Assembly: GCA_002368155.1 (NCBI GenBank)
Contig: AP018180.1
Location: 248,001-312,000 of the forward strand
Direction of reading: 5' to 3'
Length of the DNA: 64,000 nt
Source: Nostoc carneum NIES-2107
GTDB taxonomy: Bacteria; Cyanobacteriota; Cyanobacteriia; Cyanobacteriales; Nostocaceae
Shown: in pieces, positions 1 to 64,000 of the stretch
How positions within the stretch are numbered: the stretch's first letter is position 1
Layout of the letters: every line of letters starts with the position of its first letter
Position numbers and translations under genes: made by a program
Notes under the pieces: generated by a model
The model's database searches: none
What the model was told of the DNA's origin: nothing
What the model saw: the letters and a program-made list of their open reading frames with translations, nothing else

Positions 1-1286
1 TACCCTACCCAAATTTGCTTGGCAAAGCCTACAGCTAGTCTGGCAAGTAAGACAGCAAACAAGCCCAAGGTTAAATAACCCCAGCGATAATGCCGAGATA
101 GCAAAACACCTACGCCCACGCTTAAAGGCACAATACCATAAGCAAGACGGCTCAGTGAGAGCGTACCCCCAGAAGCTAACAGTAAACCTATGCCGCAAAA
201 GCCATAGATTGTGGTGACTGGGGTGAGTTGCTTACGTAATCGCCACAAAATGAAGCCGCCACCCAATACTGTAAACAGGTTCAGGAAATTATTGATGAAT
301 TGTTCGTTAACCAGAAAGAAAAATATTCCCGCTAAAGCATACAATCCATAAAATACCTTGGACTCAATTAAGTATTTGCGGAAGCGCCATAAAGGATAAG
401 CGCTGACAAGTATGATGCTAAACAACAGAGGGTGCCAAGGATTTTTTACCCAAGCATCCTGCCAATTGGATGTTCCGATCGCAATTTCCATCACCATGTG
501 CCACCAACCTTGCCCATCAAACCCAAGGGAAGGTCGCCAGCCGCGTTGCGCTTGAATGAAGGCTAATGGGTGACCAAATTTAATCCAGCAAAAAAGGCTG
601 AATGACAGGATACCAATAGCAGTGGCAAAAGATGCAAAATAAGCGATCGCAGGTCTACGTTGTTTCCAAGATGCGATCGCCAATGCTGGAATCAGCGCCA
701 TACCCGTTGGGCGTGTGGCTGTAGCTAGTGCGCCCCACAAAGCTGTCCAGCGATATTGCTTTAAATCAAAAGCCCGCAAAGCCGCAGTACTCAACAATAA
801 ATACATCCCCTCTGTATAGACGACTCCGGTAAACATAGCTTGGGGACACCAAGCCATCACAGTAGTGACCCACTGCGCGGCGATGATTCCACAATGCTGC
901 TTCACCCAAAAGTAAACACAGTACAGGGCGGCGCAAAATGCGATGTTATTGATCAGCGTTCCTGCTAGTTCAAACGATAAGCCCAGCTTCATTAACAGCC
1001 AGATACTTAGGGGAAATAGGGGAAAGAAAGCCAAATTATGTTGGTTACCATCATCGACAAACTCATAGCCAGACGTGACTATTGAGCGATAATGTACGCT
1101 ATCCCAGGCATTCACAACTTCCCAACCAAAGTTAGGAGTTGTTCCGTCCGTTGGATCTGATAAATGTGGGGCTAGCAGCAGCATGGCTATGAAGATGAAA
1201 ATTCGGCTGAAACCCCAGACTGCTGCCGGAAAAATGAGTTCATTTTTCCATAAAGATTTTGCTATAAATATTTGAACTTTAGCCAT
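1..1286 (-). CDS. PIG-V-like membrane mannosyltransferase, 3' end cut by window
   Basis: The frame is open from an ATG at 1286 to the window edge, so about 428 codons are visible and the C-terminus is missing. The translation begins MAKVQIFIAKSLWKNELIF. It is strongly hydrophobic, with about ten predicted membrane segments separated by short loops. A luminal/periplasmic loop near residues 45-75 carries a WDSVHYRSI-GYEF motif. This resembles the acidic loop of dolichol-phosphate-mannose-dependent PIG-V/GT-C enzymes, where the Asp binds the metal or lipid-linked sugar. The likely role is transfer of a sugar from a polyprenyl-phosphate donor to an envelope acceptor; the acceptor is unknown. It is divergent from dxr across about 0.8 kb. 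The family call is made from the motif and topology only. Confidence 0.7.
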   Translation of the reverse strand, partial: MAKVQIFIAKSLWKNELIFPAAVWGFSRIFIFIAMLLLAPHLSDPTDGTTPNFGWEVVNAWDSVHYRSIVTSGYEFVDDGNQHNLAFFPLFPLSIWLLMKLGLSFELAGTLINNIAFCAALYCVYFWVKQHCGIIAAQWVTTVMAWCPQAMFTGVVYTEGMYLLLSTAALRAFDLKQYRWTALWGALATATRPTGMALIPALAIASWKQRRPAIAYFASFATAIGILSFSLFCWIKFGHPLAFIQAQRGWRPSLGFDGQGWWHMVMEIAIGTSNWQDAWVKNPWHPLLFSIILVSAYPLWRFRKYLIESKVFYGLYALAGIFFFLVNEQFINNFLNLFTVLGGGFILWRLRKQLTPVTTIYGFCGIGLLLASGGTLSLSRLAYGIVPLSVGVGVLLSRHYRWGYLTLGLFAVLLARLAVGFAKQIWVG

Positions 1287-2083
1287 AGACTTGAGTTTTC
1301 AACCGACTCCTTGATGCATCCTTTGAACTATGGCTACCATTCTAAAATTTCTAAGTATCATTCAACACCTCACACTCATCCACTCACTCAATTAATCAAC
1401 TGTAAAAGAAAAAGGCTTGTAATGTTATTAGCCTTTCTTAATCAGTAATAGCTGTCGGTTACTAATTGCACAAATTCTAGGCAATTATGATTAAATTTAT
1501 AGTATTTATATACACTGTTTTGAGCAATGCTCAGGAAGAATCAACTAGAGAGGGCTGTACAGAAGTCAAAGACACAGAGACGCAATCAATCAAGTCTGTA
1601 CTCAAGAGTCAAAAGTCAAAATTTCCGGCTAAAGTATATGTCTGAATTTTGAATTAAAAAGTGGCAGTGAATCAATCTGGGAATTTATTCAAATGATATT
1701 TCTTGATCCTCTCTGCTCCCTGCTAAGGTACTTCCAGAAATTAAATTATCCATTTAAGAGAGTGAAGACCATAATTGTATTCTTCCTCCTCTGAAGTGAA
1801 AATGCTGAGTTTTGAGTGCTGAGTTCTGAGTAAAAATTCCATTACAGCTTTCATGCAAGGCTTGTGAAATTTTTTTCATTGGGACTGCTTGCCAAAGCGA
1901 TCGCTTATTTGTTGAATGAGAAGCTTGTATTCTCCTGGTGCGGATATCAATAGGGCTGATAGCAGTATGACTTCTTAATCAAGAGTAGTTCTCTATCTTG
2001 AGTTGCATTGATTCTGCCAATGACTGTGATTAAGAGTCCTCAGCAATTTATAGTGAGAATTGTTTGTAAATCCTTAAACAATT
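1287..2083. other. Intergenic region between divergent genes
   Basis: About 800 bases without a convincing gene. It is AT-rich and contains one HIP1 site near 1898 and a short run of the 'gctgagttttgagtgctgagttctgag' type of intergenic repeat near 1803-1830. Both the leftward mannosyltransferase promoter and the rightward dxr promoter must lie here, but no clear -35/-10 pair stands out. Confidence 0.5.
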
Positions 2084-3280
2084 GTGAAAGCTATTACTCT
2101 TGTTGGTTCCACTGGCTCTATTGGTACTCAGACTTTAGATATTGTCTCCCAGTACCCAGATCAGTTTCGGATTGTAGGATTGGCAGCGGGGAGCAATGTA
2201 GAAATGTTAGCTGCTCAGATTCGGCAGTTTCGGCCGCAGATAGCAGCTATTTATGTAGAAGAAAAATTGCCAGCACTGCAAGCAGCAATCAAAGACCTTG
2301 ATCCGCAACCAATTCTTCTAGGTGGCGAAGCTGGGGTGATAGAAGTTGCTCGCTATGGTGATGCCGAAACTGTTGTGACCGGTATTGTTGGTTGTGCAGG
2401 TTTGCTACCAACAATTGCGGCGATTGAAGCAGGTAAAGATATTGCCTTAGCAAATAAAGAAACTCTCATTGCTGGTGGCCCTGTAGTTCTACCTTTAGTA
2501 GAAAAGCATGGAGTAAAATTGCTACCAGCAGACTCCGAACATTCTGCAATTTTTCAATGTCTCCAAGGTGTACCTAAAGGCGGTTTAAGAAAAATTTTAC
2601 TCACTGCTTCTGGCGGTGCTTTCCGAGACTGGGAAGTAGAAAAGTTAGCAGAAGTCACCGTTGCTGATGCCCTCAAGCATCCTAACTGGTCGATGGGGCG
2701 GAAAATCACAGTCGATTCTGCGACTTTGATGAATAAGGGTTTGGAAGTAATTGAAGCTCATTTTCTCTTTGGCATGGATTATGACCAAATTGAAATTGTG
2801 ATTCATCCCCAAAGTATTATTCACTCCCTGATTGAACTGCAAGATACTTCAGTATTAGCCCAACTTGGCTGGCCAGATATGCGCTTACCCCTACTGTATG
2901 CTTTATCTTGGCCCGATCGCATTTACACAGATTGGGAAAGACTGGATTTGGTAAAAGCAGGAAACTTAACCTTCCGCGAACCAGACCATCAAAAGTATCC
3001 TTGTATGCGGCTAGCTTATGCTGCGGGTCGCGCTGGCGGTTCCATGCCGGCTGTGTTAAACGCTGCCAACGAGCAAGCTGTGGCTTTATTTTTAGAAGAA
3101 AAAATTCGCTTTTTAGATATTCCCCGTTGTATTGAATCGGTGTGCGATCGCCATCAAAATGATAACTGTAAAAATCCCTCTTTAGATGACATTTTGGCAG
3201 CAGATAAATGGGCAAGGCAAGAAGTTTTAACAGCAACTGAAAATTTAACAACTCAATCGCGGGTAATTTCTCTGCGATAA
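2084..3280 (+). CDS. dxr: 1-deoxy-D-xylulose 5-phosphate reductoisomerase
   Basis: The enzyme converts DXP to 2-C-methyl-D-erythritol 4-phosphate with NADPH, the committed step of the MEP pathway that supplies carotenoids, phytol and quinone tails. The 398-residue length is normal for the family. The N-terminal Rossmann motif [10 protein letters not shown] (residues 8-17) binds NADPH. The [11 protein letters not shown] segment (about 151-161) and [14 protein letters not shown] (about 216-229) carry the metal- and substrate-binding residues. The start is GTG: upstream in-frame codons give no family-like sequence, and the Rossmann strand begins at once. A strong terminator follows the stop. The gene stands alone. 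Confidence 0.96.
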
Positions 3281-3286
3281 ATTATT

Positions 3287-3325
3287 AAACCCAACAAAGC
3301 AATTTTGGTTTTGTTGGGTTTTTTT
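3287..3325 (+). terminator. Rho-independent terminator of dxr
   Basis: AAACCCAACAAA and TTTGTTGGGTTT form a 12-bp stem around a loop of about 11 bases, followed directly by a T run. It begins 6 bases after the dxr stop. Confidence 0.9.
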
Positions 3326-3364
3326 GGTAATGGGTAATTGGTAATTGGTAATGGGTAATTGGTA
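3325..3364. repeat. STRR-type heptanucleotide repeat (GGTAATT/GGGTAAT)
   Basis: Five to six tandem 7-base units of the GGTAATK type fill the gap between the dxr terminator and the convergent antiporter gene. Short tandemly repeated repetitive sequences of this kind are characteristic of heterocystous cyanobacteria. Confidence 0.8.
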
Positions 3365-3388
3365 CAAACACCAAACACTAAATACTTT

Positions 3389-4948
3389 TCAGTCTCCCTT
3401 TTGTAAAACTTCCTGAAGCATAGGCGCGAGTTCTTTACTTAAGCGACCAGAACGCACAAATTCCGCGTAGGTGTCTGCCTCAATAGAGAAAAGTTCTCCG
3501 CGCAACTGTTCAAATATAAAGCTTTTTAGGTTGGGATATTCATTTTGTAATTTGTCTATTTCTCCTTGTAAATCTTCAAGTTCACCTTTAATTAATGCCT
3601 CTTGATAACGGTAAAATTCTGGGTCTATACCTGGACGCTGATCGGTTTGCAGGTGTTGCAGAACTCGTTCTAAAGCTACATGACGAGCCGATAATTCTAA
3701 ATAGCGATCGCGTAAGGGCGCGTCGCCTAAAAGATTGAGTTTTTGCAATAAAGGTTTAATCGTTAGTCCTTGAACTAACAAAGTAAATAGAACTACTCCA
3801 AATACTGTAGCGATAATTTTTTCTCGCTCTGGCAATATTGCTGGTACGCTCAATGCTAAAGCTATAGAAACAGAACCGCGCAATCCTCCCCACCACAAGA
3901 TAGTTTGGTCAGGTAAAGAAATTTCTGAGTTAGTCAGTTTTGTACTTAATTTGCTGAGAAGATAAATCGCAATTAATCGCATCAAAATCATTGCTGCAAG
4001 TGTGATAGCAATGATGTGGAGGTTTGCTGCCAAACTTGTAAAGTGAATTTGGTCGCCAATCAATAGAAATACTATTGAGTTAACAAAAAAAGCTAAGAAT
4101 TCCCAAAATTCAGAAACAATAATTCGGGTACGGGGATTCATACCGATGCGAGAGCCAAAGTTACCCAAAATTAAGCTTGTAGTTACTACCCCAATTACCC
4201 CAGAACCCCCTAAGTCTTCAATAATTAGGTAAGTTCCGTAAGCTGAAACTAGAGTTAAAGATTGTTCTACTAAAGGTAAATCGAAGCGTTGAGTCAGGTA
4301 AGAAATACCAAACCCAATGAGACTTCCTACTGCTACACCAATACCAATAACTTTCAAAAGCTGTAACAAAATTGCTTGGATTTCTAATTCTGCATTTCCT
4401 AAAGGTAATGCCACTAAAAAACCAAAAGCTACTACCGCCATACCATCATTAAATAAGCTTTCGCCTTCCATGAGAGTGACAAGTCGGCTGCTTACTCCCA
4501 ATTCTCGAAACACAGCAGTGACAGAAACCGGATCGGTAGCCGACAAACTCGCCCCAATCAGCAACGCTGTAGTTAAAGATAAGCCAGCAAATTGATTGAG
4601 ACCTATTGCCACCCCCACAATAGAAATCACTACTCCCAAAACTGCATATAAGCAAATTGGCAGCAAATCGCGCTTCAAATCAGACCATTTCAAATTCCAC
4701 GCAGCTTCAAATAGTAAGGGTGGTAAAAATATTAATAAAATCAATTGCGGCGAAAGGTTGACTAAGCGAATATCCGCAAATGCCAAACCCAATCCCACAA
4801 TTACTAGTAACAAGGTATAAGGTATCTGGCGAAACCAGCTAAATATTTGCGGTAGGGTTGCTACTCCTAAAGAGACTGACAGTACTAAAAGAAATTGCTT
4901 TAAGTTAGCTGTAATAACTTGTTCAGCAATTGCTGGTTCAAGCGTCAT
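3389..4948 (-). CDS. CPA1-family Na+(K+)/H+ antiporter, NhaP type
   Basis: A monovalent cation:proton antiporter of the cytoplasmic membrane, for salt and pH homeostasis. The 519-residue protein has about 12 hydrophobic segments (residues 15-410). The core carries the NhaP signature GASLSATDPVSVTAVFRELG (about 131-150), whose Asp of the ATDP motif is the ion-binding residue. This is followed by EGESLFNDGMAVVAF (about 161-175). A second conserved stretch WWGGLRGSVSIALALS (about 345-360) also fits. The last 100 residues are hydrophilic and probably helical, a cytoplasmic regulatory tail. A paralogue lies at the far end of the window (62652-64000). The gene is convergent with dxr and divergent from the DUF389 gene. 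The exact ion cannot be read from the sequence. Confidence 0.9.
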   Translation of the reverse strand: MTLEPAIAEQVITANLKQFLLVLSVSLGVATLPQIFSWFRQIPYTLLLVIVGLGLAFADIRLVNLSPQLILLIFLPPLLFEAAWNLKWSDLKRDLLPICLYAVLGVVISIVGVAIGLNQFAGLSLTTALLIGASLSATDPVSVTAVFRELGVSSRLVTLMEGESLFNDGMAVVAFGFLVALPLGNAELEIQAILLQLLKVIGIGVAVGSLIGFGISYLTQRFDLPLVEQSLTLVSAYGTYLIIEDLGGSGVIGVVTTSLILGNFGSRIGMNPRTRIIVSEFWEFLAFFVNSIVFLLIGDQIHFTSLAANLHIIAITLAAMILMRLIAIYLLSKLSTKLTNSEISLPDQTILWWGGLRGSVSIALALSVPAILPEREKIIATVFGVVLFTLLVQGLTIKPLLQKLNLLGDAPLRDRYLELSARHVALERVLQHLQTDQRPGIDPEFYRYQEALIKGELEDLQGEIDKLQNEYPNLKSFIFEQLRGELFSIEADTYAEFVRSGRLSKELAPMLQEVLQKGD

Positions 4949-5057
4949 AAAGAAAATCCTGGTAAAGTGTTTTACTTACTCTGCATCTGACCATTTCTAG
5001 ATGACATCAGTCAAATATAGGATTTTAATAAACCAATGACTAAAAATTCACCTTTTC

Positions 5058-5063
5058 AGGAGG
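5058..5063 (+). promoter_or_regulatory. Perfect Shine-Dalgarno AGGAGG that decides the DUF389 start
   Basis: AGGAGG abuts an ATG (5064) with zero spacing, which is too close for initiation. It sits 6 bases from an in-frame TTG at 5070, which is optimal. The TTG is therefore the more likely start. Confidence 0.6.
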
Positions 5064-5069
5064 ATGGTC

Positions 5070-6074
5070 TTGGGTAATAACATTCGAGACCGCTTTAAAA
5101 ATTTTCGTCGCCAAGGATCTCAACCAGAGCAACTCCAAAAAATCCAAACGGATTTGCTGGCGGAATCAACCTTAGACGCATCCTACCTAACTTTGATTGT
5201 GGGTTCCTGCGCGATCGCTACTTTTGGTTTATTGTCCAATAGTAGCGCTGTCATTATCGGTGCGATGATTATCGCACCCCTGATGTTACCGATTAGGGGA
5301 TTAGCTTTCGGTGCTTTAGAAGGTAATGTGATTCTCTTCCGCAAAGGGATCATAGCTGTGGTGCTGGGTACGTTTATTGCGGTAGTCATGGCTTGCAGCC
5401 TGGGAATGCTTGTGCCTATACCCAGCTATGGTAGTGAAGTGCTAGCCCGTTCTGAACCCACGCTATTAGATTTAGGCATTGCTGTAGCAGCAGGTGGTAT
5501 TAGTGGCTACGCCAAAGTTGAGCCAAAAATTTCTGGTAGTGTGGCGGGAACTGCGATCGCAGTCGCACTGATGCCGCCTATCTGTGTGATTGGTTTAGGC
5601 TTGGCGCAAGGCAACTGGTCACTGAGTATAGGCGCAACCCTGCTTTACCTCACCAACTTATTAGGGATTACTTTATCCTGTATGCTGACATTCTTGGTAG
5701 CAGGATATACATCTTTCTCCCGTGCCCGTCGTCCTCTCATTTGGACATTAGCTTTAACCGCAGTCTTGGTCATTCCTTTAGGTGTCAGCTTTGCTCGACT
5801 TGTACGACAAGGGCAATTGGAAATGAGCTTACGCAGAGCATTATTGAATAGAACTATCACCTTTCAACGCTTACGCTTAATTAACAGTAATACCAACTGG
5901 CTAGCAAATCCGCCAGAAGTTCGTTTAATTGTGCGATCGCAAGAACCAGTCACACCTAGACAAGTGAAGTTATTAGAAAACTTTATTGAGCGCGAAATGG
6001 GTCAATCCTTCACCCTAATTTTTGAAGTTGGTCAGGTAGAAGAAGTTCGCGCAGAAAATAGCCAAGCGAAATAA
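5070..6074 (+). CDS. DUF389 (TIGR00341-type) multi-pass membrane protein
   Basis: Membrane protein of unknown biochemical function, about 334 residues from the TTG preferred here (336 from the ATG at 5064). After a hydrophilic N-terminus of about 35 residues comes the family core: SYLTLIVGSCAIATFGLLSN, then SSAVIIGAMIIAPLMLPIRG. In all about six to seven membrane segments are visible up to residue 250. The last 80 residues are soluble and look like the family's C-terminal alpha/beta domain. Family members are often annotated as 'hydrophobic domain protein'; no transport substrate is established. It is divergent from the antiporter at 3389-4948 across a gap of about 115 bases. Confidence 0.85.
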   Translation: MGNNIRDRFKNFRRQGSQPEQLQKIQTDLLAESTLDASYLTLIVGSCAIATFGLLSNSSAVIIGAMIIAPLMLPIRGLAFGALEGNVILFRKGIIAVVLGTFIAVVMACSLGMLVPIPSYGSEVLARSEPTLLDLGIAVAAGGISGYAKVEPKISGSVAGTAIAVALMPPICVIGLGLAQGNWSLSIGATLLYLTNLLGITLSCMLTFLVAGYTSFSRARRPLIWTLALTAVLVIPLGVSFARLVRQGQLEMSLRRALLNRTITFQRLRLINSNTNWLANPPEVRLIVRSQEPVTPRQVKLLENFIEREMGQSFTLIFEVGQVEEVRAENSQAK

Positions 6075-6090
6075 TAGTATTTTCAGAATT

Positions 6091-6114
6091 GTAGAGACGC
6101 GATTCATCGCGTCT
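6091..6114. repeat. Palindromic interspersed repeat, copy 1 (GTAGAGACGCG type)
   Basis: A perfect 20-bp palindrome, AGACGCGATTCATCGCGTCT, preceded by GTAG. The same sequence recurs at 19356-19379. It is a REP-like element of Nostoc-type genomes. Confidence 0.8.
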
Positions 6115-6146
6115 GTACAAGAGTCAAAAGTCAAGGATTATTTTTT

Positions 6147-6184
6147 CCCAATCCCCAATCCCCAATCCCCAATCCCCAATCCCC
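6147..6184. repeat. STRR1-type repeat, CCCCAAT x5
   Basis: Five uninterrupted CCCCAAT heptamers lie immediately downstream of the leftward gene ending at 6187. This matches the CCCCRRT class of cyanobacterial short tandem repeats. Confidence 0.9.
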
Positions 6185-6186
6185 AC

Positions 6187-9100
6187 CTATACTTCCTGCG
6201 TAATTTTAGGATTTTGCAACTGATATTTCGCCATCAAATTTTTAACCTGAGCTACTACCAGGGGATGTTTGTCTTTTTGCAGCTGGGGAAGTAGTTCTAA
6301 AACAACACGGCGTGAAACTACGCTGAGATAGGTAATTGCAGCTTCCCTGACAAAGCCTGTGGGATGGCGCAAAGAAATCATGATTTCGGGAATTGTCAGC
6401 CGGATATGGCTAACTTTAGCAAAATGGAAACAGCAAGCTAAACACCAGTCCGATAGGAAGTTGGACAACATTAATAAGCGACGCAGGCGATCGCTAATGG
6501 ACATTTTTTCATATTCTCCTAACCCAGCTGCGCCCAGAAGATAAAGTTTTTCTTCAGGCGATCGCCGATCTAACATATTCAGCAACAATGTTTTGCAAGG
6601 TAAATTTATCGTATGGTCTAAAATTTCTAAGCCTCGTGCTAAATTTGTGCCGGAATCAGACCGGAGATTAAAGGCTGCGGCTTGCATTTTATCTGGGGAA
6701 TAGAGCAGCTTTAATAACAGTACGATTCTTTCTCTCACATCTATTTCTAACTCTGCTAGGGAGCGTTGCAGTAAGTCAAAAACTACTTTCGATTGCTCAT
6801 CTGCGCTAGTTTGTTGTTTAGTAAAGTCTATAAAAGCTGCATAGATTTCGCCTAAAAATTTTAATTCCTGTTCAATAAAAATTCCCACTCTACCTTCATA
6901 AAATCTATCTTCTAAACTCTGAATTTCTGGTTGTTTATGTATTTTCAATAAGCTACGCAAAATATGATATCTGGTAGCACCCCAAGATTGTTCTAAGTTT
7001 TGCCATAAACAATCTACGGCTTCCGCAGTGCCTATTTGACCAATAGTACGCCAAGCGTACATCCTCACTATTTCTGGTTTGTAATTATTAGTAGCCAACT
7101 GCAACAGCATTTCTAGAGCTTCATTTTCTAGTTTCACTAAAGCACTCATTGCTGTGTTGCGGGTGGATTTATAGTACAGTGCGGCTAATAGTGCTGAATA
7201 GTATTCTTCTAAGCGAGTAGAGGCAATCATTTCTAAAACCGCACAACGTACCCGTAAGGATTCATCTTGCAATAAATTTGGGATATGAATCCGCAATGCT
7301 TGCAAATAAACTGCTTCTCTTAAGGCTTTAACTCCATTCACCCGTTCCCGTTCTAGTTTATGAGTGAGCATTCTCCGCATAGTTGTGGTAGCTGCTACCT
7401 TTTGCATTGGTGTTCCTTGACGCAAAAGTAAAGCGGCGGCTGTAGCACGAATGAGCGAGTGTTGTCGGGGATTGAGATAGTCTTCTAATAAAGCTAAATT
7501 AGGATGTGGTTCAGCCAGCCAAACGTAGCGCAAAGCTAAAGCAAATACTTCTGGGGTAACGCGCTGTTCAGAATATTCTAATAAAGGCTTTACATCAGGT
7601 AAATATTTAGGATTGGCCTCAGCCATCAGCATGACTTCCAAACTTTGACATTGTAAATCTGGAGGTAACTTGATGAGCAGAGGTGCTAAAACTTCGACTG
7701 CACCCTGGAGGTCAATTTGGGTTAAAAGTTCAATACAAGAGCGTTTATCTGCTAAACTGCCTTTTTCTTCTAAAGCTTTGACTACACCTTGTTGCAGTAC
7801 CCGTAACCCGACATTTGTAGCACTTAGCTCTCCCCGATCTGCACTCAGAACTAATAAATCGACATAGTGCGATCGCAGTAACATCACTACTTTTAAACAG
7901 ATAGCAGCTACGATGACTGTTTCAGCAATAAATACCCACTTTCGTAACTCTTGGGGGACATACTGCGCGGAGAATAATAATGTCAGAAAAATGATTACAC
8001 CAGCCAAACCAGTAGCGATCGCATCTGCTGTTCCTCCTGATAATATCTGCGTTCTGTTGCGAATGCGTTCGGGGATTGGTTGGTACAGTACTGGCCCGCT
8101 ACTCATAATAAAGGTGTAGCGCAACAGTTCATCGCAGAATTTGAGAATGATTAACCCCCAGAAAAAGCTGGAGAATTGCATTGTGGGAAATAAATTGAAT
8201 AAAGCAATCCCACCAGGTATGAAACAGCCTACTGTAATTGGTAACAACGCCGCAGCAAAAAATACTCCAATCCTTTCAATTAAGCGGCTGGAAATAAACC
8301 ACTGTGTCATCAACTCACACAGTCCTACCATCCCACCAAATAAACCTAAGAAACTTGCCAGTTCTTTCTCGTCAAAATTAGATTTCAGTTCGCGCAGATA
8401 TTGAAAATCGATTAACAATCCCAGTACTTGCAACAGACCAACAAATGCAAACAATTGCCAAATATAAACTTTGAGTGGTTCTTTGAGGCGATGGTGCCTA
8501 GAAGTTTCTTCTGGAGCTTGTAGTCGCTGTGGTGCGTCGGGAAAGGAAGTGCGATAGTGATGACTCAGATATAAAAGAATTACTGAGCCGACAATAATTA
8601 CTGCACAAGCGATAACAATCACTTTACTGAGCTTGGCATATTGCAGTAGCCACGGCAAACTAAAACCGCTAATCACATCAGCTACTAACAAACCGCTGCT
8701 TACCAGTGGATAGGTGCGTTTAATCTCGCGAATATTAAATAGTTGATTAGCGACTATAGAAGTATTTAGGTCATTGACTACATAAAGTGCGTCTACCCAT
8801 AAACGCATTAAAAATACAATAACTACCGTTAAATAGGAAATATGTATTTCCCAATGTAAAAATACTAATAAAACTAATGGCGTAACCATGCAAGGTGCGA
8901 TCGCCACAATCACCCAGCGCAAGGGAAATATCTTTTGTAGCCAAGAATATAAAACAACCAGCCCAAAACCGATGACTGCGCTGGCAATATACATTAAAGG
9001 CAGCGGATCGGCTCCATATTCATCTAAAAACAGCGCTACTGTACTGTCTTCAGCCCACCGTAAACCTACAGATACAGTTGTATAAAAAGCAAACATCATC

Positions 9101-9198
9101 CATGTCCGTTCGCTTTCCTCAGGCCGGAGATTTAACCACTGTAGCAGCCGTGCCACAGCGCCTCTATTTGTAGGCAACCAGTTATTTTTCTGTTCCAT
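6187..9198 (-). CDS. ATP/ADP-translocase-like or MFS-type membrane domain fused to HEAT repeats
   Basis: A 1003-residue protein in two halves. Residues about 30-440 hold some 11-12 hydrophobic segments in a layout like the nucleotide-exchange (Tlc/NTT) branch of the major facilitator fold. An example is the start RTWMMFAFYTTVSVGLRWAE and a later GGTADAIATGLAGVIIF. Residues about 470-1000 are soluble and made of helical pairs of HEAT type, such as LLLRQGTPMQKVAATTTMRR and RVRCAVLEMIAS. Related cyanobacterial proteins carry the same fusion, but no substrate is known, and the usual charged residues of true ATP/ADP exchangers cannot be confirmed by eye. The HEAT tail suggests a cytoplasmic protein-binding scaffold. 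The neighbours (DUF389, infC) give no functional hint. Confidence 0.65.
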   Translation of the reverse strand: MEQKNNWLPTNRGAVARLLQWLNLRPEESERTWMMFAFYTTVSVGLRWAEDSTVALFLDEYGADPLPLMYIASAVIGFGLVVLYSWLQKIFPLRWVIVAIAPCMVTPLVLLVFLHWEIHISYLTVVIVFLMRLWVDALYVVNDLNTSIVANQLFNIREIKRTYPLVSSGLLVADVISGFSLPWLLQYAKLSKVIVIACAVIIVGSVILLYLSHHYRTSFPDAPQRLQAPEETSRHHRLKEPLKVYIWQLFAFVGLLQVLGLLIDFQYLRELKSNFDEKELASFLGLFGGMVGLCELMTQWFISSRLIERIGVFFAAALLPITVGCFIPGGIALFNLFPTMQFSSFFWGLIILKFCDELLRYTFIMSSGPVLYQPIPERIRNRTQILSGGTADAIATGLAGVIIFLTLLFSAQYVPQELRKWVFIAETVIVAAICLKVVMLLRSHYVDLLVLSADRGELSATNVGLRVLQQGVVKALEEKGSLADKRSCIELLTQIDLQGAVEVLAPLLIKLPPDLQCQSLEVMLMAEANPKYLPDVKPLLEYSEQRVTPEVFALALRYVWLAEPHPNLALLEDYLNPRQHSLIRATAAALLLRQGTPMQKVAATTTMRRMLTHKLERERVNGVKALREAVYLQALRIHIPNLLQDESLRVRCAVLEMIASTRLEEYYSALLAALYYKSTRNTAMSALVKLENEALEMLLQLATNNYKPEIVRMYAWRTIGQIGTAEAVDCLWQNLEQSWGATRYHILRSLLKIHKQPEIQSLEDRFYEGRVGIFIEQELKFLGEIYAAFIDFTKQQTSADEQSKVVFDLLQRSLAELEIDVRERIVLLLKLLYSPDKMQAAAFNLRSDSGTNLARGLEILDHTINLPCKTLLLNMLDRRSPEEKLYLLGAAGLGEYEKMSISDRLRRLLMLSNFLSDWCLACCFHFAKVSHIRLTIPEIMISLRHPTGFVREAAITYLSVVSRRVVLELLPQLQKDKHPLVVAQVKNLMAKYQLQNPKITQEV

Positions 9199-9273
9199 TT
9201 AGTTTTACTTTCTGGTAGTTTTATCGCGTATTGGGTAATGGGTGTTGGGTGTTTGGTGTTTGTCTCCCTCGTC

Positions 9274-9326
9274 TCCCCAGTCCCCAGTCACCAATCCCCA
9301 GTCACCAATCCCCAGTCACCAATCCC
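9274..9326. repeat. STRR1-type repeat, CCCCAGT/CACCAAT alternating
   Basis: Heptamers CCCCAGT and CACCAAT alternate as a 14-base unit repeated about three times, downstream of the infC terminator. Confidence 0.85.
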
Positions 9327-9357
9327 TGACCAACAGAACTTACCTAGAAATGGCAAA

Positions 9358-9404
9358 AGTCCTGAACGACTGAGTATTAGTTTTCCCACTCAGTATTCAG
9401 GACT
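9358..9404 (-). terminator. Rho-independent terminator of infC
   Basis: Two stacked stems are present. AGTCCTGA pairs with TCAGGACT, and ACTGAGT with ACTCAGT. Read leftward, the hairpin is followed by TTTTG. It lies about 90 bases after the infC stop. Confidence 0.75.
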
Positions 9405-9491
9405 ATCATCTTTGAATAAATTTTACCGACTTATATGTCGAGGTGAAATCTTCAGTTGTAATTTATACTTTTGGATAAAACAGCTGGAAGA

Positions 9492-10025
9492 TTACTTTTT
9501 GGGAGAAATCAGCATCATCATATTTCTGCCTTCTTTTTTCGGTGCTTGCTGCACTTCTCCAAACGGCTCTAAATCAGTAGCCATCCGCTTGAGCAATTCT
9601 TCTGCTAAGTCACTGTGTTGAATTTCTCGACCCCGGAACATAACAGTAGCTTTGACTTTGTCTCCATCTTTCAAAAAGCGCTCAGCTTGCTTGACACGCA
9701 CGTTGTAGTCGTGTTCTTCTATTTTGTAGCGCATCTTGACTTCCTTCACATCAGCCGTGTGCTGCTTCTTCCGGGCTTCCCGCGCCTTCTTCTCTTGTTC
9801 AAACTTGTATTTCCCATAGTCCATAATCCGACAAACTGGCGGGTCAGCCTTGTCACTAAGCAGCACGAGATCCAACTCTTTTTCTTCGGCTAGCTGTAGT
9901 GCTTCTGAGGGAGTGATAATTCCCAATTGGCTACCGTCTGTGTCAATAACGCGAATTTTCGGAAATCGAATACGTTCGTTAATTTGGGGCAGATCGCGAG
10001 TTCTTTTTTTCTCAATCACAGGCAT
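9492..10025 (-). CDS. infC: Translation initiation factor IF-3
   Basis: Binds the 30S subunit, prevents premature 50S joining and checks start-codon pairing. The 177-residue protein starts [20 protein letters not shown]. It then shows the N-domain signature [21 protein letters not shown] and the charged linker [14 protein letters not shown] (about 96-109). The C-domain continues through [14 protein letters not shown] to the end. There is no rpmI-rplT downstream, so this infC is monocistronic. The start is ATG, and the linker and both domains are complete. Confidence 0.96.
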
Positions 10026-10484
10026 TATGATTTGTGGGAGCTCTTTATTTAAGAATTTGGCTTGGTCTTGATTGGCCTAGGTTTTGGTTGGTATCGCCTC
10101 AGAGTTAAAATATAAAAACTACTGAGGACTGAAAAATCAGCCATAGTTCTAGATTAACTAATCTATAAAATGGTTGTGTCTGATTCTGTATTTGTCATTC
10201 TACTCATTCTGAGAGAATTTCTCTAAAATCGTTAATCTAAATTACACAACCTAGCGAAACGTTAAGTATTGTAACAAGTATTTAACACCTGGTTGACATA
10301 GCGTTTTACAAGTGTATTTCCAGAATAGCAAGTTTACACATAAAATAGTGTTTCGCCAATAAAATGTAATATTTTATACAATAATTTACAATTCGGCAGA
10401 ACGTCAAGCCGTGAGCTTGGGACATTCTTGATTTTACTCTGTTTGCGGTAGTAATCCCGAATTTATGAGTCGTGAAGCGTAAAA
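10026..10484. other. infC leader and AT-rich intergenic region
   Basis: AT-rich sequence upstream of infC. No L20-type autoregulatory structure was recognised. A small leftward ORF (10306-10494, 62 codons) has no ribosome site and no family resemblance and was not accepted as a gene. Confidence 0.4.
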
Positions 10485-10716
10485 CCCCCGTCATTCATGC
10501 CTACGGTGTATGCACAAGTCCTAAAATCCTTGACGCATAAGATGCAAGCCTTAGTAGGTAAGGTTTTGAGATTATCAATTAGATTGTCAATAGTCCTAAC
10601 TTATTGATCAGCATTTAACGGAAAATCAAGGATTTAAAACATCAATTTCCGTTCTTGTGCGTCAATTTGATTCCCAAACCAAGATGTGTATACACGGTAG
10701 GTCATTCATGCGGGGG
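10485..10716. repeat. 232-bp inverted-repeat element (MITE or structured RNA candidate)
   Basis: Bounded by an imperfect inverted repeat of about 29 bases. The left arm (10485-10513) runs CCCCC-GTCATTCATGC-CTACGGTGTATGC; the right arm (10688-10716) is TGTATACACGGTAGG-TCATTCATGC-GGGGG. Further nested inverted pairs lie inside: TTGACGCATAA (10530) with TTGTGCGTCAA (10655), GCACAAG with CTTGTGC, and AATCCTTGA with TCAAGGATT. There is no ORF. It sits about 70-110 bases upstream of the TnpB element. Confidence 0.6.
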
Positions 10717-10803
10717 ATATAAGCGAATAGGACAAATAAATTTATCCGTATTATGTCAATCATGTTAACATAAGGGTGTGGTTAATTGGTCGTTCGCGTA
10801 GCG

Positions 10804-10817
10804 TCTCCTTTAGGAGA
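10804..10817 (+). promoter_or_regulatory. Hairpin that sequesters the tnpB ribosome binding site
   Basis: TCTCCT-TT-AGGAGA is a perfect 6-bp stem whose right arm is the Shine-Dalgarno sequence, 5 bases before the tnpB ATG at 10823. Folding would hide the site and keep translation low. The adjacent TTCGCGTAGCGTCTCC string is also a common Nostoc-type interspersed motif. Confidence 0.55.
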
Positions 10818-10822
10818 AAGCC

Positions 10823-12094
10823 ATGATTGTTTACGAGTTCAAAGTCAAAGGAAAAGATAGGCAGTATCGCGCTATTGATGAGGCAATTCGTACATCGCAA
10901 TTCATCCAAAACAAGTGTTTGCGCTACTGGATGGATAACGAAAAAGTAGGGAGATATGACCTCAATAAATACTGTGCGGTGTTAGCTGCTGAATTCCCTT
11001 TTGCTGATGAACTCAATTCAATGGCCAGACAATCTGCGGCTGAACGTTCTTGGAGCGCAATAGCTCGGTTTTACGATAACTGCAAGAAGAAGATTAAGGG
11101 TAAAAAGGGATTCCCGAAGTTTAAGAAAAACTGCCGTTCAGTTGAATATAAATCAACAGGGTGGAAGCTTTCAGAAACCAGAAAGGCTATAACTTTCTCT
11201 GACAGGAAAGGTATTGGGACTCTCAAATTAAAGGGAACCTATGATCTTAATTACTATGACATCAGGCTTCTTAAGCGAGTGCGCTTAGTTCGTCGTGCAG
11301 ATGGGTATTACGCGCAGTTTGCAATTGATATTGATGTCAAAATCGAAAGCCAACCTACAAATCAAGTAGTGGGTATCGACTTGGGGTTGAAGTATTTCAT
11401 TGCCGACAACAAAGGTAATGTAGAACCATCACCCCAGTTCTACCGCAAATCAGAGAAACAGTTAAACCGTGCTAACCGCAAAAAATCTCAGAAGTTTAGC
11501 AGCGAAAGAAAGAAAGCCAAACAACGACAATCAAATAATTACCACAAGGCTAGAAATAGATATGCCCGTAAGCATTTAAGGGTAAGTAGGCAGCGAAAAG
11601 AGTATTGCAAGAGATTAGCATACTCCGTCATCCAATCTCACGATTTGGTAGCCTATGAAGATTTAAATGTGAAGGGCTTGGTACGCAATCGACATCTAGC
11701 CAAATCAATTAGTGATGCTGGTTGGTATACTTTGCGCCTGTGGTTAGAATATTTTGGACATAAATATGGGAAGGTGACTATTGCTGTACCTCCCCATAAT
11801 ACGAGCCAAAATTGCTCTAATTGTGGTGAAAAAGTGAAGAAGTCTCTCTCTACCAGAACTCATATATGTCCCCATTGCGGATATGTGGAAGACAGAGATA
11901 CTAACGCCGCAATCAACATTTTGAGGTTAGGACTCAGTACGGTAGGGCATACCGGAACTTACGCTACAGGAGATTTGCCCTCTTGGGCGGTTGGCGCAAG
12001 CCTGCTGTCTAACGGCGAGTCTGTGAATGTAGAATCCCCTTCACAAAGCGTGCGGGGAGTGTCAAAGCAGTTTGTGCAGGAATTGCGAAATTAA
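10823..12094 (+). CDS. tnpB: TnpB (OrfB) RNA-guided nuclease of an IS200/IS605-family element
   Basis: The 423-residue protein has an N-terminal helix-turn-helix/OrfB_IS605 domain, with a KGFPKFKK motif near residue 95. A RuvC-like nuclease core follows: GIDLG (Asp186), AYEDLNVKGL (Glu279) and a zinc finger CSNC...CPHC (Cys331, 334, 349, 352). The last RuvC motif is DRDTNAAINI (Asp357/359). All catalytic and zinc residues are present, so the protein looks active. There is no TnpA transposase nearby, so the element is of the IS1341 (tnpB-only) kind and would need a transposase in trans. The last 50 codons overlap the element's right end, which in this family also encodes the omega RNA scaffold. 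The reading frame seems to run a few codons past the element end into flanking DNA. Confidence 0.93.
   Translation: MIVYEFKVKGKDRQYRAIDEAIRTSQFIQNKCLRYWMDNEKVGRYDLNKYCAVLAAEFPFADELNSMARQSAAERSWSAIARFYDNCKKKIKGKKGFPKFKKNCRSVEYKSTGWKLSETRKAITFSDRKGIGTLKLKGTYDLNYYDIRLLKRVRLVRRADGYYAQFAIDIDVKIESQPTNQVVGIDLGLKYFIADNKGNVEPSPQFYRKSEKQLNRANRKKSQKFSSERKKAKQRQSNNYHKARNRYARKHLRVSRQRKEYCKRLAYSVIQSHDLVAYEDLNVKGLVRNRHLAKSISDAGWYTLRLWLEYFGHKYGKVTIAVPPHNTSQNCSNCGEKVKKSLSTRTHICPHCGYVEDRDTNAAINILRLGLSTVGHTGTYATGDLPSWAVGASLLSNGESVNVESPSQSVRGVSKQFVQELRN
12030..12068 (+). ncRNA. Putative omega RNA 3' hairpin and right end of the TnpB element
   Basis: A CCCC (12036-12039) to GGGG (12054-12057) stem with inner CAC/GTG pairs is followed by GTGTCAAA. 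This hairpin-plus-tail arrangement at the 3' end of tnpB is typical of cyanobacterial IS200/IS605 right ends. By analogy, the guide segment would be the 15-20 bases starting near 12066-12069. The boundary is inferred, not proven. Confidence 0.5.
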
Positions 12095-12190
12095 TCGTTC
12101 AGTTAGGGAACAGAGTAATTTGTCAAGAAATGCCATCGCTCTCTTTGCCCTCTTAATATGGAAGTTGAGAGGGTTTTGCTCTTGAGACAT

Positions 12191-12196
12191 GGGAGG
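12191..12196 (+). promoter_or_regulatory. Shine-Dalgarno GGGAGG for the GTG start at 12202
   Basis: GGGAGG lies 5 bases before GTG at 12202. The overlapping ATG at 12200 runs straight into TGA, so the GTG is the start. Confidence 0.7.
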
Positions 12197-12201
12197 AATA
12201 T

Positions 12202-13182
12202 GTGACCACTGGATTACATTGGCAGCAACGGGTTGGTAATCAAAGAGACTGGATTTGGCGAGGTTGGCAAACTCGCTATACTTACATCCGTTCTGCCCAA
12301 AATCACCAAAATACAACGCCCCTGATTTTGTTGCATGGGTTTGGTGCTTCTATTGGTCATTGGCGGCATAATTTAGAAGTTTTGGCAGCACACCAAACAG
12401 TCTATGCTCTGGATATGCTGGGTTTTGGCGCTTCGGAAAAAGCTGCGGCTAATTACAGCATAGAATTGTGGGTAGAGCAGGTTTACGATTTTTGGAAGGC
12501 ATTTATTCGTCAACCCGTTATCTTAATTGGTAATTCAACTGGTTCACTGATTTCCTTAGCTGCTGCTGCTGCTCACCCAGAAATGGTAAAGGGTATAGTC
12601 ATGATGAGCTTGCCCGATCCTTCATTAGAGCAAGAAGCGATCCCAGCTGCACTGCGACCAATTTTAATGCCGCTGATTACGACAGTTAAAAAGATAGTCG
12701 CCTCCCCAATGATACTTAAACCTGTGTTTAATTTCGTACGGCAACCAAGTGTACTACGTCGTTGGGCTAGCCTGGCTTATGCTAACCCAGAAGCCATTAC
12801 CGATGAACTCATAGAAATTTTAGCTGGGCCTCCTCAAGACCGAGGTTCAGCGCGTGCTTTTAGTGCGCTGTTCAAAGCGACTATGGGCGTTAACTTCAGC
12901 CCTAGCGTCAAAAAAGTATTACCAACCTTACAAATTCCTATGCTGTTGATTTGGGGACAAAAAGACCGCTTTGTTCCTCCTATACTCGGTAGCCAATTTG
13001 CTCAATACAATGACAAATTGCAACTGCTTAACTTAGAAGATGTAGGTCATTGTCCCCACGATGAATCACCAGAGCAAGTCAACCAAGTGATTTTAGATTG
13101 GATTAATCGGTGTCTTGAGGATAACCAACAGCCTGTTATCATCCCAAATCCAGAATCTATCCCAGAAACTCAACAATTTTGA
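12202..13182 (+). CDS. Alpha/beta-fold hydrolase
   Basis: A soluble hydrolase of 326 residues. The oxyanion region LLHGFGASIGHW (about 43-54) is followed by the nucleophile elbow GNSTGS with Ser112. An acidic residue follows in WGQKDRFVPP (about 253-262), and a His in GHCPHDESPE (about 284-293) completes the triad. Homologues in photosynthetic organisms are numerous and mostly uncharacterised; some act on chlorophyll or lipid esters, but the substrate cannot be told here. The start is GTG with a good ribosome site. It lies just downstream of the TnpB element but in its own transcription unit. Confidence 0.88.
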   Translation: MTTGLHWQQRVGNQRDWIWRGWQTRYTYIRSAQNHQNTTPLILLHGFGASIGHWRHNLEVLAAHQTVYALDMLGFGASEKAAANYSIELWVEQVYDFWKAFIRQPVILIGNSTGSLISLAAAAAHPEMVKGIVMMSLPDPSLEQEAIPAALRPILMPLITTVKKIVASPMILKPVFNFVRQPSVLRRWASLAYANPEAITDELIEILAGPPQDRGSARAFSALFKATMGVNFSPSVKKVLPTLQIPMLLIWGQKDRFVPPILGSQFAQYNDKLQLLNLEDVGHCPHDESPEQVNQVILDWINRCLEDNQQPVIIPNPESIPETQQF

Positions 13183-13253
13183 TCGGTATCTTTGATGTCA
13201 TTAATCAAGACTTCAGTCTTGATTGTTAATGTGCTAGAAACAAATGTATTTCA

Positions 13254-13643
13254 CTAGCCTATAGTTACTTGGTTAGTTTCAACACCTGTAGCACCATTGA
13301 CTGAACGCGCTACAGAAACCATGCGGTTGAGAATGTCTTGGCTGGGAACTTTACCTTTCAGGACTACAGTACCGCCTGTCTGAGCAACCCAGAGAGTATC
13401 AACATCATCAAGTTGCTGATCTTGGTCAAATGCTAATGCTACGCGCTTGGCTAATCCGCTTTGGTCGTATTCTCCGTTTAAACCTAACCGTTCTGCGGGG
13501 ATAGTTTGAGTAGAAGCAGAAGCAGCGCTAGTTTCAGGAGCAAAGTTAGCGTTATTAGAAGATTGCGGTACTGCTTGGGGAGTAGGATTTACTTGTGCAT
13601 TTTGCGGTTTTTCTAAACCAAATAGTCTTTTCAGCCAACCCAT
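13254..13643 (-). CDS. BON-domain protein
   Basis: A 129-residue protein. Residues 1-55 are a low-complexity Gln/Ala/Ser-rich linker after MGWLKRLFGLEK. Residues about 63-129 form one BON domain, with the typical GGTVVLKGKVPSQDILNRM hairpin-helix and the closing VNGATGVETNQV. BON domains bind phospholipid or partner proteins and occur in envelope-stress proteins such as OsmY. No cleavable signal peptide is evident, so its location is uncertain. It is transcribed convergently with the hydrolase gene. Confidence 0.85.
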   Translation of the reverse strand: MGWLKRLFGLEKPQNAQVNPTPQAVPQSSNNANFAPETSAASASTQTIPAERLGLNGEYDQSGLAKRVALAFDQDQQLDDVDTLWVAQTGGTVVLKGKVPSQDILNRMVSVARSVNGATGVETNQVTIG

Positions 13644-13920
13644 AATATTTTTTCTCCTGTAAGAGGTCTGTACAATTTGAGGATAAAATTTTTACAGATA
13701 CTCCACATCTGCCAGTGAAAAGATATCAATGCTCAGCGGTTTCTGCTTACAGGATGATTTGTCCAGAAATTTAAGTTCTATCAGAAAGTGTAATCAGTGC
13801 AGCCTTGAGTTTAAAATTAGAAGACAGATTTCCTTATAAATTTAGTAGGCAATACTTGTAGGGCAATTATTAGCTAATGTTTGTATTAGTAAAATGATGC
13901 CTGAGCCTGTTTTGGCAAAG

Positions 13921-14442
13921 ATGAAACATACCCTTTCAGTTTTGGTAGAAGATGAGGCGGGGGTTCTGTCCCGCATTTCGAGTTTATTTGCTCGTCGCGG
14001 TTTTAATATCGAAAGCTTGGCTGTAGGGCCAGCTGAGCAGGGAGGAGTATCCCGAATTACGATGGTTGTACCTGGTGACGATCGCGTGATCGAACAAATC
14101 ACCAAGCAACTCTATAAGCTAGTTAATGTTCTCAAAGTGCAGGACATTACTGAAACTCCCTGTGTAGAGCGAGAATTGATGCTCATTAAGGTGAATGCTA
14201 CTAGCAGCAACCGTTCTGAAGTCATCGAACTATCTCAAATTTTCCGAGCGCGAGTGGTAGATGTCGCAGAAGATTCTCTCACGCTGGAAGTAGTAGGTGA
14301 TCCCGGTAAAATAGTGGCGATTGTGCAAGTGTTACAAAAATTTGGTCTAAGGGAAATCGCCCGGACTGGCAAAATTGCGCTGACACGTGAATCTGGTGTG
14401 AATACTGAGTTGCTTAAGTCTTTGGAAGCAAAGGTGAGTTAG
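13921..14442 (+). CDS. ilvN: Acetolactate synthase small (regulatory) subunit
   Basis: Regulatory subunit of acetohydroxyacid synthase, which makes acetolactate for valine, leucine and isoleucine; it confers valine feedback. The N-terminal ACT domain reads [20 protein letters not shown], then [16 protein letters not shown]. The C-terminal ALS_ss_C domain includes [19 protein letters not shown]. An upstream in-frame ATG at 13894 would add nine residues outside the domain. The start at 13921 matches where the family begins, but neither has a strong ribosome site. The 173-residue length is normal. The large subunit (ilvB) is not in the window. Confidence 0.93.
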
Positions 14443-14448
14443 CAAGAC

Positions 14449-15303
14449 TTACAAACCCATAGAAGCTAAAACCAAACGGTCATAGACTTGACCGGGTAAA
14501 AGATACTTGAGCAATGCAGCAATTTTTGCGTCTTGTCCTACGAGATAGCTCGTTTTGGGCTGTTTTGCAGTTAATGCATGAACAACAGCCTGAGCGACAA
14601 GATCCGCTGCAATTCCCTTGCTAGCCATAATCCCCACTTGTTTGCGGACTGTATTCATTGCTTGTCCGTAGAGATTTTGTGCGAATTCAGGAAGATTATC
14701 TCTATCGATGTCGGCCTGTGTTAAAGATTTATCCCAAATTGGTGTAGCAATTGTACCTGGTCGAATAATTGAGACGGAGATTCCCCAAGGTCGCAACTCC
14801 AGCCGCATTACTTCAGTAATTGCTTCTAGGGCGAATTTAGAAGCATTATAAGCACCGAGAAAGGGAGCCGCACTTTTGCCACAAATCGAACCCATATTGA
14901 CAATTCGCCCTTGACCTTGGCGGAGTAAACCCAGAAATGCTTGGGTAACTGCAAGTTGTCCGGTGACATTAACTCGCATTTGATGTTCAAATTCGCTAAT
15001 GGGGAGCAGTTCTAAAGGGCCAGGAATTGCTATTCCTGCATTATTGACTAAACCTACTAGCTTTCCATTGCTGGCTTTGGTGACGGTTTCAACTGCTAAT
15101 GCGATCGCATCATTATCTGTAACATCTAAAAAAATCGGGGTGAGTCTGGGTGAGGCTTTCCGCTTCAGTTTTTCAGCATCAATTTCTTGACGCACACCAG
15201 CAAACACATTAAAGCCTAATTTATCTAAAAGCAAAGCAGACGCTTCGCCAATTCCTGTTGATGCGCCTGTAATTACTACTGTACCTGGAGTTTCTGCCAG
15301 CAT
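14449..15303 (-). CDS. Short-chain dehydrogenase/reductase (classical SDR)
   Basis: NAD(P)-dependent oxidoreductase of about 284 residues. From the preferred ATG at 15303 it shows the cofactor motif TGASTGIG (12-19), NNAG (87-90) and the catalytic residues Ser139, Tyr152 and Lys156 (YNASK). The C-terminal helices carry VVHALTAKQPKTSYLVG. The pattern is that of classical SDRs acting on retinol-, steroid- or lipid-like alcohols; the substrate is unknown. A GTG at 15342 would add 13 residues, but the ATG has a purine-rich GAGAAAAAA just upstream and starts directly at the Rossmann strand. The stop lies 6 bases from the convergent ilvN stop. Confidence 0.9.
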   Translation of the reverse strand: MLAETPGTVVITGASTGIGEASALLLDKLGFNVFAGVRQEIDAEKLKRKASPRLTPIFLDVTDNDAIALAVETVTKASNGKLVGLVNNAGIAIPGPLELLPISEFEHQMRVNVTGQLAVTQAFLGLLRQGQGRIVNMGSICGKSAAPFLGAYNASKFALEAITEVMRLELRPWGISVSIIRPGTIATPIWDKSLTQADIDRDNLPEFAQNLYGQAMNTVRKQVGIMASKGIAADLVAQAVVHALTAKQPKTSYLVGQDAKIAALLKYLLPGQVYDRLVLASMGL

Positions 15304-15978
15304 TTTTTTCTCTGGGCTACAACCTCTCAAATATAGAGTCACTAACTAGCGACAAATGATAGCTTTGTGACGGACGCATCTTTGTCACGCTTTTGTAATA
15401 CTCACGTCAAAACCCTGTGTGATATTGGACATGGTATTTGGTTACAAAATGCTTTCAACTCGGTTAGAGGTAGGGTTTCTACCTTTAACTGATTTTTTTA
15501 TGAGCAGTTTTTTTGTCACAGTATAGACACAAGATGAATAATTCATAATTCGTAATTGGGTAAGCTAGAGTAGTGGACTAATACGATTGTGGATTTTGGA
15601 TTGAGAATTAGTGTTTATATAACAATACGCTTGGGTTAAGCTCATTAGCGATTGATTTGTAACTTATTAAAGAAGCCAGAAGAATTGGGGGATTCTCCCC
15701 CAAACCCCCGATTGGGTGACGGTTGCGTCCCCCAAACCCCCTCCAAAATTATTGTTCTGTTTTTTTTTGAGTAATTAGTTTTTTGGTTTTGTTATCAATT
15801 AATTTTCTTAACCGAACTGTATTTCTTTATACAAGATTTCTGTCAATCCATCTGTCGCATTCCTTTTTCAATTTGGTATAACACAGTTAATTTGGTGCAT
15901 TAACAAAAATCTCTTTTATCCGCATGTATCAGCGTTTATCTGCGGTTAATTTCATCAAGCTTGTGATAGATAGATAGT
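15304..15978. other. Intergenic region holding an interspersed repeat
   Basis: About 675 bases without a gene. The only structured part is the repeat at 15683-15823. The rest is AT-rich with no clear promoter. Confidence 0.5.
15683..15823. repeat. Interspersed repeat family R1, copy 1 (uninterrupted)
   Basis: Starts AATTGGGGGATTCTCCCCC and runs through CCCCCGATTGGGTG and CCCCCTCCAAAATTATTG. It continues to a TTTTGGTTTTGTTATCAATT tail and a CTTAACCGAACTGTA end. It matches 55939-56258 almost base for base except for two insertions in that copy, so it serves as the empty-site reference. Confidence 0.85.
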
Positions 15979-18228
15979 TCACTTGAGATAGATCAGCAAG
16001 TTCAATCCGGGGATGGTGCGGGAGAGTGTCCACAGAACTAAGGTGATATATAGTAAACCCAGACTCCACTCATACCAGCCTAATGTGGCGATAATGCTGG
16101 GTAGATGCTCATCTCGCATCCGGATATCATTGAATCCTAACCTGACTAAGTTATTTAGGCTAAAGTCGTAGTAATTTAGCCAGTTCCAACGCTGATCCCA
16201 CAATAGATGCATATAGCGTTCGCGAAAGGTAGGATTTCGGGGAATTACAGGTAAGCGTCCAATGAGTAATCGTAGCTGACGAAAGGTACCGTCTTCTGTG
16301 AAGTAGGAAACTTCTAATAAATCGTGATAACGACCTTGCTGGTAAAGTCTAATTAATAAAATTATGGGTACGGGGACAATAATAATTAGCAAACACCCTA
16401 GTGTTAGCCAAGGTTGTTCTGCACTCCGGAAAATGGCTAATAAACTTAAAAATTCTAAGCAGCTAAAACTAATTAATATAGATATGGTTTCATAATAGGT
16501 GGGAATAATTGGCACGGGACGCAAACGCCGATAGCGATCCACTAGCCAAAATAGTAAGCCAAAAAAAGCGATCGCTACACCACCAACGCCAAAAACTAGC
16601 CAAATATTTGTACCATAGCCACTCAATAACAGCAGTACACTCAAAGCTAGCCAACTCCAAGCTTGGAGTAACCACACACCTATTGATAAAGGTTCGCTGA
16701 CAATTAGGCGATCGCGCAATTGGCTGTAGGTTTCTAAATCAATATCTGCTAAAGTTAGTAATTCGCTGCTATTGCGGAATGGTTTTACTTGACGACGTTG
16801 TGCGATCGCTTCTGCTTGAGTTGCTGAAAAACCTAATTTGTTCAACCTGGTGACGGTAGCACTATTAATGTTTGTCCCTACCAAACGCCGAGTTAACTCC
16901 ATTAGCCGCAATCGCTGTTTTGTAAACTCCAGCTGATTTGCATCGGCGATTTGCTGTTGCTGACGAAAATTTTGCCCCAAATTCCGCAAGACATTTTGAT
17001 TTCCTTGTAAGGTTGTGACGCAAAATCTCTTACCAATTTCGCCAGAATTACCTAATATTTTTGCTTGATTAGAATTAAACGTGAGACCAGATACATCTAA
17101 AAAGGCTGCTTTGGCAAAGTTAGCATCGCTGAAATCGGCTAGGTTGAGAATGCTAGCGCCTTGAAGACTCACAGGTTGATCGAACTGCGTTTCACGGAAA
17201 ATCACTGCTTGATCAAAAGTCGCTGCTGTCAACAACAAAAACTGATCGAAATTAGCTTTAGTAAATTGTGCTTGATTGAAAAAATGCACATCCGAAAAAT
17301 CAGCATTTCCTAACCATTGCACAATACTAAATTTAGCCAACTGCTTAAAATTCGCTTGATTAAAGTTGGCGATATCTTCAAAGATACTGTTTTGAAAGTC
17401 AACAGCTTCTTGAAATTGAGTTTGTTTAAAATTAGCTTTGTTAAAAAAAATACTGCCTTGAAAGTTACTTAATTGCCGAAAGGTAGCACCAGTAAAGCTG
17501 ACAGCACGGCTAAATCTGGTTTCTGTCCAATTGGTAGGCTGGATAAATGTTGCACCTTGGGCATCTACAGACTGTAGAAAGAAAATATTAGGAAACCATA
17601 CTTCGCCATTAAAACGAGTATTAACTAGTGTCAAAGAGCCACGAAATACAGTAATTTCACTAGATGTATCTGGCTGTGTTCCTAATAGCGATCGACAGTC
17701 TTTAGCGTTGGGTAAGGAAACTGCTAATGATTGTAAGCAAACAAGGCGTAAATTTTCTAATTGTTCTTGTTCAGTTGGAGTAAAAATTGGGGCGATTTCT
17801 TGGGCGTAAAGAGGAGTTCTTAAACCCAACTCACTACCCATAAAATCCCCTTGAATCAGAGAATAGCTCAGATCTAAACCCAAAGGTTTCGCGCCAGTTT
17901 TTTGTAATTCTTTCCGCAGTATTTGATAAAAAGTATCGCGGAAGCTGGCATTTTCTGGGCGTAAATCAATCACCATCTGCCGCAAATCTATTGTTAAATT
18001 ACCTTCCCGCAGTATGGGTGTATGCACCCTTTCTTGTAAAAGTTCCAGAGTTAAAGGTGTACGTTGTAGAGAGGTTTGAACTGCAGAGGCGGGGAGAGAA
18101 AAGCAGAAGAGAATTAAGAAAACGCAGAGGAACGCAGAGGTAAAACGCAAAGTTACACAGAGTAGTGTCTCTGCAATCCTTTGCGCTTTTCTCTGCAATT
18201 CTTTGCGATTCACAAGTAATTTACCCAA
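15979..18228 (-). CDS. Pentapeptide-repeat membrane protein with HhH-like segment
   Basis: A protein of about 749 residues. A hydrophobic segment at about 28-48, FLCVFLILFCFSLPASA, looks like a signal peptide or anchor. Residues about 200-400 are pentapeptide repeats of the ANFxx/AxFxx type (for example FFNKANFKQTQFQEAVDFQN), which fold as a right-handed quadrilateral beta-helix. Residues about 455-510 (INSATVTRLNKLGFSATQAE...) resemble a ComEA-like helix-hairpin-helix. Three or four membrane segments follow at about 515-650, and one closes the C-terminus. The function is unknown. The start is unsure: TTG at 18228 or GTG at 18213. The first 30 codons are made of CGCAGAGG-type intergenic repeat sequence, so the true start may be internal. 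Confidence 0.75.
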   Translation of the reverse strand: MGKLLVNRKELQRKAQRIAETLLCVTLRFTSAFLCVFLILFCFSLPASAVQTSLQRTPLTLELLQERVHTPILREGNLTIDLRQMVIDLRPENASFRDTFYQILRKELQKTGAKPLGLDLSYSLIQGDFMGSELGLRTPLYAQEIAPIFTPTEQEQLENLRLVCLQSLAVSLPNAKDCRSLLGTQPDTSSEITVFRGSLTLVNTRFNGEVWFPNIFFLQSVDAQGATFIQPTNWTETRFSRAVSFTGATFRQLSNFQGSIFFNKANFKQTQFQEAVDFQNSIFEDIANFNQANFKQLAKFSIVQWLGNADFSDVHFFNQAQFTKANFDQFLLLTAATFDQAVIFRETQFDQPVSLQGASILNLADFSDANFAKAAFLDVSGLTFNSNQAKILGNSGEIGKRFCVTTLQGNQNVLRNLGQNFRQQQQIADANQLEFTKQRLRLMELTRRLVGTNINSATVTRLNKLGFSATQAEAIAQRRQVKPFRNSSELLTLADIDLETYSQLRDRLIVSEPLSIGVWLLQAWSWLALSVLLLLSGYGTNIWLVFGVGGVAIAFFGLLFWLVDRYRRLRPVPIIPTYYETISILISFSCLEFLSLLAIFRSAEQPWLTLGCLLIIIVPVPIILLIRLYQQGRYHDLLEVSYFTEDGTFRQLRLLIGRLPVIPRNPTFRERYMHLLWDQRWNWLNYYDFSLNNLVRLGFNDIRMRDEHLPSIIATLGWYEWSLGLLYITLVLWTLSRTIPGLNLLIYLK

Positions 18229-18240
18229 ATTGTTTTATGG

Positions 18241-19248
18241 TTATTCATCGCTAATCAGCAGAACAATTTTACCTGTGATAGAACCACTTTCAAGTAATTG
18301 ATGAGCTTTCGCTGCTTCTTCTAAAGGAAATTTGTGACTAACATGGATTTTTAACTTCCCTTGCTCAATCCAAGTGGCGCATTGTTCGAGAATTTCTGCA
18401 TGGTGCTGAAGACTTTCTACTAAGCCTTGAACCATCGGTGTTAACATCAATTCTAAACCGATGCGGAGGTTGCGATTTCGCGCAACTTTCCAAACAGTTT
18501 TGGGATCGGGTTCTAGAATCGTCACAATATCGCCATAAATCCGCACGGCGGGGAAAGTTTTACTAAAGGTTTCGCCACCTACAGTGTCAAAAGCCAAGTC
18601 TACCCCTTCGCCATTCGTCCAATCTAAAGCGGCTTGCACAAAGTCAGTTTGTTTGTAAAAAATGACTTCATCAGCACCCAGTTCTTTGACGAAGTTCGCT
18701 TTATCTTGAGAACTGACTGTAGTAGCGACATTCGCACCTTTAAGTTTAGCTAGTTGAATTGCCACATGACCAACTCCACCAGCACCCGCATGAATTAAAA
18801 CATTTTCCTTGGGTTCTAGCCGTCCCCGTTCAAATAAAGCTTCCCAAGCGGTAATCAATATCAAAGGTGCGGCGGCTGCTTCGGCAAAAGATATAGAATT
18901 CGGTTTATGGGCGACAAAGCGCTCATCGACAACAGTAAATTCAGCATAATTGCCTTGGTGTGCGCCTAAGCCGCCATAGCAAAAATACACCGCATCTCCT
19001 GGGCGAAAGCGCTGCACTGCACCACCTACTGCTTCCACTACACCTGCACCATCACATCCTAAAACAGCAGGCATTTGTTCGGGGTAAAAAGTACCTCGTT
19101 GACGAAGTTTTGTATCGATGGGATTTATACCAGCTGCTACCAAGCGTACTAAAAGTTCCGTATCTCCTACAGGAACACCAGGATTTGTAATTTCCTGCAC
19201 TTTTAATACGTCAGGACTACCTGCGGCTGTCATTAAGGCTGCTTTCAT
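18241..19248 (-). CDS. Zinc-independent quinone oxidoreductase / MDR-family alcohol dehydrogenase
   Basis: NADPH-dependent reductase of the medium-chain (MDR) superfamily, about 335 residues. The N-terminal GroES-like domain starts MKAALMTAAGSPDVLKVQE and contains GINPIDTKLR and the LGCDGAGVV loop, without the usual catalytic zinc cysteines. The Rossmann domain motif is HAGAGGVGHVAIQLAK (about 153-168). This fits the quinone oxidoreductase (QOR/zeta-crystallin) branch. The longer reading to 19293 was rejected: AGGAGG lies 9 bases before the ATG at 19248, and the family starts there. It lies 12 bases upstream of the pentapeptide gene in the same direction, so the two may be co-transcribed. Confidence 0.9.
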   Translation of the reverse strand: MKAALMTAAGSPDVLKVQEITNPGVPVGDTELLVRLVAAGINPIDTKLRQRGTFYPEQMPAVLGCDGAGVVEAVGGAVQRFRPGDAVYFCYGGLGAHQGNYAEFTVVDERFVAHKPNSISFAEAAAAPLILITAWEALFERGRLEPKENVLIHAGAGGVGHVAIQLAKLKGANVATTVSSQDKANFVKELGADEVIFYKQTDFVQAALDWTNGEGVDLAFDTVGGETFSKTFPAVRIYGDIVTILEPDPKTVWKVARNRNLRIGLELMLTPMVQGLVESLQHHAEILEQCATWIEQGKLKIHVSHKFPLEEAAKAHQLLESGSITGKIVLLISDE

Positions 19249-19355
19249 AAGTTTTTTCCTCCTAACTCCAGCTAGATGCACGCACATTTGCAACTTTAGC
19301 TTAATCAGGCGTATCGAGCGATCGCATTTATGGAGTGTTTGAGGATGAACACCTT

Positions 19356-19379
19356 GTAGAGACGCGATTCATCGCGTCT
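19356..19379. repeat. Palindromic interspersed repeat, copy 2 (GTAGAGACGCG type)
   Basis: Identical to 6091-6114 over the 20-bp palindrome and the preceding GTAG. It lies between two leftward genes. Confidence 0.8.
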
Positions 19380-19385
19380 TTGCAA

Positions 19386-19967
19386 CTAGTGATGCAGTAT
19401 CGATTGTACTTGCTGTGTACTTTGTAATGGCGCTTCTGGAGTGCGGTTTAATATAGTTACTGTTACCCCCAAAGCCGAAAGCGCAGCCACAGAAACCCCA
19501 GCTAGCCATCGGACTTGCTGACGCAAAGTTTTAATCTCTCGGCTCATCTTGTCTACTTCTAACTGAGAGTAAGGTTTAACTTCTGAAGCTGCTACAGCGA
19601 TTTCTTGAGGTAATTCTGTGGGATCTTCAAAAGCAACCTTGATTTTTAGCCAATCAGCAATTAATTGCGGACAGTTCTTTTGAAACCAATGCCATGCAAA
19701 AATTCTAAACACTGGTTTAGACATTCTGGCAATTGATTTCACTGTGCGGTTTAAAATACGCGATCGCAACTTCTGATTAATTAAGTTAACAGAGCCAATA
19801 TCATAAAGACAATCAATAATTAGCTTAATAGTCGCTTCTTCACTATGAGCTAAATTTTGTAATAACAGCTTCACATCTTGCATTCGCTCGTCTGCAAGAC
19901 GTTTTTGAGCTAAACTCTCAGAAGGTATTACCGATTGGTGCAGACGATTCCTGGTAACTATTGTCAT
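19386..19967 (-). CDS. Conserved cyanobacterial protein of unknown function
   Basis: 193 residues. The first 120 are mainly helical and basic, with two Trp/Cys-containing stretches (FAWHWFQKNCPQLIADWL near 89-106). Residues about 135-150 (QLEVDKMSREIKTLRQQVRWL) look like a short coiled coil. It leads into one membrane segment, AGVSVAALSALGVTVTIL (about 155-172), near the C-terminus. A tail-anchored helical protein is the best description. No family was recognised. It has its own upstream region and lies 93 bases from the palindromic repeat. Confidence 0.6.
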   Translation of the reverse strand: MTIVTRNRLHQSVIPSESLAQKRLADERMQDVKLLLQNLAHSEEATIKLIIDCLYDIGSVNLINQKLRSRILNRTVKSIARMSKPVFRIFAWHWFQKNCPQLIADWLKIKVAFEDPTELPQEIAVAASEVKPYSQLEVDKMSREIKTLRQQVRWLAGVSVAALSALGVTVTILNRTPEAPLQSTQQVQSILHH

Positions 19968-20667
19968 ATTTGTATATTAAAATCGCGATCGCTAAAATAT
20001 GAGTATCTTTAGTTAGAAATATTAGTCATTAACAAAGAGGATAAATTAGTAGTATCTTTGCTATTTTGACAATATTTCTAAAGATGTAATTTTAAAAATA
20101 TTAAACTGTCAAATTTTAGAGATATTGTCTTTTTAAGAAAATCAATCTTTTGGCTATGAAAACTATCATAAATACTCGAAGAATCATAAACCGTTGATTT
20201 TAAACAAAAGCCCTTAATGAGCAAGGGTAGGCTAATACTTTTGATAGAAGTGATTTTAATCTTCTGATAGACGTTTAGGCAAACGACAGCAGTTATTCTT
20301 AATCAAAGTTACCTTGACGGACAGCAAACCGTCGTGGGGGTTTTTACGAGGGTACAAAATATTGTTCCTTTAATGTTGCAGCCCTAAGTCAAATACCAGG
20401 ATCATACTAAAAGCAGAACTTTTTTCAGAAGATAAAAATCCTTATGAAAATAATGAGAACTCTTTTGTTCTTTAACTATCGCTGAAAACTGCCCAGGCTT
20501 TCTTCCCATCTTATCTACCGGATGTTTTGAAACCTTTCACCATTAGTTGATGGGTTCCTCAATCTGTCGTGTTTCAAAAGACTGAATTGAGCAACACATT
20601 CATTTGCAACAGCATTTTGACAATCTATCAAGCACAAAAATCTCAATTAAATTAAGGAACCATAATC
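19968..20667. other. Long upstream region / structured leader of the Gly-Thr repeat gene
   Basis: About 700 bases without a gene. It holds a GACGG...CCGTC hairpin followed by GTGGGGGTTTTT (about 20312-20345) and a strong stem-loop at 20525-20579. The rest is AT-rich. Confidence 0.45.
20525..20579 (+). promoter_or_regulatory. Stem-loop in the 5' leader of the surface-protein gene
   Basis: TTTTGAAAC and GTTTCAAAA form a perfect 9-bp stem enclosing a second small hairpin (ACCATTAGTTGATGGGT). It ends 88 bases before the ATG. It could be a protein-binding leader or a weak attenuator; there is no T run. Confidence 0.45.
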
Positions 20668-21537
20668 ATGAGGCGTTGGAATTTATCTAAAGTTGTTTTG
20701 GCTGGTGTGTTTGCTCTCAGTTTTACTGCTGTACCCCTAAGTATGTCTGCCTCAGCCCAAAGTGGCTCTTCTGGTGGTGGCAGTTCTTCAGGTGGTAGCG
20801 GAGGTACAGGTACAGGCACTGGAAGTGGCACAGGCACCACAGGTAGCGGTTCTGGTTTAGGTACTTCCGGTTCTGGCACAGGTACCACAGGTAGTGGTTC
20901 TGGTTTAGGTACTTCCGGTACAGGTACAGGCACTACAGGTAATGGTTCTGGCTTGGGTACTTCTGGCACAGGCACAGGCACTACAGGTAGCGGTTCTGGT
21001 TTAGGTACTGGTACAGGCACAGGCACTGGCACTACAGGTAACGGCACTGGTTTAGGTACTGGTACAGGCACAGGCACAACAGGTAGCGGTTCTGGTTTGG
21101 GTACTTCCGGTACTGGCACTGATAGTACAGGCACAGGTTCCACAGGTAGCGGCATTAATAGCACAGGAACTGGTACAGGCACAACAGGTACTGGTTCTAC
21201 GGGTACTGGTAGTACAGGTGCTGGAACTACAGGTACTGGCACGGCTACCGATGGTACTGGCTCAACAGGTCTTGGCACTGATGGCACTGGCACCACAGGT
21301 ACTGATGGCACTGGTACCACAGGTACAGGAACTACAGGAACAGGCACAGGCACCACAACCGACCCCTCATTACGAGGAACTAGCGATGTCAGAGGCGATC
21401 GCGGCGGTTCTGATTGGGGTTGGTTAGGTTTACTTGGTTTAGCTGGTTTAGCTGGTTTAGCTCGTAAGCGCGAAAGACCCAAAGTTTATGCAGATCCTAA
21501 TCAAGTCACAGGTTCTGGTTCCTCAACAAGATATTAA
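20668..21537 (+). CDS. Secreted Gly/Thr/Ser-repeat protein with WGxxGxxG-type C-terminal sorting tail
   Basis: 289 residues. A signal peptide [19 protein letters not shown] ends near SASAQS. Residues about 32-235 are almost only Gly, Thr and Ser, built from units such as [16 protein letters not shown]. There are at least five [20 protein letters not shown] copies, with a tetrapeptide-like (GTGT) sub-period. The C-terminus has a short acidic stretch, then [16 protein letters not shown] followed by RKRE. This is the Trp-Gly-rich transmembrane plus basic-cluster layout of WGxxGxxG/CTERM sorting tails. It is therefore likely processed at the cytoplasmic membrane and displayed or released as a flexible, possibly glycosylated stalk. 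An AAGGA ribosome site lies about 10 bases before the ATG. The DNA repeats will make the length vary between strains. Confidence 0.8.
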
Positions 21538-21617
21538 TCGCTGAAATGTTTTGGTTAGCCACTGAGCATCAGGCGATCGCCTTTTGAGTGAAATAGTTTT
21601 CTTACTGCCAAAAACAC

Positions 21618-21646
21618 AGCCTTCACTGATTAGTGAAGGCTTTTTT
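21618..21646 (+). terminator. Rho-independent terminator of the Gly/Thr-repeat gene
   Basis: AGCCTTCACT and AGTGAAGGCT form a perfect 10-bp stem with a 4-base loop, followed by six T. It lies 80 bases after the stop. Confidence 0.92.
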
Positions 21647-21829
21647 ATCAACGTAGGGTGCGTTGCACTGCGTGACAAGGCAGAGGAGCAGGGTTGTCTA
21701 ATTTCCTATGCCCTATGCCCCATGCCCTTTAACCTAACTAGTGATTTGCTGCAAGACTTCTGCCAGAGGAATAGCCTTTTCCTCTACCTATAGAGAGACG
21801 ATGAAGCTAAACGCATAATAATGTCAATA

Positions 21830-21842
21830 TACTTATTAAGTA
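21830..21842. promoter_or_regulatory. 13-bp palindrome upstream of the ArsR-family gene (candidate operator)
   Basis: TACTTATTAAGTA is a perfect palindrome 35 bases before the ATG of the regulator. ArsR/SmtB proteins usually bind AT-rich imperfect palindromes overlapping their own promoter. The assignment is inference. Confidence 0.4.
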
Positions 21843-21877
21843 AGACACCCTTCTTATGCTAAACATTAAATCTCCAT

Positions 21878-22240
21878 ATGTTAGAAACAAAGCCATCCGA
21901 GGCTGAACCAGCTGTGATTGCAGCGGTTGCTGATTATTTCAAGGTGCTATCAGAGGTGAGTCGGTTACACATTTTAACTTGTTTAAAGTCAGGGCCGATG
22001 AATGTGATGGAAATTGCAGAAGCAACTGGCTTGGGACAGGCAAATTTGTCTAAGCATCTCAAAGTGTTAACTCAGGCAGGGATTTTATCTCGTCAGCCTA
22101 AAGGTACCAGTGCTTATTACGAGATTGCAGATCTGATGATTTTTGAACTCTGTGATTTAGCGTGCGATCGCATTAGTGAACGCATTCTACAACAGGTAGA
22201 AAGCCTCAAAGGTATAAGGGGCAATACAGCAGGTTTTTGA
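21878..22240 (+). CDS. ArsR/SmtB-family winged-helix transcriptional regulator
   Basis: 120 residues and dimeric by family. It shows the winged-helix core LSEVSRLHILTCLKSGPMNVMEIAEATGL, the recognition helix GQANLSKHLKVLTQAGILS (about 52-70) and the wing RQPKGTSAYYEI. The SmtB/ArsR metal motif (ELCVCD in the recognition-helix region) is absent. Three cysteines remain: Cys35 and two in the C-terminal helix, FELCDLACDRI (about 91-101). A thiol or redox sensor, or a metal site different from SmtB, is therefore possible. It faces psbA (D1') tail to tail. Its target is unknown; see the findings for a speculative link to psbA. Confidence 0.88.
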   Translation: MLETKPSEAEPAVIAAVADYFKVLSEVSRLHILTCLKSGPMNVMEIAEATGLGQANLSKHLKVLTQAGILSRQPKGTSAYYEIADLMIFELCDLACDRISERILQQVESLKGIRGNTAGF

Positions 22241-22407
22241 CAGCCTTGGACTAGCAGCGCATCATTAGCTTTTTTGTTCCCTATTTTCTATTCTTTGTTC
22301 CCTATTCTCTTGTTGCTTCAAAAAAACCACATAGACGACACAAAACCCTCTACAAATGCCAGAAATATCGGTAATTCTCCTTTTACCTTTACCCATATTT
22401 CCTACAG

Positions 22408-22440
22408 CAAAAATAAAAGCACCCTTAGCGCAAGGGTGCT
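22408..22440 (-). terminator. Rho-independent terminator of psbA
   Basis: Read leftward, AGCACCCTT pairs with AAGGGTGCT (perfect 9 bp, 5-base loop) and is followed by TTTTATTTTTG. It starts 43 bases after the psbA stop. Confidence 0.93.
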
Positions 22441-22482
22441 GATAAGTAGAGAAAAGAGGAGATACTATCAATTACAAGTAAG

Positions 22483-23565
22483 CTAGCTGGCGATGCTTGG
22501 TGCGGCTAGAGCGATTGGTTGAGCTTCACCAGAGGCTAAATCTAAGGGGAAGTTATGAGCATTGCGTTCATGCATAACCTCAATCCCTAGATTGGCTCTA
22601 TTGAGAAGATCAGCCCAGGTAGGAATTGTTCTTCCTTCGCTATCTAAAACAGAGCTGTTGAAATTGAAGCCATTTAAGTTAAATGACATGGTGCTAACAC
22701 CTAAAGCTGCAAACCAGATACCAACTACAGGCCAAGCAGCGAGGAAGAAATGCAACGCACGAGAGTTGTTAAAGCTGGCATATTGGAAGATTAACCGTCC
22801 AAAGTAACCATGTGCCGCTACGATATTGTAGGTTTCTTCTTCTTGACCAAACTTGTATCCGGTATTTGCAGATTCAACTTCTGTTGTTTCTCGAATGATG
22901 CTAGAAGTCACTAGAGAACCATGCATTGCGGAAAATAAAGCGCCTCCAAAAACACCTGCAACCCCTAACATATGGAACGGGTGCATGAGGATGTTATGTT
23001 CCGGTGAGAACACAATCATGAAGTTGAAGGTACCAGAAATACCCAGCATCATGCCATCAGAGAAACTACCTTGCCCAATGGGGTAAATCAACAATACAGC
23101 TGTCGCTGCTGCCGCAGGTGCAGAAAAAGCCACAGGAATCCAAGGACGCATCCCTAAACGATAGCTGAGTTCCCATTGCCGACCCATATAGGCATAAACG
23201 GCAAGTAAAAAGTGGAACACAATCATTTCGTAAGGGCCGCCATTGTAAAGCCATTCATCTAAAGAAGCAGCATCCCAGATGGGGTAGAAGTGCAAGCCAA
23301 TAGCAGCCGAGGTGGGAACTACAGTAGCAGAGATGATGTTATTGCCATAAAGCAGTGAACCCGTTACAGGTTCCCGAATCCCATCAACATCTACAGGAGG
23401 TGCTGCTACAAACGCCAATACAAACACAATCGCCGCAGTCAAAGCTGTAGGAATCAAGATGACTCCAAACCAACCCACATACAGCCTATTTTCCGTACTG
23501 GTTACCCAGTTACAAAATCGCTCCCACAAATTAGCGCTTGTACGCTTTTGTATAGTTGTAGTCAT
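22483..23565 (-). CDS. psbA: Photosystem II D1 protein, D1' (low-oxygen) isoform
   Basis: Reaction-centre D1 subunit of photosystem II in the thylakoid membrane, binding P680, pheophytin, QB and the Mn4CaO5 cluster. The 360-residue length is canonical. Tyr161, Asp170, Glu189, His190, His198, His215, Ser264, His272, His332, Glu333, Asp342 and Ala344 are all in place. A 16-residue C-terminal extension follows the CtpA cleavage site. Three positions define the isoform: Ala80, Leu158 and Ala286 instead of Gly80, Phe158 and Thr286. This triad is the published mark of D1', the form induced under microaerobic conditions. Residue 130 is Gln, as in low-light forms. Other departures from standard D1 include SPEHN for QAEHN and [12 protein letters not shown] for FHFLIGIFCYMG. 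It is monocistronic, with its own promoter and terminator. Confidence 0.97.
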
Positions 23566-23628
23566 TGTTCAATAAGTGCGAATGAATTAGTTAAATATCT
23601 CTGTGCAAGGTTCACTTGCAACACTCAT

Positions 23629-23660
23629 ATTATATAACTATAAAGCTATATTGTTGTCAA
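23629..23660 (-). promoter_or_regulatory. psbA (D1') promoter with dyad between -35 and -10
   Basis: Read leftward, TTGACA (23660-23655) is followed after 18-20 bases by TATATAAT (-10 region, about 23636-23629). Between them lies an inverted repeat, ATATAACT-ATAA-AGCTATAT (23632-23651, one mismatch). A protein bound there would block or replace sigma contacts. The element lies about 65-95 bases before the psbA ATG. Confidence 0.55.
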
Positions 23661-23732
23661 GTATTTATTTGACCCTGGTTTCAAGGGGCTAGAGACTGGG
23701 AAAATAAGTAACCACGCAAAATTAATTACAGT

Positions 23733-23802
23733 CATTGCGAGCGCAGCAAAGCAATCTCAGCTCTTGCGATTGCTTCATTACGCTCCGCTCCATTCGCAAT
23801 GA
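23733..23802. repeat. REP-type element, copy 1 (CATTGCGAGCG...CGCAATGA)
   Basis: An imperfect inverted repeat of about 70 bases: CATTGCGAGCGCAGCAAAGC at one end and GCTCCATTCGCAATG at the other, with AAGCAATCTC/GATTGCTTC inside. A related copy lies at 38795-38867. Confidence 0.7.
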
Positions 23803-23838
23803 AATTGTGTAATTAATTTTGTTTAGCTACTTAACAAA

Positions 23839-23888
23839 CACCCATTACCAATCACCAATTACCCATTACCCAATGCCCCATGCCCAAT
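23839..23888. repeat. STRR-type heptamers (CCCATTA/CCAATCA/CCCAATG)
   Basis: Seven-base units with CCCATTACC, ACCAATTACC and CCCAATGCCC variants occur in tandem upstream of the nitronate-monooxygenase-like gene. Confidence 0.7.
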
Positions 23889-23949
23889 TAAAACCTGTCA
23901 AACAGACCACCTCACTGATAAAATTACTTATCAGCTATTTAGTTAATAA

Positions 23950-25062
23950 ATGAACAAGTCTGTTATGACCCATGTCCTTCCTCCGCTACGGATTGGTAAA
24001 CATATTGCCCGCTATCCTATTGTTCAAGGTGCAATGGCTGTGCGTGTTGCGGGTGCGAAGTTAGCTGGTGCTGTTGCTAATGCAGGCGGAGTAGGTGTAA
24101 TTGCTTCTCTGGGACTGGGGTTGTATTCTCCTGATTTTGACCAACGCAAACGCGGTAGCTTTTTTACAGCGAATAAACTCGCTTTGATTGATGAACTAGC
24201 TAAGGCACGCAGTATTAGTCCAGATGGTGTAATTGGCGTAAATATTCTAGTTGCTACTAAAGATTTTCCAGTATTGGCTCAGACTGCTGCGGCTGAAGGA
24301 GCAGATTTAATTATTACTGGAGCCGGATTACCCCTAACTTTACCAGAGTATACTGCAGACTATCCTGATGTAGCGCTGGTGCCAAGTGTTTCTAATGTGG
24401 AAGCGGCGCAGTTCATCTGCCAAGTTTGGCAAAAACGTTACAATCGCTTACCAGATGCTTTTATTGTGGAAAATTGCCAGAAGGTAGGCGGACATTTTAG
24501 CCAGTGCGAACAGATTAATCCGCCAGGGTTTTCAATTGCGTCTGTAATTTCAGAACTACGGGAGTATTTTGCAAATCAGCTAGGTGTGAGTATACCGTTG
24601 ATTGTCACCGGGGGAATTTGGGATCGGGCTGATATTGATCAGATGTTAGCGATCGCAGCAGATGGTGTGCAAATTGGTACGCGCTTTATTACTACAGAGG
24701 AATGTGATGCCGATCGCCGTTATAAAGAATTTCATCTCCAAGCTTGTGCAGCAGACATTGTAACAGTACCCAGTCCTGTAGGCAAACCTAGCCGGGCTTT
24801 ACGTAATGCATTTGCGGAAAATGCGATCGCTGGTGCATCATCAATAGAACGGCGATGTATTGCCAATTGTTTAGAATCATGTCTGTGTCGTGATAGTGGT
24901 AAAACCTATTGTTTGCTACAAGCCCTTGCTAGAGCAGGACAAGGCGATGTAGAGAATGGTTTAATCTTTTCTAGCGCGAATGTTAGGTACACTGAGCGAA
25001 TCATGTCTATTGCCGAACTGATGGCAGAGTTAACCCAGCCTCAAACGGCGATCGCGCTTTAG
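23950..25062 (+). CDS. Nitronate monooxygenase / 2-nitropropane dioxygenase-like FMN enzyme
   Basis: A 370-residue TIM-barrel flavoprotein of the NPD family, which oxidises alkyl nitronates; FabK-type enoyl reductases share the fold. The start shows YPIVQGAMAVRVAGAKLAGAVANAGGVGVI. The FMN phosphate region is VTGGIWDRADIDQMLAIAADGVQIGTRF (about 217-244). A C-terminal cysteine cluster, CIANCLESCLCRDSGKTYC (about 298-316), marks a cyanobacterial and proteobacterial subgroup and could bind a metal or iron-sulfur centre. The start is ATG at 23950, with an alternative ATG five codons later. The following pentapeptide gene begins 23 bases after the stop, so the two probably form an operon. Confidence 0.85.
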   Translation: MNKSVMTHVLPPLRIGKHIARYPIVQGAMAVRVAGAKLAGAVANAGGVGVIASLGLGLYSPDFDQRKRGSFFTANKLALIDELAKARSISPDGVIGVNILVATKDFPVLAQTAAAEGADLIITGAGLPLTLPEYTADYPDVALVPSVSNVEAAQFICQVWQKRYNRLPDAFIVENCQKVGGHFSQCEQINPPGFSIASVISELREYFANQLGVSIPLIVTGGIWDRADIDQMLAIAADGVQIGTRFITTEECDADRRYKEFHLQACAADIVTVPSPVGKPSRALRNAFAENAIAGASSIERRCIANCLESCLCRDSGKTYCLLQALARAGQGDVENGLIFSSANVRYTERIMSIAELMAELTQPQTAIAL

Positions 25063-25085
25063 TTATTAATCAAAAGTTGAGTGAT

Positions 25086-25799
25086 ATGAATTTGGATGAA
25101 ATTCTTAAGCGTTACGGTACTGGAGAAAGAAATTTTCAGCGAGTCAATTTACAAGAAGCAGAGCTAACAAACGTCAACCTCAGTGGTGCAGATTTTAGCT
25201 ATGCTGATTTACGTCAGACTAGGCTCGGTAAAACCAACTTCAGTCAAGGTTGTCTGCGTGAAGCAGATTTAAGTGAATCTATCCTCTGGGGAACAAACTT
25301 AAGTGAAGCAGATTTAACTGGTGCAATCCTCAGAGAAGCAGATTTAACTGGTGCAAATTTACTTAAAACTAATTTAGAAGCAGCGAATTTAATCAAAGCT
25401 AGTTTATGTGGCGCTAATTTAACTGGTGTCCAACTTTCTCGTTCTTTGTTATTTCAAGCCGATTTACGCCCCAGTTCCGATCAGCGTACAGATTTAGGAT
25501 ATGCGATTTTAACGGGAGCAGACTTAAGCTACGCCGACTTGAGAGCCGCTTCATTGCATCATGCAAACTTAGATGGCGCAAAACTCTGTCGCGCAAACCT
25601 CAGTCGGAGAGTGCAGTGGGGAGATATGCCAGCAGATTTGACTGAAGCTAGTTTGCAAAATGCAGACTTAAGCTATGTCAATCTCAGTAACGCCATCCTC
25701 CGCAACGCCAATCTAAAAGGCGCAGACTTAACCGGAGCTATTCTCACAGATGTAGACTTCCAAGGCGCAATTATGCCTGATGGCAAAGTCCATGATTAA
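25086..25799 (+). CDS. Pentapeptide-repeat protein
   Basis: About 237 residues from the ATG at 25086 (a TTG at 25077 would add three). After NLDEILKRYGTGERNFQ, nearly the whole protein is A(D/N)LXX repeats (for example ADLSEA, ADLTGAILREADLTGANLL). About 35 coils are present, interrupted once near residue 130 by LRPSSDQRTDLGYA and again by SRRVQWGDMPADLTEA. It should fold as a right-handed quadrilateral beta-helix. There is no signal peptide, so it is cytoplasmic. Its function is unknown; DNA-mimic roles are known for some relatives but nothing here shows that. It follows the nitronate-monooxygenase-like gene closely. Confidence 0.9.
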   Translation: MNLDEILKRYGTGERNFQRVNLQEAELTNVNLSGADFSYADLRQTRLGKTNFSQGCLREADLSESILWGTNLSEADLTGAILREADLTGANLLKTNLEAANLIKASLCGANLTGVQLSRSLLFQADLRPSSDQRTDLGYAILTGADLSYADLRAASLHHANLDGAKLCRANLSRRVQWGDMPADLTEASLQNADLSYVNLSNAILRNANLKGADLTGAILTDVDFQGAIMPDGKVHD

Positions 25800-26394
25800 A
25801 AATGTGCGATCGCTCTCCAATATTAAACAAAGATGCGATCGCCCATTCCTCAGCAATTGCTATGCACACAGATGCACCACATTGTATTAAGAATGATTAA
25901 CGCTATCTTCTATAATTCGCTTCCAGTTATATAGTTGAAAAGCAATCTACCAAATTGGCGGTGCATCAGTAGTGGTACTCATCTGCTGTTCGTGATGTCA
26001 GTCCCTTCAAATACCACAACAACCCGTTAGCTTTGGCATTAATTATTTACGTGTCAGCTTCAATTACCTATTTAACCGACCATAAAGTGTCTAATTTTTA
26101 TTATGTCACATTATGGTAGAAATCAATCGGTTAATTAACAATGATTATGCCATTTTTTAGTTATCTATCGCATTAATTTTGATGAGTTTGTAGCAAGCAA
26201 TTCAATGCAGCAAAGTTAAGAGCGAAACTCCTGACTAAAAACTCAATATTGGTCGGTTAAGGGAAAAAAGGGGAATGGGAAAAGGAAAAAAACCTTTAAC
26301 CCTTAACCTTTAACCTTTGCCCCAAAACCAATAAGCATAAATTGTAACTAATACCATCAATTACTACTCAACATTCAAAGGTTGGTATTTTGCT
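25800..26394. other. Intergenic region
   Basis: About 600 bases without a gene. There are two HIP1-related sites near 25805-25840, and a purine-rich stretch followed by CCTTTAACC-type heptamers at about 26270-26325 (STRR-like). No promoter was identified. Confidence 0.45.
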
Positions 26395-27249
26395 ATGTTC
26401 AATCAACTGCATAAATATATTCCCAGAATCCCCTCCGAATTGCGTTACAGAATAGATTTAATGCGCCACTCCAGGAAATTACCTGCGCTATCTCCACAAG
26501 ATAAGTTGATTGTTGATACTCTGCGTAAAGAAGGAGTTGTTACTACTTCCTTGCAAGATTTAGCACTTTCCAAAACAGCAGCATTGATGCCATCTGCTGA
26601 AAGCCAGTTAGCTAATATGGAATTAGCTTTAGCTGCTAAATACAAGAATCCACAAAAATTCGGTAGTGTTGAAAATCCAGCTTACCCGCAGATTTTTACT
26701 GTGACAGATTTATCTGAGTTTTATAACTGGGGAAGTGAACAAAGGTTACTGAATATTATCGAAAACTATATCGGTCTACCTATTGCCTTTCAAGGTGTAC
26801 ATTTACGACGAGACTTTGCTAATGATGAGCAATTAACCACAGAATTATGGCATTTAGATGCAGAAGACCGCCGCATGGTTAAGGTAATTATCTACCTCAA
26901 TGATGTGAGTGTAGAAAATGGCCCATTTGAGTATATTCCTAAATCTCAACTGTCATTAATTCAACAGTTGCAAATTCGCTCTAAGATTGTACCCAAAACC
27001 GCAAAAGGTTTAGTAGGTCTGAATGATGCAGAGATAGAAAAAATCGTGCCTAAGTCACTGTGGAAATCATGTCCTGGGAAAGCTGGAAGCATAGTTATTG
27101 CAGATCCCAGAGCTATTTTCCATCACGGTAAACCCCGTACACAATCACGGTCTACTCTGTTTTTTGTGTACACTGCTCAGAATCCTTTACGTCCAGAATG
27201 CTGCAAGCAATATAGCGATCAAACCTTTGCAAGAGTATTGCCAGCTTGA
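26395..27249 (+). CDS. Phytanoyl-CoA dioxygenase (PhyH)-like Fe(II)/2-oxoglutarate oxygenase
   Basis: 284 residues. The facial triad is readable: HLD at His153/Asp155 and the distal His in IFHHGKPR (His243 or 244). The Arg of that motif (Arg248) is placed to hold 2-oxoglutarate. Between them, MVKVIIYLNDVSVENGPFEYIPKS has the jelly-roll strand and the 'ENGP' turn typical of PhyH proteins. The family hydroxylates CoA esters, halogenates or modifies natural products, but no biosynthetic cluster is nearby, so the substrate is open. It is monocistronic. Confidence 0.8.
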   Translation: MFNQLHKYIPRIPSELRYRIDLMRHSRKLPALSPQDKLIVDTLRKEGVVTTSLQDLALSKTAALMPSAESQLANMELALAAKYKNPQKFGSVENPAYPQIFTVTDLSEFYNWGSEQRLLNIIENYIGLPIAFQGVHLRRDFANDEQLTTELWHLDAEDRRMVKVIIYLNDVSVENGPFEYIPKSQLSLIQQLQIRSKIVPKTAKGLVGLNDAEIEKIVPKSLWKSCPGKAGSIVIADPRAIFHHGKPRTQSRSTLFFVYTAQNPLRPECCKQYSDQTFARVLPA

Positions 27250-27402
27250 TCGAGTGATGATTTAAGAATTCGTAATTCGTCGAAGCATCACTCAATCAAA
27301 GGTTGAGTGATGCTTCTCAAACAGTGATTTAGTATTCCGTAAACTGTAGGGTAAGTAATACCCTGATTACTGAAATATTTTACTCTCACTCATATTTACT
27401 CA

Positions 27403-27603
27403 TCATTTCTTCTCATGCTCCTGACGACTGACTTGTTGTAGTACCGGAATGCATTGGTTAATCAGCCAAATTAGTGTTTCTGTCACCGACTCGCCTTTAT
27501 GAATACTATCTGCGGCTTGCATACCTGCTAGTAGAATTTTTAGACTTAGCAACACAGCAATTAATTTTTGACTTATACGAGAATTAGATTTCTTCGCTGA
27601 CAT
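27403..27603 (-). CDS. Small one-helix membrane protein divergent from the NACHT gene
   Basis: 66 residues from the ATG at 27603, which has AAGGTG 6 bases upstream. A longer in-frame reading to 27741 lacks such a site and would run through the intergenic inverted repeat. The protein has a basic N-terminus (MSAKKSNSRISQ) and one hydrophobic helix, KLIAVLLSLKILLAGMQAA (13-31). An amphipathic half with SVTETLIWLINQCIPVLQQV follows. No family was recognised. The head-to-head arrangement with the NACHT gene, with an inverted repeat between, suggests shared regulation. It could be an effector, an inhibitor or unrelated. Confidence 0.5.
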   Translation of the reverse strand: MSAKKSNSRISQKLIAVLLSLKILLAGMQAADSIHKGESVTETLIWLINQCIPVLQQVSRQEHEKK

Positions 27604-27665
27604 TTCAGTCACCTTGTTTTTTGGTTTACAAGGTGAATTATTTTTTTGGGCATTTCCCCAGACAA

Positions 27666-27721
27666 ATTCCCCAAGCAAATCGCTGAGTTTGTCTATAATC
27701 AGCATTAGCTGCTTGGGGAAT
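27666..27721. promoter_or_regulatory. Inverted repeat in the divergent NACHT promoter region (candidate operator)
   Basis: ATTCCCCAAGCA (27666-27677) and TGCTTGGGGAAT (27710-27721) are a perfect 12-bp inverted pair, 32 bases apart. A third related half-site, GGGCATTTCCCCA, lies at about 27647-27659. The repeat is about 54 bases before the NACHT start and about 63 bases from the small ORF start. Confidence 0.5.
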
Positions 27722-27774
27722 CTTGCCCAAAGAAATAGCACGAAAATCTTAATGTTTTGTTTATATTTTCAGAA

Positions 27775-30720
27775 ATGCCCGAAAAACCTAAACGCAAATT
27801 TGGCACGGGAGAAAGGTCTAAACTGAATGTGCTGAGTCTTGTCAAAGCGTTGCTAATTTTGTCAAAGAAAGAATTGCTATTAGAGGAATTAGCCGCTTCA
27901 GCAGTTAAGGTGGAATGGGTTTCAGATAAAGAATTGCAGGTAACTGGTAAATATCAGGCAAAAAACAAGACTGTTGAGGGTACAACTAAACAGGCTTTAT
28001 GGGAACTTGCTGAGAAAACAAATAATTCCTTACTACTTCCCCAACGTCAGCGAGAGAATGCTTCAGTTAATACCGAACAGAGACAAGCTGAGGTAGTGCA
28101 AAATGTATTTGAATATTTGGAAAATTTGGGAATTTGGAAGGATGAACGCCCTGAAAATAAGAATAATACACGATATTGGATATTCACCCTCAACTTAAAA
28201 CATAAAGATGCCTCAATAGAGGAAAATCTAAGAGTAGTTCAAGAGAAATTACAGTTAGAAACAGTACCTCAAATCATAGATACTAAAACTAGCATTGACT
28301 GGCGTGAAGTTTGCACCACTATGCTGCAAAGTCAGCAGGAAGCAGTAAGACTCAGACGCAAAGCAACAGAGCAAGGTTTTGAAATAAATGTTTATGTTCC
28401 CTTGGGGTTGGTGGAACGCAAACAACAGCAGCGCCGCCAGCAAGATGAACAGCCAGACAGAGAAAATGTTTATCAGTTAAGCGAAGAAGTCATTACTAAA
28501 ATCTATGAACATGACGCATTTCTCCGAGAAGTAATTGCACAACAGCCAAGGGGAAATAATCGGCATATTGCTATCATCGGTGAACCAGGAGCAGGTAAGA
28601 CTACTTTATTGAGTACCGTTGCTTCCTTTATCCACAAAAACACTGAAGATTTACCCATATTTATTTCTCTCGCCAATTTACAGGGAAGAACAATTGAGGA
28701 ATATTTAGTTAAGCAATGGCTTCCTGAAGCGATGCGATTGTTTAAATCTGATGTCACGCCAGAAATTGAACGTCAATTAATTGAGTGTTTTGCTAAAGGG
28801 AGAGTTTGGCTACTATTAGATGGCGTGGATGAAATTAGTGAAAATTCACCTGTGCAAGCATTAGCCAAAATTAATCAAGAACTGACAGCATCTCTGAGAC
28901 AGGGACGGGTGATTTTAACTTGTCGGTTAAATGTTTGGGATGCCAAAGTTAGTCATCCACTCACAGGGTTTAATACTTATAAAACGCAAGAGTTTCAAAC
29001 AGAACAAATTTATGACTTTATTCAGCAGTGGTTTGAGAGGGCTGGCAATTTACCAAAAGGGAAGATACTACAAGCAAAATTAAAAGCAACCAAACATAAA
29101 AATATTCGTAAATTTGTCAAAAATCCTCTGCGATTGTCGCTGTTGTGTCAAACATTCGATTTAGATAAGCAGGGAGAATTACCAAAAACAAAAGCTGCAC
29201 TTTACCAGAGATTTACTCGCTATTTTTATGAATGGAAGTCAGAGTTATTTCCTGAATTGTATCAATCTGATGATCTGAAGGATGAATTACACCAAGCTTT
29301 AAGCAGATTAGCTTTTGCAGGTATTAACAGCAGTGCGAGGTTTCGTTTGCGGCAGGAGTTAGCACATCAAGAAATGGGTGATAAATTACTTAAATTAGCT
29401 TGTGATGTAGGTTGGTTAAATTTAGTAGACAGAAGAGCAATAGATGATGAAAAAGTTTATGCTTTCTTCCACCCTAATTTCCAAGAATATTTTGCAGCCT
29501 TAAAGGTTAATGATTGGCAGAGATATTTTTTTAAACACGTTCCCGATAACCCAGCACAAGGAACCTATCGCGTTTTTGAACCGCAATGGATAGAAGTAAT
29601 CTTGCTGTGGTTCGGAAGAGAAGATGTAAGTAATGAGGCGAAAGAAGCATTTTTTCAAGCTTTGATAGAATTTGATGATGGCTGCGATAATGAATGCTTT
29701 TATTCGTCTCAAGCTTCCCATATAGTGGAAGATGGTCTACAAGAATTTCCCAATAGTATATTAAATAATGCTGTGGAGTATGGAATTGACGAATATGGAG
29801 ATATCGAATATGAACGTTATTTGTATACACTAACCAGCTATGAAAATCCATACTTGTATTCAGAAAATGTTGATATCGATAGCTACATTGATTTATTTCG
29901 ATGGTTAAACATAGTTAACACAGAAACGGAATCTTGGCATCTTTTTGGTGATTGGATTGGTGAAAACAATAATAATATAAAATTTCTTGATTATTTAGTA
30001 AAAAGATTACAAATTAAATATCAAAATCTAAACGAATTAATATTATTTTTAGGAGAATCAATAAAAAGTTGTAATAATTTACTGCGACTAGCAATTATTC
30101 AAAGTTTAAAAGAACTGATAAATGAGAAAAAATTGTCTAACGAAAATTTGTCATTAATTATTTATCACTTTAAAGAATATCCTGGAATTATTTATAATTG
30201 TGCCTTAAATATGGGCTATCCAGATTTCTATAATGCTTGGCATCAGCTAATTAATGAAAGCGCAAACATAAATATTCAAGAAGTAAGTCTTAGCCATCTT
30301 GACTTACCTCAACACTTGCAAGCTGCAATTAACAATGAATCTCAACTTAGCCAAAGCATTCACTTAATCTGTATCGACACCAGCAAATTTATTGAGCTAG
30401 ATAATCCAGCCAGCAAAATTTACACTGCCATCGTTAAAGCTGGCTGTCCTAAAAGTCTAGATAGTACACCAAAAACAATGGTGGAATTGCAAACTTATTG
30501 GGATTTGCTAGAAACTGACAAGCACGTAGTATTAGTTTTTCACCCAGGCACAACTAATACTACAGGCGAGATAACATACAGTGATGTGTTTCTCAATGCT
30601 ATTAGCAAATTTGAAGGTGCAATTTGTTTTATTAGTAACCCCATACCAAACTACAACCTCAGAGTCTTTGCACCTAACCAAGCAGTTGATGATGTTTTAG
30701 AATGGTTGCGGGTGTTATGA
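27775..30720 (+). CDS. NACHT-domain NTPase (NLR-like, candidate anti-phage protein)
   Basis: About 981 residues from the ATG at 27775 (987 from 27757; neither has a good ribosome site). Numbered from 27757, an N-terminal domain (about 10-170) of unknown type starts KPKRKFGTGERSKLNVLS. A linker with INVYVPLGLVERKQ (about 210-223), frequent in cyanobacterial NACHT proteins, follows. The NTPase shows Walker A GEPGAGKTT (275-283) and Walker B VWLLLDGVDEI (350-360). RVILTCR is the sensor strand, and the winged-helix region ends in FFHPNFQEYFAAL (about 569-581). Residues 600-820 are helical. The last 150 residues (SIHLICIDTSKF to the end) form an alpha/beta C-terminal domain like the NCAB type. Bacterial NACHT proteins of this layout protect against phage; the effector here is not identified. 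Confidence 0.88.
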   Translation: MPEKPKRKFGTGERSKLNVLSLVKALLILSKKELLLEELAASAVKVEWVSDKELQVTGKYQAKNKTVEGTTKQALWELAEKTNNSLLLPQRQRENASVNTEQRQAEVVQNVFEYLENLGIWKDERPENKNNTRYWIFTLNLKHKDASIEENLRVVQEKLQLETVPQIIDTKTSIDWREVCTTMLQSQQEAVRLRRKATEQGFEINVYVPLGLVERKQQQRRQQDEQPDRENVYQLSEEVITKIYEHDAFLREVIAQQPRGNNRHIAIIGEPGAGKTTLLSTVASFIHKNTEDLPIFISLANLQGRTIEEYLVKQWLPEAMRLFKSDVTPEIERQLIECFAKGRVWLLLDGVDEISENSPVQALAKINQELTASLRQGRVILTCRLNVWDAKVSHPLTGFNTYKTQEFQTEQIYDFIQQWFERAGNLPKGKILQAKLKATKHKNIRKFVKNPLRLSLLCQTFDLDKQGELPKTKAALYQRFTRYFYEWKSELFPELYQSDDLKDELHQALSRLAFAGINSSARFRLRQELAHQEMGDKLLKLACDVGWLNLVDRRAIDDEKVYAFFHPNFQEYFAALKVNDWQRYFFKHVPDNPAQGTYRVFEPQWIEVILLWFGREDVSNEAKEAFFQALIEFDDGCDNECFYSSQASHIVEDGLQEFPNSILNNAVEYGIDEYGDIEYERYLYTLTSYENPYLYSENVDIDSYIDLFRWLNIVNTETESWHLFGDWIGENNNNIKFLDYLVKRLQIKYQNLNELILFLGESIKSCNNLLRLAIIQSLKELINEKKLSNENLSLIIYHFKEYPGIIYNCALNMGYPDFYNAWHQLINESANINIQEVSLSHLDLPQHLQAAINNESQLSQSIHLICIDTSKFIELDNPASKIYTAIVKAGCPKSLDSTPKTMVELQTYWDLLETDKHVVLVFHPGTTNTTGEITYSDVFLNAISKFEGAICFISNPIPNYNLRVFAPNQAVDDVLEWLRVL

Positions 30721-31136
30721 GATACCCGCATAATGGCTATCTAAACTTGATTATTTACAAATTATTGTTTCTTAGCTCAGGAAAACTTTTTCCTTCGTTA
30801 CCATTGCAGAAGTTTTCGTCACCAATGTTTGCTCTTTCGTGACCAATGCTTATATCTTGGTCACCAAAACAAAAGTTTTACTTATCAAACAATGATTTTG
30901 GTCACCAACGTTTGCTTTTTCGTGACCAACGCTTATATCTTGGTCACCAAAACAAAAGTTTTACTTATCAAACAAAAATTTTGGTCACCAACCTTTGTTC
31001 TTTCGTGACCAATGCTTATGTCTTGGTCAACAAAGCGGAAGTTTTCATCACCAAAGCTTGTATTTTCTCAATCAACGTTATAACGTCTATCTGTAGTCAT
31101 GAGAATTACATACCTTGTGCAAATCTTCTCTTAACC
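30721..31136. other. Non-coding stretch dominated by a tandem repeat array
   Basis: From the NACHT stop to the tRNA-Val terminator. Apart from the tandem array listed separately there is no gene. ORFs seen here are broken by the repeat period. Confidence 0.5.
30802..31078. repeat. 21-bp / 83-bp tandem repeat array with GTSACCAA cores
   Basis: Units of 21 bases begin GTCACCAA or GTGACCAA (for example GTGACCAATGCTTATATCTTG). They group into a higher-order unit of 83 bases (21+21+41), seen from CGTGACC at 30838, 30921 and 31004. The ends are more diverged (GTTACCATT, ATCACCAAAG). Each 21-mer is seven codons, but 83 is not a multiple of three, so no frame stays open. Confidence 0.8.
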
Positions 31137-31179
31137 AAAAAAGACTAGAAGCAACTTTTAAAGTACTTTTAGTCTTTTT
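31137..31179 (-). terminator. Rho-independent terminator of tRNA-Val
   Basis: AAAAAAGACTA and TAGTCTTTTT form a stem of about 9-10 bp with a further inner stem (ACTTTTAAAGT). Read leftward it ends in a T run, 8 bases after the tRNA. Confidence 0.7.
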
Positions 31180-31186
31180 AAAGTGA

Positions 31187-31259
<73 letters not shown>

Positions 31260-31347
31260 GCTCGTTTTCACTCACATTTATAGAATATAGCAAAAGATTT
31301 TGAATCGCGCTAGTATTTTTGAGAAAAAATTTTTGAGAACTTTTTAA

Positions 31348-32013
31348 ATGCCCTCTGGTCGAACCCACGATAGCATTACGCTGTATGCTCTGCCGTTTGT
31401 TGCGGGTGTGACTTTCTGGCAGACTGGCAGTAGCAATGTGACTTTATTCGTTTCCGGCGGGTTTCTGTTTGGTGGGCTGATGTTCGGCCCAGATTTGGAT
31501 ATTTACTCTATTCAATACCAACGCTGGGGCTTCTTGCGCTGGATTTGGCTACCTTATCAAAAAAGTTTACGCCATCGCTCTTTTTTATCCCACGGGCCGA
31601 TTATTGGCACGACGCTACGAGTAGTTTATCTCTGCTGCTTGCTAGCGATCGCCACAATAGTTTTCGTAGCCATTGCCGAAAAGCTCTTAAATACCGCCTC
31701 TCTTTGGCAAAACGTCGGTGGAACAGTCGAGCGATCGCTCACAAGTTACGGTACTGAATTCCTCGCCCTATTCTTAGGCATGGAACTCGGTGCTATGAGC
31801 CATACTCTCAGCGATTGGAGCAATTCCACATACAAGCGAGTCAAAAGGCAAGGTGTTCGGGTGTTGCTTCCTAGTGGCAAAATTAAGAAACGTAAACCCT
31901 ATAAGGCAGGGGGGCAGGGGGCAGGGGGGGGCAGGGGGAGTAGAAGAAGCAGAGGAAGCAGAGGGGCAGAGGGAGCAGGGGGGCAGAGGAAGCAGGGGGG
32001 TAAGGGGAAATAA
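31348..32013 (+). CDS. DUF2227 putative metal-binding membrane protein
   Basis: 221 residues. Potential metal ligands are spread along the conserved part: GRTHD (4-8), FGPDLDIYS (about 46-54), LRHRSFLSHGP (about 74-84) and GAMSHTLSDW (about 147-156). This is the His/Asp pattern of DUF2227. Two hydrophobic segments (about 11-45 and 89-111) suggest membrane association. The last 35 residues (AGGQGAGGGRGSRRSRGSRG...) are Gly/Arg/Ser low complexity encoded by G-rich repeat DNA. That tail is probably a recent extension caused by an STRR-like expansion, and the ancestral end was likely near residue 185. The biochemical role is unknown. Confidence 0.85.
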   Translation: MPSGRTHDSITLYALPFVAGVTFWQTGSSNVTLFVSGGFLFGGLMFGPDLDIYSIQYQRWGFLRWIWLPYQKSLRHRSFLSHGPIIGTTLRVVYLCCLLAIATIVFVAIAEKLLNTASLWQNVGGTVERSLTSYGTEFLALFLGMELGAMSHTLSDWSNSTYKRVKRQGVRVLLPSGKIKKRKPYKAGGQGAGGGRGSRRSRGSRGAEGAGGQRKQGGKGK

Positions 32014-32016
32014 CAA

Positions 32017-32046
32017 ATGTCCAATGCCCAATGCCCAATGCCCATT
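32017..32046. repeat. STRR-type heptamers CCCAATG
   Basis: Three to four CCCAATG units lie between the DUF2227 stop and mazG, directly continuing the low-complexity end of the upstream gene. Confidence 0.75.
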
Positions 32047-32064
32047 AACCAATAACAAATTACT

Positions 32065-32874
32065 ATGAACGAAAATTTAGCAGCATTACAAGAATTAATT
32101 GATGTGGTGGCAAAATTGCGATCGCCTGATGGTGGTTGTCCTTGGGATTTGGCACAAACGCCAGAAAGTTTGACACCTTATGTAATTGAGGAAGCTTATG
32201 AGGTGGTGGATGCAATTAAGAGTGGCGATCAAAATGCGATCGCAGAGGAATTAGGAGATTTACTCTTACAAGTAGTTTTACAAGCTCAAATTGCAAGTGA
32301 AGCTGGGCAATTCTCTCTGAAAGAAATCGCTGAAGGTATTTCCCAAAAATTAATTCGTCGTCACCCGCATGTATTTGGTGATGTGACAGTGGCGAGTGTC
32401 GATGAGGTACGGCAAAATTGGGAAGAAATTAAAGCCGCAGAAAAGGGCGAACCATCCCCAGAAAATCAAAAACTTAGTACTAAACTCAGCCGCTATGGGC
32501 GTAGCCTTCCCCCATTAACAGCAGCGATGAAGATTTCCCAAAAAGCTGCGGCTGTAGGGTTTGAATGGGAAAATATCGATGGAGTATGGGAAAAATTTCA
32601 TGAAGAGTTAGGCGAATTTCAACAGGCTTTAGCCGCAGAAACAAAAGAGGCACAAGAAGCAGAATTAGGCGATTTACTATTTGCAATTATTCAGCTAGCC
32701 CGTTGGCATAATCTCGATCCTAGTGCTGGATTGCAAGGTACAAATCAGCGATTTATCCAACGGTTACAAAAAATGGAGGCAGTTGTTAACCGCCCCCTTT
32801 CGGATTACAGCTTACAGGAGTTGGAAAGTTTGTGGCAACAAGCAAAAGCTCAAATTGCACAGGAAGGCACATAA
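32065..32874 (+). CDS. mazG: Nucleoside triphosphate pyrophosphohydrolase MazG
   Basis: Hydrolyses (d)NTPs to the monophosphate and PPi, a house-cleaning and stringent-response modulating role. The 269-residue length fits the two-domain form. The N-terminal MazG domain has the EExxE...ExxD metal motif in EEAYEVVDAI (about 33-42) and EELGDLLLQVVL (about 54-65). A second, diverged domain carries EELGEFQQAL and EAELGDLLFAIIQLARW (about 196-212). The start is ATG, 51 bases after the DUF2227 stop. It may be read through from that gene. Confidence 0.94.
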   Translation: MNENLAALQELIDVVAKLRSPDGGCPWDLAQTPESLTPYVIEEAYEVVDAIKSGDQNAIAEELGDLLLQVVLQAQIASEAGQFSLKEIAEGISQKLIRRHPHVFGDVTVASVDEVRQNWEEIKAAEKGEPSPENQKLSTKLSRYGRSLPPLTAAMKISQKAAAVGFEWENIDGVWEKFHEELGEFQQALAAETKEAQEAELGDLLFAIIQLARWHNLDPSAGLQGTNQRFIQRLQKMEAVVNRPLSDYSLQELESLWQQAKAQIAQEGT

Positions 32875-32875
32875 T

Positions 32876-32907
32876 AATTCGTAATTCGTAATTCGTAATT
32901 CGTAATT
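32876..32907. repeat. STRR-type heptamer TTCGTAA x4
   Basis: Four perfect AATTCGT units directly after the mazG stop. The same heptamer recurs after ftsH at 41988-42016. Confidence 0.9.
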
Positions 32908-32976
32908 ACAGAGGTAGATGCGATATTATTGCCTTCCATTTATTCATCACTGCAAGTTGTGATTGTTTGGCAGAAC

Positions 32977-34191
32977 TTAAGGTTTTTTAACATCAAACCA
33001 CTTATCATAAAGCGATTGATAAGTGCCATCTTCTCTCAGGCTTAACAATGCACTATTAATTTGTTTGCGGTAAGTACTGTTATTTGGTAAGACAATACCG
33101 TAGTTTTCTTCACGGAACACACTACCAACAACTTCTACTTTACCTTGGCCCTCATGAGCCGCATAAAACAGAAGTACGGGAGCATCAAATACTACAGCAT
33201 CCGCTTTTTTATTTTGCAGAGCCTTGTAAGCTTCCTCAATTTTCGGAACTTCTAGGGTGGAAATATTGTGTTCTTTGAGATATTTTGCGGCTGTACTTCC
33301 AGATGTTGTTGCTACTAGCTTACCGGGTAAATCATCAACACTTCTAATATCTCCTTGAAGTTGCTGTACAGTTAGCGATGTAGTAGCTGCGGCTGTGAAG
33401 TAGGCAACAAACAACACACCAATAAACATCCAAATAATGGCGATAAAACGTCCTACTACTCCTTTAGGCATTTCGTCAGCTTGGGTTGCTAATGTGGCTG
33501 CAGCCCACCAACAAGCTTTAAAAATACCAGGGAAGTATGATTTATCAATCATGCCTTCTTTGTGATTGCGTTCGGACAGCCAAATAACATGAGCTGCTAC
33601 TACAATCAATAGCAGTGCAATGCCAACTACTTGCAAAAGCGAGGCAGAAAAAACCAATTGCAAAATATTAGATAAAGCACCACCATTTGTCTCCGGTGGT
33701 CTTACCATTATTTGCAGCCCAGCAGCAAACATTGGTAAAGAGAAATCAAAATTCTGCTGACGTTCAGCTGTAATAGAAATAGCTGCAATTCCAGCATTTG
33801 CTTTGCCATCCTTAACAGCAGAAAGCAAATCTTGAACATTGGGATATTCAACAAATTTCGAGTTGATACCTAATTTGGTTGCAATACTGCGCCATAAATC
33901 AATACTGAAACCAGATAGTTCACCTTTCTCCGCAAATACAAAGGGTGCTATCACCCTTGTAGCAACTACAAATTCATTTGTTGATGCTTCTTCTGGTTTT
34001 GGCGCTACTTCTGCTGTTGGTGATGGTTCTGGGTTTTGCGCTAGTCCTGGGTGAACTCCCGTTAGCACCACCAACAGCGCTAAAATTCCACCAACTAATA
34101 CTAGCCACAGATGGCGTTTTGGGGAATGCTTGCTTTTGTTCTTACTGTAAAGTCTGTAAAAATAAGCAAACGGTGCGATCGCATTTATCAT
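32977..34191 (-). CDS. GluR0-like ligand-gated ion channel (bacterial ionotropic glutamate receptor)
   Basis: 404 residues. An N-terminal hydrophobic segment (about 29-50) ends AGL-AQ-like and serves as a signal peptide. A solute-binding (SBP_bac_3) lobe S1 covers about 74-165, with the Arg-containing ISITAERQQNFDFS segment typical of amino-acid binding. TM1 is at about 184-205, a pore loop FKACWWAAATLATQADEMP at about 224-242, and TM2 at about 248-272 ending AYFTAAATTSLTVQQL. Lobe S2 then runs to the end. This is the layout of GluR0. The pore lacks the K+-selective TVGYG of GluR0 and has TLATQAD, so ion selectivity is probably different. The TM2 end is comparable to the SYTANLAAF gating motif of animal receptors. 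Confidence 0.85.
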   Translation of the reverse strand: MINAIAPFAYFYRLYSKNKSKHSPKRHLWLVLVGGILALLVVLTGVHPGLAQNPEPSPTAEVAPKPEEASTNEFVVATRVIAPFVFAEKGELSGFSIDLWRSIATKLGINSKFVEYPNVQDLLSAVKDGKANAGIAAISITAERQQNFDFSLPMFAAGLQIMVRPPETNGGALSNILQLVFSASLLQVVGIALLLIVVAAHVIWLSERNHKEGMIDKSYFPGIFKACWWAAATLATQADEMPKGVVGRFIAIIWMFIGVLFVAYFTAAATTSLTVQQLQGDIRSVDDLPGKLVATTSGSTAAKYLKEHNISTLEVPKIEEAYKALQNKKADAVVFDAPVLLFYAAHEGQGKVEVVGSVFREENYGIVLPNNSTYRKQINSALLSLREDGTYQSLYDKWFDVKKP

Positions 34192-34564
34192 TGAAACTTT
34201 CTTTAGGTGATATTCAATACCTTTTTATAATTCCCACTTACAAGGCAATATAACTGAATAATCAATGATGAATTGTAAATTCAGATTTGTGGGTAAAATT
34301 AGACACCTAGATTTTACGACACAATAGGGTTTTACAGAGGCGATCGCACTATTAATATTGCACTGTCCACCCAAAAAAATCGTGAAATGAGGGGGTGAAA
34401 TTTTGGAATAGTCAGCCGTATCCTATGAAAACTGCACTTATCCGCCAACTTTCAGCAATTTTTCTCACTCATACCAGTTCACGTAGGATGCGTTAGCGAT
34501 AGCGTAACGCATCAGCTCATAATGAAATTTTTTCAAAAATCAAATCGGATTCCGATATTTAATC
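34192..34564. other. Intergenic region with a REP-like hairpin
   Basis: About 370 bases with no gene. It contains a HIP1 site near 34340 and the hairpin repeat at 34483-34513. Confidence 0.45.
34483..34513. repeat. REP-like hairpin, GTAGGATGCGTTA...TAACGCATC
   Basis: GATGCGTTA and TAACGCATC form a perfect 9-bp stem around GCGATAGCG. A sequence relative (ATGGGTTA/TAACCCAT with the same loop) lies at 55808-55838. Confidence 0.8.
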
Positions 34565-35152
34565 TCACTCTTCCTCAGTATTAAAATCAACTTTATCGTA
34601 AATATCAGCTAAGGTAATTTGAAAAGAAACAGCCGCTAGAGATAAAATTACATCTCCATCTTCATATTCAGAAAAAATCCATTTATTATTTTCTGTTTTA
34701 AAATACTGCTCAACGTGCATTCTATATTGGTCAATCAAAACATACTCTTGAAAACCAGGAATAGTCCGATAAGCAGCAAACTTTTCATCCCTGTCATAAC
34801 TTTTAGTAGATTTTGATAACACCTCAGCAATAAATATGGGATTAATCAGAGTATCACGTCTACCTTCTTGATACTCCAAAGGTGTTTTTACTATCATCAC
34901 ATCAGGATAAGTATGAATTCTCTTATTAGGAACCCATAAACGTTGGTCAGTTACAAAAGCTTGATAAGGTTGACGCTTGAGCGCAAAATTTAGCGCACCG
35001 CTAAAGTTTAAAGCAATTTGATTGTGATTTGGTGTTCCGCCTGTCATAGGGATAATTTGACCATCAATATATTCATGGCGTTCCTCAGAATTCACTTCTA
35101 ATTCGAGATACTCTTCCAGTGAATAATACTTTTGTGTCTGTGCAATAGTCAT
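34565..35152 (-). CDS. Uma2-family (DUF820) PD-(D/E)XK nuclease-like protein
   Basis: 195 residues. The nuclease-fold residues are visible as YPDVMIV (Asp at about 119) and FIAEVLSKST (Glu at about 149). The beginning, YSLEEYLELEVNSEERHEYIDGQIIPMTGGTPNHNQI, is the Uma2 signature. The family is massively expanded in filamentous cyanobacteria and its role is not established; a link to mobile elements is often proposed. It follows obg with a 10-base gap and is probably co-transcribed. Confidence 0.88.
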   Translation of the reverse strand: MTIAQTQKYYSLEEYLELEVNSEERHEYIDGQIIPMTGGTPNHNQIALNFSGALNFALKRQPYQAFVTDQRLWVPNKRIHTYPDVMIVKTPLEYQEGRRDTLINPIFIAEVLSKSTKSYDRDEKFAAYRTIPGFQEYVLIDQYRMHVEQYFKTENNKWIFSEYEDGDVILSLAAVSFQITLADIYDKVDFNTEEE

Positions 35153-35162
35153 AGGATTTCAC

Positions 35163-36191
35163 CTAACCTAATACTTCCGCTTCTTCGACAGCATTCATTT
35201 GGTCAAGAATTCCCCAAACTTCCTGTAACATCGGTTCCAAACCAGTGCGGGTAACAGCTGAAATTAAGAAAACTGGGGCATAAGACAGGTGATTTAACTC
35301 AGTAGCTAATGCCTCTAAGTCTACAGTTTCTCGATCAACCGCATCAATTTTATTCAGCGCCAAAATTTGTGGACGTTCTGCTAAACCCCGTCCATATACT
35401 TTTAATTCTTGCTGAATTGTTTTGAAATCACCTAATACATCTTCGCTGGTAGCATCAATTAAATGCAGTAAAACTTTTGTACGTTCAATATGGCGCAAAA
35501 AGTCATATCCCAACCCCGCGCCATGAGAAGCCCCTTCAATTAATCCAGGAATATCGGCGAAAACTGTACCATCACCCGAAGGTTTACGTACTACACCTAA
35601 ATTCGGAATTAAGGTAGTAAAAGGATAATCAGCAATCTTAGGACGTGCAGCCGATAAAGATGAAATTAAGGTGGATTTACCAGCATTTGGTAACCCAATA
35701 ATTCCTACCTCAGCTAGAAGTTTCAATTCCAAACGTAGAACCTTCATTTCCCCAGGTAACCCGGGAAGTGCATATTCTGGGGCGCGGTTGCGGTTACTCA
35801 AAAAATGCTGATTTCCTAATCCACCTTTACCACCTTCCGCAACGCGAAATCTTTGTCCAGGCTCAATTAAATCTTCTAATAAAGCACCTGTTGTCGCATC
35901 ATAAATAGCTGTACCACAAGGAATTTCAATAATTAAATCCTTTCCTGAAGCCCCTGTGCAATTATTAGGGCCACCGCGACCCCCATTTTCTGCCTGAAAT
36001 CGATGATTGTAGCGAAAATCTAGCAAAGTTTGCAGATTTTCGACAGCTACAAAAATTATTGAACCACCACGTCCACCATTTCCACCAGAAGGGCCACCCG
36101 CAGGCACATATTTCTCTCGACGGAAGGCGACAATACCATCGCCGCCTTTACCAGCTTCTACTTCGATAACTGCTTGATCGATAAATTGCAT
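35163..36191 (-). CDS. obg: GTPase Obg/CgtA
   Basis: Ribosome-associated GTPase needed for late 50S maturation and stress signalling. The 342-residue protein starts [21 protein letters not shown]. Its Gly-rich Obg fold covers residues 1-158 ([26 protein letters not shown]). The G domain shows GLPNAGKST (G1), DIPGLIEGA (G3) and NKID (G4), ending with the SA of [10 protein letters not shown]. The C-terminal TGS/OCT-like extension is short, as in cyanobacteria. The start is ATG. It is followed at once by the Uma2 gene. Confidence 0.96.
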
Positions 36192-36345
36192 ATTTTTGGA
36201 GTGCTGAGTCTCAAGTCCTGAGTTAGAGTTTTAAATTATAAGTTTTATTGAGACCACAATCTTGCTTGCGTTTGTATCTATGGGCTAAACAAAACAATAT
36301 CGGCCTTCTCTCTTTACTCTATCGTTTTAACTCAGCACTCAGCAC

Positions 36346-37065
36346 TTAGATATAGGGCGAGACATCCTCACCACATTCATCTGCTAGATAGGAAAGGGCG
36401 CGAAAACGCAATCCTACCATTTGTTCATACAAAGGATTAATTTTACATAGTGGCGGAATATGTACAATTTTACGACCAAACAGCTTCACATCCCGTTCAA
36501 ATGGGCATTGTGAAGGAATCATTTTACATAAGAAGCGAGCAACTCTAGGATCTTCAATATCTAATCCATCCATCCAATCGCGCAGGGGAGTGAGTGCATC
36601 CTGAGGAGGTGCATAGGGCGCAATTGTTAAAGAGGGATTCGCGGATGCTTCGCGCTGTAGGAAACTCTCTACAGGATCTACATCATCTATATGTTCTAGG
36701 GTATGACGCAGAGCTTCAATTAAATCCTTTGGTTGTCCCAGGGCGTGACATAACTCTTGCAGAACTTGGTCTTCGCTGGGAGAATATGTACCATCTGCGA
36801 TCGCTACCATCACCGCAGTACGCAAAAAGTTTTCTGCGGCTGTTGTACCTTTGCCCAAAATTGCGGCTAATTCCTCTGGTGTGATAACTTCCAGCGAATC
36901 AAATTGAATCCCAGGGGCCAATTCTTCCTCTGTGATACTAGCAATTAACTGCTGTTCATGAGGGTCAAAGTTACCATCGGCCCAAGCTATAGTCAGCAAT
37001 CCACGCAGCCAGACTGCAACTTGTTCACTACTGTAGGGGGATTGAACGACACTTTTCATAAACAA
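36346..37065 (-). CDS. TerB-like domain fused to Mo-dependent nitrogenase C-terminal family domain
   Basis: 239 residues. Residues about 12-135 form two TerB-like helical repeats, WLRGLLTIAWADGNFDPHEQQLI and TAVMVAIADGTYSPSEDQVLQELC, with the acidic DG...E pattern that suggests metal binding. Residues about 155-239 match the Mo-nitro_C domain: PLRDWMDGLDIEDPRVARFL, CKMIPSQCPFERDVKLFGRK, HIPPLCKINPLYEQMVGLRFRAL. The name is historical; these proteins are not nitrogenase subunits, and their role is unknown. The three Cys and a His in the C-terminal part could form a metal site. The start is ATG at 37065, or the Met two codons on. Confidence 0.8.
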   Translation of the reverse strand: MFMKSVVQSPYSSEQVAVWLRGLLTIAWADGNFDPHEQQLIASITEEELAPGIQFDSLEVITPEELAAILGKGTTAAENFLRTAVMVAIADGTYSPSEDQVLQELCHALGQPKDLIEALRHTLEHIDDVDPVESFLQREASANPSLTIAPYAPPQDALTPLRDWMDGLDIEDPRVARFLCKMIPSQCPFERDVKLFGRKIVHIPPLCKINPLYEQMVGLRFRALSYLADECGEDVSPYI

Positions 37066-37661
37066 TGCCTCAAGCTGTCCTCAGTCCATACACTAAATAC
37101 TAAGCTACGTTCAAGGTAATTAAACTGTTACATATTTAACTTTAGAGACTGTCAAAATTGGTTTTTTGTCAGCCTCAATGCAGAAATCAACCCTTGATGT
37201 CGCGTTCAGTGAAAGATTTCTCATTCAGATTTACAAGAGTTAGGGAGTCAAGGGAGAAAGCGTTTTTGCGCTTTTGTACAGACACAGGAATTATAACTAA
37301 TTAACAAAATTTGAGATGACTCAACAAAATAGGCAACAGTGCTTCTCTGTTTAGCACTATTCAAACACTATTTATAAAAAATATTGATAATTTTTATATT
37401 TAAGCTAGTTGTATCTCCAAAAATCTTGATCGCTTTTGAGCTTGAAAGAGCAGAATAGTCATAGGATGTAGCCAGATCACCAAGATTTTTGCAGCAATTA
37501 ATTACAGATTTGTTACACTAGCTATTGCAAAAGTATCTCAGGTAGCTAGCAAAGATGAGGATTTTAAAACTCTATTCTCATCAACAATAGGTGTGGAAAT
37601 AGGTTTACAACCATCTCTCAGCATTCAAGTTTAGCTGAACGCCAAATGTTTAAGGAATATA
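37066..37661. other. Divergent intergenic region with a long-armed inverted repeat
   Basis: About 600 bases and no gene. AAAAATCTTG (37419-37428) and CAAGATTTTT (37481-37490) are a perfect 10-bp inverted pair. Pairing extends by GATC next to each arm. Confidence 0.45.
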
Positions 37662-38783
37662 ATGATGTTTTTTTTCGGGATTGAACATGAAGTTGCTTTT
37701 CTGAACCAAGCAGGAAAGTTTGCTGATTTCTCAGAGACAAAATATGCTGAATTCAATCAAATTGTGGAAAGGTTACCCACATATCCTAATGATTACTCTC
37801 AGCTACGCGTAGGTGATGCTGGTATTAAAAAGAAGAGATGGTATATTGAGGGATTTGAAAGATTCGCTGACTCAGATAAAGTCATCGATTGCTTACCTAA
37901 AGGTATTGAAATTAGAACAACTATACACTCTCAAATTCAAGGTGCTATTGATGAATTAACAGAAAGTTTTCGCTTATTGCGTGAAGTAGCAGCAGATTAT
38001 GGCTTCTCACCTGTTTTAGCTAGCTTTAATCCTTACAAGACAATTTTTGAACCTAACCCACCATTAAATGATTATGAAATTCAGCAGCTACAGTCTTACC
38101 CTGACGAACATACTGCTAATATTTACATGGTTACTTACGGGCCAGATTTAAATATTTCTATAGCGGACTTGTCTGTAGAAAAACTAATTGATGTTGGTAA
38201 AAAGTTAACTTTTTACAGCCCTTATATAGTTCCTTTTAGCTATAGTTCGCCTTTTTATAATGGCAATTTATGGGACGGATTGTCGGTCAGAACCTTTGTC
38301 AGAACTGGTAAAAGACCAGCTACATTAGTATTTGTAGAAAAAGCAGAACAATTAATTACCAGTGTTCCTTCATTAACAAAAGTAGCACGCATACCTGCTG
38401 AAGTAGGTAGAATTGAATTTAAAGCTTTTGATAGTTGCGATAATTTTTCACTTTACGCAGCTCTATTAGCTTTACTGAAAGGTTTAGTTTTAGATGAATC
38501 TTTGACAGGTAGAGCCACTATTCCTAATGCCGATTTACACCAAGTTTCGGCAAAACAGGGATTTAGTAATGCCGAGATTTTTGACAATGCCAATAAGATT
38601 TTACAAGCAGCAGCCGCCGCTCTTAAAAATGACCCAGATATTGATTTCTTAACTCCACTAAAAAATATTTTAGAGACTGGAGAAACAAAAGCTCAAGAAC
38701 TTATAAAACAATATCAGCGTTTCAATTCTATAGAAGCAGTTTTAAAACAAACTTACTTAAAATCAGGACTTACGCGAAAATAA
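37662..38783 (+). CDS. Glutamate-cysteine ligase (GCS2/carboxylate-amine ligase)-like protein
   Basis: 373 residues. The start MMFFFGIEHEVAFL has the GIExE glutamine-synthetase-fold strand, where the acidic residues bind Mg-ATP. A second acidic strand, GRIEFKAFDSC (about 248-258), corresponds to the R-x-E metal site. These features fit the GCS2-like family, which includes YbdK, EgtA and cyanobacterial relatives. It is not the usual cyanobacterial gshA by its N-terminal sequence, so the amine and acid substrates are unknown. An AAGGAATATA ribosome region precedes the ATG pair at 37662/37665. It is monocistronic. Confidence 0.65.
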   Translation: MMFFFGIEHEVAFLNQAGKFADFSETKYAEFNQIVERLPTYPNDYSQLRVGDAGIKKKRWYIEGFERFADSDKVIDCLPKGIEIRTTIHSQIQGAIDELTESFRLLREVAADYGFSPVLASFNPYKTIFEPNPPLNDYEIQQLQSYPDEHTANIYMVTYGPDLNISIADLSVEKLIDVGKKLTFYSPYIVPFSYSSPFYNGNLWDGLSVRTFVRTGKRPATLVFVEKAEQLITSVPSLTKVARIPAEVGRIEFKAFDSCDNFSLYAALLALLKGLVLDESLTGRATIPNADLHQVSAKQGFSNAEIFDNANKILQAAAAALKNDPDIDFLTPLKNILETGETKAQELIKQYQRFNSIEAVLKQTYLKSGLTRK

Positions 38784-38794
38784 CGTAAATCCAT

Positions 38795-38867
38795 CATTAC
38801 GAGCAAAGAGAAGTAATCTCCCCTAACGCTGGGATTGCTTCCCTACACTTCGTTTCGGTCGCAATGA
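38795..38867. repeat. REP-type element, copy 2 (CATTACGAGC...GCAATGAC)
   Basis: The same plan as 23733-23802: CATTACGAGCAAAGAGAAGT, then GATTGCTTCCC, and GGTCGCAATGAC at the far end. Confidence 0.65.
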
Positions 38868-38916
38868 CATTATCAGCGTTGCGTAATTCCTAAAAATAAA
38901 TCAAATTTTTATATGG

Positions 38917-38963
38917 ATCATCAGGGTTGCAACAAAATATCTAGTAGTATTAACCCTGATGAT
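38917..38963. terminator. 12-bp inverted repeat between convergent genes, possible bidirectional terminator
   Basis: ATCATCAGGGTT and AACCCTGATGAT form a perfect 12-bp stem around a 23-base loop, between the ligase-like gene and the convergent reductase gene. No long T run follows on either side, so termination is only likely, not certain. Confidence 0.5.
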
Positions 38964-38988
38964 GCAAATTAAATGTTAGTTGCTGACT

Positions 38989-39534
38989 TTACTGTACTCC
39001 CCGCAATTTGCGAGTATTATCCACTAGACTTTGAGCAAATTGATCGAAGCGTTGGGAGAGTTTTTCATCTAACAGCTTACCTTCAGCATTGAACGCGCCC
39101 CAAGCTTGTCCAATCGCAATTTGTTCTGGAATTACCCAACCATGTACCCAGCGCAAAATCAAACGCAGTTCATTAAGGGCGTTGCTATTGGATTGTCCAC
39201 CTAATACGCTAACTACGCCTGCTACTTTACCAGACAGTTCATCAAAACTAAGCAAATCTAGTGTATTTTTCAGTACACCGCTAACGCCACCATGATACTC
39301 AGGTGTAGCCAAAATTAACCCATCAGTATTAGTTACTGTGTCTCGCAAACGCTGAACATCTGGATAATCGGAATAGTCTTTACCACCATTGCAAAATGGT
39401 AGCTGCATCTGCCGTAAATCAAGAATTTCTACTTCTGCACCTAATGCTTCTACCCTTTGTGCTGCAACTTGTAAAGCAATTTGGGTATAAGAGTTAGGTC
39501 TTAAACTACCACCAATACCAACAATTTTTACCAT
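38989..39534 (-). CDS. NADPH-dependent FMN reductase (flavodoxin-like)
   Basis: About 181 residues from the ATG at 39534, preceded by GGTGG. A three-codon-longer start at 39543 overlaps that site. The FMN phosphate loop is GIGGSLRPNSYTQIA at the N-terminus, and TPEYHGGVSGVLKNTLDLLSF (about 77-97) is the second conserved FMN segment. These are hallmarks of the FMN_red family (azoreductase/chromate reductase-like, YieF/ArsH relatives). It reduces quinones or metals with NADPH; the true substrate is open. Confidence 0.9.
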   Translation of the reverse strand: MVKIVGIGGSLRPNSYTQIALQVAAQRVEALGAEVEILDLRQMQLPFCNGGKDYSDYPDVQRLRDTVTNTDGLILATPEYHGGVSGVLKNTLDLLSFDELSGKVAGVVSVLGGQSNSNALNELRLILRWVHGWVIPEQIAIGQAWGAFNAEGKLLDEKLSQRFDQFAQSLVDNTRKLRGVQ

Positions 39535-40093
39535 AAAATCCACCCACAGACTAAATAAATTTACTAATTAGAGAACTGGGAATTGGGGAACTGGGGCAAT
39601 TATCAATTACCCATTACCAAACACCAAGTATGAAATGCCAAAAACTTTTAACCATCCTGCTATCAGCAGAGATGACCAGAAGTAGCAAGATTTTTGAAAG
39701 GCGGAATCATTACGATTATGTTTATCTTAGCGATTTGTTGCGTAATATGTCAAATTACATCTATAAGAAAATTTTGATGTTAAGGCGGTAAAAGCCCCAC
39801 CTCAGACAGAATTTTGTCAGAATAGTTACTATGTATGCAGCCTTCAGAGGAATGTAAGCACTTAGCAAGCCAGGAAACTTCAGATCAGTTTTCAGGTTCA
39901 TTCCCCTAGTAGGTGAATTTCCCCTTGCATATAGGAGCGTATTCCTGAAAGCTGATAGAGAGTTTGGGAAATGGTTTTATGTGGAAGTTAAACTAGATAA
40001 GAATTCAATTATTTCCAGTTATTTCAATTTGTTCTAGAAGAATAGGCATAAAATCAGCGCTCAGCTTTTGCCAGCAGGAAAAGGGTAATTATT
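39535..40093. other. Upstream region of ftsH and the FMN reductase gene
   Basis: About 560 bases without a gene. Near 39570-39625 there are short GGGAACTGGGG/CCCATTACC heptamer-like runs. AGGAAAAGGG about 9 bases before the ftsH ATG is its ribosome site. Confidence 0.45.
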
Positions 40094-41980
40094 ATGACAA
40101 ATTTAGGGAAAAAGGCATTGAACAAACAGCGAACGGCAAAGCGTGTTCCTTGGACTGGTGCAGTAGCAGCCAGCTTAATATTATTGCCAGGCATTTTAGG
40201 TGGAAACCCGGCCTTGGCGCAAAAAGCCGAGCGTAACTCTTTGACTTATGGGGAGTTGATTAAAAAAACCGAAAGGGGAGAAGTTGCAAAAGTCGAGCTG
40301 GATGAAACTGAACAGATAGCCAAGGTTTATTTAGTTGGGCAAAAATCAGATTCACCCATCCAGGTAAAACTGTTAGAGCAAAACCCAGAGTTAATTAATA
40401 AACTCAAAGAGAAAAATGTGGATTTTGCGGAAGTTTCCTCTGCTAACAGTAGAGCGGCTGTTGGGTTATTGATTAACCTGATGTGGATTTTGCCACTCGT
40501 GGCTTTAATGCTCTTGTTCCTCAGACGCTCAACTAATGCTTCTAGCCAAGCGATGAACTTTGGTAAATCTCGCGCGCGCTTCCAAATGGAGGCGAAAACC
40601 GGCGTAAAATTTGACGATGTAGCCGGCGTAGAAGAAGCCAAAGAAGAACTGCAAGAGGTTGTCACTTTCCTGAAACAGCCAGAAAGATTTACAGCTGTAG
40701 GCGCAAGGATTCCTAAAGGCGTACTGTTAATTGGCCCTCCTGGTACTGGTAAAACTTTATTAGCAAAAGCGATCGCAGGGGAAGCTGGTGTCCCATTCTT
40801 TAGCATTTCCGGTTCGGAATTTGTGGAAATGTTTGTGGGTGTAGGTGCATCCCGCGTTCGTGACTTATTTAAGAAAGCTAAAGAAAATGCCCCTTGTCTC
40901 ATCTTTATTGATGAAATTGACGCTGTAGGTAGACAAAGAGGTGCAGGAATTGGTGGTGGTAACGATGAAAGGGAGCAAACCCTAAATCAGCTGCTCACCG
41001 AAATGGATGGTTTTGAAGGTAACACTGGCATCATTATTATTGCTGCTACCAACCGTCCCGATGTCCTTGATGCAGCGTTACTCCGTCCCGGACGCTTTGA
41101 CCGTCAAGTAATGGTTGATGCACCAGATTTAAAAGGGCGCTTGGAAATTTTAAAAGTTCATGCCCGCAATAAGAAAATTGATTCTAGTGTATCCTTAGAT
41201 GCGATCGCCCGCCGCACACCCGGATTTACAGGCGCAGATTTAGCTAACTTACTCAACGAAGCTGCAATTCTCACCGCCAGACGTAGAAAAGAAGCTGTTA
41301 CCATCCTAGAAATTGATGATGCTGTAGACCGAGTAGTTGCAGGGATGGAAGGCACAGCTTTGGTTGACAGCAAGAGCAAACGCCTGATAGCCTACCACGA
41401 AGTTGGACACGCTTTGGTCGGTACTTTAATTAAAGACCACGACCCAGTACAAAAAGTTACCCTCATCCCCCGTGGACAAGCATTAGGATTAACTTGGTTC
41501 ACTCCTAACGAAGAACAAGGCTTAATCTCTCGCGCCCAAATTATTGGCAAAATTACTTCTATTTTAGGTGGTCGCGCTGCCGAAGAAATTGTTTTTGGTA
41601 AGCCAGAAGTTACCACAGGTGCAGGTGATGACTTGCAAAAAGTGACAAACTTAGCACGCCAAATGGTCACAAGATTTGGGATGTCGAGCTTAGGCCCCTT
41701 GTCCCTAGAAAATCAAGGAGGAGAAGTCTTTTTAGGGCGCGATTGGATGAATAAATCAGAGTATTCTGAAGAAATAGCTTCCAAAATAGATGCTCAAGTC
41801 CGAGACATTATTAGCCAAAGCTATCAAACAGCAAAAACAATTCTGACAGAAAACCGCATAGCCTTAGAACGTCTTGTTGATTTGTTATCAGATCAAGAAA
41901 CAATTGAAGGTGAATTATTCCGCCAAATTGTTGCTGAATATAATCAGGTAACTGATGAAAAAATTGCTGTATCCCATTAA
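40094..41980 (+). CDS. ftsH: ATP-dependent zinc metalloprotease FtsH
   Basis: Membrane-anchored AAA+ protease; cyanobacterial members degrade photodamaged D1 in the thylakoid. The 628 residues comprise TM1 (about 21-42, ending in an ALAQ-like site) and a lumenal/periplasmic domain to about 122. TM2 spans about 124-143, then the AAA domain follows with GPPGTGKT (215-222), IFIDEIDA (270-277) and the second region of homology RPGRFDRQ. The zinc site HEVGH has His435, Glu436 and His439, with a third ligand Asp513 in TGAGDDL. The motif has Val in place of the more common Ala (HEAGH). All catalytic parts are intact. The subtype cannot be assigned without an alignment. Confidence 0.96.
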
Positions 41981-41987
41981 GTAATTA

Positions 41988-42016
41988 CTAATTCGTAATT
42001 CGTAATTCGTAATTGC
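41988..42016. repeat. STRR-type heptamer AATTCGT x4
   Basis: The same heptamer as at 32876-32907, again a few bases after a stop codon (ftsH). Confidence 0.85.
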
Positions 42017-42164
42017 TAAGGTTTGAGTTTAATTCGGGTACCCTACAGTAACGCCAAAGCGCTGTTTCCTGTAGGGTATTATGCATAAAAGATTTACACA
42101 GGTAAATACAGCAAAACTCAGTGTAATTGTTATGCAATCAATTTTTTGGACACAATAAAATATT

Positions 42165-43340
42165 ATGCTTGATCTGACAAAACTAGCGCGACAAATGCAA
42201 GGTTTAAGTCAGCATCTTACCGTAGAAGCTGCTGCTAGCCGTCAGCGTTTAGAATTAGCGCAAAAACATCTGCAACAAGCTTACGAATTTCAACAAGATT
42301 TAATTGCTCGTCAGGAAAAATGGCGCGATCGCATTCTCTTTGCTAATGCTACTCCTATTGAGCCATTAGAAACCTGCATTGATATTCCAGTTCCACCAAA
42401 AATTCATACTGTCATTGCTACTGATGGTTCGCAAATTGCGCCTAACCATCATGAAATTGCTTATTGTTATTTGCTCAATATTGGCAGAGTCGTTTTACAT
42501 TACGGACAAAATCGCCATCCTGTATTAGATAGCTTGCCAGAGGTATTTTACCGCCCAGAAGATTTATATATGTCCCGGCAGTGGGGAATTAGAACTGAGG
42601 AATGGATGGGTTATCGCCGTACGGCGAGTGAAGCTACAGTATTAGCAGAACTCGCTTGTGCTGTGAAGGGAGAAGTACCAATCCTCGCAATGGTAGATGG
42701 TTCTTTAATTTACTGGTTTTTGGAACAATTGCCCATTGATGCGCGCGATCGCATCTTACCCCCGATTATCGAGGCTTGGCAAAGACTGCGTGATGCTCAA
42801 ATTCCGCTGATGGGGTATCTTAGCGCTTCGCGCAATGTCGAGGGTATGAACTTTTTGCGTCTGTTAGCTTGTCCTCATCCCGTACCAGATTGTATAAGTT
42901 ATTGCCCCAATCAGTTAGAAAAAATCCCCTGTAAAATCTTTGAACCTTTACGAGATACATCCCTTTGGTCAACCCAACTCAAACCAGGACAACGCGGCCC
43001 TTTGTGGCGCAGTAATGCCAGAATTCTAGATTTATATGAAGACCAAACGATTTACTTTTGCTATATCCATGTTGGCACCGAAATTGCGCGGATAGAAGTT
43101 CCCAAGTGGGTAGCAGAAAACACAGCTATGTTTGATCAAACTTTAGGATTGATGCTAGCACAGGTACAAAAAGGCTATGGTTACCCAGTTGCGATCGCGG
43201 AAGCACATAATCAGGCTGTAGTCCGAGGTGGCGACAAAGCGCGTTTCTTTGCTCTCCTAGAAAAACAAATGATTAAAGCTGGCTTGAAAAATGTCGGTAC
43301 CTCCTACAAAGAAGCCCGCAAGCGTGGAAGCATCGCCTAA
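42165..43340 (+). CDS. NurA-domain nuclease
   Basis: 391 residues. NurA is a 5'-3' exonuclease that works with the HerA translocase in archaeal end resection; bacterial members are less well known. The key Asp is in VIATDGSQIAP (about 83-93). LAMVDGSLIYWFL (about 174-186) and the C-terminal AIAEAHNQAVVRGGDKARFF (about 346-365) complete the domain. A coiled-coil-like N-terminus (residues 15-60) precedes it. No herA is in the window. The start is ATG. It follows ftsH by about 185 bases with an STRR between, so it has its own promoter. Confidence 0.85.
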   Translation: MLDLTKLARQMQGLSQHLTVEAAASRQRLELAQKHLQQAYEFQQDLIARQEKWRDRILFANATPIEPLETCIDIPVPPKIHTVIATDGSQIAPNHHEIAYCYLLNIGRVVLHYGQNRHPVLDSLPEVFYRPEDLYMSRQWGIRTEEWMGYRRTASEATVLAELACAVKGEVPILAMVDGSLIYWFLEQLPIDARDRILPPIIEAWQRLRDAQIPLMGYLSASRNVEGMNFLRLLACPHPVPDCISYCPNQLEKIPCKIFEPLRDTSLWSTQLKPGQRGPLWRSNARILDLYEDQTIYFCYIHVGTEIARIEVPKWVAENTAMFDQTLGLMLAQVQKGYGYPVAIAEAHNQAVVRGGDKARFFALLEKQMIKAGLKNVGTSYKEARKRGSIA

Positions 43341-43373
43341 TCATTCGCTCAATTGCTAAATGTGGAGAAATAC

Positions 43374-43401
43374 CAAAAAAAGGAGCCTGATTTAGGCTCC
43401 T
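43374..43401 (-). terminator. Rho-independent terminator of the ribosomal protein operon
   Basis: Read leftward, AGGAGCC and GGCTCCT form a 7-bp stem with a 7-base loop, followed by seven T. It lies about 165 bases after the rplL stop and about 35 bases after the convergent nurA stop. Confidence 0.88.
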
Positions 43402-43565
43402 CATTCAAACACAGTAATGAAAAATTAATTAAGCTATTACGCATTTAGATTCTACATTTCGCGCTAAGGTTGTCAAGAGTCCAGTGTCAAAGCCTAGCTT
43501 GGACTTTTGACTTTTGACCTTGGACAAACCTAACGCAAAAATATTTGTTATAGGTGCGTATCAGC

Positions 43566-43952
43566 TTACTTCACTGTTACTGTACCACCAGCTTCTTCGA
43601 TGCGCTTCTTAGCATCTTCAGCAGCTTCCTTCGCAATACCTTCCTTAACAGGCTTGGGCGCAGCTTCTACCAAATCTTTGGCTTCTTTCAGACCCAAACC
43701 AGTGATTTCGCGAACAATCTTCAGTACAGCAATCTTCTTGTCAGCAGGAACTGATTCAAGAATCACGTCAAATTCGGTCTTCTCTTCTACTACTTCAGCA
43801 GCAGGAGCAGCACCAGGGGCTGCGATCGCTACGCCAACAGGAGCAGCTGCGCTTACGCCAAAAGCTTCTTCAATTTGCTTAACTAATTCAGCAGCTTCTA
43901 GCAAAGTCAAGGATTTCAATTGTTCGAGAATTTGATCGGTTGTAGCAGACAT
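43566..43952 (-). CDS. rplL: Ribosomal protein L7/L12
   Basis: Stalk protein of the 50S subunit that recruits translation GTPases; two to three dimers sit on L10. 128 residues. The N-terminal dimerisation helices ([20 protein letters not shown]) lead to an Ala-rich hinge (about 36-55). The C-terminal domain shows [30 protein letters not shown], the factor-binding surface. It is the last gene of the secE-rplL cluster, about 90 bases after rplJ, with STRR3-like GTTGACT repeats between. Confidence 0.97.
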
Positions 43953-44002
43953 GGATATAACTCCTGTGATGTTTAATTTTAGTTATTAGTCATTAGTCAT
44001 TA

Positions 44003-44037
44003 ACTGTTGACTGTTGACTGTTGACCGTTGACTGTTT
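44003..44037. repeat. STRR-type heptamer GTTGACT x4
   Basis: Four GTTGACT/GTTGACC units between rplL and rplJ, inside an operon. Confidence 0.85.
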
Positions 44038-44044
44038 GACTTTT

Positions 44045-44593
44045 TTATTCGCCAGCACTATCAGCGCTACCGCCTTTTTCTGCATCAGCCACTGCTTGCA
44101 AAGCACGCGCCAGTGAACCAGGAACTTCGTTGATACCAACAGCAATCTTGGTAGCCAAAGCGTTGATTGCTCCAGCAATTTGACCCATGAGTTGTTCCTT
44201 AGATGGCAAGTCTCCTAGAGCCTTAACATCGGGTTCCTTCAGCAAGCGACCTTCCATAACGCCGCCGCGAAGTTCTGTCTTCTTGGTAGCTTTTTGGAAA
44301 TCTTGGTAAGCCTTAATTGCAGAAGAAAAATCTTCTTTAACTAGCAAAAAGGCAGAAGACCCTTTGAGCAGTTCTGATAGGGGTTGCCATTTTTCTTGAT
44401 CTTGAATGGCAATACCCATCAGGGTGTTCTTGGTCACCTTACAGACGGTACCACTCGGACGCAATCGCCGCCGTAAGTCACTGATTTCAGCAACAGTTAA
44501 ACCCTGATAATCAATTACCAGTGCCAATGTTGACTCACTCAAAGTTTCTTTGAGATCGGCTACTATCTCTTGTTTGTTTTCTAGCGTTCTTCC
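44045..44593 (-). CDS. rplJ: Ribosomal protein L10
   Basis: Base of the 50S stalk; it binds 23S rRNA and carries the L7/L12 dimers. About 182 residues, starting [20 protein letters not shown], with the rRNA-binding fold including [20 protein letters not shown] and the L12-binding helix at the C-terminus. The start at 44593 is fixed by AGGAGG about 11 bases upstream; a 25-codon-longer frame (to 44668) runs back through that site and the leader, so it is rejected. The complex L10-L12 is expected to repress its own mRNA through the leader. Confidence 0.96.
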
Positions 44594-44599
44594 CATCTT

Positions 44600-44880
44600 T
44601 ATTTCACCTCCTAGGGCAAAATCATTAATTTCCCCTACTTGTGCGTTTTTAACCCACCCAAACAACAAACCCCAGCTTTCAGCGCCGGGGTTTCATAGCA
44701 AGACTCTTGCTGCCATAGTAATTACACCATTAATGGTTTTACTTCAGGCAATTTAGAGCTTCAACCTCGGCAGGATATTAAGCCATTGGCTCCTGCTGTC
44801 TCCGGCTTTGTCTATTTAATTGGGGATGGGGTATTGGTTATGAAGCATGGCGGCTTAATCTTCTAGCCGCTAGCTTTTAG
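44600..44880 (-). ncRNA. Ribosomal L10 leader (autoregulatory mRNA region)
   Basis: A 290-base gap between rplA and rplJ in an otherwise tight operon, at the place where the L10 leader usually lies. It holds several hairpins. One strong one is AAACCCC/GGGGTTT with inner GGCGC-type pairing at 44667-44693, about 75 bases before the rplJ start. The location and structure fit the known L10-L12 leader; the exact kink-turn was not resolved by eye. Confidence 0.6.
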
Positions 44881-44886
44881 AACCTA

Positions 44887-45603
44887 TTATGCTGCTTCGC
44901 TCAGTTTTAAATCTCTTAGAGCACTGATATCGACTTTAATCGATGGGCCCATTGTGGAAGATACGTATACTGTGCGCCAATAACGACCTTTAGCTCCTGA
45001 AGGACGGTTACGATCAATTGTCTCTTGTAACGCCTTGAGGTTAATTAACAAATCTTCTGGCGAGAAGGATGCCTTACCAAACATAACATGGACGATGCCT
45101 GTTCTGTCAGCACGGAACTCTAATTTACCAGCTTTAAATTCTGCGATCGCACTAGCGATATCAAATGTCACGGTTCCACCTTTAGGTGATGGCATTAAAC
45201 CCCGAGGCCCAAGCAATTTACCTAGCTTCGCTACCTGAGGCATAACATCTGGTGTGGCAATTAGCTTGTCGAAATCCATTCTACCTTTTTGGATTTCGTC
45301 AATTAGCTCTTCTGAACCTACGACATCTGCGCCAGCATTGCTGGCTTCGTTAACCTTTTCACCTCTAGCAATTACTGCCACACGTACTTCTTGGCCTGTA
45401 CCCTTGGGCAGTGCTACAGTTGTCCGCAATTGTTGGTCTGTATACTTGGGGTCAATTCCCAAGCGAATATGCGCTTCAGCTGCTTCTGGAAATTTTGCTG
45501 TTGCTGTTTCTTTTAGGAGGTTTAGCGCGTCTAAGGGTGCATAATCTCTATCTTCTACTTTTGCTTGCAATGCCTGCAAGCGACGTGATATTTTTCTTCC
45601 CAT
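44887..45603 (-). CDS. rplA: Ribosomal protein L1
   Basis: Forms the mobile L1 stalk at the E site and, in many bacteria, represses its own L11-L1 mRNA. The 238-residue protein has [20 protein letters not shown] at the start. The signature [20 protein letters not shown] (about 126-145) and [20 protein letters not shown] (about 163-182) are both present. Start ATG with GGAG-type ribosome site. It lies about 95 bases after rplK. Confidence 0.97.
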
Positions 45604-45699
45604 CTTTCTCTCCTGGGGTAATTCCGAAGCTTCGCCTCTCCCCCGATAATTTTTAGTAATGAGTACTGAGTCTTTTGACTTTTGACTTTTGACTCTTGA

Positions 45700-46125
45700 C
45701 TAATCTGCTATGGTTACACCCATATTTCTCGCCGTACCTTCTACAATCTTCATCGCCGCTTCTATATCGTTGGCGTTGAGGTCAGGTAGTTTGGTTTGAG
45801 CAATTTCTTGTAATTGCGCTCTGGTGATTTTCCCAACTTTCTTTTTGTTGGGTTCATTAGAGCCACGCTCAATCTTTGCTGCCTTGCGAATCAATACTGA
45901 TGCTGGCGGGGTCTTGAGTACAAATGTAAAACTCCGGTCTTCAAATACCGAAATTTCTACAGGAATTACCATTCCAGCTTGGTCTGCTGTTTTGGCGTTG
46001 TACTCTTTGCAGAACATCATGATGTTAACGCCATGTTGACCCAAAGCAGGGCCTACTGGCGGTGCTGGGTTGGCTTTTCCAGCATTTAGGGCCAGTTTAA
46101 TGACCGCCACTACTTTCTTTGCCAT
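45700..46125 (-). CDS. rplK: Ribosomal protein L11
   Basis: Binds the GTPase-associated centre of 23S rRNA. 141 residues with the canonical start [20 protein letters not shown], then [20 protein letters not shown]. The rRNA-binding C-domain includes [20 protein letters not shown] and the end [11 protein letters not shown]. It begins 6 bases after nusG ends, so they are co-transcribed. Confidence 0.98.
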
Positions 46126-46131
46126 TTTTAT

Positions 46132-46764
46132 TTAGCTCTGTTTTTCTACCTGATTAAATTCCAACTCTACTGGTGTATCTCGCCCAAAAATTGATAGCAA
46201 GGCTTTGAGCTTACTCCGCTCTGGAGAAACTTCAATTACCTCACCTTCAAAGTCTTTAAACGGCCCAGAAAGCACAACTATCTTATCACCAGTCGCCATG
46301 TCAATTTTGACTACTGGCTCTTGTTCGCTAGTTTGTTTGAATATACGTTCAACTTCTGAATGACCCAGGGGTACTGGCTTAACGTGACCACGGCCTTTAC
46401 CGCTGCCACGTTTTTGTTCTGCTCCCACAAAATTAATTACATGGGATGTATTGCGTACTACCTGCCACGTATCATCATTCATGACCATCCTCACCAGTAC
46501 ATAACCAGGGAAAACTTTTTCCTCTGTATGCTGGCGACTGCCATCTTTACGGAGTTTGACCGCTGGCGTGTGTGGAATTTCGACTTGGATAATTTTGTCA
46601 GCCACATCAAAGGTTTGGATGCGCTGTTCCAAGTTTGTTTTAACGCGCTTTTCACAGCCTGAGGCTACTTGTACCGCATACCACCGTGCTTCTTTGAGCG
46701 CAGGTTCTGCACCTTCCTCTGACTGCAACGTGGAGTCGCGTGGTTCGTCTGTTGCAAAAGTCAT
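46132..46764 (-). CDS. nusG: Transcription termination/antitermination protein NusG
   Basis: Binds RNA polymerase and couples it to ribosomes or Rho. About 210 residues. An acidic N-terminal extension (MTFATDEPRDSTLQSEE) is followed by the NGN domain (ARWYAVQVASGCEKRVKTNL) and the KOW domain (GDKIVVLSGPFKDFEGEVIEV). The ATG at 46764 overlaps the secE stop as TGATG, which fixes the start. A GTG at 46788 would add 8 residues inside secE and is rejected. It is coupled to secE by overlap. Confidence 0.96.
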   Translation of the reverse strand: MTFATDEPRDSTLQSEEGAEPALKEARWYAVQVASGCEKRVKTNLEQRIQTFDVADKIIQVEIPHTPAVKLRKDGSRQHTEEKVFPGYVLVRMVMNDDTWQVVRNTSHVINFVGAEQKRGSGKGRGHVKPVPLGHSEVERIFKQTSEQEPVVKIDMATGDKIVVLSGPFKDFEGEVIEVSPERSKLKALLSIFGRDTPVELEFNQVEKQS

Positions 46765-46985
46765 CAGAACACCTGTTTTGCTGCCCACCCAAACAATCCA
46801 TCAACCAAATATATCAAAGATGCGGAGAGTGTCACCATTAACAAAACAGCTGCTGATTCGCTCACCAGTTGTTTGCGACTTGGCCAGACTACTTTCTCCA
46901 GTTCTTCTTTAGTTCCTTGAAAAAAGTTATTTAAGGCTGACCCATTATTGTTTTCTGGGATTTCCGCTTCATTTTTCTTGGCCAC
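46764..46985 (-). CDS. secE: Preprotein translocase subunit SecE
   Basis: 73 residues, single-span SecE as in cyanobacteria and chloroplasts. The cytoplasmic amphipathic part is FFQGTKEELEKVVWPSRKQL (about 23-42). The transmembrane helix is AAVLLMVTLSASLIYLVDGLF (about 45-65). It works with SecY and SecG in the plasma and thylakoid membranes. It overlaps nusG by one base and is the first protein gene after tRNA-Trp. Confidence 0.95.
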   Translation of the reverse strand: MAKKNEAEIPENNNGSALNNFFQGTKEELEKVVWPSRKQLVSESAAVLLMVTLSASLIYLVDGLFGWAAKQVF

Positions 46986-47152
46986 AGCCGTTCATACCCC
47001 CGTTTTGTAATTCAGGTTTACAGCTTGACTCAATCCCAACTTAAATCTGGAAGCAAAAAAGCTGCAAACATAATTATACCCGAAAATATCAATACTAACC
47101 GCTAATTATAGCAGCTGTGTTGTTATTTCGGGCTTTGTTTTGTGCTTTTGAG

Positions 47153-47225
47153 CGCGCCCTGGAGGACTTGAACCCCCGACATCAGGTTTTGGAGACCTGC
47201 GTTCTACCAACTGAACTAAGAGCGC
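47153..47225 (-). tRNA. tRNA-Trp (anticodon CCA)
   Basis: 73 bases. The acceptor stem is GCGCTCT/AGGGCGC (one G-U pair), and the D-arm contains AGTTGGTA. The anticodon stem CAGGT/ACCTG encloses CTCCAAA, so the anticodon is CCA. The T-arm has GGTTCAAGTC and the discriminator is G. 3' CCA is not encoded. A trnW just upstream of secE-nusG is a common bacterial order. Confidence 0.97.
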
Positions 47226-47320
47226 ACAAGCTGTCTTCGATTCAGTGATTGCGCTGAACTTTTTTATTCTAACGCAATTCAGAATCTTATCTTACCTTAA
47301 ATATTGTTAGAGGGCAAGTG

Positions 47321-47341
47321 AGCGGCAGATGCCGCTTTTTG
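47321..47341 (+). terminator. Terminator-like hairpin between rplS and tRNA-Trp (T run on + strand)
   Basis: AGCGGCA-GA-TGCCGCT is a perfect 7-bp stem with T5 on the + side. The genes here run leftward, so the U run is on the wrong side for them. It may simply be an RNA processing hairpin 30-50 bases after rplS. Confidence 0.4.
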
Positions 47342-47373
47342 TTTAACACATCTCCCATACCTGTAATTGTAAA

Positions 47374-47736
47374 TTACAGAGCGCGATCGAAGCGTTGCTT
47401 GATCCGGGTTGCTTTACCCACACGTTGACGCAGATAGTAGAGCTTGGCACGACGCACTTTACCACGACGCATTACTTTGATGCTTTCAATCCGAGGCGAA
47501 TGCAGGAGAAATACCCGCTCAACGCCAACGCCTTGAAATACTCGGCGGACTGTAATTGTTTCGTTAATACCGCCGTTACGTCTAGCAATCACTACACCTT
47601 CATAGGGTTGAACGCGATATTTATCGCCTTCTTTAATTTTCACGCCTACTTTTACGGTGTCGCCCACATAAATTTCGGGCAGATTCGTTTTTAGTTGTTC
47701 CGCTTCAATGGAACGGATGATCTCTTGAGCGTTCAT
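47374..47736 (-). CDS. rplS: Ribosomal protein L19
   Basis: Located at the 30S-50S interface. 120 residues. After [20 protein letters not shown] comes the family core: [43 protein letters not shown], then [20 protein letters not shown] and [20 protein letters not shown]. Start ATG. It is upstream of tRNA-Trp and the secE operon and may share the transcript. Confidence 0.97.
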
Positions 47737-48105
47737 TGACTGTCTGGTTTAAAAAACTCACGATCATCAATCATAAATCTATTCCAGCCAGACAGTCCAG
47801 TAGTTTTTAGCTGATGATTTTCCTGATGCGTAAATTATGTTAGAGAAAAAATGTTACATAAGAATGTAAAAAATTTTATGTAAAACGTGAACTATAAAGC
47901 TGAGACTTTGAGTTTTCCAATCATTCCTAGCTGTAAATGCAGATGTTCACCCAGCGATAGCTAGTGTAATTCGCAACATTTGCTTACCCACGTAAGTAAA
48001 TTAACCATTTTTCAAATTGGATTGCTCAAATTTTTCTCAGGAGTCAACATCTCAAAAACAGCCCTGATTAAAGGGCTTCACTGTAAACCTCTATTGGTTT
48101 TAACT
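47737..48105. other. Divergent intergenic region rplS / glycosyltransferase
   Basis: About 370 bases. A hairpin AGCCCT-GATTA-AAGGGCT at 48058-48078 lies 27 bases before the preferred glycosyltransferase start and might affect its translation. No other structure was seen. Confidence 0.4.
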
Positions 48106-49095
48106 ATGAAATTTAGTGTCGTTATCAGTACTTATAATCGCTTAAATTTACTTAAACGAGCTATTAATTCTGCTCTTAACCAAACGATTCCCTGTGAAGT
48201 CGTAGTGGCTGATGACTGTTCCTCTGATGACACTGAAGCTTATGTGAAAAGCTTAGGTAATTCTGTGATTTACCATCGCAATGAGGTAAACAAAGGTCAT
48301 GCAGCTACAGTGAATGCGGGAGTTACCAAAGCCAGTGGCGACTGGATTAAGTTTTTGGATGATGACGACTATCTTGCTCCCAATTGTATAGAAGAGATGG
48401 CAAAGACAATTTCTCTACATCCTAGTGCTGTCATCTGTTCTTGTATTGGCTCTCAAGTAGATAGCAATGAACAGGAACTTAGCCGCACGCCAAAAGTTGG
48501 GCCAGGGTTAGCCTTTTATATTCCCCAAGCTGATATTCATTACGGTATGCTCTTAGAGCTTGTACCTTTTGGCACCCCTGTGCAAGTAGCTTGCTGCCGT
48601 GATACTTTCTTGAAAACTGGTGGTTGGAACCCTCAGCTGGATGCTAACTGTGATGATATTGATTCTTGGATTAGCATTGCTCAATTTGGCGATGCTATTT
48701 TCTTAAATCAATGCCTAGCTTATCGCACGATTTGGCCTGGTGCTTATAATCAAAAATTTTCGCTATTGAAGCGGTTAGATACAAATATTTTGATGAAAGA
48801 GAAGATTTATGCTTTAATTGACCAAAAACATTTTTCTCATATACCCAATATTGAGAATACGCGGAATTATGTCAAATTACACTGGTTTTTTGTAGCACTC
48901 AAGCGTGGGCAGGTAACAGAACTGCTCAAGATGGTAGATGGCGGAATTTTATCTCCCATCGCTTGGTGGGTTCTAGTAACTGCTGCTTTATCACGCCGTC
49001 TGAATTACCGTAATTCCCACCTCAACAAATTTGTATTGATTGATGATCAAGAAGCCAATATTGCGAGTAAGGTTTGGGAGCATGGCAAAGCATAA
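48106..49095 (+). CDS. Family 2 glycosyltransferase
   Basis: About 329 residues from the ATG at 48106, where the GT-A fold begins (MKFSVVISTYNRLNLLKRAINSAL). An upstream frame to 47980 adds 42 non-family residues and crosses a hairpin, so it is rejected. The nucleotide-binding Asp is in VVADDCSSDD (about 34-43) and the metal-binding DxD in KFLDDDDYLAP (about 84-94). The later CDDIDSW segment (about 184-190) could hold the catalytic base. It is probably an inverting enzyme for cell-surface polysaccharide. There is no hydrophobic C-terminal anchor except a weak helix near 285-300. It stands alone. Confidence 0.9.
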   Translation: MKFSVVISTYNRLNLLKRAINSALNQTIPCEVVVADDCSSDDTEAYVKSLGNSVIYHRNEVNKGHAATVNAGVTKASGDWIKFLDDDDYLAPNCIEEMAKTISLHPSAVICSCIGSQVDSNEQELSRTPKVGPGLAFYIPQADIHYGMLLELVPFGTPVQVACCRDTFLKTGGWNPQLDANCDDIDSWISIAQFGDAIFLNQCLAYRTIWPGAYNQKFSLLKRLDTNILMKEKIYALIDQKHFSHIPNIENTRNYVKLHWFFVALKRGQVTELLKMVDGGILSPIAWWVLVTAALSRRLNYRNSHLNKFVLIDDQEANIASKVWEHGKA

Positions 49096-49171
49096 TGGGA
49101 CTTTATGCATAGTCAGGGTGGGCTGCCCGTCCCACACTAGAAGATTTTGAAACAATTTAACCTCCAAACTT

Positions 49172-49270
49172 ATACCAAATCAAATAATGTTTGCGACACA
49201 TCAATACATTTCGGAGGGCAAGGCACGCCTTGCCCCTACCATCTGTCACGTTCTTTTTTCAAAATGGTAT
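49172..49270. repeat. Miniature inverted-repeat element M1, copy A (99 bp)
   Basis: Begins ATACCAAATCAAATAATG and ends TTTTTTCAAAATGGTAT, so the ends are imperfect inverted repeats. A perfect GGGCAAGGC-AC-GCCTTGCCC palindrome (49216-49235) sits in the centre. The same ends bound 56108-56240. Confidence 0.75.
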
Positions 49271-49290
49271 TAGATGTTTTGCGGTTTATG

Positions 49291-52200
49291 TTACGAAAAA
49301 TTCTTCTTCCATAAACGCAGTTGCATAAAAATTGGTTTTGTCCAACCCCAACTAAAAATATCGTGGAGCAGGGTATAAAAGCAGGGAATAATAAATAGAG
49401 TCAAGAGTGTTGCTAAGGACAAACCTGAAAACACTACTACACCTAATGGTTGCAAAAATTCCGAGCCTTCGCCAATTCCCAAAGCCAAGGGAAACATCCC
49501 TAAAACTGTGGTAATTGTGGTCATCAATACTGGACGCAAACGTTGCGGTGCAGCTTGTAAAATGGCTGTTTTGCGGTCAAATTTCTCTCGTTCTAGGATT
49601 TGATTTGCCAGTTCTACCATGATAATGGCGTTGTTAACTACAATACCTACCAACAACACAGCACCAACAATCACAGTTGCACCAATAGCGGTTTTGGTAA
49701 TGTAAAGACCGAAAATACCCCCAGCTAATGCTAAAGGAATTGTAAACATAATTACTAACGGGTCAATCAAGGAATTGTATTGCACCGCCATCACCACAAA
49801 AACTAAAAAGGTAGCTAATCCCCCTAACAGTTGTAGTGAGTTTTGCAGTTGTTGATTCGATTCAACAGCTGCACTTGGTAAAATACTGACACCTTCGGGT
49901 AAATCAAGACTATTGATGACTGTATTTACCTGAGCTAAAGCATTACTCAAGCTTGCACCTTCACTCAAATTACCAGCAATTAAGAAAACCTGACGTTGAT
50001 TAATCCGTTGCACTTCTCCTGGTGCTTGAGCTTCGATAATTGTGGCGACATCGCTCAAACGGACTTGGCGATTGTTCTCAACAAATAAAGGTAATCTTTC
50101 TAATTGTGAAGGTGCTTGTACAGAGTTTTCATTTAACTGCACCCGCACATCTACTAAACGATTACCACGTTGCAGTTGAGTGGGAATACTGCCTTCGATC
50201 GCAGTTTGAATTGTGTCCCCGATTTCTTGAGCAGTCAAGCCAACGGCTGCTACTCGTTCCCAGTCGGGACGAATCTGAATTTCTGGTTGTCGGTCATCAG
50301 CATCAGGCCGGAATCTAGCTAGGGTGGCCTGTTCTTCCAAGGCTGCTAATACCTGACGACCAGCTTGTTGCAGTGTTTCTGCATCATTTCCCTGTAAAAT
50401 TACATCAACATCAGCGCCTCGGACTGGAGAGTTGTTGACAATCAAACCCCGGACTTGCCCAGGTGCAAGGCGCAGACGGATTCCCGCTAAATTCAGCTTG
50501 TTAAATTCTTGGCTAACTCTTTCGGTATAAGCTTCTACATCACTACCGGGTTTAAGAGTAATGTTGCTGGTACCTCTGAGGGGGTTGGCATTGGTAGTAT
50601 TACCAAAGAGCGCACCACCAATTGTAGTGAATACATATTCGGTTTCTGGCTGTTTGCGGAGAATTTCGTTCACCGCATTCATCACCTTTTGGTTGGTTTC
50701 TAGGGGAGTACCGGGAGGAAACTGAGCATTTAAGTTTGCTTGTCCGGTATTAATTCGAGGCAAAATTTCTTGGGGAATTTGGGGAGCCATCCATAAACTA
50801 CCACCACCGAATAGCAGCAACGCTAGGGCGACTGTCACTAACCGCCAGCGCAATATCCCTGCTAAAAACCGACCATATCCACCTATAGCCGCATCAAAAC
50901 GCCGATTAAACTGTCGCAGTAGCCAAAATTCACTCAATCGGCTGGAAAATCGCCATGCTAGCATTCGCGAAGCCAGCATCGGGACAACGGTGACTGCAAT
51001 CAAAATGGAGGCGGCGACAGAAAAGCTAATGGTGAGAATTAACTCATTAAAGAGTAAGGCAATAAAGCCACCAATGAGCAAAAACGGTAACACAGCCACT
51101 AAGTTGGTACTAGTGGAAGCAATTAAGGCTGATTCTACTTCTTGGCTACTTTGTTCTGCTTGGGAAATTAGTTGCTGAGAACTCAAGCGGGTTTTCGTAT
51201 CTTTACCTGGAGTCATCCCCGCACCTTCGGCAATGTTTTCTAACATCACGATGGAGTTATCTACAACAATACCCACACCCAGGGCCAAACCGCCCAAACT
51301 AAAAACGTTGAGGGATAACTTAAACATTCCCATCAAGATAATCGCTGCGAGAGTGGCTAAAGGAATAGCAACGACGATGATAAAAGTTTGTCTGAGGGAA
51401 CCCAGAAATAGTAAAACTGCGATCGCGGCTAATGCAGTACCTACTAATCCCGAACTGGTAACATTGGAGATGGAATTACGGATAAATCTTGATTCGTCTA
51501 AAGTTGGTGTGAAAATTGTTCCCTCAGGAATAACACCAGATTTTCGCAATTCTTCTAACCGTTTTTTCACACCATCCACAACATCAATGGTGTTAGCATC
51601 TGGCTGCTTTTGAATACTGACTTTTACAGCTTCTTCCCCGTTGAGGAGGACGTAAACTCGCTGTTGTTCTGAGCCATCAATGACTTCGGCAAAATCTCGC
51701 AAATAGACGCGGCGCTGAGGAACTGTAGTTGGGGAACTGGTAGCTGTGCCATTAGCTGGAGTAGAGCCTACTTCAAATGACAAATTTCTAATTTCGTCAG
51801 CGCTTTGAAAACGCCCCACAGTACGAGTTAAAGGTTCGGAATTTTGCCCCAAAATCCGACCGCCAGAAACATCGACGTTACGGTCTCTCAGTTCATCTAA
51901 GACATCGGTTAAACCTACACCCAAGGCTTGCAAGCGATCCAAATCAATATTAATTCTGACCTCTTCTTGCACTCCACCTGATACATCTACCCCTGCAACT
52001 CCTGGGACAACACCCAATTCTCGGCCTAGTTCTTCTTCGGCAAAAACCCGTAAATCAACACCTGCTAAAGAAGGTGAGGTTAATGCTAATTCATATACAG
52101 GTAGCTGGGAAGGATCTACTTTAAATAAACGTGGTTCTTCAATGGTGTCGGGTAAGGTGCTTCTGGCTCTGTTAAAAGCTGCTGTCGCATCATTTAAAGC

Positions 52201-52536
52201 CTGGTCAATATTGCCTCCTGGTTGGAAGAACAAATCTATACTGATTTGGCCTTCACGTGTTTGGGAAAAAACCTGTACTACGCCTTCTGTGGCGGAAAAG
52301 GCTTCTTCTAGAGGCTTGGTGACTTCATCAACTGCTACTTCTGGGGAGACACCAGGAGCTTGTACTCGTACCCCAATGCGGGGATAGGTAATAGATGGCA
52401 GTAAATCTACTGGAAGATTAATGATAAAAAAGACACCCATCACTATCACCGCCAAAGTCAGCATAAGTGTGCCAATGTGTTGGCGGATGGAGATGGCGCT
52501 CAGACTGAATCCGCTGCCGTTTTTAACCTGCTGCAT
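49291..52536 (-). CDS. RND-family efflux pump inner-membrane transporter (HAE1/AcrB-like)
   Basis: Proton-driven trimeric pump, 1081 residues. It has the typical 12-TM layout: TM1 near 25-45, a large porter loop (about 46-350), TM2-6 (about 360-555), a second loop (about 590-895) and TM7-12 to about 1060. The proton-relay acids are in LALGVGIVVDNSIVMLENI (about 410-428); TM10 NNAIIMVELANQIL (about 995-1008) is conserved too. It is a hydrophobe/amphiphile rather than a heavy-metal exporter by its overall sequence, but substrates are unknown. It lies 50 bases downstream of its adaptor gene, so the two are an operon. No outer-membrane TolC gene is adjacent. Confidence 0.93.
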   Translation of the reverse strand: MQQVKNGSGFSLSAISIRQHIGTLMLTLAVIVMGVFFIINLPVDLLPSITYPRIGVRVQAPGVSPEVAVDEVTKPLEEAFSATEGVVQVFSQTREGQISIDLFFQPGGNIDQALNDATAAFNRARSTLPDTIEEPRLFKVDPSQLPVYELALTSPSLAGVDLRVFAEEELGRELGVVPGVAGVDVSGGVQEEVRINIDLDRLQALGVGLTDVLDELRDRNVDVSGGRILGQNSEPLTRTVGRFQSADEIRNLSFEVGSTPANGTATSSPTTVPQRRVYLRDFAEVIDGSEQQRVYVLLNGEEAVKVSIQKQPDANTIDVVDGVKKRLEELRKSGVIPEGTIFTPTLDESRFIRNSISNVTSSGLVGTALAAIAVLLFLGSLRQTFIIVVAIPLATLAAIILMGMFKLSLNVFSLGGLALGVGIVVDNSIVMLENIAEGAGMTPGKDTKTRLSSQQLISQAEQSSQEVESALIASTSTNLVAVLPFLLIGGFIALLFNELILTISFSVAASILIAVTVVPMLASRMLAWRFSSRLSEFWLLRQFNRRFDAAIGGYGRFLAGILRWRLVTVALALLLFGGGSLWMAPQIPQEILPRINTGQANLNAQFPPGTPLETNQKVMNAVNEILRKQPETEYVFTTIGGALFGNTTNANPLRGTSNITLKPGSDVEAYTERVSQEFNKLNLAGIRLRLAPGQVRGLIVNNSPVRGADVDVILQGNDAETLQQAGRQVLAALEEQATLARFRPDADDRQPEIQIRPDWERVAAVGLTAQEIGDTIQTAIEGSIPTQLQRGNRLVDVRVQLNENSVQAPSQLERLPLFVENNRQVRLSDVATIIEAQAPGEVQRINQRQVFLIAGNLSEGASLSNALAQVNTVINSLDLPEGVSILPSAAVESNQQLQNSLQLLGGLATFLVFVVMAVQYNSLIDPLVIMFTIPLALAGGIFGLYITKTAIGATVIVGAVLLVGIVVNNAIIMVELANQILEREKFDRKTAILQAAPQRLRPVLMTTITTVLGMFPLALGIGEGSEFLQPLGVVVFSGLSLATLLTLFIIPCFYTLLHDIFSWGWTKPIFMQLRLWKKNFS

Positions 52537-52586
52537 CTTTCTAATTGTTTTTTCAAAAATTACTGTTGATTCCCCGTAGGGGCGGA

Positions 52587-54029
52587 CTAAGATTTTTCTG
52601 AAATAATTGAAAGACGCACAGCGTCTCCATCTTTTAACGGCTTACCACTACGCACTACATAGCGATCGCCTGGTTGTAACCCAGATAAAATTTCGACTTT
52701 GCCATCAGCTCTTTTCCCCAGGGTGACAGAACGGGCGGCTACCTTGGCTTTACCTTCGACATTAGTTACTACAAACAAAGTTCCAGTTTGGTTATCTGAC
52801 TCTTGTTTACTGGTTTTTGGTTGGGAAGAAGCGGAATTTGTGGCTTTCTTCTGAATAGCTGTTTGCGGTACTACTACTCGCTGTGCGGCTTGGGTGGCGA
52901 AATTAACGCGCGCTAAGAGTCCGCTACCAATTTTGCCGTCCCTGTTGGCAATTACTACTTCCACTGGTATCAAACGAGCTGTAGCATCGGCGGTTGGGGA
53001 AATGCGTGTCACTCTCCCGGTTAATGTTTGGTTAGGAAAGGCATCTAAGCGGACTTCCACAGATTGCCCCACGCGAATTTGTGCTAGTTCTAATTCGGAA
53101 ACTTGCACTACGACTTTTATTTGGTTAAAGTCGGCAATTTTTAAGACTTCACCCCCAGCTTGCAGCAAATTGCCTGGTTCTGTAACCTTTTCGGTAACAA
53201 CACCAGTGATGGGAGATGTCAAACGGCTGTAGGATCGGCGTTCTTTGGCTTGGGCGACTACTGCTTGTTGGGCAACGACTCTACCTTGGGCGGCGGCGAC
53301 GGCTTGCTGTTCTGTACGCACTTGCTCGGTAGCGGCTCGCAGGGCTTGGGCGGCTGTTTGGGCTGTTGTGCGGGCTTGTTGGGCAGTTTGCTCGGCGATC
53401 GCACCTTGTTTAACTAGTTGCTGCTGGCGTTGTGAGTCTGCTTGGGCTTGCAATAATTCTAAGCGCGCCCTTTCGACTTCGGCGCGGGCATTACTGACCT
53501 GATTTGTTGCCCTTGCTACTTCCGATTTGAGAGATGCTAATTCTGCTTCTGCTTGCTTTAAATCTGTGAGCAAGAGGACATCATCTAACTGTCCAATGTT
53601 TTGCCCTTGCTTGACTCTATCTCCGACATCTAGATTTAAAGCTAATAGCCTTCCTTCTACTTGCGATCGCAGTGAGACTGTGCGGAAGGGTGTGGTAGTA
53701 CCTGTGTATTCTGGTGCTGTTTGCAAGTTCTCTGTGCGGGCGATCGCTACATCTACGGGTGTTGCGCTTCCCCCTTGTCTTGCAGTACTTGGCCCTTGAG
53801 ATTGTGCATCGGCTGATTCTTTGGGAGATGAACCACAACCTACTGTCATCAAGCTCAAGCCTAGGAAGCAAGCAATAAATAAATTAGACGATGATCCACA
53901 AAAATGAGGAAACTTCCGTCTATGTTCTTGATTACTTGTGTGGTGTAACTGAGAGTTAATTAACTGAGATGCTTTGATGGTATTTGGCATTTTTGAGAAT
54001 TTGTGCGGTTGATTTCCGTCCAAAATCAT
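52587..54029 (-). CDS. RND efflux periplasmic adaptor (HlyD/MFP family), lipoprotein
   Basis: 480 residues. A hydrophobic segment IACFLGLSLMTVGC ends in a lipobox with Cys65, so it is likely a membrane-anchored lipoprotein; a Met at residue 14 could be the true start. The lipoyl half-motifs are FRTVSLRSQVEGRLLALNLD (about 117-136) and SPITGVVTEKVTEPGN (about 275-290). They flank a long coiled coil (about 155-260) rich in Ala, Gln and Arg. The beta-barrel and membrane-proximal domains follow (VEVRLDAFPNQTLTGRVTRI). It links the RND pump to an outer-membrane channel encoded elsewhere. Confidence 0.93.
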   Translation of the reverse strand: MILDGNQPHKFSKMPNTIKASQLINSQLHHTSNQEHRRKFPHFCGSSSNLFIACFLGLSLMTVGCGSSPKESADAQSQGPSTARQGGSATPVDVAIARTENLQTAPEYTGTTTPFRTVSLRSQVEGRLLALNLDVGDRVKQGQNIGQLDDVLLLTDLKQAEAELASLKSEVARATNQVSNARAEVERARLELLQAQADSQRQQQLVKQGAIAEQTAQQARTTAQTAAQALRAATEQVRTEQQAVAAAQGRVVAQQAVVAQAKERRSYSRLTSPITGVVTEKVTEPGNLLQAGGEVLKIADFNQIKVVVQVSELELAQIRVGQSVEVRLDAFPNQTLTGRVTRISPTADATARLIPVEVVIANRDGKIGSGLLARVNFATQAAQRVVVPQTAIQKKATNSASSQPKTSKQESDNQTGTLFVVTNVEGKAKVAARSVTLGKRADGKVEILSGLQPGDRYVVRSGKPLKDGDAVRLSIISEKS

Positions 54030-54395
54030 TAATTTTGCTCGTCATTAGGCGGCGTTGAAAACAACCTTCTACTGGCGAGCTGTATGAAATTATTCTTTAA
54101 ATCAAAAATCCGAAAAATTTCCTAGGCTTAACTGCTGATGCAGAGCCAGGGAATTTGAGCATACTGAATCCAAGGGTAAATTTAGTATACGTATTTTTAG
54201 TCTTACTAAGATCTGCCGCAAGATATATGACCGATCCAGACTACAAAAATACTTTCTTAACTTTTTGCTTCTATCCTTGGGCAGAAACGATTGGAAATGC
54301 CGATGTTTAGCATTGTAGCCAAACTATCAGTAATGTTTTTAATATCTAGTTTAGATTAAAAATAGTAAAGAAATTTGGTATTTGGTACAAACGTA
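54030..54395. other. Divergent intergenic region adaptor / bilin lyase
   Basis: About 365 AT-rich bases. No repeat or clear promoter was recognised. Confidence 0.4.
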
Positions 54396-55010
54396 ATGTA
54401 CCAAGTTTCAAAACCTAACAATCTCTATCATTGTGCTGAAGGTAGGCAACTAGTGACATTACCAGTCAAACTTATAAAAACCATTGAAAAATCCGAGATT
54501 GCTGAATTTTTTCAGGAATCGGTTGGTGAATGGCGATCGCAACGGCGCTATTACACCCTCTCATCGGGGACTACTAAAGAAATTGTCAGTGCGATCGCTA
54601 TTCGGTATTTAGAACAGGGAAGCGCAGAATTACAACAACTAGCTAAGTTGCATGAATTACCAGATGCAGTCAGTTTAGTCTGTGGTACTGAAGTAATCTG
54701 GGAAAGCACAGATTCAGTTACAGGCAAAAAAGAATCTCACGGTTCAACTTTATTTGGTGCTTTAGGAAACATTTTGTATCGCGATCGCGGTTTTGCGACC
54801 TCAAAACCAATTACTGCAGAATTCTATTTCCCCAATCCCAAAACACTTTGTTTACGAACAGAGTACAATAACTCAGTTTTTGAAGAAGAGTTAAAGCTAA
54901 TTGGGAGTAAATACCGTACCCGCCAGTCAATCATCTCTCGGGCTGGGGAACAGTTGATGATTGGTCAGTATTTGGAAACAAGAGTAGAGAGCGTAAGTAT
55001 GATTCCATAG
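54396..55010 (+). CDS. CpcS/CpeS-family phycobiliprotein chromophore lyase
   Basis: About 204 residues from the ATG at 54396; a TTG at 54375 would add seven. The lipocalin-like family pattern is clear: EIAEFFQESVGEWRSQRRYY at the start, WESTDSVTGKKESHGSTLFG in the middle, then RDRGFATSKPITAEFYF. The end, TLCLRTEYNNSVFEEELKLI and RTRQSIISRAGEQ, matches the barrel-closing strands with the conserved Arg and Glu. Lyases of this family attach phycocyanobilin or a related bilin to Cys84-type sites of phycobiliproteins. The subtype (CpcS, CpcU, CpcV or CpeS) cannot be assigned by eye. It is not next to a phycobiliprotein gene. Confidence 0.8.
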   Translation: MYQVSKPNNLYHCAEGRQLVTLPVKLIKTIEKSEIAEFFQESVGEWRSQRRYYTLSSGTTKEIVSAIAIRYLEQGSAELQQLAKLHELPDAVSLVCGTEVIWESTDSVTGKKESHGSTLFGALGNILYRDRGFATSKPITAEFYFPNPKTLCLRTEYNNSVFEEELKLIGSKYRTRQSIISRAGEQLMIGQYLETRVESVSMIP

Positions 55011-55320
55011 GGGGATTAAGCAGGGCAAGGGGGATAAACAATTCCAAATTCCAAATTAGAACCAGACTTTTGACCCTAGGCCCTTGAATTTTCACCAGCA
55101 TTCAGGACTTTCATAATTTAACTTTAATTTATAAGCGTTTACTTAAAAGTTTTTTTTAACCGTTCCTCTTCAAGAGGTAGTTGCTATATCATTAATTAAA
55201 GATGAGAATTAATTCGGTGATAGTGGTTTTTGTTAGTATTGACAGGCTTTTTCCTTTTGGTATTTTCAGACTCTCTCCGAAATCTAAATCTCTACATGTT
55301 TATGATTTTGGAGACATTTT
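55011..55320. other. Upstream leader of the RNA-binding protein gene
   Basis: About 310 bases, AT-rich, with a probable long 5' leader. Genes for these Rbp proteins in related strains have long, cold-responsive leaders. GGAG lies 9 bases before the ATG. No strong hairpin was identified. Confidence 0.45.
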
Positions 55321-55641
55321 ATGTCAATTTACGTAGGTAATCTTTCTTACCAAGTTACAGAAGACGCTTTAACTGCGGTTTTTGCAGAGTACGGTTCTGT
55401 AAAGCGAGTTCAAATTCCCACAGATCGCGAAACAGGCCGTGTACGCGGCTTTGCTTTTGTCGAGATGAGTTCAGATGACGAAGAAACAGCCGCTATTGAA
55501 GCACTCGACGGTGCTGAATGGATGGGCCGTGACTTAAAAGTCAACAAGGCTAGACCAAAAGAAAATAAAGGTTCTTTTGGCGGCGGCGGTGGACGCGGTG
55601 GTTACGGCGGTGGCGGCGGTGGTGGACGCAACCGTTACTAA
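55321..55641 (+). CDS. RRM-type glycine-rich RNA-binding protein (RbpA-like)
   Basis: 106 residues. A single RRM has RNP2 IYVGNL (3-8) and RNP1 RGFAFVEM (42-49), with Ala in place of the usual Gly at the third RNP1 position. Residues about 84-106 are Gly/Arg-rich (GGGGRGGYGGGGGGGRNRY). This matches the cyanobacterial Rbp family, many of which are cold-induced and affect mRNA localisation or stability. It is monocistronic with a strong terminator. Confidence 0.94.
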   Translation: MSIYVGNLSYQVTEDALTAVFAEYGSVKRVQIPTDRETGRVRGFAFVEMSSDDEETAAIEALDGAEWMGRDLKVNKARPKENKGSFGGGGGRGGYGGGGGGGRNRY

Positions 55642-55715
55642 GCTGTTTTATTGATGTCAAAAGCGATGGGGTGTTTTTACCCCATTGGCTATATCAACTT
55701 CATCACAATATTGTG

Positions 55716-55746
55716 AAAGCTCAAGCATAATCGCTTGAGCTTTTTT
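55716..55746 (+). terminator. Rho-independent terminator of the RNA-binding protein gene
   Basis: AAAGCTCAAGC and GCTTGAGCTTT form a 10-11-bp stem with a 6-base loop, followed by T6. A second hairpin, ATGGGGT/ACCCCAT (55664-55686), lies just before it. Confidence 0.92.
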
Positions 55747-55807
55747 GATGGAATGATAATTAAGGGTCAACCCCTTCAGTTTAGTAAGTAGGGAGGCATA
55801 ATTATTT

Positions 55808-55873
55808 GTAGGATGGGTTAGCGATAGCGTAACCCATGCGGGTGTTGGGTTTCGTTCCTCAACCCAACCTACG
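55808..55873. repeat. Compound REP-like element with two hairpins
   Basis: GTAGGATGGGTTA-GCGATAGCG-TAACCCATG is followed by TTGGGTT...AACCCAACCTAC. The two stem-loops are enclosed by GTAGG and CCTAC. The first hairpin is a relative of 34483-34513. Confidence 0.8.
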
Positions 55874-55938
55874 TCCATCTTATATTTAATTCCAACCAGG
55901 TACTTAATTGATTTGTCAGTTGTGGAAAAAGCTAACTC

Positions 55939-56258
55939 AATTGGGGGAGAATCCCCCAAACCCCCGATTGGGTGAAGTTTGTGGGGAAGGTTTCCTTCCA
56001 CAAAACTTCGGACGGTTGCGTCCCCCAAACCCCCTCCAAAATTATTGTTCGGTTTTTTGTTGAGTAACTAGTTTTTTGGTTTTGTTGTCAATTAATTTTC
56101 TTAACTGATACCAATTCAAATAATGTTTGCGATAGATAAATTCTTGGTAGGGGCACGGCACCAGTAAGATATTTGATATGCCAAAAGATTGTGGATGCCG
56201 TGCCCTAACCATCTATCGCGTTCTTTTTTCAAAATGGTATGACTTAACTGAACTGTAT
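55939..56258. repeat. Interspersed repeat family R1, copy 2 (interrupted twice)
   Basis: Matches 15683-15823 from AATTGGGGG to the GAACTGTAT end. It is split by a 37-base hairpin insertion (55975-56011: AAGTTTGTGG...CCACAAAACTT) and by element M1 copy B (56108-56240). Confidence 0.85.
56108..56240. repeat. Miniature inverted-repeat element M1, copy B (133 bp), inserted in R1
   Basis: Begins ATACCAATTCAAATAATG and ends TTTTTTCAAAATGGTAT, as copy A at 49172-49270. The centre has GGGCACGGCA (56151-56160) and TGCCGTGCCC (56196-56205). CTTAACTG occurs just before it (56100-56107) and again two bases after it (56243-56250), consistent with a target-site duplication. Confidence 0.8.
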
Positions 56259-56305
56259 TATTCCTGAAGGGGAATTCAAAATTTCAAATTCCCTGTTCCC
56301 TCTAC

Positions 56306-58018
56306 TTAATAATGGGTTCCCGACTTACGATGATGCACTGCTGTGACACCATCTTGATTGAGGACTTTGCCATTCTCGACGGTTGCATAAACGAGCCAAT
56401 GATCGCCAGATTCTAACCGATTGTTAACGGAACACTCTAAATATGCCAAAGCATCATTCAGAATCGGAGAACCGTTTTCAGTTTCTTGGGTGGCGACACC
56501 TTCAAATCGGTCTTGTGCTGGGCCAAAGGGTTTGAGGAAATGTTTCATCAAACCTAAATGATTTCCTTCTTTGAGGATATTCAGGACAAATTTATTTCCT
56601 GTGTGGGTTAAAGTTTCGACAGCGCGGTCTTTAGCAACAGCTATGGTTAAACCTGGAGGATTAAAGCTGGCTTGAGCTACCCAGGAGGCTAACATGGCAC
56701 TAGATATATCGTCTTGCTTGGCTGTGACTACGCACAAAGAACCAATTATTCTGCCTACAGCTTGCTCGACATTGGTAGCGGGGACGCTTTGCGATCGCAC
56801 TTTTCTAGCTTTCTTCAATGCTTGCGCGAAGTCGGTTCCGGCTTCTTCGCACAGTTGCAAGGTAGCAGCGTCAGGTTTAAATTTGACGCGGATGGTGTCA
56901 AAACCAAAGCGGTAACCAGCGTCTTTGAGTTTTCCTTCAATTAAATCTACTGCTTCACCACTCCAGCCAAAAGAACCAAATACACCAGCCAGTTTATTTG
57001 TGGTAGCGGTGGCGAGAACAATCCCCAAGGCTGTTTGCACGGGTGTGGGTGCATGACCACCCAAGGTAGGCGAACCAATGACAAAGCCAGCAGATTTCTC
57101 GACAGCAGCACGGATATCTTCTGGATCGGTGAATTCGCAATTAATTGATTCGACAGCGACACCTGCTTTGGTAATCCCCCGCGCGATCGCTTGGGCTAAG
57201 GTGGCTGTATTCCCGTAGGCTGATGCATAAATTAACGCTACTGTCAAGTCAGCAGTGGTTTGTTGCTGACTCCATTCGCGGTAAGCTTTGGTAAGTTCAA
57301 TCAGCGCATAACGTACCAAAGGCCCATGTCCAGTGGCATAAATTCTTGCGGGGAAATCAGCCAGTTTATCTAACGCTGTTTCCACTTGGCGCGCATGGGG
57401 TGCCATTAAGCAATCAAAATAATAGCGGCGGTCTTCGTTAATCGATTCCCAGCCTTCATCAAAGACTTGATCGCCACAAATATGCGCCCCAAAAAACTTA
57501 TCTGTGTAGAGAATTTCCGTTTGGGGGTCATAGGTGCAGAGAAGGTCTGCATAGCGGGGGTTGGGGGTAGGAATAAATTGCAAATCGTGACCCTTACCTA
57601 AATTCAGGGTTTCCTCCCCCCGCATCACCAGAATTTTTAGGTCTTGATTTTCCAGCGCCCCACGTAAATTGATCGCCCCTGGATTAGAACAGACAAAAGT
57701 AATTTGCGGTGCAACTTCCAGCAAAGCCTTTAAAGTAGCAGCACGGTTAGGATTGACATGACCTAAAATTACATATTCAATGGATTCGACATCAAATCTT
57801 TCCTGCAAAGCCTTTAAATAGATTTCTGTAAAAGTTTCTCCAGGCGGGTCAATCAGGGCAAGTTTATCGCCTTGAATCACATAAGAATTAGCAGTAGTAC
57901 CCTTAGCCAAAGCATATTCGATTTCAAACCTTAGCCTTGACCAACTGCGCGATCGCATTACGGTTGTATCTGTAGCTATGGGTAAAACTTGAACGTCACG
58001 GGGTTTATTTGTAGGCAT
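56306..58018 (-). CDS. flv1: Flavodiiron protein, Flv1 type (non-canonical metal site)
   Basis: Class C diflavin protein of 570 residues: a beta-lactamase-like domain (1-250), a flavodoxin domain (about 262-400, starting VALIYASAYGNTATLAQAI) and an NAD(P)H:flavin reductase domain (about 425-570). In the diiron site the canonical HxExDH is HVNPNR (His87, Asn89, Asn91, Arg92), and a further His is Arg in NPRYAD. Loss of these ligands is the mark of the Flv1/Flv2 partner, which acts as a heterodimer with Flv3/Flv4. It reduces O2 to water at the expense of photosynthetic electrons. It lies 136 bases downstream of the Flv3-type gene in the same direction, separated by STRR1 repeats. Confidence 0.9.
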   Translation of the reverse strand: MPTNKPRDVQVLPIATDTTVMRSRSWSRLRFEIEYALAKGTTANSYVIQGDKLALIDPPGETFTEIYLKALQERFDVESIEYVILGHVNPNRAATLKALLEVAPQITFVCSNPGAINLRGALENQDLKILVMRGEETLNLGKGHDLQFIPTPNPRYADLLCTYDPQTEILYTDKFFGAHICGDQVFDEGWESINEDRRYYFDCLMAPHARQVETALDKLADFPARIYATGHGPLVRYALIELTKAYREWSQQQTTADLTVALIYASAYGNTATLAQAIARGITKAGVAVESINCEFTDPEDIRAAVEKSAGFVIGSPTLGGHAPTPVQTALGIVLATATTNKLAGVFGSFGWSGEAVDLIEGKLKDAGYRFGFDTIRVKFKPDAATLQLCEEAGTDFAQALKKARKVRSQSVPATNVEQAVGRIIGSLCVVTAKQDDISSAMLASWVAQASFNPPGLTIAVAKDRAVETLTHTGNKFVLNILKEGNHLGLMKHFLKPFGPAQDRFEGVATQETENGSPILNDALAYLECSVNNRLESGDHWLVYATVENGKVLNQDGVTAVHHRKSGTHY

Positions 58019-58019
58019 G

Positions 58020-58089
58020 ATGGGGATTGGGTAATGGGGATTGGGGATTAGGGATTGGGGATTAGGGATTGGGGATTAGGGATTGGGAT
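58020..58089. repeat. STRR1-type repeat, GGGGATT/AGGGATT
   Basis: About nine heptamer units (GGGGATT, GGGTAAT, AGGGATT) start immediately upstream of the flv1 ATG, in the flv3-flv1 gap. Confidence 0.9.
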
Positions 58090-58119
58090 TTATTATTACT
58101 TTGCCCTTGTGTCTACTTC

Positions 58120-58157
58120 CCAGTCCCCAGTCCCCAGTACCCAGTCCCCAGTCCCTA
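58120..58157. repeat. STRR1-type repeat, CCCCAGT x5
   Basis: CCCAGTC-type heptamers (CCCCAGT, ACCCAGT, CCCTAGT) directly after the flv3 stop. Together with 58020-58089 they fill the gap between the two flv genes. Confidence 0.85.
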
Positions 58158-59879
58158 GTAATGGTTACCAACTTTACGGTGATGTACGGCAGTTAAGGCT
58201 TCTGGGTTAGATACTCTTCCGGCGTAGACGGTGCTATAAACTGCCCAGTGATCGCCGCAATCCATCCGGCTTTTGACTTCGCACTCTATATATGCCAAAG
58301 CATCGGTGAGGATGGGTGCGCCGTTTTCGGCTGGCTGAGTTTTGACACCTTCAAAACGATCTGCACCAGGGGCGAATCGTTTTAAAAAGTGCTTCATCAG
58401 TGGTTGATAATTGCCTTCTTCTAGGACGTTCAGCACAAAGCGATCGCCTACTTGCATCAGTGATTCAATCGCCCGGTCTTTGGCGACTGCGATGGAAAAT
58501 CCCAGTGGTTTGAAACTGGCTTGGGCTACCCAAGAGGCTAACATCGCGCTGGAAACATCGCCTTTTTTGGCGGTGATGATATATAAGCCACCGCTAAGTC
58601 TACCGAGTGCTTTGTCTAAATCAGCACCCAGAGCTTTCATTGTTTTAATACTGCGATCGCGTGTTACCCATTGGGCTAAGTCTGTACCCGCTTCTTCACA
58701 CTGTTTGTAGGTGATTTCGGTAGGCGTTTGTTTGATGCGAATTTCTGGGAAAACTGTTGTCAGCCCTAAGTTACGGAATTTACTTAATAACGGATCTATC
58801 GGTTCGTCGTCGCCACCGCCTGTTTCAAATACGCCGATACCTTGTTTTTCTTTGACAGATCCTAAAACGGTACTCAGGGCTGCTTGGATATTAGGACTGC
58901 TAGAAACTGGCGGTACACCTACAACTAATCCCGCACAACGACCTGCCAATTCTCGCAATTCTTGTAAATCAATGCCTGAACCCAAGTCTACCCATTCTAC
59001 AGCTACCCCTACTTTGCTGATACCATTCGCAATTGCTTGGGCTAGGCGATCGCTATAGCCATATTCGGAAACGTAAAATATTCCAATTACGGTTTCTGGC
59101 TTGGCTTGGGTTTGACTCCAACTGCGGTAGCGTCGAGTTAATTCCTCAACATGATGAGATAGTAACGGCCCGTGACCAGTCGCAATCATGCCCACACTTG
59201 GCAGTTCACCCATCCGCTTCAAGGCTGACAGCACTGACCGCGCATTCGGCCCCATTAAGCATTCGTAGTAATATTTAAAATCCGGTTCAATCGCTTTTAA
59301 ATCATCATCAAAGGTGCTTTCGGTGCAATAGTGCATCCCAAAAGCATCGCAGGTGTAGAGAATTTGGGTTTTGTGGTCAAAACTAAAGATAGTATCCGGC
59401 CAGTGAAGATTGGGCGCAATCACAAATTCAAATTCATGACCATTACCAATATCTAAGCGATCGCCATTTTTCACAATCCGACGTTTAAATGGCTGATGTA
59501 CTAGGTCTTCTAAAAACTGAATCGCCACTTTCGAGGCGACTACAGTGATATCAGGAGCCATTTGTAGCAAATCTTTCACCAAGCCGCTATGGTCTGGCTC
59601 AGTGTGGCTGACAATTAAATAATCAATCTCCTTCGGATTAATTAGCCCCGTCAGCGTGTCAAAATACAGCTGACGAAACTTTTCATGGGAAGTATCAACT
59701 AAAGCAGTCTGCTCACCGCGAATCAGAAATGAGTTATAGGTCGTACCATTTTGCAGACCAAATTCAATATCGAAGCGATCGCGATCCCAATCCAAAGAGC
59801 GAATTGCCGTAGTATCTGGAGCAATTTCTACAGTTTGTATGGTGAGCCTTTTTTCAATTCTGTCGGTGAGCGCTACCAT
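58155..59879 (-). CDS. flv3: Flavodiiron protein, Flv3 type (canonical diiron site)
   Basis: About 574 residues from the ATG at 59879, which has GGAAGGGAG just upstream; a GTG at 59897 would put the ribosome site inside the gene. The diiron ligands HTEPDH (His92, Glu94, Asp96, His97) are intact, followed by NLHWPD, YTCDAFGMHYC and ATGHGPLL with the remaining ligands. The flavodoxin domain starts IGIFYVSEYGYSDRLAQAI, and the flavin reductase domain covers the last 150 residues. In cyanobacteria Flv1/Flv3 carry out Mehler-like O2 photoreduction. Heterocystous strains have a second, heterocyst-specific Flv1B/Flv3B pair, typically encoded side by side, as here. Upstream, TAACAATATAATTAG holds a -10-like TATAAT. 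Confidence 0.92.
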   Translation of the reverse strand: MVALTDRIEKRLTIQTVEIAPDTTAIRSLDWDRDRFDIEFGLQNGTTYNSFLIRGEQTALVDTSHEKFRQLYFDTLTGLINPKEIDYLIVSHTEPDHSGLVKDLLQMAPDITVVASKVAIQFLEDLVHQPFKRRIVKNGDRLDIGNGHEFEFVIAPNLHWPDTIFSFDHKTQILYTCDAFGMHYCTESTFDDDLKAIEPDFKYYYECLMGPNARSVLSALKRMGELPSVGMIATGHGPLLSHHVEELTRRYRSWSQTQAKPETVIGIFYVSEYGYSDRLAQAIANGISKVGVAVEWVDLGSGIDLQELRELAGRCAGLVVGVPPVSSSPNIQAALSTVLGSVKEKQGIGVFETGGGDDEPIDPLLSKFRNLGLTTVFPEIRIKQTPTEITYKQCEEAGTDLAQWVTRDRSIKTMKALGADLDKALGRLSGGLYIITAKKGDVSSAMLASWVAQASFKPLGFSIAVAKDRAIESLMQVGDRFVLNVLEEGNYQPLMKHFLKRFAPGADRFEGVKTQPAENGAPILTDALAYIECEVKSRMDCGDHWAVYSTVYAGRVSNPEALTAVHHRKVGNHY

Positions 59880-60059
59880 AACTCCCTTCCTTAACACAAT
59901 GAGTATATTTTCCTCTAATTATATTGTTACACGTATTGAATGTTAATTTTTATTAAAAAATCTATAGATAACTTAAGAAATTTAAATTGGAAATGGGGCA
60001 TTGGGCATTGGGGATGGGGCATGGGGAAATATATGTTTTTATAAATATTGGTGTAATAA

Positions 60060-60863
60060 GTGATTAAAAAAAATCATATTTGGCTAGCCTTGGAAATTGG
60101 TAATTCCCGGCTACATTGGGCATTATTTTTCGGTGCAAAGCTTGACTGTACTTGGGATACTGACTACTTACCTGAGTCAGTCATACAGCAGTTAGCACAA
60201 TGCCAAACCCTAGATGATTTACCACCAGAAGTTTTGTTCCCCTTGTCCCCTTGTCCCCTTGTCCCCTCCTCCCCTCTCCCCCTCGCCATCGCTTCCGTAG
60301 TTCCTAGTCAAACAGCACTTTGGCGAACTTACCCTAATGTCCAAGTAATCACCTTAGACCAAATACCTCTCACAGGCCTTTATCCCACATTAGGAATTGA
60401 CCGCGCCTTAGCTTTGTGGGGTGCAGGTAAAACTTGGGGATTTCCCATGCTGGTAATTGATGCGGGTACAGCACTAACTTTTACGGCTGCGGATGCTGAC
60501 GAATGTTTAGTTGGGGGTGCGATTCTACCAGGATTAGGCTTGCAATTTACCTCACTGGGTCAGAAAACCGGACAATTACCTTTAATAGAAACGCAAGTAA
60601 TTGCATCTCTACCGCCACGGTTTGCGTTAAATACGCCAGAAGCCATACAAAGCGGTGTGATTTACACAATTTTGGCGGGAATAAAAGATTTTATAGAGAA
60701 TTGGTGGCAATTATTTCCAGAGGGTAAGGTAGTGATTAAAGGAGGCGATCGCACCATACTATTAAATTATCTTCAAGCCTTATATCCTGCGATCGCATCT
60801 CGTTTGACCGTAGAACCCAACCTGATTTTTTGGGGCATAGAAAAAATAGTCAGAATCCCTTAA
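60060..60863 (+). CDS. coaX: Type III pantothenate kinase
   Basis: First step of coenzyme A synthesis: ATP-dependent phosphorylation of pantothenate. 267 residues. The ATP phosphate loop is [15 protein letters not shown] (8-22), with Glu at the usual Asp position. The substrate motif [11 protein letters not shown] (about 112-122) and the second phosphate motif [10 protein letters not shown] (about 132-141) are intact. The last conserved segment is [15 protein letters not shown]. Residues about 61-75 ([15 protein letters not shown]) come from an in-frame CCCCTTGT octamer repeat and are an insertion relative to ordinary CoaX. Start GTG. It is divergent from flv3. Confidence 0.93.
60238..60286. 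repeat. In-frame CCCCTTGT octamer repeat inside coaX
   Basis: Three perfect CCCCTTGT units and degenerate CCCCTCCT/CCCCTCTC units. They encode a Pro/Ser/Leu-rich insertion in a surface loop region of the kinase. Confidence 0.85.
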
Positions 60864-60981
60864 AAGCAACATTTGTTAAACTCATTTGGAGACGGGAAAG
60901 AATATCAATGCCCTATGCCCTATGCCCCATTTCCCGCCGACTTTCTGTAAAGTAAGAGTCAAACAGTAGCAAATAGCAACT

Positions 60982-61659
60982 ATGTACGTGCTAATTGGTG
61001 GATCTGGTTTAGTAGGATTGAGCTTGGCGCAGAAATTAGTAGAACTAGGACATACCGTAGCTGTCATTGACATTGATCCTAATGCTTGTCGCTATGCACG
61101 CGAACAGGTGGGCGCAATGGCTTTTGAAGGTAGCGCCGTGAGTACGCAAATTTTATTAGAAGCTGGAATACGAAAAGCCAACGCCTTGGTTGCTGTACTA
61201 CGAAGTGATGCGTTGAACTTAGCGATGGTAACTCTTGCTAAACATTACGGTGTTCCCCACATTGTGACTCGGATGCGTCATTCCGATTTCGCTGAACCTT
61301 TTCGTTTAGCGGGGGCTAATCATATTATCAGCACTGTGGAACTAGCGGTTTCCACAATGGTAAATGCTATTGAATACCCGCTAGTAGAATCAATGATGCA
61401 TTTTGAGCAAGGACAAATTGAAGTTTTAAAACTTTCCATTCCCAACAATTGCTATGTTGCAAATCGTAGCCTTGCCGAAATTGCTCAAGATTCTCGCTTT
61501 CCTACAGGTTCTTTAATTATTGGCTATCAAGCCCATCCCCTCGAAGATTTAACAATTCCTAACGGTAGTACAATTTTAGAACCTGGTTCAACAGTTTTAG
61601 TTGCCACTAAACCAGGCTCATTGCATGAAGTCATAGACTTTATGGAAGGTTGTAAATAG
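60982..61659 (+). CDS. TrkA-type potassium transport regulatory protein (RCK)
   Basis: 225 residues, cytoplasmic. The TrkA-N Rossmann domain starts MYVLIGGSGLVGLSLAQKL (GxGxxG at 6-11), with the acidic VIDIDP ending strand 2. It continues to about residue 135 with HIVTRMRHSDFAEPFRLAG. The TrkA-C domain (about 145-222) shows GQIEVLKLSIPNNCYVANRS and ILEPGSTVLVATKPG. It binds nucleotides and gates a K+ uptake channel (Trk/Ktr type). The membrane partner is not in the window. The start is ATG. Confidence 0.92.
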   Translation: MYVLIGGSGLVGLSLAQKLVELGHTVAVIDIDPNACRYAREQVGAMAFEGSAVSTQILLEAGIRKANALVAVLRSDALNLAMVTLAKHYGVPHIVTRMRHSDFAEPFRLAGANHIISTVELAVSTMVNAIEYPLVESMMHFEQGQIEVLKLSIPNNCYVANRSLAEIAQDSRFPTGSLIIGYQAHPLEDLTIPNGSTILEPGSTVLVATKPGSLHEVIDFMEGCK

Positions 61660-61781
61660 GTCGGCGAAATTAAAAATAACTGGCTGAGGCTGTCATTTTC
61701 CCTTAGTCATTCATTAGTAAGGATTTCAAGCTGATTTACAACCGAGCTATTCCTCTTTTTAATTCATCCTTCATCCTTACA

Positions 61782-62345
61782 ATGAAGCTTTACCCACGCT
61801 TTTATATAGTATTTGCTTTGATTTTTTTAGTATCTTGCACATCGCCAAATAATCAAGCAAAATCGCAATCCACAACTACTTCACCACAAACATCTCAACA
61901 AGTAGTTACTTTAGATAAAAATTTTAAAATTGCAATGGGTCAAACTATTTATGTCCCTATTTATTCCCATATTTATCATAACGATGAACGGAAGATTTTA
62001 GATTTAGCAGCTACCTTGAGTATTCGGAATACAGATTTAAATAATCCCATAATTATTACTTCTGTCCGTTACTATGATTCCGATGGGAAATTAATTAAAA
62101 ACTATTTAGATAAACATATACAAATTAATGCCCTAGGTTCTACAGATTTTTTTGTCAACAGAACAGATACTAGTGGCGGTTCAGGAGCAAATTTTATTGT
62201 AGAGTGGGTATCCTCAAAAATAATTTCTGAGCCAATAGTCGAAGCAGTCATGATTGCAACTGAATTTCAGCAAGGAGTTTCTTTCGTAAGCCAAGGTAAA
62301 GTAATTAAAAACTTAAGAAACTCTCAAGTCACTTCTTCCAAATAA
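61782..62345 (+). CDS. DUF3124 lipoprotein
   Basis: 187 residues. The lipoprotein signal is FYIVFALIFLVSC, with the lipid-anchored Cys at residue 19. A Ser/Thr/Gln-rich linker runs to about 43. The DUF3124 domain follows: GQTIYVPIYSHIYHNDERKI (about 53-72), LAATLSIRNTDLNNPIIITS, then YYDSDGKLIKNYL. It ends with VEAVMIATEFQQGVSFVSQG. Beta-rich; it is probably on the periplasmic face. The function is unknown. Confidence 0.88.
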   Translation: MKLYPRFYIVFALIFLVSCTSPNNQAKSQSTTTSPQTSQQVVTLDKNFKIAMGQTIYVPIYSHIYHNDERKILDLAATLSIRNTDLNNPIIITSVRYYDSDGKLIKNYLDKHIQINALGSTDFFVNRTDTSGGSGANFIVEWVSSKIISEPIVEAVMIATEFQQGVSFVSQGKVIKNLRNSQVTSSK

Positions 62346-62402
62346 ATTATGATTTCCTCCAATTAAAATATTAATAAAAAAAGAGGCTATTTATAAATCG
62401 TG

Positions 62403-62473
62403 GATGGTGCGTTACGGCTAAATCTAATTGTCTCTAAGTCCCAAATCCTTTCATAGCCGTAACACACCCTACT
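62403..62473. repeat. Inverted-repeat intergenic element (GATGGTGCGTTACGGCTA...TAGCCGTAACACACCCTAC)
   Basis: GTGCGTTACGGCTA and TAGCCGTAACACAC form a 13-14-bp stem with a loop of about 38 bases. The ends GGATGG/CCCTAC resemble the REP family at 34483 and 55808. Confidence 0.75.
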
Positions 62474-62602
62474 AGTACAACAAGGCAAAAGTAAAAAGTA
62501 AAAAGTAAAAAGAAAGAATACTTATACTGCCAGCTTTTTCCCCATTTCAAATGGGTGGTTTATTTACGCCGTGCTGTACTAGACTACTAGACTTTGATAA
62601 AT

Positions 62603-62648
62603 ACCCATTACCCATTACCCATTACCCATTACCCATTACCCATTACCA
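62603..62648. repeat. STRR-type heptamer CCCATTA x6
   Basis: Six perfect CCCATTA units ending 4 bases before the stop codon of the leftward antiporter gene. Confidence 0.9.
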
Positions 62649-62651
62649 AAC

Positions 62652-64000
62652 TCAATCATCCTCCAATTGCAGCAATTGCTCATCAAGTTTCTTCAAGCGT
62701 TCATAAACAATTTCTTCTGAGAGAATTCGCTGACGAATAGCCTGATTGAGTGCTGCTTTTTCTGCTAAAAGTAATCGACGGCGAATAGCATCAAGTTTAC
62801 TAGAGCTACCTCTTTTTTCCTCTAAATCATCCGCACGACGATTATATAATTCTCGTAATGTTTTTTCTGCACTTGCTACTTGCACTTGATAAGCTGCACG
62901 CATCTCTTCATGAACAGCTTTTGGTAATACCCCTGTTTTGAATAAAGTATCTAATTCATCCTGTGCTGCTTTAGCTGTAATTAATTGCGCTTGCAATTCT
63001 TCAACCTGTTGACGAGTTGCTGATACTTGAGACAGTTGCAACCGCTTTACTAACCACGGTAAACTTACTCCTTGCCCAACCACAGACAGCAATACTGTGC
63101 CAAAGACTATAGCAATCAGCTGTTCTCGTCCTGGGATTGTGGCGGGGATACTTAACGCCAACGCCATCGACAGTGAACCCTTAATATTGCCAAAAAACAG
63201 AACATGTTGCCAGCGCCAAGGCACTGGACGGTCAAACCAACGTACTATAGCTAAGAGTGGATAAACAGAAACTATGCGTGCTATTTGATAAGCTGCGATC
63301 GCTAATAGTACAGCAGGTAAGATTTGCCAAAGAGTTGTTAAGTTAACTTCTATACCAATTAACAGAAAAATAAAGCTATTAACACCAAAAGCTATGGATT
63401 CCCAAAAGCTCAGTAAGGTCAACCTTGTAGAAGCTGATACTTTACCTGAAAGTCCTACACTGCCTACAATTAAGCCAGCAACAACTACAGCTACAACGCC
63501 AGAAACACTAAACGATTGCCCTAATTGAAAAGCGCCTAATGCTACAGCTACGGTGAGCAAAATACTACTCAGTGGTTCATCTGCACGGACAAATAAACCT
63601 GTACTTAAATATCCCACAGCTAACCCTACTAAGCTGCCACCAACAACCACCACAAATAATTCTTGTAGTCCTGCAAGAAATGTGAGTGAACCAGCCTCAT
63701 GCGCTTTGACAATTAAGCTAAATAAAACTAGCGCTACACCATCATTAAATAAACTCTCGCCCTCAACAATGGTTGACAAGCGCGAAGGGACAAGCACCTC
63801 CTTAAATACAGCAATCACCGATACCGTGTCTGTAATTGCTAAAATTACTCCTGCTAGTAGTGCAGCTGTCCAATTTAACCCCAATCCCCATTTTAAAAGT
63901 GCAGCTGTCACACCAGAAGCAATTACAATTCCTGGCCCAGCTAATAAAGAAATGGGCTTTATAGTGCTACGGAGGCGGCTAATATCAGTATTAATAGCTG
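62652..64000 (-). CDS. CPA1-family Na+/H+ antiporter, 5' end cut by window
   Basis: The frame is open to the window edge; 30 codons upstream of the GTG at 63911 still read as family sequence (INTDISRLRSTIKPISLLAG), so the start is outside. The visible part is about 449 residues. ITDTVSVIAVFKEVLVPSRL and EGESLFNDGVALVLF are the NhaP motif region. In place of the usual ATDP the first reads ITDT, the Asp being kept. FGNIKGSLSMALALSIPATI is the second conserved stretch. The last 120 residues are a long charged helix (LEEKRGSSSKLDAIRRRLL), a cytoplasmic tail. It is a paralogue, not a copy, of 3389-4948. Confidence 0.9.
   Translation of the reverse strand, partial: AINTDISRLRSTIKPISLLAGPGIVIASGVTAALLKWGLGLNWTAALLAGVILAITDTVSVIAVFKEVLVPSRLSTIVEGESLFNDGVALVLFSLIVKAHEAGSLTFLAGLQELFVVVVGGSLVGLAVGYLSTGLFVRADEPLSSILLTVAVALGAFQLGQSFSVSGVVAVVVAGLIVGSVGLSGKVSASTRLTLLSFWESIAFGVNSFIFLLIGIEVNLTTLWQILPAVLLAIAAYQIARIVSVYPLLAIVRWFDRPVPWRWQHVLFFGNIKGSLSMALALSIPATIPGREQLIAIVFGTVLLSVVGQGVSLPWLVKRLQLSQVSATRQQVEELQAQLITAKAAQDELDTLFKTGVLPKAVHEEMRAAYQVQVASAEKTLRELYNRRADDLEEKRGSSSKLDAIRRRLLLAEKAALNQAIRQRILSEEIVYERLKKLDEQLLQLEDD

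Follow-up and report, generated by a model that had tools for sequence, protein, structure and literature searches.

The psbA gene at positions 22483-23565 (minus strand) of the Nostoc carneum NIES-2107 window, by which we mean the whole stretch of 64,000 nucleotides analysed here, encodes a 360-aa protein that belongs to the D1' class by its ORF translation, residues, profile, and tree position, within a subclade marked by S187-P188. We put at approximately 0.82 the probability that this gene provides a working D1' subunit kept for low-oxygen (perhaps sulfidic) periods. This reading is built on the protein's sequence class and place in the tree, on an intact gene under purifying selection, and on the conservation of both a promoter element and the neighbours; the silencing and induction steps that go with it are inferred. 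D1' genes are already in print, and this one adds a member to a known class; its surroundings, promoter and neighbours alike, support a tie between this D1' and low-oxygen genes.

A sequence-only reading of the window had placed psbA at these coordinates, which are correct, and its strand was corrected to minus: frame 1 of the plus strand of 22483-23565 contains many stops and the minus strand translates into the 360 aa. The protein scores 737 bits against the NCBIfam psbA equivalog (cut-off 596). A residue check found all three letters of the claimed A80/L158/A286 triad and the retained Gln130, and every cofactor ligand or site checked is intact, as had been claimed (H118, Y161, D170, E189, H190, H198, H215, S264, H272, H332, E333, H337, D342, and A344), including the full set of water-oxidation ligands (D170, E189, H332, E333, D342, and A344). 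P144, F147, and M173, which were absent from the earlier list, are also found in the protein, as in PsbA2 of T. elongatus. The gene is evolving under purifying selection, to judge from dN/dS values of 0.04 and 0.03 against two congeners and 0.05 against two further relatives. A hairpin resembling an intrinsic terminator (22418-22440, minus strand) starts 43 bases beyond the last base of the psbA stop; the hairpin scan found four in the window versus a mean of 1.4 in shuffles.

Assignment to standard D1:1/D1:2 (G80, F158, T286, and P173) was rejected by residues, M173, and tree, and assignment to rogue/sentinel D1 (loss of Mn-cluster ligands, ∼65% identity to standard) because the ligands checked are kept and identity to five standard copies of its genome is 80-82%; the same two features led us to set aside far-red D1 and ChlF. 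The D1' identity proposed earlier is upheld by residues, tree, and best PDB match, but the triad does not suffice as a definition, because the rogue-type psbA of the same genome (L008) and a second psbA copy in locus L013 carry A-L-A with P173. Among 45 distinct D1' sequences, L158 occurs in 45, A80 in 44, and A286 in 42; M173 is found in 45/45 by definition, as it was used as the D1' label. The corresponding counts among 73 standard D1 sequences are 0/73 for A80, A286, and M173 and 1/73 for L158. D1' and standard D1 are split by consensus at 25 positions, and the window protein follows the D1' majority at 21 of these, departing at 68, 79, 172, and 306. The suggestion that extra changes outside the triad may be clade-specific held for S187-P188, which marks a subclade, but not for residues 122-125, where A122 (35/45 D1', 0/73 standard D1), Y124 (39/45 D1'), and A125 (37/45 D1', 7/73 standard D1) are general D1' features. 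Residues 187-188 are Q-A in all 73 distinct standard D1 and are divided among S-P (16), T-A (16), Q-A (11), and S-A (2) in the 45 distinct D1'; the idea that S187-P188 is unique to this strain was rejected on the 16 S-P sequences. By codon search, S or T at 187 was found in 19 of 388 genomes drawn evenly from the class. Since both residues adjoin E189 and H190, they may plausibly influence the surroundings of the Mn cluster or TyrZ.

The genome of the strain (G000; 9.36 Mb, four contigs) contains eight psbA genes, and M173 occurs in the window copy only. Relative to the window protein, five of the copies are 80-82% identical, one is 77% identical, and one, on the 231-kb contig, is 65% identical. 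This last copy (L008, G000:C4:77806-78867) carries E189D, E333A, D342V, and S264A and still has A80/L158/A286; it is a rogue-like D1 of the rogue/sentinel type. Within the genus, a copy of the window gene at 98-100% identity was found in three of eight genomes (G000, G390, and G391), and the other five gave no match above 82%, some of their matches being fragments. A phylogeny had been named beforehand as the analysis that could refute the D1' assignment. In a tree of 78 rows, for which every third standard psbA of the set was taken, the window protein was placed in the D1' clade (42 rows, support 99/82) and not among standard D1, and within that clade in a subclade of 15 rows that all have S187-P188 (support 96/96); one S-P sequence (L255) lies outside the subclade. 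The other psbA genes of the same genome group with standard D1 (six) or, in the case of L008, with rogue-like D1.

The best PDB match of the window protein is 7yq2, photosystem II with "D1 2" (T. elongatus PsbA2), which shares A80, P144, F147, L158, M173, and A286 with it. At 43 sites of D1'-versus-standard consensus, PsbA2 is D1'-like at 17, standard-like at 22 (122, 125, 130, and 187 among others), and of another kind at 4. The Thermosynechococcus-type D1' (7yq2; L256 and L257) is a mosaic, mostly standard-like outside the core D1' sites, and gene conversion with PsbA1 is a possible cause. In the free tree, PsbA2 and two relatives stand beside PsbA1. Forcing all 45 D1' into one clade gave a tree that is better by 34.6 log units than the free one (p-AU 0.88). 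A separate origin of PsbA2 is therefore not claimed, and a single D1' clade including PsbA2 is not rejected by these sequences.

Upstream of the D1' gene lies a candidate operator, TATAGCTTTATAGTTATA (23633-23650, minus strand; -85 to -68 from the ATG), with 13 of the 14 fixed positions of TATAACT-N4-AGTTATA. It is the sole match with ≤2 mismatches in the window (shuffles: mean 0.30, at least one in 25/100). A candidate -35 element, TTGACA, is found at 23655-23660 (minus strand), the composite promoter match spans 23633-23660, and the palindrome sits between TTGACA and an AT-rich -10 region. The distance from TTGACA to TATAAT is 20, longer than usual, and a simple promoter scan that allowed spacings of 16-18 did not list this TTGACA. 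An alternative -10, TTATAT, is possible at spacing 17, and a MerR-like activator could use the spacing of 20. A protein bound to a palindrome in this position would block polymerase, as would suit a gene kept silent in air.

The box consensus was derived from upstream palindromes in 27 hand-picked loci, 19 of them with D1', and the subsequent census dropped upstream stretches shorter than 200 bases and identical ones. With ≤2 mismatches, the box precedes 31 of 44 distinct D1' genes versus 1 of 75 standard psbA (shuffles: 0/220 for D1'), and it was present in 13 of 25 D1' genes left out of its derivation. It was missing from 13 of the 44 D1' upstream regions, including those of the Thermosynechococcus-like L256 and L257, close relatives of PsbA2. 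Among the 31 box-bearing promoters, the box starts at -64 to -95 in 26 and further up in five, and an exact TTGACA lies 3-5 bases before it in 25. The same threshold gave matches upstream of acsF (14/39), sqr (5/12), petC (4/13), ho (5/35), the nitronate monooxygenase (NMO) gene (5/25), hetL (8/103), arsR (4/64), and a desaturase gene (1/19), and none upstream of hemN (0/31) or nrdG-like genes (0/14); shuffles gave 0 to 2 in each class other than D1'. Some of the ho, NMO, hetL, and arsR matches are sites in intergenic regions that these genes share with acsF or D1'.

An exact search of the 388 genomes with the composite TTGACA-N3-5-TATARCY-N4-RGYTATA, a pattern written after the D1' promoters had been viewed, returned 15 matches (reversed control: 0), 10 of them at promoters among those viewed and five at new places. 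Fourteen lie 48-85 bases before a psbA with M173 (13 with the full triad, one with G-L-A). The new places are four D1' genes (G077, the second copy in G152, G180, and G269) and, as the fifteenth match, a small gene that we read as DUF2892-like. A DUF2892 gene has been described beside psbA1 of Acaryochloris (PMC5295598); the D1 encoded by that psbA1 may be rogue-type. In the strain's own genome there are seven boxes with ≤1 mismatch, of which four precede D1', sqr (C1:73302), a standard psbA (C1:47008), and an NMO paralogue (C1:2.209 Mb), and three have no assigned gene. The reversed-pattern control gave 12, so the number of own-genome boxes is uninformative and they are telling by position only. 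At the standard psbA at 47008 (L003, L342; G80/F158/T286, E130), the box (G000:C1:46875-46892) starts 133 bases before the gene start, and this gene may be co-regulated with D1'. A 12-of-14 site was also seen where one acsF (C1:8.06 Mb) starts; the sqr and the three acsF genes of the genome lie outside the window. Two more sequences near the D1' gene are candidate operators: a perfect palindrome, CTGATAA-N6-TTATCAG, at 23915-23934 before NMO-hetL, and TACTTATTAAGTA before arsR, each kept in the window and in the same four congeners (L139-L142).

The neighbours of the D1' gene are an ArsR/SmtB-family regulator (21878-22240, plus strand), convergent with psbA, with an HTH_5/metalloregulator domain above cut-off and a C-x3-C in its last helix that is present in every aligned row; an NMO/FabK-like flavoprotein (23950-25062, plus strand), divergent from psbA with a common upstream region; and hetL, encoding a pentapeptide-repeat protein (25077-25799, plus strand; start probably 25086), which begins 14 bases after the NMO stop. 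Seen from psbA, the order is hetL<, NMO<, D1'>, ArsR<. L140 and L142, from the genus, share this order. So do two loci from the family, L123 and L124, in which sqr and petC are interposed (together with rhodanese in L124); the order is partly kept in many other loci, and ArsR relatives adjoin D1' in other lineages. Clustering of the ORFs around 30 D1' loci gave ArsR-like proteins at 14, a count favoured by three loci (L142, L146, and L155) that came via an ArsR search, followed by HetL-like (14), desaturase (10), SQR-like (9), NMO (8), AcsF (8), heme oxygenase (7), HemN (7), and PetC (7). AcsF, HemN, PetC, and HetL were named by NCBIfam above cut-off, the SQR match is below cut-off, and the labels heme oxygenase, desaturase, NrdG-like, and rhodanese reflect our own reading of the ORFs. 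In Acaryochloris and Synechocystis, the clusters around psbA1 are reported to contain rhodanese and petC genes (PMC5295598). Two further genomes of the genus, G389 (L139) and G393 (L141), kept ArsR-NMO-HetL and lost D1'. G389 retains ∼40 bases of the psbA 3' end and G393 the psbA upstream region, which indicates two different deletions, and the simplest reading is that the ancestor held D1' inside the cassette. Since both lost the gene yet kept the rest of the cassette, D1' is dispensable. Elsewhere in the window we noted a WGxxGxxG-CTERM domain protein beside the cassette (20668-21537), a PhyH-type oxygenase downstream of hetL (26395-27249) that was not noticed among the recurrent neighbour clusters of the 30 D1' loci, a NACHT STAND protein with the effector-associated domain EAD4 (27757-30720), perhaps a defence or signalling NTPase, and an IS605-type OrfB/TnpB-like protein (10823-12094).

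We take All3740 of PCC 7120 to be HetL, and alr3742 of the same strain to be the microaerobically induced psbA0. Judged from the tags only, the numbers All3740 (PDB 3du1) and alr3742 would imply a window-like gene order. The latter gene of Nostoc (Anabaena) PCC 7120 has been described as a psbA (PMC8147232). The window HetL scores 343.6 bits against NF047416 (cut-off 260), the same NCBIfam equivalog as HetL of PCC 7120, and is 76% identical to All3740 over 239 residues. NF047416 was found in 93 of the 388 genomes (92 above cut-off; 57 of 160 genera), with 95 genes in total. Within 8 kb of these 95 genes, by tblastn cut-offs of our own choice, we counted ArsR (37), AcsF (33), heme oxygenase (HO, 30), HemN (26), NMO (16), D1' (14), desaturase (12), NrdG-like (9), PetC (8), and SQR (7). 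At least one of AcsF, HO, HemN, D1', SQR, and NrdG-like lies near HetL in 48/95 loci; none of these six was found at 69 standard psbA loci, where ArsR occurred once, the flanks of this control reaching up to 6 kb versus 8 kb for HetL. None of the ten neighbour types was found within 8 kb of 33/95 HetL loci; 34/95 lie <7 kb from the end of the stretch fetched (often a contig end), where neighbours may be hidden.

HetL is present in 27 of 33 D1' genomes (M173 pattern) versus 66 of 355 others (p = 2e-13), and at the genus level in 22 of 24 versus 35 of 136 (p = 9e-10), in tests that ignore relatedness beyond genus. The M173 codon pattern misses some D1' genes, and nine more genomes were met through other searches; counting all D1' genomes met, HetL is present in 36 of 42. 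The six M173-pattern genomes in which HetL was not found are G088 and five of one genus, that of PsbA2. Most HetL genomes have HetL without D1'. HetL of PCC 7120 is known as a HetR-binding protein with a part in heterocyst patterning (PMC7476756), whereas its recurrent neighbours in our census are low-oxygen genes; hetL deletion was reported to leave heterocysts normal (PMC7476756; PMC7761841), and the heterocyst former Nodularia spumigena CCY9414 has been described as lacking hetL and having four identical psbA genes (PMC3610870). In the open-access literature searched, we found no report linking HetL with psbA, or a pentapeptide-repeat protein with hemN or heme oxygenase. The 48/95 HetL loci near low-oxygen genes, versus 0/69 standard psbA loci, suggest that HetL belongs to a low-oxygen response. 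Heterocysts are low-oxygen cells.

Which protein binds the palindrome was weighed from the same data. The neighbouring ArsR could be a repressor on TATAACT-N4-AGTTATA that senses redox state or persulfide via its cysteines, a tentative proposal that we hold to be somewhat improbable: its relatives stand beside D1' in several lineages, in either convergent or divergent orientation, the overlap of box and promoter is what a repressor site should show, and the C-x3-C is found in all aligned rows, but the D1' box of G109 and G186 goes with ArsR homologues of only 53-54%, G019/G036 have a 67% ArsR and no D1' box (a 12-of-14 site lies before arsR), the box is rarely found upstream of arsR itself (4/64), and ArsR persists in two genus mates that lack D1'. 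Of the candidate binders ArsR is the nearest, yet the box does not follow from its presence. Control by ChlR, a MarR-type low-oxygen activator, as in Synechocystis psbA1, is unlikely. D1' is reported to be induced under low oxygen, and ChlR to bind the promoter of its target Synechocystis psbA1 and activate chlAII-ho2-hemN (PMC4500134); psbA1 (slr1181) and that operon likewise combine a low-oxygen D1' with low-oxygen tetrapyrrole genes, and the palindrome also precedes some acsF genes. The published ChlR box, TTMCC-N3/4-GGWAA (PMC13421787), is, however, unlike the palindrome found here, and a site that overlaps the promoter better suits a repressor than an activator. With ≤1 mismatch, the ChlR box precedes 4/44 D1' genes versus 2/75 standard psbA, i.e., it is not enriched, and the window D1' is not among the four; this test is weak, as acsF, the expected positive control, has it in only 2/39. 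Because acsF, a known target class, scarcely shows the ChlR box in this test either, ChlR keeps a low but real probability.

The cue might be sulfide or a reducing state and not low oxygen as such, which we regard as a minority possibility. The box lies before sqr in the strain's own genome and before 5/12 sqr genes overall, sqr, rhodanese, and petC are found near D1', and proximity of sqr to group 2 and 3 psbA has been published (PMC5061849); on the other side, acsF and ho are part of a published low-oxygen operon, and some of them carry the box. That the gene is a constitutive or decaying copy, with its D1' letters kept through descent only, is very improbable: two congeners have lost it via different deletions, but dN/dS is 0.03-0.05, frame and ligands are intact, and the promoter pattern is conserved.

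For a working D1' kept for low-oxygen periods, the following sequence of events can be proposed. In air, a repressor would sit on the palindrome between -35 and -10 and the gene would be silent; a drop in oxygen, or a shift of the cell to a reducing or sulfidic state, would release the repressor, and D1' would then be made and take the place of standard D1 in photosystem II. If T. elongatus PsbA2, for which structural effects of M173 and F147 have been described (PMC9709244), is a guide, M173 would narrow a water/proton channel and slow late S-state steps, and F147 would remove one H-bond to PheoD1. As the candidate operator also precedes some acsF, sqr, and petC genes, D1' would be one output of a wider regulon, and the neighbouring ArsR, NMO, and HetL would belong to the same genomic module. 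We consider it an open contest, leaning slightly to the negative, whether a widespread low-oxygen/sulfide regulon of cyanobacteria (D1', acsF-ho, sqr, petC, and NMO) has TATAACT-N4-AGTTATA as its operator and is run by a regulator that is not ChlR, and whether HetL is part of this response and was later co-opted by heterocyst formers; its place in such a response is proposed because of its conserved genomic company. PsbA2, the structural model for D1', lacks 26 of the 43 letters that mark the D1' consensus found here. The composite promoter pattern, with 14 of 15 matches before D1' genes (four of them previously unseen), provides a handle for finding the regulator, and hetL gains a testable alternative role beyond heterocysts.
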